From: Glandiceps talaboti | Taxonomy: Eukaryota; Hemichordata; Enteropneusta; Spengelidae | DNA length: 64,000 nucleotides | Assembly: GCF_964340395.1 (NCBI RefSeq) | Contig: NC_135553.1 | Location: 26,414,449 to 26,478,448 of the forward strand | Direction: 5' to 3' | Shown here: positions 1 through 64,000 of the stretch, piece after piece | How the letters are laid out: every line of letters starts with the position of its first letter | How positions within the stretch are numbered: position 1 is the stretch's first letter | The notes under the pieces: model-generated | Seen by the model: only the letters and a program-made list of their open reading frames with translations | What the model was told of the DNA's origin: nothing | Databases searched by the model: none | Translations under genes and position numbers: made by a program

Positions 1-480
1 TCAAAGTTTCTCTCCTTTATACCAATATTTCCCGCACTGATGTCATAAAGTTATCAAGGAAATAAAAAAAAGGTCCAAAGTATATCTGATTCTGTAAATA
101 CATGTTGGTATGAAAATCAACATAACTTGAGACTATGATGTCACCCCTGTAACTTAGACTATGATGTCATCCAGTCATTTGTATCTGAATAGCTGAAGTC
201 ATTGGACAAGATTTGAACCTCAACTGTATAATTGGGGACCTGGTAGGCTAGAGGTCACTGTGTGAATGTTTTAATTCTATATGCTTACTGAGGTTGCAAT
301 GGATTGTATTCTCCCCAGGGAGTTGTGGAAGTATAAAGGAGACTGTTGTACTGCTACTGCTATTGCTATAGGTCTACGCAAGGTGTAAAGCGGGAAAGTG
401 CCATACACAAAATATTATATCATCATTACAATGCATGAAGTATCCATGGAAATACCTGATAACATATTGACTTTTGACAG
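1..480 (+). other. Intron of the TMC gene, no exon seen
   Basis: Sequence before the first recognised TMC exon ends in a good acceptor (TTTTGACAG at 472-480). I see no coding exon or repeat in it. Confidence 0.6.
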
Positions 481-3400
481 GGTTTCATGGAGTTAACAGA
501 GTTGTTCTATGGATACTACTACAGTAGTGACTTACTGGTGGAAGTCAATGGAACACAAATCAGTTATAATATGCCATTGGCTTATATCCTGGTTGCCATT
601 TCATATTTTGTCATCAGTTTGTTACTCATGGTCAGGCAGTAAGTTTGGATTTGCATTAATTGCAACAGATTTGACTTTGTGTGTCGGTATGTTTGAACAT
701 TCACTCTTGTATGTAGAGCTACCTAAAATGGTCAACAACGTAGGAAAGTATTGTTACTAAATGTAATGTTTTCTATGTGTGAAATCAATTAACTCACACT
801 GCAAGACTGTAAATACATTTCATTAAAAAAATGAAAATAATTTGAAAGTTTCTTCTGAGAACATTTAGTAAATATACAGTACTGTTCATATGTGTACTTT
901 TGTCATGTTTCTAGTAAAATGAGTACTCATGACCAAGATATTGATTTATACCTTTGTACTGAGTATTAGTAACTTACAAATTATGTAGATATTAGCTTTA
1001 TACTTGGCAGTGATCTAATGTGTTCCTGTGTAAGCTTGTATTTAAAAAAGAAAGCTTTCATCTGTGTTTAACAGAGAAGAAAAAAGTACATTACTGGTGT
1101 TGAAATCATAATACTTTCTTTGACAGTACTGCCAAAGGTTTCCGTGAAAGCATGGCCAATCAGGAAGACCATTTCTACAAGCATTGTAACAAGGTGTTTG
1201 CTGGCTGGGACTACGGTATGACAGATGAAAAATCAGCCAAACTTAAACACAAAAGTCTTCATTTTGAACTCACAGTAAGTCTGGGAAATTATGCTTATTT
1301 GATCACTCTCAGAGCAAGTGCACATGTGTATTCTGTAAATAAGTAGTTTTACTGCAGTGGAAATACCACTAGTATATACACACCAGAGCAAGTAATCACT
1401 GATACATATGCAATAATACCACTAGTATATACACGCACCAGTGCAGGTAATCATTGGTACATATGTAATAATACCACTAGTATGTACACACACCAGTGTA
1501 GGTAATCACTGATACATATGTAATAATACCACTAGTATATACACACACCAGTGCAAGTAATCACTGATACATATGTAATAATACCACTAGTATATACACA
1601 CACCAGTGTAAGTAATCACTGATACATATGTAATAATACCACTAGTATATACACACCAGTGTAAGTAATCACTGATACATATGTAATAATACCACTAGTA
1701 TATACACACACCAGTGCAAGTAATCACTGATACATATGTAATAATACCACTGGTATATACACACACCAGTGCAAGTAATCACTGGTACATATGTAATAAT
1801 ACCACTAGTATATACACACACCAGTGCAAGTAATCACTGGTACATATGTAATAATACCACTAGTATGCACACACACACCAGTGCAGGTAATCACTGATAC
1901 ATATGTAATAATACCACTAGTATATACACACACCAGTGCAAGTAATCACTGGTACATATGTAATAATACCACTGGTATATACACACACCAGTGCAAGTAA
2001 TCACTGGTACATATGTAATAATACCACTAGTATATACACACACCAGTGCAAGTAATCACTGATACATATGTAATAATACCACTAGTATATACACACACCA
2101 GTGTAAGTAATCACTGATACATATGTAATAATACCACTAGTATATACACACCAGTGTAAGTAATCACTGATACATATGTAATAATACCACTAGTATATAC
2201 ACACACCAGTGCAAGTAATCACTGATACATATGTAATAATACCACTGGTATATACACACACCAGTGCAAGTAATCACTGGTACATATGTAATAATACCAC
2301 TAGTATATACACACACCAGTGCAAGTAATCACTGGTACATATGTAATAATACCACTAGTATGCACACACACACCAGTGCAGGTAATCACTGATACATATG
2401 TAATAATACCACTAGTATATACACACACCAGTGCAAGTAATCACTGGTACATATGTAATAATACCACTGGTGGTATATACACACACCAGTGCAAGTAATC
2501 ACTGGTACATATGTAATAATACCACTAGTATATACACACACCAGTGCAAGTAATCACTGGTACATATGTAATAATACCACTAGTATATACACACACCAGG
2601 GCAAGTTATCTCTGGTACATATGTAATAATACCACTAGTATATACACACACCAGGGCAAGTAATCTCTGGTACATATGTAATAATACCATTAGTATATAC
2701 ACACACCAGAGCAAGTAATCACTGATACATATGTAATAATACCACTAGTATATACACACCAGTGTAAGTAATCACTGATACATATGTAATAATAATAAGA
2801 TATGCATAAACCCTGGTATGAACCCCTGTGTCTGTGAATGTAAAATCACTTTGTTATATACTTGTTTGTAGACTGATTTGGAAGAGGAGAGAAGAGCACT
2901 AAGAAGAGCAAAGCGTACAGGTTGTAAGAAATGTGGTCTATACACTACAAGATTCATTATCAACATTATAGTCATTATTGTACTAGCTGGGGCTGGCTAT
3001 CTTATCTACTATACCACAGACTTTGCATTGCAGGTGAGTTCAGTCTTTCATTTCATACTTGATGAGGATCCTTGTAACAGAGAGAGAAATCTGGTGAAAT
3101 GTTTATAGGTTTCCATACAATAGAAAAGACAACAAGAGAGAGAAAAATGGAGACAAGACAGAATGTCAGGGGGAAAAAAGAAACTGACATCACAAAGAAA
3201 AAACTTAGTAATTAAGTTTAGGGAACAAGAATGTTACAAACTTGGAGAACTTATCTAAAAAGAAAAGTGATTATGGCAGAAAAACAAATGGAGCAGGGTG
3301 TACACCTTTGAACTACAGAAACATGGTTCAGTAAGTAAAACAACAGTGAAAAATAATTATACAAGTAATAAAAGCAGTTATAAGATGTTAAACAGATTGG

Positions 3401-6400
3401 GATAGCATGAACTATGATAACACAACCAGGAATAATCTACTATTGTAATCTACACACCTTTGTATTTTGTTTATTGAGTTGTTGACATAGTTGTTGTTGT
3501 TATTGTTGTCTGTGTACAGAATAAAAACAACCCAGTGACATCCAGCGACATACTACTGTTCTTAATTAGTTACTTACCATCCATCACTATATCAGCACTC
3601 AACATTGTGGTACCCCTCATTTTCACTGCATTGATTCGATTTGAAGATTATAATCCAGAATTTGAGGTCAAGTTTACCCTTGCCAGGTAAGACTGTGTAC
3701 AAACAAAGCTACTATCAGTTTGAGGTCAAGTTTACCCTTGCCAGGTAAGACTGTGTACAAACAAAGCTAGACTTAGTCTATCAGTTTGAGGTCAAGTTTA
3801 CCCCAGTTTGAGGTCAAGTTTACCCTTGCCAAGGAAGACTGTACAAACAAAGCTAGACTATCAGCAGCATAGTAAAGAATGAAGTGAAAATGAAAATCCC
3901 TAATCATATCAACTGATTCTGCTCTGTACATATGTAACTCTGTGTAGTAGTAGTAGTACAGAACTATTTTTCTAAGATCACCAATGTTACCTTCATGATT
4001 GGGGCATCATATCACATTGTCTACAGGACTGTCTTTCTGAGATAAGCATTTGTTGATTCTGAATAGTAACATTGTATTTCATGTGTTCACAGGACTGTGT
4101 TTCTGCGGTTGGCATCTTTGGCTGTCCTTATTGCGTCCATCTATCCTCAGATTGTGTGTAGTGGCAGTGACCAAGATACTTGTGGTGTTTGTCAACCAAG
4201 TAATCTACAGGTTAGTCTTGTCTACTTTATCCGACATTCAGTGTATCAATACATGGTGGCAAGCTAGTCGATATAATACAGTCAATCATCCTATATAGAT
4301 ATTGCAAGCTTGAAGCCTTTGTAAATATATAATTATTCTGAATCTGTCATAACTTAGATCCCATTTTAGAATTCTCTGAAAGGCTAATATTAATGTTTGT
4401 CGTTCTTTGTATCAATGTCTGTTTACCACCAACATTTTACCATTGTACAAATAAACTAGCCCATAGACTTGTTGTCAGAATACTTCTCTGAAACCAGTTG
4501 GTTTTATGAACAGTATTCTACATCTAAAAGCATCTTACAGTAGCACAAAGCACACGTTTACGTAGAGTGTGCCACAGAAGTAAACTTTAAACTTTTACTG
4601 CTACTTTGTTCATGAAAACGCCAGTTTATAAGTGGCTTAGAGTTATTTCTGTATTCAGAGAACTATAATCAAAACATTTTGTATGATATTGTTGAATAGT
4701 TCTGACAGTGTAGTGTTATATTTTATTTTCAGTGTTGGGAAACGTATGTTGGTCAAGAAATGTATAAATTGGCAATAACTGATTTCTTAGTCGTTACTGG
4801 AACTGTGTTGTTTGTGGAATTCCCCAGAAAGTAAGTAATGCATATACAGTCCGTATATAGTTTATTGATGTTATAACCAGTGTCAAAAAATGTGAAGTGC
4901 ATGATGAACAGATTTATGTGGGCAAAGCCTTTCACAAAATAATTTCAAAGATATCTGATGAAAGAGATGGGTTCCACCAAGTGTATAGCAGCTTACAGTC
5001 TGACTTAAAGCATCAATCTGTATATCCATTTTATTTCTACCTTTGTAGAATGAATGAATATTTAATTACTTTGAATCATTGTATTCATATACAATATTGT
5101 ATACTGATGTATGTTTTGATATCAACTCTATACAGTATAATATGATAAATGTGTCTTAGTTCTGAACTACCAGTAAAGTATGATAGTGTATGCAATCAAT
5201 AATGTAACACAAGGTTGTGTGTGTTTTAATAATAGCACTCATTAACAAACAATACTGTATACATTGTAATATGGTATACATGTGTCTTAGTATTTGAGCT
5301 AACATTGGTGATGGAAACATGTGTACCGTCAGTTATGTATGTAATCAAATGCAACACATGTTCTGATGTAGTGTGTTTTGATACTTATTAACAAATGTAA
5401 TACTCTATGCCTTGTATAAATTTAGATAAGTTTCTTAGTTCAGTGTTATGAGTGATGTGTACCATCAGTACTGTATGTAATTAAATCCAACACATGGTCT
5501 GATGTTTTGTATTTATAGTACTCATTAACAAATAATACTTCATACAGTATAAAGGATGATAGCACAATATGTCACACAAGCTCAATAAATGAACTTAGTT
5601 TGAGGTCCCAGTGATGAAAATTTTAGTGGCCACACCACTACAATTGATGCAACATAAAAAAAAATAGAATTTTAATAAACTTATCAACATCTCAGTAATA
5701 AATATAGCACTTGCTATCATTGAGTGAAAGTTGTCAAAATTTGGTTAGAAGTGCAAAAATGGAGTTCAGCATATGCCATCAACACTCAACTTGTTATTTT
5801 GTTATTTATTCTAGGTTAGTAGTGACTAAGTGTATCTGTGGTGTCACCAGGGCTATTGGACAACAGGAGTTTGAAATTCCAAAGAATGTCCTTGACATTA
5901 TTTATTCACAAACCATTTGCTGGTGAGTTTATTACAGAGTGATTAGTAAACTGTCATGTATCATAAGATTAAGTAAAAAGAAGACATGTATTCTGGATGT
6001 TATACTTGTATATAGATTTAGTACACTAAAACAGTGATTCCATTACAGTAAATGTAGCAATTAAAGCAAAGAAGATTTATAATGGGCCTAATCTGTGCAA
6101 ACAAAGCTATAAACACAGGAGTGTGAGTGGGGATTGTTTAACTGTAAGGAAAGAGGGAAAAGTGAATACACAGACACTTGATACTAAGATTGCTCACAGA
6201 GATACGTCTTAAAATAACCTTTGAGTCTGCTATTAAAGGGAGAAAAAAACAGTGTCCTTTCCTACATTGGAATGTAATCTTATCGGTTTTGAAGTGACAT
6301 GTAAAGAAAAAGTTTTAAATTTATAGATAGTACCTTATGTATATTTATATAGTGGTATTATATATTACACTATGTGTGTGGTAAGATAAAGTAATAATTT

Positions 6401-9400
6401 ACACTCTTACATGGATTCCAGAATAACCTTAGATGAGAGAGCAAGTAACACCAATTTATTATATATATTTCATTGTTAACCTATGCTGTATCTTGATTCA
6501 TATCATACAACTTTCCTATTGTTTCATTATCATGTAAGGTTTTACATAAGGTTTTGTTGGTGCATTTGATATAAAAAATTGAATACCCCAGGCCTTTATA
6601 TAGTTGTGGGTTCCGTGCATGGTTCCACATTGTAATCAGGGTTCTCCCCAGGCTTTAACAGTTGTGGTTCCCATGTATGGTTCCACATTGTAATCAGGGT
6701 TCTCCCCAGGCTTTAACAGTTGTGGTTCCCATGTATGGTTCCACATTGTAATCAGGCCTTCAGTTTTCACAGTTGATACAAAAGGTATGGCAAGAATTTT
6801 GTGACATTTTATATTTTGATTTTGTTTTCAGGATTGGAGCTTTCTTTAGTCCACTGCTGCCTTGCATCTGTGTATTGAAGGCCTTCATTTTCTTCTATCT
6901 CAAAAAATGGAGTTTGATATATAATTTCCTGCCCCCATCAAGACCATACAGAGCATCAAGATCCAATTCTTTCTTTATGATTGTCTTGTTGTTTTCATTT
7001 ATGTTGTGTTTGGTTCCCATTGGATACAGTATGGTTCAGTAAGTATCTACTCCCCCTCCCCTTTCCTCCTCCCATGCACAGTACAAGTCTATATACGGTA
7101 CTTGCCATGGATACCGACATAATATCAAATCATCTCTAACCCTAAGAGATATCGTGAGGTTGGATGAAGGATAGCACTTGACCATGTTAGTCTGCTCTCA
7201 AAAAAGACTTCCAATAGAACAGTTTAACCTTTTTTCAACCAAAGTATAGTTTTATACATTAAAAGCATATCATATTAAGGGACTAAATATCAAAATAAAA
7301 GAAAGAAAAAGAAGATGAAAAGGTAATCTCTTCAGATTCTATTTGATAAGTAAAATACATGAAAGGAAAATGTGACAAACAAGTTACATTGTTGATGTGA
7401 TAGACATGCTCACATGTGAACCTTAATTTTGATTGCATATATTGGTCCAAATAATTTTTTTTTAATTTGTTGAATGATCTCCACTTAGCAGCACCCTAGT
7501 ACTAAAGCAGGAGAAAAGTGGAAGACACATGAAAACCATAACTGTTCAGTAGGGGCAAACTGAGCAATTACCCTTCTTATATATATGACTGAATAGTGAA
7601 ATCCAACCAGTCCTTGGCTGGTTCAAGCCCAGACTGTCATAATACTCAGCATGTGTCCTAGCTGCTTGGCCACCAACTAGTAAGATACTCATAGTCAGAA
7701 TAATAACTCAACATAAGTAGTTTTTCATAATAAAAAAAATTCGGACAATCTCATGCCAATCTCTATATTTATAAAACATTTTAATACCATGCTTACAATT
7801 ATTGTAATTTTTTACTCCATTCAGAATTGAACCTTCAAGAGCCTGTGGTCCATTCCGTAACCAGACCACCATGTGGCAGACTGTCACCATAACAGTCAAT
7901 GAATGGCCTTCCTGGTTACAAGGTATCCTGGATTTCATATTCTCTGCAGGATTTGCTGTGCCATTCCTCATCATCCTGTGGTAAGTCTAGTCTATGCCAG
8001 TCAAATAACAAGTCAATTGTAATAGTCAAAATGAATTCTAAATCAGTTCTGTCCAAAGTGTCCTTTCTTGTGATCCATCACCACCCAATTCCTACAGCAT
8101 TCTATAAACTTTGCATATATTGTCAATTGTATACTTTCTTTCTTCAACAATTACTTATGTGTGGTCTATTCCTATACGCATTGCAATCATCACCATATAG
8201 TCAAATGAATTCCTCTAACACAGAATTCCGTTTTTACCACCAACAGCAGTGTATGCTATTGGCAGAGCTTGATATAAACGTGATGATGTTATTGCATCCT
8301 GATGTCACTTATATTCAAACTGGAGGTTGAGTTTGTAATAAACTGAATAAAGTAATGAATTACAACCTCCTGTCAGTATGTGATGGATAATGACTGACAT
8401 GTGCTGTTCATCCCTTCCCCAGCAGGAGATTTAGCTAGATTTTCAACAGAATTTGTCCATTTGACTAAATATGGAGAGAGATGATAGAGAATGACTACAC
8501 ATATAGTAACTAGACTACACTTAATGTGCAATGTTGTATTTCCTATGAGGGGAAAAGTGGCAATTGATTAAATATAATGATGTTACAGTGTGAAGTACTT
8601 GAGACATGAATGTGATCTTTGTTTTAGATTTGTAGATTTATTGTATTGCAGACTTTTGAATACAATAACCAGTATAATATACAGTTTATAATTATTTCTA
8701 AACAGTGTTTGTCTGTAAATCCATCTATAGGTTTCAAAAGACAAACACTTTAATCCAAAATGCAACATTGGTATGATTTATTCTATCAACTGCCATAACT
8801 CAAAATCTAAGATTATGACCTTTGACTGGGTCTTGACCTTTGACCTGAACTAATGACGTCTTCATATTTGATTGACAGCTTGTCACTGTATTACTATCAC
8901 TCCATCGCTAGTGCACACAAAGAAGTAGTCATCAGGCTCAAAGAACAACTTGTTATGTAAGTACAAAAACCAAAGTAAAATAATTTGTATATCACCATTG
9001 TGGTCATATTTAATACTTGTGTTGTTTATAACATGTGTGACTTACAATTATTGATGTTTATGTCAATACAAAGCAATATCATGGTTACACACATGGGTCG
9101 AGTGTTTGTTTGATGCAGGATGACCATATGCCCTTTTGGTTTTAATAAATATTGCCAGAGCCTACAAATCCTGGTAAGACGTGTTCATTTCTAGATTAGT
9201 TACATTTCTTGTACTTGGTGATATAGTTAGTATTACATGACTTGTATTAGTAGTAGAGTTGATAAAAAAATAAGTCTTGTTTTCTAGGTTAAGGTAAAAC
9301 TTCAGTGTTAGTAGACAAGCTACAACTTAAAACAAGTCCTGACTGTGCCATTGTCTTTGTGAAAGTATAATTTAACTTTGAATCATCTTTCTTCATCTAC

Positions 9401-10754
9401 ATTCAAAGTAAATCTAATACTGTCATATCTTATACCTCTGATATTAGTATGGAAGTATATTTCCATAGTATTAGTATTAGGAAGTGTTTAGCCTACTAGT
9501 CTGAGCTGAGTTTGTTTCACTATATAATCACTTATCAATGTAATGCTGTCTTTCTGAACCTACTCGGAAATGGCATTAATCAAAATATAGGGATTTTAGT
9601 CAGCTGTATGTGACGTTATCTATATCTGATACATATAAAACTGCACACCCGGATATGATATGGTATCTTAGTTGATAAGATTAGTATAGTAGAGTTGCCA
9701 GCATAATTCTGAATTGTCCACTAAAACGTGACAGTATTACTGACTGATATCAAACATGGTATACTTTATCAGAGAGAACTAATATTTACACATAGTCTGT
9801 GTGTGATATCAACACCAGGAAATCTCACAATTAATGTGTTTTTGTGTTATGGACGCTTACATCGTGATCAGTCATATCTGTGACAAAGGTTACATACATT
9901 CAAAGCTGTTACTCATGACACAACAAGTATTTCCCAAGAAAACCCAATTTTTTACTGACTATCATTTTGCCATTGCAAAAAATATTGTATTCATACCAGG
10001 GCAAACTGACTGTTATCACAATTCTGTACTAGTAGAGATATCCAATCTCTCTATTTTAAAGTACTAAAACTCCTATATCCTGAAATGAGATGCTAGTACT
10101 AGCTCATGCTACTTTGTAGATCACATTACTATATAAACAGCAGTGCACCATATAATTTAAAACAATTTCATATCAATATTACATTTTACTCAAGTTTGTG
10201 CTTCCGTTATTAGTGATATATCCTCACTTTAAACATACTAAGGTCGATGCTGAAAATAGTCACAGTAGCTCTCTGTCACACATATGAAAATAACAATGAA
10301 ACTGGAAGCTCTCTAGTGCAGAATCTAAAATTACTTGTCAGTGGTATGACTTATATTAAAACTATCAGACCAATTGAATAATGTTTTACAACCTGAAATT
10401 GTCACCAGTTTGAATTGTGAACATTTATGATATGTCTTGGTTTAGGTCAATCTTACTGTTGATTCAGGTGTTAGGATTAGTCAAAATTATATATTTATTG
10501 CACAAACTATATTGAGACATTCCTTTCTGTAACTGTTATTCTGTACTGACAGACTGTATGTCATTTATGTTTTCAGGGAGGGCAGAGATAAACAGTTCTT
10601 GCTGGCCAGGCTGCAAGAGTTGGATCCTGAGCAGGGCAAAGGTCACAAAAAGAAAGCAGCAGAAAGCAAACCTCCACCAGATCAGCCATCGGCAGCTTGG
10701 GGTGGCAACGAACCACAGGCTTCCCATCCCAACATTCCACTTATACAAAACTAG
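481..10754 (+). CDS. tmc7-like: Transmembrane channel-like (TMC) protein, 3' part, 11 exons
   Basis: Membrane protein of the TMC family, whose members include the TMC1/2 mechanotransduction channel subunits. Coding exons: 481-638, 1127-1274, 2872-3033, 3520-3686, 4093-4210, 4733-4830, 5815-5922, 6832-7038, 7825-7980, 8879-8956 and 10577-10754 (stop TAG). All have GT donors and AG acceptors and the phases join into one 525-aa frame. The N-terminal part is upstream of the window. Diagnostic pieces are FYGYY and YNMPLAYIL in the first exon, [10 protein letters not shown] in the second, DLEEERR at the start of the third, and the family signature [13 protein letters not shown] in the sixth. About eight hydrophobic membrane segments are visible. 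The tail after the last helix is short, charged and proline-rich. The second and third exons resemble the TMC7/4/5/6/8 group more than TMC1/2/3, but that assignment is from memory. Odd: the donor after exon 3520-3686 and the acceptor before exon 4093-4210 are partly duplicated inside their intron. Confidence 0.93.
1362..2795. repeat. 55-bp minisatellite in TMC intron
   Basis: About 26 head-to-tail copies of a 55-bp unit of the type accactagtatatacacaca followed by ccagtgcaagtaatcactga and tacatatgtaataat. Units differ by point changes and CA-length changes. Variants recur at a spacing of about 494 bp (nine units): the unusual 'agtatgcacacacacacc' unit is at about 1861 and again at about 2355, so blocks of units were duplicated. 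Some units contain a GTAAGT donor-like hexamer. Confidence 0.95.
3661..3865 (+). repeat. Tandem copies of the TMC exon 4 end plus splice donor
   Basis: The last 26 bp of exon 3520-3686 and the first bases of the intron, starting tttgaggtcaagtttaccc and running through ccaggtaagactgtg, recur near 3719 and, in decayed form, near 3786 and 3808. The second copy keeps a perfect GTAAGA donor; the last has 'aaggaaga' instead. Confidence 0.85.
4022..4110 (+). repeat. Partial duplicate of the TMC exon 5 acceptor
   Basis: The text ctacaggactgtctttctga near 4022 closely matches the true acceptor region cacaggactgtgtttctgcg at 4088-4107, about 67 bp downstream. A decoy acceptor therefore lies just upstream of the real one. 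Confidence 0.65.
6583..6760. repeat. 58-bp repeat, about three copies, TMC intron
   Basis: Three successive copies of a 58-bp unit containing ttctccccaggctttaacag and tatggttccacattgtaatc. The first copy is the most diverged. The unit carries a CCCCAGG acceptor-like string. Confidence 0.85.
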
Positions 10755-13116
10755 TATACAGACTTTGTGTTGTTATGTGTTTTGATTTATCAACACACTC
10801 AACATTTGATGGTTTTTAACCTACTAAACTATTATGATTGACTTCAGTTGGGATCTATGCCTATCCCTTTGTACTGTAACTATATGATTGACTTCAGTTG
10901 GGATCTATGCCTATCCCTTTGTACTGTAACTATACAGGATATGATGACCCTTTATAGTTTGGATGGGTTCCAGATACTCTCATACTTTTATATCAATCAT
11001 AACATCTGTGCCCCTTTCTAACTGATTTAATACACATTTTAATCCTACAGTACATGATTTGGGATGAAATTTTATTCCATCAGTGTGTATTCTTCATGGC
11101 ATAGAGCCACTACGACTGTGGGCAAACAGTGTTGTTTGTGATCCTAGCTTCTAAGAGTAGTATTTACTGTTCCTATGTACAATATAGAGGCTGTTTGTTA
11201 CTAACCATGAATGAACTCTGTGTTTGTGTTGTGATTCAGAATATTAGAGTTGGCCTCATAGGACTGCACAAAGCAATAAATAACAAAGTGCCTTAAGTGT
11301 GCAATGCTCAATAAATCTAAACTGGTGAAATTTTACAATATCAGGTCTACATGTCTCATTGTGTGTTGTAACTTGTATAACACTGGAGGTTATTTTGTAT
11401 TGTTATGCAAATAATCAGCTAGGAGTGTTTACCTTCACATAATTGGTCTGTATTTGTACATGTTACAACATGATGTTTACCATCTAGGAACTTTGGGATT
11501 TTGATCTTCTCATTAAACCCGCCTGGAATCTATGCTTTACTGCAGGGGGAAACTACATAAGAAAGACGTAAATGATAGTGTGGATCTGGCGCCATACTAC
11601 TTACAAGTATTGTGTCTTTTACATACACAATTCAAAGTAGAAGGTGTATTGTTACTTACACTAGCAAGTACAGAACTTTCAGTTTTCACTACGTTTTTAT
11701 CAGCATTCCTATTAGTCGTTAGAAATCAGCATAGTGTAAAACAATTCAATAGATTCTCTTACAGTATTCCATGGGGAACATATCACATGGCATGCAACAA
11801 ATATTTTGACACAAATTTGTAATTTTTATATCATATTTTCATCCTGTCAAAAAGGTATGTGTACAGCAATAATCAAATTAAATATCATAATTTATGAACA
11901 AAATCTAAAATGTCTGAAATATGATGTGTACTTGAGCCATACACTTATCATGATGAAACAACAGATTTCACCAAATTTAAGTTACATTGATTATAATTTT
12001 AGAAGCCATAATTCATTATTACATAATACATTACTTTTAGCACATGATTTTAGCACATTTAATTTCTTTCTCTTTAGTGGACTGTACTTCTGTTGTCAAT
12101 TCCTTCTATATACTATATAGTTTGTTTGTTTATTGCAAAACTGAGTACTGTCCTATGCTTGCTAGTCTAGTTCCTATACAGTATCATTACCAAGACTGTC
12201 CTTGCTGAAAACAACTAACGATGGGACTATTGTCACTACTAAGACACATCACAAAGAAGGATATATCAGTATATGTCATTTTGACTAGCTTAGGATCTGA
12301 ACAGTAAAACAAATTCCACTATGGTTTGCCACAACTGACAGTGAAATTATTTTGTAAAGGATTGATCCTAAGGCAAGTTATCACCAGCAACTATGAAGTC
12401 TTTTTATATTGACACTTATCAAGTTTATATAAGATTGATTACATTTTTTGAAGCCCTTGACATGCAACCCAACACCTGAAAAGCAGAGTAGTACCGATCA
12501 AGTTATGAAACCAGTCTACTTTGTCAACAGTTGGTGTGTTTTGTAGATGCTAAGGGCAGCAACACTGACGGCAATATTTACATTAACATGGCAACAACTG
12601 CCAAACAACACCAATCAAAAGTTATAGTCATACATATATCATTCCTAGTGCCTTGGCTTTCTGAGATGATCCGTGGCTGATTTGGTACTTTTATTTTTTT
12701 GAAATTCTTGAAAACTGAATGTTTCTAAGATTTTCCCCAGTATTTTCATGTCTGCATTTACAAAAAAAAGTATTCTTTTATGTATATATAGTTTTAAAAA
12801 TTGAGACTTTCCATTTTAAGTATTATAATACCCACAGTATTCATCTACTGTGCTTTGATCCACGATGTTAACAGTATTCAAATACAATGATAAACCTGAC
12901 AGAGCAATACCTATCCAGTTTTTTAAAACTTTTCTGAATCAACTTTTATGAAAACAAAAGTATAATGACATAAATATCTTGACTGGTAATGTTTGTAAAT
13001 ATTTTGTTGTGATTCCAAATAGTGTTACATTTTAACACTTTGAATACTTTATTTTCTGTATGTCATTTTATGTGTATGTTCCAAAGTTTGAATTTTTAAT
13101 GGTTCACCTAGCTTCC

Positions 13117-13220
13117 TAGTCTGTAAAGTATGCCATGATGGAGTGCCCTCACACAACGGTCAACCCCTTTCAGAGAACACACCAGTGAAGGTGAAGTAAC
13201 AGGGCATATCTTACAGTCTA
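13117..13220. mobile_element. Short MITE-like repeat, copy 1
   Basis: Begins tagtctgtaaagtatgcc and ends ggcatatcttacagtcta, which are inverted versions of one another. A second copy with the same internal string (caaccccta/caacccctt type) is at 48828-48896. The family is not identified. Confidence 0.6.
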
Positions 13221-14338
13221 GTCTGTTCATTGCCATGTTTGTGAATCAAACTGTAAGGTAGAATGTAATTTTGACAGTGCAAATGTTTTGGCACAAACAC
13301 AGACAAGTAAGAAATTTACTTGTCTGTGGCACAAAGTACTTCACCAAAGATGTAATATTAGTAATGCTGGGTAGCCATGAATCCCATGGTTACTAGTTTC
13401 ATTAGAGTGTTGTTTTTAACAGCTGTATTCAGGTACAATAACAATCATTTATTACTCCACCCTCTTCATTGAGGTAGTCAACTAGTATGAAATGACAGTG
13501 TTTTAGCTAGGATCAACAAACAGAGGCAGATAAAGTTTGCAATACACATCTAACCCAGACTGGAAACTTAGGTTGATGTTACTTTAATACTTCAACCCTT
13601 AGCAATACTAGTCAAACTTGATACTTGTATTTAGCTAATGTTGTACATACTGCATTACTACAGTCATGTTTTATATTTTTTACTATCTCTCTATTTTTTT
13701 GGATGTATAAGTGCAGTAGAGACTAATTCAAAGTTAATATTATGCATGGCGATGTCACCTTTGTTATCTCTCTAGTGGAAGTGTTTGTAAAATTAACTTG
13801 ACATATCAGTGTTTATATGCCATTATTTGGGATTGTTTAGGCTAGAGTTTGTGGTTGTTTCTAATTTACCTTCAGAATCATTGTAAACCCTAGAAGGTAA
13901 CAGTTCTCAGTGTATCATTTGCAGCATATTTTACAGTGTTTCTGTAGTTTTTAAGTTGTTTTTTAAAAAGCCTTTGTTACTGTGTATTCACATGACATAG
14001 TAATATGGATATGAACAATTTGAGTCAAATGTAACATATGGCCAACTGCCTGTAGCAGAATAATGTGAATTAGCAGTTTAGCTTTCTACAGCAAGGCTTG
14101 TTTTTGTTATTTTTAGCATAAATAATGCAGATTAACCTTAAGCACTATTTTGTTATACCTTCAGTTTTGATTATAGCATAACTTTTGTTAACTGCACTGA
14201 TACTGTTGTACAAACTTAATAATAATAAAAAAAGGGATTTTGATGTAGGTGCTTGGCACCATGTATTTTTCATTCTAAAATTTACATAAAATTTGTAAAT
14301 ATGTTGTGTATAGTATTTTATGAAGTCAGTGAATTAGC

Positions 14339-14344
14339 AATAAA
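14339..14344 (+). promoter_or_regulatory. Candidate poly(A) signal, TMC
   Basis: AATAAA followed within about 30 bp by GU/U-rich sequence. It lies 43 bp from the opposite-strand signal of MRPL27. Confidence 0.5.
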
Positions 14345-14386
14345 GCACACCACAGGTATGTATAAAGTGAAAACATTGTTGAATGT

Positions 14387-14392
14387 TTTATT
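14387..14392 (-). promoter_or_regulatory. Candidate poly(A) signal, MRPL27
   Basis: TTTATT on the + strand reads AATAAA on the - strand, about 250 bp beyond the MRPL27 stop codon. Confidence 0.5.
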
Positions 14393-14643
14393 AACAATAC
14401 TGTGTTATGTGCCTTGAAAATTCCATGATTCACAGACAAACACTCACAAACACAATATGAAATGACTGCAAGTCCTGATGTTTCTGATTGAACATCATTG
14501 GGCCTAGCTTGAAGAGAAAGGTACCCAGTTGACTCCTACATATATACATTAACCATTGGCAACATTTGTAACAATTCAGTTCTGTGGCTTGGAAAACATC
14601 TGATATACACACACACTACAGTCTATAGTTTCTATCCACAGTA

Positions 14644-17600
14644 TCACACTTGTGATACAAGTTTGAATTTTCCTATCAATGGTTCTGGTATTACATGTAC
14701 AAATGTCCTTGTCATGTCTTCATCAGGTAGTGTTGGTGCTACGTACATTCCCCATAGTGTTAATTTTGGTGTCCACCTTTCCTTGGTGTATTTCACAATG
14801 CCTGGTTCTTTAGCATACAATGTCTTGTCTCTGCCCACACCCACCTGTAAGTAGATAAACAAAATCAGCAAATATAACACTTCACAAGTTCCCTGCCATT
14901 AGCGCTATCCTACAAGTTGTCTTCAGTTCAATTTTTAGTCCATGAAAGAATCATTATTTCCTGAGTGAGATTTTGTTTAATTTTCTGTGCAAGGATGTCA
15001 CTTTTGATCCCTTTCCATAAATTTGAATACTAAGTATATCTGTATACATAACAAACACATTTTGATTCATGAACTGTGAGGGCGCCACCCCCATGCAATA
15101 TACATTGTGATGTAGAACATACATTTCTGGGTGAAAACATACTTAAAGTCATAGGAAATGATGAGTAGATATTTACAGAGTATTCTAAAAATACTTACAA
15201 ATGATCCTGGAAACCATCGGAATCCTTTCTGCCTGATAAGAATCATACCTTTTCTAACGAATTCACCTTGATAGGAAAGATCAAAACAGAATAATTATTG
15301 GTATATTCTAGTTTTGTATGTACTACCAAGTCTTCTATCAATTCCCTCTACTTCACAGACCTAGTACTACTAAGTCTTCTATCAATTCCCTCTACTTCAC
15401 AGACCTAGTACTACCAAGTCTTCTATCAATTCACTCTACTTCACAGACCTAGTACTACCAAGTCTTCTATCAATTCACTCTACTTCACAGACCTAGTACT
15501 ACCAAGTCTTCTATCAATTCCCTCTACTTCACAGACCTAGTACTACCAAGTCTTCTATCAATTCCCTCTACTTCACAGACCTAGTACTACCAAGTCTTCT
15601 ATCAATTCCCTCTACTTCACAGACCTAGTACTACCAAGTCTTCTATCAATTCCCTCTACTTCACAGACCTAGTACTACCAAGTCTTCTATCAATTCACTC
15701 TACTTCACAGACCTAGTACTACCAAGTCTTCTATCAATTCCCTCTACTTCACAGACCTAGTACTACCAAGTCTTCTATCAATTCCCTCTACTTCACAGAC
15801 CTAGTACTACCAAGTCTTCTATCAATTCCCTCTACTTCACAGACCTAGTACTACCAAGTCTTCTATCAATTCCCTCTACTTCACAGACCTAGTACTACCA
15901 AGTCTTCTATCAATTCACTCTACTTCACAGACCTAGTACTACCAAGTCTTCTATCAATTCCCTCTACTTCACAGACCTAGTACTACCAAGTCTTCTATCA
16001 ATTCCCTCTACTTCACAGACCTAGTACTACCAAGTCTTCTATCAATTCCCTCTACTTCACAGACCTAGTACTACCAAGTCTTCTATCAATTCCCTCTACT
16101 TCACAGACCTAGTACTACCAAGTCTTCTATCAATTGCCTCTACTTCACAGACCTAGTACTACCAAGTCTTCTATCAATTCCCTCTACTTCACAGACCTAG
16201 TACTACCAAGTCTTCTATCAATTCCCTCTACTTCACAGACCTAGTACTACTAAGTCTTCTATCAATTCCCTCTACTTCACAGACCTAGTACTACCAAGTC
16301 TTCTATCAATTCCCTCTACTTCACAGACCTAGTACTACCCTGGTAATAGTAGATTTATATCTATAAAACACATTTCATACACACCTTCACTCTTTTTTAT
16401 TCCAAGTCTTTGGCCAGGACTTTTACCTCCATGATTTCTCTTAGAACTTCCTGACTTCTTGGAGGCCCATCTTACTCCACATATTGATATTGCTGGTGCT
16501 ATCTGTGAACTGAGCACTGTTTGTAAACCTTTAATGAACAAGAAATTGATGTCAAAAACAACATAACTCAACCATCAATGTGGATGTTTTCCTCAAATAT
16601 AAGTTAAACCAAACTACATATACCACATCTTAAGCCCCAGTAGCTGTAATAATACTTTAAACGATTTTGACTTGTCTTTTCCATGGCCAATCCCAATATA
16701 AAATAGCAGTGGGGTTCCATCTTGAGATTTCTTGAATATGGTGGAATTTAAATTAACAATTCTCTTGATATCCTACCACTTGTAACAGTGTTTTTGTGTA
16801 TGTTCAAGTTACATCTTTAAAGAAACGATGAATCCTGATTTACATTTCATGATAAATACATTACAATAAGTTAGTTAAGCAGGTACAGTACACTCACTGT
16901 CACAGTTTCCGGACAGACTCTGTTTTCGGACAGATATCGGCTCATCCTTTCTCCGGAACTGTGATTTTGTCATGCTCAAGCATTCGTACAAAAGATCAGG
17001 TGATACTAAAGCTTTGATTCAACACTACTGTTGTGTTATAGGTTTTGATAGCACTAATACCGGAGATCACAAATTTACCGTGTGTAACAACAGCATCGTA
17101 ATCATCAGTGTTTTCGCTAAAGCAAAATATGCGGAGATGTTATAAAATCACTTGAATATCATTTTGCTCTCATCTAAATCTACAAATATCTCATTAATAT
17201 TTGTCTCCCAGTGCTCAGTTCAAACGAGACGACATTTTCCGTGAAATCGGGGTGTTTTCTGAGCGAAAATATATATGGTACGTATCTGTAGCAAAGAAGT
17301 GTCTCAGATATCGGACAGTGTTCATGTTTGCACGCCCACGACATAGACTGCCAAGCCTATGAATTGTTATCCAACCCCAGGGTCAAATTCTGTAGTACGA
17401 CAGTGTTCATGATAATTCCTTTGCAAAAACAATGAACTTTAGTGTAACGGTGATTAAAATACCACAATGCCAACATTTTTGCCCAATATTTAAATCAAAC
17501 GGAGTGGCGTAATTCATAACCTAGACGACATCTACGTATATCGGCATGGAAGTGCGTGTCCGATTACTAATACTGTCGTCCGATTACTAAGTCATCGATG

Positions 17601-18248
17601 TAGGGTTATAAATTCGGGGACTACGTCAGTCATCCACAAAGTTAGTTCTGACTTCAAACCACGTTGAAAAAGACCATAAGGAAAATGTCTAAACTGCAAT
17701 TATGGGTGTTACTTTTTTGCAGTGTTTATCCAATAGTGATCGTCGAATAACATGACCCTGTCCGAAAACTGCGACAGTGAGTGTAGTACTGTGTAGAAAG
17801 AAGTTATCGCGCGTAGGGTAAAAACAAAAGATAACTATTGGCACAGGAAAGAGGGCGTATGTACACGTTCGATACCCATATTATCATCATCACACAACTT
17901 AGTCAGGCGATCATATAAATGAATCAAACTTTGCAGTATTTTAGCTATTCATCAAATTAAACTTCTCATTACCAAGGGTTGTGTTATTTTTCCGCTGTTG
18001 GATATAATAGTTCAGATCAAGCATGCACTGCACCGTGCACCATGTTCCACACCCGGGTTCCACATCATGACACTGATAAAGAATCCTAATGATAATACTA
18101 AGAAATGGGTGCTAACTAAACAACACTGTCATTAAATTATTCAGAGAAATTTTCATGGAGCCAATGAGGGAGATAATTACTGCAACTTACCGGGTTTCGC
18201 TGAAATATTGAGTAATTTCTTGGTGATCAGGTTCACTGCACCAAACAT
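14644..18248 (-). CDS. MRPL27: Mitochondrial ribosomal protein L27 (bL27m), 4 exons
   Basis: Large-subunit protein of the mitochondrial ribosome; bacterial L27 reaches the peptidyl-transferase centre. Exons on the - strand: 18248-18191 (ATG start), 16528-16385, 15266-15199 and 14844-14644 (TGA stop). Lengths 58, 144, 68 and 201 nt join in frame to 156 aa, close to the human protein (about 148 aa). The L27 signature is clear: ASKKSGSSKRNHGGKSPGQR, then LGIKKSEG, then GFRWFPGSF and VGVGRDKTLYA. The roughly 38 residues before WASKKSG are basic and hydrophobic, as expected of a mitochondrial targeting sequence. Start chosen as the ATG opening exon 1, which ends in a GTAAGT donor. Its 3' end converges on TMC; its 5' end faces EME1. 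Intron 3 holds no known gene; intron 2 holds a 44-bp satellite; intron 1 holds a TA-flanked transposon. Confidence 0.96.
15325..16337. repeat. 44-bp minisatellite in MRPL27 intron
   Basis: About 23 nearly identical head-to-tail copies of a 44-bp unit (ctagtactaccaagtcttct, then atcaattccctctacttcac, then agac). Only a few sites vary (ccc/cac/gcc after 'aatt', and 'taag' for 'caag'). Such uniformity points to recent amplification. It separates exons 2 and 3 of MRPL27. Confidence 0.97.
16891..17783. mobile_element. 893-bp non-autonomous DNA transposon, TA-flanked
   Basis: The left end starts cactcactgtcacagtttcc and the right end, read on the - strand, starts CACTCACTGTCGCAGTTTTC. The inverted repeats match over 26 bp with two differences, both ending in CGGACAG. 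TA lies directly outside each end (16889-16890, 17784-17785). No transposase frame is visible inside. TA duplication fits the Tc1/mariner/pogo superfamily. It lies in MRPL27 intron 1. Confidence 0.8.
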
Positions 18249-18595
18249 TTTGTACACTTCCGGTTTCCCACAGTTCCATACTTAGCCTCATCACAACGGT
18301 GGATTAATATTTTAATTTGTTGCCAAACTGATGATTTTCCAATTTTCATTTACATCCCATTTTATATTGAAATTTAAGGTCAGTTGATTCAATAGTTTTA
18401 CTTCAAATAGCAGTGACACATGCACATTTTGCAAACATATTGGGGTTACTTTTCCATCATGACCCTGCGGATTGCCACTCACAAAGGTCACGGTGCTACT
18501 CGGCAAAACATCGCGGTGTGTTCAAACATATGAAATTGACACAAGCTGTCGTTTATTTACAATGTCCAATGGTGTGAATTCCGTAGATTCTTGCG
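18249..18595. promoter_or_regulatory. Bidirectional promoter between MRPL27 and EME1
   Basis: 347 bp separate the two divergent start codons. An ETS/GABP-type site (cacttccggt, 18255-18264) lies just upstream of the MRPL27 ATG, and CpG dinucleotides are more frequent here than in the flanking introns. ETS sites are typical of bidirectional housekeeping promoters and of mitochondrial protein genes. The transcription start sites are not defined. Confidence 0.7.
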
Positions 18596-42423
<23,828 letters not shown>

Positions 42424-43585
42424 TTATCTACACAAACTTACTACAGTCAGATACTCTACCAATACGCCATATTCTGGTTATCCAACTTGTGGTCATTTCA
42501 ACAAGAATGTACCCTATGTGAGAGAAAGTGAGGAGTGAAATCTCGTGACACCCTCTGGAGAGGCTAACGGCAGTACATGACGTAGTCAACAAAAATGTGG
42601 TTAGAACCAACTCCAGGGGTTCCTAAATACTATGTGATCTTAAACAAAGTTAGCAGAGTACTTGGAATGGTTGAAAATGCAACCAACATTCACTGGAAAA
42701 TACTGGGAAATGATGATATCTTTCAAGGGAGGCTATATATAGCTCTCAACTATCGTAGCCTTCACTTCTGGTTCAAAAACTGCCTTTGAACAGCACTCCT
42801 AGTGGCCACATTTTGAAAGGTGTGATCAACGTCTTGCAGAGGTCCTTTGTGGCGTAATTTACACAAAGAGCACACTTTACATAGATCTCAGGTAAACAAT
42901 AGAGCATTTGGTTGTAAGGGTTCAAATTTAGCCAAATTGGTACCTGTACTGTTCATATAGTTATGTGCAGATTTAGAACATTGCAAACACTGGTAAGAAA
43001 TAGAAGATAGGTAAACATAATGATTTAGTGCAGTCAGTTTGGTTTCAATCTCATTATTTACAATATTTTACAATGGCATTGCCGTCAAAAGAAGAATCCA
43101 GCTGTACTTGAACAAGAGATGATGATGTCATGTTTTGTAACCTTGGTAACTGGAAGTATTGGGACTCTGGTAAAATTGTAATGAATTCCATGTAAATTGT
43201 AAATTGGGAATGCAGGAAAAAAAAAACCTGGGAATGCAGGAAAAAATAACCTGGGTCACTCAGGTACATTTGACTTCTCAAAGTTAAAAACACAGAGTAT
43301 CTTCTACAGCATTACCTCTAGAATTCTTCATTAGCCAGCTCAAGGACCAGTGGTTATCATACTGTGTCTTTGGTTAAGAGTGCTTCCCATCTAAATGTAG
43401 ACATGATGATTTTAGGAAGTGACATTATAGAAATGCTCTTTAGAATCATCATGTGACTGTTTTTTGTTTTGTTTCTTGTACCATTTTGTCATTAACTACA
43501 TTTGTCTGGTTCTATTATTTGTACTTTTCATTTCGTCAAGTTGACTTACTGAAATTAGGAATTGTTCAGCAGCCTTTTTATCTTG
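42424..43585 (+). other. EME1 3' flank, probable 3' UTR
   Basis: No recognisable coding exon after the TAA stop. I did not find a canonical AATAAA close to the stop, so the transcript end is undefined. A short aaaaaa/cctgggaatgcagg duplication lies near 43205-43250. Confidence 0.35.
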
Positions 43586-44879
43586 TACATTGAGAACACT
43601 ACATTGAGAACACTACACTGAGAACACTACATTGAGAACACTACACTGAGAACACTACATTGAGAACACTACACTGAGAACACTACATTGAGAACGCTAC
43701 ATTGAGAACGCTACATTGAGAACGCTACATTGAGAACACTACACTGAGAACACTACATTGAGAACGCTACATTGAGAACGCTACATTGAGAACGCTACAT
43801 TGAGAACGCTACATTGACAACACTACACTGAGAACACTACACTGAGAACGCTACATTGAGAACGCTACATTGAGAACGCTACACTGAGAACACTACACTG
43901 AGAACACTACACTGAGAACACTACACTGAGAACGCTACATTGAGAACGCTACATTGACAACACTACATTGACAACACTACATTGACAACACTACACTGAG
44001 AACACTACACTGAGAACACTACATTGAGAACGCTACATTGAGAACGCTACATTGAGAACGCTACACTGAGAACACTACACTGAGAACGCTACATTGAGAA
44101 CGCTACATTGACAACACTACATTGTGAACACTACATTGACAACACTACACTGAGAACGCTACACTGAGAACACTACACTGAGAACGCTACACTGAGAACG
44201 CTACATTGAGAACACTACACTGAGAACACTACACTGAGAACACTACATTGAGAACGCTACATTGAGAACGCTACATTGACAACACTACATTGAGAACACT
44301 ACATTGACAACGCTACACTGAGAACGCTACACTGAGAACACTACACTGAGAACGCTACACTGAGAACGCTACATTGAGAACACTACACTGAGAACACTAC
44401 ACTGAGAACACTACATTGAGAACGCTACATTGACAACACTACATTGAGAACTTTACATTGAGAACACTACACTGAGAACACTACACTGAGAACACTACAC
44501 TGAGAACGCTACATTGAGAACGCTACATTGAGAACGCTACATTGACAACACTACATTGAGAACTTTACATTGAGAACACTACACTGAGAACACTACACTG
44601 AGAACACTACACTGAGAACACTACACTGAGAACACTACACTGAGAACACTACATTGAGAACACTACATTGAGAACGCTACATTGACAACACTACATTGAG
44701 AACTTTACATTGAGAACACTACACTGAGAACACTACACTGAGAACACTACACTGAGAACGCTACATTGAGAACGCTACATTGAGAATGCTACATTGAGAA
44801 CACTACATTGAGAACGCTACATTGAGAACACTACATTGAGAACACTACACTGAGAACGCTACATTGAGAACACTACAGT
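43586..44879. repeat. 14-bp minisatellite, about 92 copies
   Basis: Uniform 14-bp unit attgagaacactac with three variable sites (attg/actg, gagaac/gacaac, cactac/cgctac) plus a rare 'aactttac' unit at 44447, 44562 and 44702. Unit length is constant throughout. The spacing of the rare unit (about 115-140 bp) suggests block duplication. Confidence 0.98.
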
Positions 44880-44961
44880 GTCATTTATTCCTGTTCTTGA
44901 ATGGAGGCACATTTGTGTGCATAACTTTGTACAACTTGTACCGTAATATTACATTATTGAA

Positions 44962-46061
44962 TATTATATTATAGCATTACCAATTCGAGTGAATTTTGTG
45001 ACGTCATCGCTGTACATTATTACTGATAATGTACTCCGTTATTGGGCATCGCGGCCCCGGAACGAGCATAACAATACAAGCTTATTTGTTCTGTTTCTTC
45101 ATACGACTAGGTATTTTTTCTAAATGTATGTTGTTACTTATGATTGTCATTTCCACTGTTTAAAAATACAACGCATTCATGAAACAAATTTGTGTTCACA
45201 GCAGTTCATTGAAGTGTATATGTGTGTACGTGTACGTACATTTCGCTATGATTAGTATTCAGCTTCCGGGCCGAACATGGCAGACGATGTTCAGCGCTGT
45301 GTATATTATACGTTGTTTTGCGTTTCTCGGTCCACAAATTCACTGGAATTGGCAAAACTATAAAATAATAACAATAATGTATGCCCTCCCAGTCCATAAT
45401 GGACTCAAGTAAACTTTGCACTCCATAATGGGCTCGGCTGTCGCCTCGCCCATTATGTCGGTCAAAGTTTGCTTTCGTCCATTATGGGCTGGGAGGGCGT
45501 ACATTATTGTTTAATTATATTATAGCATTACCAATTCCAGTGAATTTTGTGACGTCATCGCTGTACATTATTACTGATAATGTACTCCGTTATTGGGCAT
45601 CGCTGCCCCGGAACGAGCATAACAATACAAGCTTATGTCCGTAAGGCAATAAAGGTGTGGGTATTTAAGAACAGGGAAATTATGGGGTAAACACCATAAG
45701 AATTTTTTTTAAAAGATTGAAATTAAAATGAAACAAATTTGTGTTCACAGCAGTTCATTGAAGTGTATACGTGTGTCGTGTACGTGTGTCGCTATGATTA
45801 GTATTCAGCTTCCGGGCCGAACATGGCAGACGATGTTCAATGCTGTGTATATTATAAGTTGTTTTGCGTTTCTCGGTCTACAAATTCACTGGAATTGGCA
45901 AAACTATAAAATAATAACAATAATGTATGCCCTCCCAGTCCATAATGGACTCAAGCAAACTTTGCACTCCATAATGGGCTCGGCTTTCGCCTCGCCCATT
46001 ATGTCGTTCAAAGTTTGCTTTCATCCATTATGGGCTGGGAGGGCGTACATTATTGTTTAAG
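44962..46061. mobile_element. Two tandem copies of a 550-bp foldback element
   Basis: Copies at about 44962-45513 and 45514-46061 share the start attatattatagcattacca, the middle cttccgggccgaacatggca and the end gggagggcgtacattattgt. Each ends in a large hairpin: 45373-45508 and 45919-46054, with arms of about 46 bp around an inner stem (cataatgggc / gcccattatg). Each also has a small palindrome tacattattactgataatgt near its left end. The two copies differ mainly in a middle segment (about 45085-45178 versus 45640-45728). No transposase is seen. TTAA lies at the right ends. Confidence 0.75.
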
Positions 46062-46518
46062 TATATTTGGACCTATTTGACATTTCAGGCTAATATCCTC
46101 TAGAGTAGATTTATTTTGTTATTGCTCACTACAAGTCATTGCATGCATGTAGTTTGTAGGGAGCCATGATACATTTGCAATCATTGTAAATAATGTACAT
46201 TGTCAATGAACTCTTTATTACCACCAATTAATTCTAATAGTACTTGGTTATATCTAATTTCACATCAACTTAATTTTGTCTTTTTTCCATTTGATATGTT
46301 GTATTGTGTTTATTAATTAAAATTATAATTTTGTAAATTAGATACTGAAGTAATTACCACCAAATGTGTCAAATGTGTCAAATCATTTGCAAAGGAATGC
46401 TTCATTTCTTTATTGTGACTGAAAATAAACTACAGACTACATCATAATGATTTGTATAAAGTGTTTTTTCATCTTTTGAAAGGATGTGAAATACCAGGGT
46501 TTGAATGAATGTGAAATA

Positions 46519-48791
46519 CTGATGAACTGTGAAATACAGATATGTCCAGTTTTGGTGATACAATGTGATGAACAGTGAAATACAGTGGTGTCCAGTGTTG
46601 GTGATACAATGTGATGAACAGTGAAATACAGATATGTCCAGTGTTGGTGATACAATATGATGAACAGTGAAATACAGTGGTGTCCAGTGTTGGTGATACA
46701 ATGTGATGAACAGTGAAATACAGTGGTGTCCAGTGTTGGTGATACAATGTGATGAACAGTGAAATACAGTGGTGTCCAGTGTTGGTGATACAATGTGATG
46801 AACAGTGAAATACAGTGGTGTCCAGTGTTGTTGATACAATGTGATGAACAGTGAAATACATATGTGTCCAGTGTTGGTGATACAATGTGATGAACAGTGA
46901 AATACAGTGATGTCCAGTGTTGTTGATACAATGTGATGAACAGTGAAATACAGATATGTCCAGTGTTGGTGATACAATGTGATGAACAGTGAAATACATA
47001 TGTGTCCAGTGTTGGTGATACAATGTGATGAACAGTGAAATACAGATATGTCCAGTGTTGGTGATATAATGTGATGAACAGTGAAATACAGTGGTGTCCA
47101 GTGTTGGTGATACAATGTGATGAACAGTGAAATACAGATATGTCCAGTGTTGGTGATACAATATGATGAACAGTGAAATACAGTGGTGTCCAGTGTTGGT
47201 GATATAATGTGATGAACAGTGAAATACAGATATGTCCAGTGTTGGTGATACAATATGATGAACAGTGAAATACAGTGGTGTCCAGTGTTGTTGATACAAT
47301 GTGATGAACAGTGAAATGCATATGTGTCCAGTGTTGGTGATACAATGTGATGAACAGTGAAATACAGGTGTGTCCAGTGTTGTTGATACAATGTGATGAA
47401 CAGTGAAATACAGATATGTCCAGTGTTGGTGATACAATATGATGAACAGTGAAATACAGTGGTGTCCAGTGTTGGTGATACAATGTGATGAACAGTGAAA
47501 TACAGTGGTGTCCAGTGTTGGTGATACAATATGATGAACAGTGAAATACAGATATGTCCAGTGTTGTTGATATAATGTGATGAACAGTGAAATACAGTGG
47601 TGTCCAGTGTTGGTGATACAATGTGATGAACAGTGAAATACATATGTGTCCAGTGTTGGTGATACAATGTGATGAACAGTGAAATACAGTGGTGTCCAGT
47701 GTTGGTGATATAATGTGATGAACAGTGAAATACAGTGATGTCCAGTGTTGGTGATACAATATGATGAACAGTGAAATACAGTGGTGTCCAGTGTTGGTGA
47801 TATAATGTGATGAACAGTGAAATACAGTGGTGTCCAGTGTTGGTGATACAATGTGATGAACAGTGAAATACATATGTGTCCAGTGTTGTTGATACAATGT
47901 GATGAACAGTGAAATACAGTGGTGTCCAGTGTTGGTGATACAATGTGATGAACAGTGAAATACATATGTGTCCAGTGTTGGTGATACAATGTGATGAACA
48001 GTGAAATACAGTGGTGTCCAGTGTTGGTGATATAATGTGATGAACAGTGAAATACAGTGGTGTCCAGTGTTGGTGATACAATGTGATGAACAGTGAAATA
48101 CAGTGGTGTCCAGTGTTGGTGATATAATGTGATGAACAGTGAAATACAGTGGTGTCCAGTGTTGGTGATACAATGTGATGAACAGTGAAATACAGTGGTG
48201 TCCAGTGTTGTTGATACAATGTGATGAACAGTGAAATACAGTGGTGTCCAGTGTTGGTGATACAATATGATGAACAGTGAAATACAGTGATGTCCAGTGT
48301 TGTTGATACAATGTGATGAACAGTGAAATACAGTGATGTCCAGTGTTGTTGATACAATGTGATGAACAGTGAAATACATATGTGTCCAGTGTTGGTGATA
48401 CAATATGATGAACAGTGAAATACAGTGATGTCCAGTGTTGTTGATATAATGTGATGAACAGTGAAATACAGTGATGTCCAGTGTTGGTGATACAATGTGA
48501 TGAACAGTGAAATACATATGTGTCCAGTGTTGGTGATATAATGTGATGAACAGTGAAATACAGTGGTGTCCAGTGTTGGTGATATAATGTGATGAACAGT
48601 GAAATACAGTGGTGTCCAGTGTTGGTGATACAATGTGATGAACAGTGAAATACAGATGTGTCCAGTGTTGGTGATACAATGTGATGAACAGTGAAATACA
48701 GATGTGTCCAGTGTTGGTGATACAATGTGATGAACAGTGAAATACAGATGTGTCCAGTGTTGGTGATACAATGTGATGAACAGTGAAATAC
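46519..48791. repeat. 46-bp minisatellite, about 49 copies
   Basis: Unit gtgatgaacagtgaaataca followed by gtggtgtccagtgttggtga and tacaat. Variation is limited to gtggtg/gatatg/tatgtg/gtgatg and ttggtg/ttgttg, acaatg/acaata/ataatg. Because 46 is not a multiple of three and the unit has no stop on the - strand, all three - strand frames stay open over about 2.3 kb (46402-48771, 46437-48725, 46469-48820). Confidence 0.98.
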
Positions 48792-48827
48792 CAGTTTTTT
48801 ACCATTGTATTAATTGCCATATTTCAG

Positions 48828-48896
48828 TAGTCTGTAAGGTACGCCGTGACGGTGCGCCCTCAACCATCGGCCAACCCCTAACTATCTTACAGTCTA
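48828..48896. mobile_element. Short MITE-like repeat, copy 2
   Basis: Begins tagtctgtaaggtacgccgt and ends actatcttacagtcta; related to the copy at 13117-13220 and shorter internally. Confidence 0.6.
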
Positions 48897-48929
48897 ATAT
48901 TTCAGCTGCATACGTTAATATGGGTATTA

Positions 48930-49640
48930 GGAGACATTTGGTTTTAGATTTACATTTAAATTTTTCCTTGAAAATAGTTCATCTGTAGATTTATCAGCTT
49001 TTTGTGTCTTCTCTGCGAGACTTTGCATGGTTTCGTTTAGTGTACCAGTAGTGTTAAATGTCACGACGAGATAGGTGAAGCTATTAACCTTTTCCAAAAG
49101 CAGTTTATGATAAGTGTAACTGTTTTCCGATTTTTTTGTGGGAGTTTGTAAAAAGAATAATTTTTGTTTTCTCAGTATTCATTTCTAGTCCCCGATTTAC
49201 CGGTGTAGATTTAGAGTTTGTTTAACAGTATTTGTAAACCTTCTGTAAAGTTGGATAGAAGAACAATGTCATCGGCAAATAACAGTGAAGAGATGGGTTG
49301 GTTGCTTAAACGTGGTCTATAGTCTTCTTGATCTCTTGCCAATTCTGAGACTAGATCATTGATGTAGATGTTAAACAGAGTGGGACTCGTCGGATATCCT
49401 TGCTTAACGCCATCATTTAAATCATCTAAAGTAAACATTGATGTTTATTCATATTTTGGTACATATTCTTCACAATATTGTAAATCTTTCCATTTATGTT
49501 GTTATCTTAGAGTTTGTAGTACAGACCTTTCCGCCAGATAGTGTCAACGCACTTTCTGAGATCCGCAAAGCATGAATATAGGGGTTGTTTTTTGAATTGG
49601 TATTTCTTCACCAATGTATGTAAGGTCAAAATATGATAAG
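48930..49640 (-). pseudogene. Decayed LINE-type reverse transcriptase fragment
   Basis: The - strand encodes pieces of a non-LTR retrotransposon RT in shifting frames. In order they are: LYSCFADLRKCVDTIWRKGL (about 49510-49590), NINGKIYNIVKNMYQN, NDGVKQGYPTSPTLFNIYIN with SLLFADDIVLLS (49211-49438; FADD is the catalytic motif), GLEMNTEKTKIILF, and EKVNSFTYLVVTFNTT. At least two frameshifts and a stop break the frame, so it is dead. The KTK...F and SFTYL blocks fit the CR1/L2/Jockey side of LINEs, but the clade is not settled. No endonuclease domain is seen. Confidence 0.85.
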
Positions 49641-49873
49641 TGCGATGTTCGAAGTAAACCTCTGTAAGGAATAGTTTAGTCCGACCATCTTGTTACGCAA
49701 TGTACACACAGACATTTACGTGTACATATTGACCTTAACAATATCAATTTTATCAGTCTCCTGATGATCGCTGTGGATGTGGGAAGTTCCGAGTAACAAC
49801 TTGTGGCATCCTATTCTTTGGATTTAGTATATCATGCTCTGATACTAATATTGCATCGAGCAATATTCTCTCC

Positions 49874-49878
<5 letters not shown>

Positions 49879-49963
<85 letters not shown>

Positions 49964-49982
49964 CGAGAGTGAGAGAGAGAGA

Positions 49983-50022
<40 letters not shown>

Positions 50023-50040
50023 TACACACATACATACATA
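49879..50040. repeat. (GA)n-(CA)n compound microsatellite
   Basis: About 100 bp of GA followed by about 40 bp of CA and CATA. It separates the LINE remnant from the Penelope-like element tail. Frames across it are artefacts. Confidence 0.98.
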
Positions 50041-50089
50041 CACACATAAATATATATATAGTTTTGGTAGTACTGGAACTCTTTCTTGG

Positions 50090-50130
50090 GTGTAACTCGG
50101 AGTTTCACGCATATTGCGATCATCAGACAC
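50090..50130 (-). ncRNA. Hammerhead-ribozyme-like motif in Penelope-like element tail
   Basis: On the - strand: GUGU, CUGAUGA (50126-50120), a 4-bp stem CGCA/UGCG with loop AUA, GAAA (50106-50103), a short stem CU/AG next to A-U with loop CCG, then GUU and ACAC. GUGU pairs with ACAC as stem I, so the three-stem hammerhead core is complete. The closing U.U pair of stem II is non-standard. Penelope-like elements are known to carry minimal hammerheads. It is about 200 nt downstream of the ORF stop. Confidence 0.7.
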
Positions 50131-50334
50131 TCTGAGGCCTACTCTCTGGGTGTGCTGTATATATAGAGTGTAGACAATAGAAATACCATCACTATTGTCT
50201 GTGTCGGTGGGTAGGTGTTGTATGTGTGGAGGTGTTGGTTGTTATTGTGTGGGTTATTGGGTGCGGACAAGTAAGTGTTGGCGGGTTGTTCCATGTTGGG
50301 CTTTGATGTTCCGTTAGTTAACGGGTTTAATAGT

Positions 50335-51808
<1,474 letters not shown>

Positions 51809-51834
51809 AGAGTAACATATATGTATAATGTCAT

Positions 51835-52760
51835 AGCACTAGATATTTATACATGGAGAGTAAAATTGACCATTTCAACAAAAGTAATCCTAGGGAGAAG
51901 TCGTTTGCCTTACGTTTGCCAAATTGTTCACTTTACATACCTACCATATATCTTATATATATGTACGGCTTATGGGTTCAATGTTGTCATTGTTTGTTGA
52001 GACTGACTTACAGATGATGATTATGTCTCCATGTTTAGGGAGCGAGCAGAATTTACGTCGTGCGGGCCTGGGGAGAAAATGGAGGGGGTCATGAAAATAA
52101 TTGGGGTGCAAAGGGTGCTCTTTGAAAATTCTGATGGTCTGAATGGGAGGTCACGAAACATTTTGCTCATGATTTAAACCAAATTTAACCCCCGGAGCAG
52201 TCGTTTACCAAGAACATTTGAAACATGTCTTTCTGCTACGCCACAATACGTTCGGGTCACAGGCTGTCAACCTATCTTGAATTATGGTGAGCTGGGTGAC
52301 AAGAGAATGTGCGTGTTCGTGTAGTGTATTGAAGACAATATTCAAATATTCTATGACTTTCAACCATGTGTATAGTTTGAAATTTTGAATAAGGAGTAAG
52401 GTGCTCAGAATATATGTATTCGTGGTAATACCATGGGAACCAGTAAGGTGGTTGCCATGGCGCTGACGTCTAAACAAGTTTTATGAGTTTCATGAACCAA
52501 AGTGTGCGTAACTAACAGAGAGAAGTACGCGATTATGTAAATACAATCACTTTTGTTAAAATCTGCCCTCTGTATGCACCGGGAAGTATATATGAATATA
52601 AACGTAACTCCATGGGCTGTGCTGTTTATTGTCCAGTGTTTCCAAATGTCACAATACCTTGCATAGCTATAGTCAGTTACATTAGTCTCACGACTCGTAT
52701 ATCGAAGTACTTGCCATATATACGTATGAGAACGCTGGACGTCTGGATTATGACAACACG
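51835..52760. other. Intergenic, upstream of the receptor gene
   Basis: I see no gene or repeat. The last 200 bp probably contain the promoter and 5' UTR of the receptor gene, but no core element is convincing. Confidence 0.4.
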
Positions 52761-55700
52761 ATGGCCGAATTTCATTCTGTCGTGTTCGTGTTGTTTCTAA
52801 CATTGACAATTCAGGTAAGTCGGTTCAAATTACAAATGCCTCTCAACAAGATATAGCGGACTAAAAGACAAAAAAGAATAATGTTCACAACATGAGTGGT
52901 ACCCTACCCTGTCTGATATGTGCAACTTGGTTAGGTTCGATCACTGTATTGCAGAGAGGAGGAAGTTAAATTTTCTGTTTTCAATCTAAGTGGTTGTTAC
53001 TCTACAGAGAAACAGTTAGTTTGACTATTTACATGTAACTGGGAAGTAGCCACGAGTGTGACGTGAATGGAAATGTTGTTTATGAACTGTAACTGAAAGC
53101 AGGTTCTATTAAAGTGGAGTCCATAACACAAGGAAACATTCATTTGTAGATATAAATATTTTCATTTGATCATGGTATAAACATAGACATTGGATCAATG
53201 TTTATGTATAGATAACATGTCCTTTTTGTACATTTTTAACTTTCAGGGGCAGGGCGGAGGATTTTCGGTGTGGGCATAACATGTTCCCAACAAAAAGGAG
53301 GACGGGTGGGGGGGGGGGCATCTAAAATATGATTACTGGAAATTAAATGAGGTGTAATTCTGTCAATTCTCAACAAGCATTGCGTCGAGTACGTGGAACT
53401 AAAGATTCACTATTTCTGTCATCATGTGATTCACTTTCACATTCTGAACTGTCGCTTGTCAGTGCCATTGTCACTGCCACTATCAATAATTCCGAAATGA
53501 CTGTCTGTGTCATTGTTGATGTCAGTAGCGTCACTGCCACTATCAATAATTCCGAAATGACTGTCTGTGTCATTGTTGATGTCAGTAGCGTCACTGGCAC
53601 TATCAATGATTCCGAAATGACTGTCTGTGTCATTGTTGATGTCAGTAGTGCCACTGGCACTACCCGTGTATTCTTTGTTATCTGTTGTGGAGTAATTTTT
53701 CTTGAAATAGTTGCTAGAGTTATTTGTTTGTGTGCAATCAGTTTGTGATTACACTGAGTGGTGATATTACATGTGTAAGTGTCTTAGCTAAAGGATTTTG
53801 AGATTTCATTGACCTAATGTCGTAAATTAATCTGTACTCAGTCTGCTTGGAGTTAGAGATGTGCCCTGGCTATTGACATTACGTTGACCTCAACCCATGT
53901 AGTTATTGCGGTATCGACACAGGAATTAGGGATGATGTGTTGTCAGCAGATAGGCAACCACTATCCTATGTCTATTTGCTAGATTGAATGTGGGTATGGA
54001 TGTCAGATGGTTATTAATAATGTACAGATGGTTAGTCTGACGTCATTGCGATTTACAGATGTTTTATACATTTCGTGTGGAAGGGGATGCAAAAGACAAT
54101 ATATTTTAGGGGATAGGTATTTTACATATTTTAGCAGGGGTTCACCGAAAAAAATACACCTCATGATAAAAAAGCCCCCCCCCCCTCTCCAAGAGTTACA
54201 AATGTACACACCCTTTGAATATTTTTCCCCCAATATTTTTATATTACAGATATTACAAAATCAGGCATCGATCCCAAATGTCACTTGCTATTCGACATGT
54301 CAAACGTGTTATGGTCCATCACCAGAGAGCTGTTATGAGTGTGTTTCATATCGCCATGGTAACACTTGTGTGAGTGAATGCCCAGATAACACATTTCCTT
54401 CACAAACACAGTCAGTTTCACCTGAGACACCAGTCACCACCATCCAAGCTCTTTACCCTCCAGTAAACGACTCTCTACCCAACGGAGGTGTAAACAAAAC
54501 TTACGAGGATAAAGTTAATAACACTGTCGAGGATGGAATTGACAGTTCCTTCCCCTTGAGCCCAGCGATTTGCCATGATTGCCATATAGAATGTTTGGGA
54601 GGTTGTAATGGCAATATGTCTTCGAACTGCTATCGCTGTAAAAATGTCATTTTCCACGGACAATGTATGAGTAGTTGTCCGGAGAATATTTCCTACCTCG
54701 ACAAAGAATATCCGTATATATGCCGACAATGCCATGACCAATGCACGGGAGGATGTACCGGTGAGACCTCAGATGATTGTATTCGGTGCAAAAATCTAAA
54801 AACTATTGATGGCAGTTGCGTCGATTCATGTCCCATGAATTACTTTGAAAAGGTCAGCATGTGTTTTCCTTGCCACGAAGCATGTATAGGTTGTCATGGT
54901 ATTTCTAATGCCGACTGTAAGGGATGTAAGGAAGTGAAATACAACAATACATGCATGAACGAGTGTCCTGTACGTACTCAAAAGGATGAACAAAATGTTT
55001 GCATGGACGAAACAGAACCAACGGCAAACACCAGTTTAGGAGTTGATGATGGAAATAAGCGTGGAGAAGGGTTTGGCGATCGGTTCAGGTAAGTTGGATT
55101 CTTTATTTCACAACCTGTGTGTACACATTTGCCGCCAATATAAGATAGAGTCAACAGTCAATATAACAAGTAAAAGTGAAGTAAAACACTTTCTCTATTG
55201 TGCTACACTCGTATAATATCATTTCAAGTCGTCAATTAGCAAATGAAACAGTATACTTTTTACACTTGATATGGATGCTATAAATGATTGTGGTACAGAA
55301 AACGCTTTACTTTCAAATTGGTGTTATGGGTTGTACAATACGATACAATACAATACAATAATAATACCATAAATACAAGACATCACAATACAATACAACA
55401 CAATACCATAGCATAGCATAGCATACAATACAATACAAGGTGATGCGATGCGATGCGACACAACACGACATATTTTATTACTCTCACAGGGAGAAGCTAC
55501 GTCTGGTTTAAAATCTACAAAAACTACAAGCATAGTATAAAAATAAAGAGTACTTTAGGTAACATAGTGAACAATTTAAAATAAGACACACATACACTGA
55601 CAGAAATTTAAAAAACAACATTTAAAGTAAAAACAGACTCTTAATCTACCTAATCGTCCATTAAAATTGGTTACAGCTCATGGGGATAAAAGAATATTTA

Positions 55701-58700
55701 AAACCTTGTTGATGACACATTGGAAGACAAAACCTTACATGTACATGACACTCTAGTCTACCAGAGTGTAAACTTCTCAAGTCCCACTAATCAAATCATT
55801 ATATGTGGGTTTTTTAATTTATTTATTTATTTATTTATTTATTTATTTGTTTATTTATTTTATTAATTAATTTGTTACTTTGTTAGTTTAGTTATCTATT
55901 TCTAAAACTTATATTATCAGGTTGCCCTAAGGTTCGGAAAATAACAAAAAGTATAGAATTTACCCAACTTTCATCTGCCAACCCTCTCATCTGTAACATT
56001 CCTACATACAGGCATACACTACATATTTAGAAAACGGTTTAGTTTCTTTGTAATATTGGGACGTCTTGGGGGAAAACCAACGAGAGACTTACGCAAAAAG
56101 TTAGCCAGACAATTAAGTCCGTCACGTGAACGTTTCATTGTTAGATAACAAAGGACTAATCACTACGTTTGTAAAAAGGTTCGATGTGCAGTAACCCGAG
56201 TCGGCAAGTCGTATTGTCAGATGGTCACATGGTCATATAATCACAAAGAGAGGATAATTCTGGACTTTCCGAAAACCCATACTGGTAACGTAATACTGAG
56301 AAAAAACCCAGACCCTCCGCAATGATTGATATCTGTTTCACACAGTAGGTAACATAATACGCCATGTAAGATGACGTCAGGCATACCTAGTTCCTCGTAC
56401 GTACGCGTAAGCGGAACTGAGCAAATGAAATGTCAGCAACTTCGTCCACGGAAGCTGAATCACAGTCATTCTACCACCATACTTCGTCCAAACATAGTGG
56501 TGACCATGGTGACAGACCAATGTCAAGCTTTGTAGCACAGAGGACAGAAAAAAACACGTGCGAAGATTTACAGATTTCTACTACTTTTATGTCCAACAAA
56601 GATGATACAATAAATGACCACTTTAATGTATTCCCAATGCTTGTCTTTATAACTGTTATCAGCTAATTCCCATGTCTTGTCGTGTCTTGTCGTGTCTTGT
56701 CTTGTCTTGTCTTGTCTTGTCTTGTCTCTTTAAATTCAATATAATTTGATACATACATTGATGATATTCAGTACTGTAGCCTGCGGGGGGGGGGGGGGGG
56801 CAGCTGCCCCCTGATATTTTGGAAAAAAGAAAGAAAAAAAGCTACTTTTTGAATACATAGCGATGCTATTAAAATCGTTATTTACGTGACGATTCCTAGC
56901 ATGCGCGATTTCAATGGATAGTTCACTAAAGTGACTGTACACTGACTCATGGCTAATATGTATCTTATATATATCGCTATTGTACGCTGGCTTAACTTTG
57001 AATTAAAATGTGTCCAGTTAAAATTGTAATATTTTGCAGCAAATTAAAAATTCTTTGCGCGGGAAAGTACAAAAGAAGTGCGCACATGCACTGTGCATTT
57101 TCTGCGAGTAACAGTAGTCTTGAAAGTCTCCTTCATTTGAAGATAGCAAGTCGCAATTATAATGTCAGCAAGTGAAACTCAAAAAAAAAAGACGGAAAAA
57201 GCCGTTCAACGTGAGGTTGCCTGCTGTGCTGCATGCAGTGACTCGTGACTCCGCAGATGCGCTCGATCTCATTTACATCTTGTTCCTTATATTAAAACAT
57301 TTCATGCTGATAAAACGGCAGATCTCTGATTATTTGGTGGCCCTGAAAAACTATTAAACTAGGTACGCAGTTTAAGATCCACTATTTGAAGATCTTTCTT
57401 TCAATAATTGTGTTCGACGTTGTCTTTGGTTAAAATGTTGTTTGATATGATTATCTCATTGCACACTGACACTAGCGTTATTCCGCAATTCATTTTGAAG
57501 CGACAATTTGCTATGGAAAGAATGGCCCTGAATTTGTAAACAGAGCTGTACCTTCGACATCAAAATCCAAACTTCGATTTCCATTATAATGATAATGACA
57601 AGGAGAATTCACTGAGTTCACCTTGGGTTCCGACATAAAATTAACGAGGCCATAACAGTTTTGGAAGTTGGGTAAAGAAAATGATTATTTTGTTGTGTTA
57701 CTTATTTGAGAAAGCACCATCATTTTTACTACTTTGAATGTGACATCATTTCGGCAACTACTTTGAAAGATACGACATTAGGCCAGAAAAAAAATGAAAA
57801 AGCTGTTCAACCTACCCATATATGTTTTTCTGGTGATTGGCAATATATCCTCAATATATTCGCATTTTTTTTTCAAAATTAAGGATATTTCTTTATATTT
57901 TCTGAATAGTACATGTAACAATATACATTTGAGTCTATTCCAAATTATATAATATCTTATACAGTGGTTTACTTGGCTCTGATGTTACATACAAGCATGA
58001 ATTGAGATTAAATATCAAATGTGCACTAAAAAGAATTGAACAAAAGTTGACCATTGGGCCATCAAAAGTCTGAAAGTCTTGAAATGTTTTGCTCTTTATT
58101 CGGGATTTTTTGGAACCAAATTAAACTTCAGGAGAAGTCATTTACCATGTGCACATCCGCATAATATCTTTCAGCTTTGCCACAACAAAATACACTTCCA
58201 GATATTATGTAATACATAGCATAATTGTTTCAATTCTGGTATTTTATTATGTCTATGGTTTGATATTTTATCCCTCTGAATGGCCTCCTACACTGTCTTA
58301 TTTTTGGAGTTGTCTCCTTCCAATGCATCATTGTACCATATGATTTCATATCTCCACTGTAGTGTAGGTGACAGAAGGGGTGGCTAAAATAATGCTTGAG
58401 TTTCAATTGGCCTGGCTTAACATTTTTTGAGAAGAGAGGGTGCGAGGAACTACACCACTTGTTTAACCGTAAATTGTGTACATTTCCTAACTGTAGCCAT
58501 GCAGACAAATTGCATGAGATAGTATCAAGATGACTGAATAAGTTCTGTCTAAACTCGACCTGAAATATTTTACAGTCATTATATATGGTTTGTTTTATCC
58601 TTGTCAAGCATTGTGAAAAAATGAAATAGACCTACTTACCCAATGTGATGGCTTAGGTTACCCGTTGACAAGCATTTTTCATTTTTTTCTGACTTTACAT

Positions 58701-61700
58701 ATGATATTTAATTGCGTATGCTAAAATATATATTATGTAAACTACATGCAAATTTATGTAAATTAGCACTTTTCTAAATTTTAAATGCATGATTGCACAA
58801 AGACAAAGTTCTGCCCCCCTTGGCAAATTGGTCAGGCTACGGCCCTGATATTAAACAAGGTCCATGTGTGATGTTAATTGATAATGTACATGTAGCTTTA
58901 GTTTTAATGACTCATTTGTATAATTAACGATTTTCAGTAATTATTAGGCTATATCTTAAGAATACACTCTTCAAATTTATTATAATTTGGTATATACTTT
59001 GGTATATATTTCAAACATAACATCGCAGTGATGTCCTGAAAAGCTTACTGATGTAGCTTTTACTTTTATTAAGCCATTTGCATAATCAATTATTTTCGGT
59101 AATTAGGCTGTATTTTAAGAATGAGCACTTCAAATTTCATATGCATCAATATTGAATTGAAATTTATTCCACCAGAAAATGAAAACAAAATATACATTCT
59201 CTGAAAGTAATACAAAACAGAATTCTGATGAGGGCCATGGATCTAGTTCCTGAGGAACTAATCAAAGTCCATGGATCAAACGGTCATGAAAATTAAGGCT
59301 TATTTTGGGTACGAGATATAACAACAAAAATACATCTCATGTGAATAGTGATAGAGATTATGTCGATGGAAAATTTATATCATTATACAGAAACTCTCTT
59401 GGTATAGCAAATGAATAAAAAGCATGCATACAAAAATGAAATTGTATGTCATCTCCTCAACAAATACTAATTCCAGGTTTTCATAGCGTTTGGAATAAGT
59501 AGGTTATCATTAATGTTAGCTCTGGTCGGAAAGCTTACTGATTCAAATGTATTGTAATCAGTCATTTGTATGATTAATTATTTGAGAATACAAGCTTCAA
59601 GTTCCATATAATTTGGAGCACACATGATGATAAGAAAATGTATGTTTCCTATAAAGCTGGAGTATTCATTTGCATAATAAGTTTTGGTAATTTCTTTTAC
59701 AAATATTCAGATTTCTTATAGTTTGGCATAACTATTTTCCAATTAAGGGGTGCATCATGTATGATAGCTATAGCTAAGAATTTTGCATTCCAACAATTAT
59801 TGATGAGAGTAGGAACGAAAATCTAAAGACTTTGCCCTTACAGAAGGCATTCAATTTAAATCTGGTTTATTCTTGTAGGTCAACACTGATTATTCTCGTC
59901 GTTCTTCTGATTGTTGCATTGGTCACCATAGCAACTATCCTGGCGTTTGTTTTCAAGAAGAAATTGAGAAAGGTGAGGATAACGAATTGTTGGTTTCTAT
60001 TCAAATTTATAATCTGTGTTAGGGTTAATGGAGTATCAGAGTACATGTATGTTAACATTTATACTGGTCTGAGATGCAATATAACATTCAACTATTCGTA
60101 TATACGTCATCAATGGAAAGATGTTTTATTACACCCACTTGACCCATGGAGCAAATTAGTCCAGATATTATGTTTTCTTTAACTATATTCGTCTGTTCTA
60201 TGACCCTGTGACCAGTGTATTGAGTTTAATGGTCACAAAAACATGGTGCGCTTTGTTTTAACAATTGTCGAAGAAATAGTGTCACAGTGTGAACGTTTAC
60301 TCATGAGTAGATACAGTGATATGACATAAAAGAGTGAAAATCATTTCCTGCTTTACCTCAGAAATTTCGGCAATTGTATGGATGGACCACAGGCACAATA
60401 CAAGATACGGACAATAGTAATAACTCAGACCTGCAAGAAGGTGGGATGGCAAATGAGACATTTGAAATGGACATGGAATGTACAAAGAAAAATGTCAATG
60501 ATTCCCAAGTCAACAAAGAAAAGGTATTATGCACATGTTGTATCAGTGCTTGTGTAACAATCAAAATATTCACTAGCAGCAGCATGTTAAAATGGAACCA
60601 GTAATCTCGCAAGATTCCCGACAAAAGTTAGCACTCAAATTCCGTAAAATAAAATAATTTGTATATTCAACCATTACAAACTGTAAAAAAAAAAATTGGG
60701 ATGTCAGGGTGTAGTAACATGTAATTAATCTCTGTTAATTATAGGTTCATGTTTTCGATGAAACAGAAGCCCAAGTTGGTGATTTGGATAAACGTAACAA
60801 AGATTCACTCGTTGACGTCACGAACACATCCCAAGATGATGCTAAATCTCCGTCTGAGGTCTCTATCCCTGAAGTCCTGCACCCTTGGGTAGGTGGTACT
60901 ATATGTGATGCAGCAACTGGAGGGGCTGCATCGGATGACATCAGTAGAGTCGTATTGAGAGAAAGAACACAACGCCATCCAAACAGAAATACCTGTCGAT
61001 CTATCTCTGATGTGTTAGAAAGGAAGAGACCCAGTCTTGAGGAGTGTAACAGTGGACAAGAAATGCCAAGAGGCAGAAAATCAAGAAACAGAAGAGATTT
61101 GTTTGGAAAAGATGAACCAGTGATGTCCGAATATATCGAAGACGATGGTGATGGAATATGCATGGGTGCAGGGAGATCTTACAGTGGTACATTTCCACGT
61201 GAACAGTCTGGAAAACGGGCCATTTCCAACAGAGCTTCCGAGAACTTTGATAGTGGTTATTTTACCAATGCCAGTAGCATGTCAAGCATAAACAGGAAAA
61301 GTTCTCTCCTAACTGATATCATGCCAACCATGGAGGAGGTTGAATATAGTGACAATAAGAACAATGAATTCACAGCTGATAGCAGCCAGAATATAAACCC
61401 AAACTATGTTACTATGTGTTCAGAAGAACACTCCGAAGAGGAGGGTCTAGTAAACAAAGTGAGTGGACAACCTGAAGGGAGTCATGTTTACTGTGACATT
61501 GACGACAAACAGAGGTGCCGCTCTGTAAATGAACCCTACTATCCATATGAAAGATGTTTCGCTCCTTTAAGCTGGAAACTGAATTCCATTGATCACTGGG
61601 AACAGTACAAACTTTTACACCCTCAAAGTTTGCTGCGTGGTAGTTTCTCATACCAAACGAATGACTTTGTTGTCAGCAGTTTTGACAAATATGGGGGTCA

Positions 61701-62370
61701 TCTTCTACATCCAAAGCATAAAGTCAACCTGTACATTCCACCGGATGCCATCCCCAGTGATCAGAAATGGGAAATTTACATGCATATATCATTTACAGAT
61801 GATGAGACTGAAGACACTGTACTTAGTCCAACCATTACGTGTGGACCAAATCGTCAGTTTCAAGAGCATATCATCCTTTCATTTCCTCACTGTGCTGCAG
61901 ATATACACAACTGGGATATGAACATGGCTTGCACACAAACCACTGTTAAAGAAACTCCAAACTGGGAGATTCTATCAGATGGACCAAGCGCTGCATCAAA
62001 CATGTGGATCTCTGGAGAGTTTTGCTACTTATCCATCAAACACTTCACTGGCTTTCGTCTGATAGGTCGTCGCCGTCAAGGAACTGGTTCAGGAGACCAG
62101 GAAAGTCACCGAGGACGACAGGGAACTGGTGAACACGGCCAAGCCCGTTCACGAAGACGTTTCTGGTCTTTAGTTCCTAGAGGTGGGGGGAACACTGAAC
62201 ATCGTGATGCATCAACAGATGTCGGCCTGGATAGCAGAACCCAAATTTGTGTACAGTGTTGTTGTCCAATGCAAAGACGACGGAAACTCATCATGCTATT
62301 CAAACAGATCAAACCGAATGAAATACACCTCAGAGTGTATATATTGGACAACATAGAATCATTGAGACAG
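52761..62370 (+). CDS. Furin-repeat / ZU5-UPA single-pass receptor, 5 exons, 3' end outside window
   Basis: Predicted cell-surface signalling receptor. Exons: 52761-52814 (ATG, 18-residue signal peptide core MAEFHSVVFVLFLTLTIQ), 54250-55088, 59879-59972, 60362-60523, 60745-62370; all splice sites are GT-AG and phases agree, giving 925 codons so far. Residues 19-297 hold four furin-like Cys-rich repeats (CYSTCQTC, CHDCHIEC, CRQCHDQC, CFPCHEAC starts) with many N-glycosylation sequons. Residues about 300-323 are a transmembrane helix followed by KKKLRK. The tail is long, acidic and Ser-rich, with NPNYVTM at 601-607. A ZU5 domain follows at about 696-820 (IPPDAIPSDQ, LSPTITCGP, HFTGFRLIG), then the start of a UPA domain (EIHLRVYILDN). 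The last exon ends CAG|GTGAGA, so coding continues downstream. ZU5-UPA is usually followed by a Death domain, as in UNC5. Without splicing the frame would stop at 62466. Confidence 0.85.
53461..53665. repeat. 60-bp repeat, about three copies, receptor intron 1
   Basis: Three near-identical units containing aattccgaaatgactgtctg and cattgttgatgtcagtag. A multiple of three keeps frames open on both strands, but nothing else suggests coding. Confidence 0.9.
55335..55465. repeat. CAATA/CATAG/GATGC pentamer repeats, receptor intron 2
   Basis: A run of imperfect 5-bp repeats (aatac, gcata, gatgc). A TTTA repeat lies at about 55815-55865 and a CTTGT repeat at about 56672-56727. Confidence 0.9.
56769..58847. 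mobile_element. About 2.1-kb hAT-like non-autonomous element
   Basis: The left end is cagtactgtagcctgcgggg and then a G-run with cagctgcccc. The right end, read on the - strand, is CAGGGCCGTAGCCTGACC and then GGGGGGCAG. Such 'CAG...GTAGCC...GGGGGGCAG' ends are typical of a widespread group of animal hAT transposons. ATATT flanks both ends (an incomplete target duplication). Inside are CpG-rich sequence and only short frames, so no transposase is made. It lies in receptor intron 2. Confidence 0.65.
58860..59720. repeat. AT-rich dispersed repeat family, block 1
   Basis: Degenerate copies of a module containing taatgactcatttgtataat, gattttcagtaattattagg, ctatatcttaagaat and cacttcaaatttc-atataatttggtacatac. 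The same module recurs in 62770-63340 and 63840-64000. Confidence 0.65.
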
Positions 62371-62689
62371 GTGAGACAGAAGGTGTTGCAAATAATCCTC
62401 CTTATGAATCTGACCTTTGAAATTGTTTATAAACAAATTAGAATTCAGGTATCGCAGAACAAATAGTACATCATAAGAATCTTCATCAGCAACTTTTCTC
62501 TCCCCCCCCCCCGTAAGGGGAGGTTACTGTAAACCTGGACATTTACACTAAAGACTTATTTTCGCTTATTTCGCTGGAAAACAAAAACGTAAAAATAAGT
62601 AGTGACTAAAATGCCTTCTTGTACATGAACACAATGTACCAGTCTTGTAATTAGTAAAAATTAGTATGTTATGTCCGTCTGTGTGTCCG

Positions 62690-62744
<55 letters not shown>

Positions 62745-63537
62745 GGACACGATATTTCAAAAACTACTGCATCGATGCTAATGAAACTTATTACATGTCT
62801 TCCATATGCTAATCACAAGAACTGATTAGATTTTGGTAAACATCCAATGATTAATCATTTGCATAATTATTTTTTTTGTAATTAGGCTATATCGTAAGAA
62901 TGAACACTCAATTTCAACATAAATTGGTACATGCATTAACAAAGCGCATGTTGTATATAGTTTGTTGATGAGGCGTATGGTTTTAATGAATAATTGGCAT
63001 AATTAATGATTTGTAGTAATTATGCAATATCTTAAGAATGCACACTTCAAATCCACAACATTTGTTACATACATCTAGTTGACCAAATTTTTAGTTTTAA
63101 TGAGTAATTTGAACAATTAATGATTTTCAGTAATTAACCCATATCTAAAAGCACACTTTACATTGCACAACTTTGGTACATACATCAACCATAATAAGCA
63201 CACATGTCTTATAAAGTTTGTTGGCATAATATTTAGTTTTAATGAGAATTTGCATAATTAATGATATTTGGTAATTAAGCTATTATATCTTAAGAATGCA
63301 CACTTCAAATTTCATTTAACATGGTACATACATCAACCACAACAAATCACACGTGTATGATGTAATTTCATTGTGATGTTTAATTTGCCTAACTTGCATG
63401 GGGGGGGGGGGCATTCAGTTTAAATCTGGTATTTGCACATCCTGTTGTCTTCCTAAATAAATAAATTTAGATTTGTCACTTTTACCTTCCGTAAGGGACG
63501 GTCATAGGGATGGGATATGTGTCTGTGTCTGTGTCCG

Positions 63538-63568
<31 letters not shown>

Positions 63569-63611
63569 GTCTGCATGTGTCTGTGTCTGTATCTGTGTCT
63601 GTGTCAGTTTC

Positions 63612-63684
<73 letters not shown>

Positions 63685-64000
63685 GGTGAGTAAGGGACGA
63701 AGTTTCACCTTTGACTTAATTTACCCACGGTGATATCTCCACTGGGGCTGTAGACAATCAAAAGTTGTATTGTGTCTTGTAGTACCCCTGGACAGAGATG
63801 GTGGTTAGGTGGGTCACAGTTAGGGTAAAGGTGGGTAAAGTAGACTGTTTCTTAGTGATAGGCTATATCTGAAGAGTGTAACCTTCAACATTAATATAAT
63901 TTGGTACATACATTCATGATACCAGGGCGCACGTGTCTAATAAAGCTTGTTGGTGTAACTGTTACTTTTAATGACTCATGTGCATAATAAAGAACTTTCA
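62371..64000. repeat. Receptor intron: GTCT microsatellites and AT-rich repeat family, block 2
   Basis: No further exon recognised. (GTCT)n lies at about 62690-62745 and 63537-63682. Between and after them are three to four degenerate modules of the AT-rich family also seen at 58860-59720. Each block follows a 'tgtctgtctg' run, so the microsatellite is probably part of the element. The strings ccgtaaggggaggt (62512) and ccgtaagggacggt (63489) precede both runs. Confidence 0.7.

Follow-up and report, generated by a model that had tools for sequence, protein, structure and literature searches.

The window analysed here is a 64 kb stretch (C6:26414449-26478448) of the 590 Mb assembly of Glandiceps talaboti, an enteropneust hemichordate or acorn worm. 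It carries a gene on the + strand with eight exons, of which five lie inside the window and three past position 64000. The order of domains in the encoded protein is a predicted signal peptide, four furin-like (FU) repeats, a transmembrane (TM) helix, a long linker, ZU5, UPA and Death. The features used below are, in window positions:

52761-52814, + strand: predicted exon 1, encoding MAEFHSVVFVLFLTLTIQ, a signal peptide; donor GTAAGT, phase 0
53347-53388, + strand: alternative first exon, used by P0001 (isoform X2) and encoding MRCNSVNSQQALRR; no signal peptide
54250-55088, + strand: exon 2, encoding the ectodomain and its four FU repeats; phase 2 donor; Furin-like and GF_recep_IV above cut-off; identical in P0001
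about 54286-54384, 54571-54681, 54721-54834 and 54862-54969, + strand: the four FU repeats, with borders set by eye
59879-59972, + strand: exon 3, TM helix LIILVVLLIVALVTIATILAFVF (from hydropathy) followed by KKKLRKK; a 94-base exon also present in the paralogue on contig C2
60362-60523, + strand: exon 4, cytoplasmic linker; no clear counterpart found in the C2 paralogue
60745-62370, + strand: exon 5, linker, ZU5, spacer and first UPA strands; ZU5 Pfam match at about 61675-61926
60997-61020, + strand: linker motif RSISDVLE
61249-61266, + strand: linker motif DSGYFT
61589-64000, + strand: window part of a tract unusually alike in the C2 paralogue (blastn and fourfold sites), which extends beyond the window as far as about 66284, shortly after the stop, and from which most of intron 5 is excepted
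62041-62049, + strand: HFT, proposed autoproteolysis site (cut between F and T) between the last two ZU5 strands, from alignment with UNC5B Gln-Leu-Gly and a turn in the model
64258-64407, 65126-65392 and 65851-66276, + strand: exons past the window, within the 10 kb of contig that follow it (stop near 66276)

The internal exon borders are all GT-AG, the phases are compatible and an uninterrupted reading frame covers 1205 aa, which bears out the five-exon gene that a preliminary description had placed here. That description also called for a search past 64000 for a Death domain, and three more exons with a stop at 66276 were found there. A public gene model, P0001 (G. talaboti LOC144435577 isoform X2), is 100% identical to the window protein from exon 2 to the end. 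As P0001 starts from a different first exon (53347-53388) without a signal peptide, the signal exon at 52761-52814 is given as a prediction. If X2, starting with MRCNSVNSQQALRR as P0001 does, were the main product, the FU repeats would not be extracellular or the TM helix would serve as an internal signal anchor. However, positions 52761-52814 offer a signal exon that is in frame and has a good donor, the N-terminus of the Ptychodera flava protein P0002 is also hydrophobic by eye, and 32 conserved cysteines would suggest an oxidising space, and we regard this alternative as very improbable.

The FU and ZU5 matches are far beyond chance: Furin-like (PF00757) scores 83.3 bits in four stretches (cut-off 26.8), GF_recep_IV (PF14843) 61.5 bits (cut-off 29.5) and ZU5 63.0 bits (cut-off 21). 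The four FU repeats on a ZU5-containing tail are therefore as previously described. The proposed UPA and Death domains fared less uniformly. Death (cut-off 22.6) is above the cut-off in P0002 (29.0 bits) and below it in P0001 (20.4 bits, just under) and the C2 paralogue (14.9 bits); the Death exon of the window gene shows 51% identity to P0002 over about 126 residues (E-value: 1.8e-32). UPA (PF17217) reaches 15.4 bits in P0001, below its cut-off of 27, and is unlisted for P0002, while UPA-FIIND is found at the expected place below its cut-off of 27 in P0001 (15.7), P0002 (19.5) and the C2 paralogue (16.9). Apart from the N-terminal one, hydropathy identifies a single strong hydrophobic helix between FU and ZU5; together with the KKKLRKK behind it, this fits a type I membrane protein. 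The closest PDB sequences are EGFR and ErbB4 chains for the FU part, with phmmer E-values down to 3.5e-11 for EGFR/ErbB/insulin receptor-type matches, and UNC5B for ZU5. AlphaFold2 modelling of the ZU5 region (61585-62115) gave a pLDDT of 79, and the fold match supports ZU5. A whole-protein model of P0002 from three rows (pLDDT 32) was set aside.

The FU part resembles EGFR, ErbB and insulin receptors in its cysteine-rich repeats (PF00757, PF14843). Those receptors also have L domains and a kinase, whereas Pfam at E-values up to 1 identified no receptor L domain, kinase, Ig or TSP1 in the FU-ZU5 protein, and its ectodomain has FU-type matches only. In EGFR and the insulin receptor, the ligand contacts lie in the L domains. 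Because no receptor L domain was found, the growth factor-like binding suggested in the preliminary description is unsupported.

P0002 of P. flava (1158 aa) is an orthologue with the same layout and 39% identity over the alignment: it contains FU, ZU5 and Death, and a hydrophobic stretch separates its FU repeats from ZU5. G. talaboti itself carries a paralogue on the large contig C2 (19.663-19.674 Mb), absent from the protein-database matches, with exons of 827 (FU), 94 (TM), 1542 (ZU5) and then 150, 267 and 426 bases. Between the two genes, lengths are equal for the TM exon and for the last three exons, the phases of the six C2 exons found are those of the window gene, and both FU and ZU5 of the C2 paralogue are above the Pfam cut-off. 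P0002 and the C2 paralogue retain every one of the 32 cysteines in the P0001 ectodomain.

Two neighbouring genes, one for an FU protein and one for a ZU5-Death protein, might have been fused by prediction, given that intron 2 is 4.8 kb long and that P0001 is by name a computed gene model. Against this, the C2 paralogue shows the same order and exon lengths, P. flava has one protein, the TM exon joins both parts in frame, and, of the 46 genomic ZU5 exon matches, only two lie no more than 500 kb from a Furin-like match, these two being the FU-ZU5 genes. Based on the C2 order and exon lengths and on this pairing, the two-gene artefact was rejected as extremely improbable. That this is a single gene, as originally proposed, agrees with P0001, P0002 and the C2 paralogue, gene models that all have FU followed by ZU5. 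When the genome was searched with the signal and FU exon, seven matches were obtained, with E-values of 1.5e-9 to 1.9e-4 for the other five.

FU-ZU5 appears as a new domain architecture inside a known signalling module, so far in two acorn-worm species. The protein searches reach close relatives only, and one scored just the 7994 candidates sharing most words; among the matches listed (2, 4 and 8 proteins, from the Pfam column), there was no FU and ZU5 protein besides P0001 and P0002. NCBI names give no function for either. Among the matches listed for open-access literature on ZU5, UNC5, furin-like repeats, death domains and hemichordates, the excerpts held no FU-ZU5 combination, and the nearest excerpt for ZU5, furin-like and death domain terms concerned UNC5 and a convertase site.

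The tail had been described as UNC5-type; this label is unsupported if it is taken to mean that an UNC5 acquired a different ectodomain. UNC5A-D share with the FU-ZU5 protein a single TM and a cytoplasmic ZU5-UPA-Death region, as given in excerpts of PMC9596381, and UNC5B matches its ZU5 by both sequence and fold. The UNC5 ectodomain, in contrast, consists of Ig and TSP domains rather than FU repeats; by the Ig/TSP1 ectodomain expected of a netrin receptor, the FU-ZU5 protein does not belong to this group, and about 70 residues separate its ZU5 and UPA, which also sets it apart. A canonical UNC5 is present elsewhere in the G. talaboti genome (C24, 14.855-14.878 Mb). Following tblastn of an 80 kb region with insect UNC5 (P0003), N-terminal, Ig, two WSxW stretches, ZU5, UPA and Death were identified in order, the WSxW stretches being TSP1 by eye (Pfam lists no TSP1 for P0003). 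In this UNC5 gene the ZU5 fold is split between exons, with the last strands and a cleavage-like site in the next exon, while in the FU genes the whole fold lies within one exon. A ZU5 tree of 36 rows was built from 47 stretches after excluding 10 shorter than 110 residues (including the acorn-worm UNC5) and removing P0001 because it duplicates the row from the window. In this tree, a single clade (99/99) without a resolved sister unites the three FU-ZU5 proteins, and the lone UNC5 row (P0003) has an uncertain position relative to that clade. With a canonical UNC5 elsewhere in the genome and a ZU5 clade of its own, FU-ZU5 is not just an UNC5 with a swapped ectodomain, and a simple swap was rejected on this clade and the exon structure of the C24 UNC5. 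The tree is compatible with a deep common origin of FU-ZU5 and UNC5.

All three FU-ZU5 proteins have HFT before the last ZU5 strand, which corresponds to the [HS]F[ST] motif, cut after F, of autoproteolytic PIDD and FIIND proteins. In a profile alignment of 21 rows, picked because they carry HF[ST], HFT was aligned with Gln-Leu-Gly of UNC5B (3g5b), in which the Leu is Leu-677 as counted from the alignment; excerpts of PMC3210808 equate UNC5B Leu-677 with CARD8 Phe-296 at the cut. The ZU5 model (pLDDT 79) places H153-F154-T155 between strands 146-153 and 156-163, and this turn is where several PDB chains that we interpret as cleavage products terminate. For example, the fold alignment with NLRP1 (6x6a_B) ends at model residue 154, corresponding to NLRP1 1212, and the NLRP1 nucleophile is Ser-1213 according to the same excerpts (PMC3210808). 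Similarly, the alignment with GPR56 (5kvm) ends at 382, adjoining T383, a residue whose change renders human GPR56 cleavage-deficient. A further structure, 8oek, titled as uncleaved, aligns on to model residue 164.

By sequence and predicted fold, then, HFT appears to sit at the autocleavage position of CARD8, NLRP1 and PIDD, and self-cleavage between ZU5 and UPA is plausible for this reason. PIDD1, NLRP1 and CARD8 are cytosolic. Like FU-ZU5, these proteins have ZU5-UPA ahead of a death-fold domain, but they have neither a TM helix nor FU repeats, and at the site they have HFS or SFS (cut after F; excerpts of PMC3210808), such that their nucleophile is Ser and the candidate nucleophile of FU-ZU5 is Thr. 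The GAIN domain of adhesion GPCRs differs from the FU-ZU5 tail in being extracellular and part of seven-TM receptors. UNC5CL (ZUD), with the layout TM-ZU5-UPA-Death, may self-cleave, a property that has no part in the argument here. Like FU-ZU5, it is a membrane protein that carries ZU5, UPA and Death without belonging to the netrin receptors; unlike FU-ZU5, it is not known to have an ectodomain. Nothing combining UNC5CL with ZU5 and autoproteolysis was found in the open-access literature.

The same receptor might also leave its ZU5 uncut and signal by UNC5B-like opening of a closed ZU5-UPA-Death region, with HFT being a folding motif only. The best Foldseek match is indeed UNC5B (3g5b, E-value: 3.4e-8), HF[ST] occurs in many ZU5s of G. 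talaboti and HF in ZO-1, and, at the site occupied by QLG in UNC5B 3g5b and by HFT in the FU gene, the acorn-worm UNC5 on C24 carries RFS. UNC5B, however, has neither F nor a nucleophile in its Gln-Leu-Gly, and H, F and T are each kept by all three FU-ZU5 proteins; we consider an uncut receptor rather unlikely, though a serious alternative.

The reading that we favour, and hold to be fairly probable, is that of a single-pass acorn-worm receptor in which a self-cut ZU5 would keep UPA-Death silent until release; our confidence in it is lowered by the RFS of the acorn-worm UNC5 and by the fold rows running past the site. On the outside, the receptor would have a signal peptide and four FU repeats; a single TM helix would connect these to linker-ZU5-UPA-Death on the inside. 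After folding, ZU5 would cut itself at the candidate site between F and T of HFT, and the membrane part (FU-TM-linker-ZU5) would hold the UPA-Death fragment non-covalently, closed and silent. An ectodomain change or loss of the membrane-side fragment would then free UPA-Death, allowing it to recruit Death-domain partners. The gene structure, the domains, the orthologue and paralogue, and where HFT lies are observed; from the surface location and self-cleavage to the release, the signalling output and a ligand, these are steps that we infer.

Two short motifs are kept in the otherwise diverged linker. RSISDVLE is retained in P. flava and is RSISGVLE in the C2 paralogue. DSGYFT is DSGYYT in P. 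flava and DSGYLS in the C2 paralogue, and we take DSGY[FYL][TS] to fit the beta-TrCP degron pattern. Shuffling the three linkers produced the DSG pattern in 298, 316 and 419 of 5000 shuffles (6-8%), and it is present in six of the 21 ZU5 exons with at least 100 residues before ZU5, both FU genes being among the six. As shuffles and other ZU5 exons also hold the pattern, it is only the aligned conservation in three proteins that would argue for a degron. Cleaved CARD8 remains an assembly of its two halves, and the active half is set free when the N-terminal one is lost (excerpts of PMC9213247). By analogy, the FU-ZU5 protein could be a membrane "functional degradation" receptor, similar to CARD8 and NLRP1, in which ZU5 would be cut within HFT after F, the membrane-side fragment marked (perhaps at DSGY[FYL][TS]) and removed, and UPA-Death released, while gene conversion would keep the output module uniform as FU ectodomains diverge. 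This extended version is tentative, and we think it unlikely as a whole. If true, several inputs would feed one shared output.

The two G. talaboti copies are mosaic: the ectodomain and linker have diverged at silent sites, while the region from ZU5 to the stop, including parts of introns, is much more alike. Fourfold sites are identical at 26 of 55 positions for the FU exon, 2 of 4 for the TM exon and 11 of 24 for the part of exon 5 preceding 61589. From 61589 on, the proportion is 70 of 81 for the rest of exon 5, and the last three exons have 6 of 11, 17 of 19 and 37 of 41. NG86 dS values follow the same division (FU 1.40, linker 1.06, ZU5 0.09, spacer 0.24 and last three exons 0.64, 0.19 and 0.20), with dN values of 0.34 (FU), 0.67 (linker) and 0.07 (ZU5). 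Intron identity is 71% for intron 6 and 76% for intron 7, versus 44% in one shuffled control (intron 7), and the 3' flank has 43% identity. Intron 5 (1887 versus 339 bases) shows 56% identity, and blastn matches only its first 118 and last 19 bases. Because the change is sharp just before ZU5 and takes in introns, gene conversion between two large contigs is the probable explanation, over selection acting only on the protein; a recent transfer of the 3' half would leave an identical pattern. The lower fourfold value of the first UPA exon, based on few sites, suggests patchiness. The mosaic pair also suggests a way to retain one death-fold output while the outer parts of the receptor drift.

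The well-known ZU5-UPA proteins fall into two classes, the UNC5 guidance receptors and the self-cleaving sensors PIDD, NLRP1 and CARD8 of the cytosol. If the favoured reading is true, a surface receptor with growth factor receptor-type repeats and a self-cleaving ZU5 would bridge both classes. Since TRADD-N proteins, whose family has expanded in marine invertebrates including hemichordates, are predicted to undergo ZU5/FIIND self-cleavage (excerpts of PMC8195603), an immune role for FU-ZU5 is, by analogy, as open as a developmental role.

At least 46 ZU5 exon matches (exons rather than genes) are present in G. talaboti, at least 24 of which have a Death exon within 25 kb, as counted with 26 of 150 listed Death places picked by eye. 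One apparently intronless family member (L006:730-3012) is a 761-aa single open frame with ZU5, UPA and Death above the Pfam cut-offs. Two near-identical ZU5 exons (L020 and L021; C9:21974990+ and 21978260-) lie on opposite strands at a distance of about 3 kb, a pattern that we read as a recent inverted duplication.

The transposon previously noted in intron 2 was not confirmed, as there was no match at an E-value of 1e-10 across 237 kb of G. talaboti sequence, a result that is still compatible with a transposon at this place. Rfam gave no match at gathering scores anywhere in the 64 kb window. Positions 58914-59135 (intron 2) and 62942-63974 (intron 5, several copies) belong to the same dispersed A+T-rich repeat. 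In intron 1, just 3' of the alternative first exon, a unit is present in three copies with 60-base spacing (53470-53662). Upstream of the gene, a 503-aa open frame on the - strand (50338-51846), with no Pfam match at E-values up to 0.001, has a YRDD motif and a KVYIGLTENNFKQRYANHKQ stretch and is by eye a Penelope-like retroelement with a GIY-YIG part. A minisatellite, also on the - strand (46405-48823), forms a 2.4 kb tandem array with all three minus frames open and units coding HCITNTGHICISLFIT.
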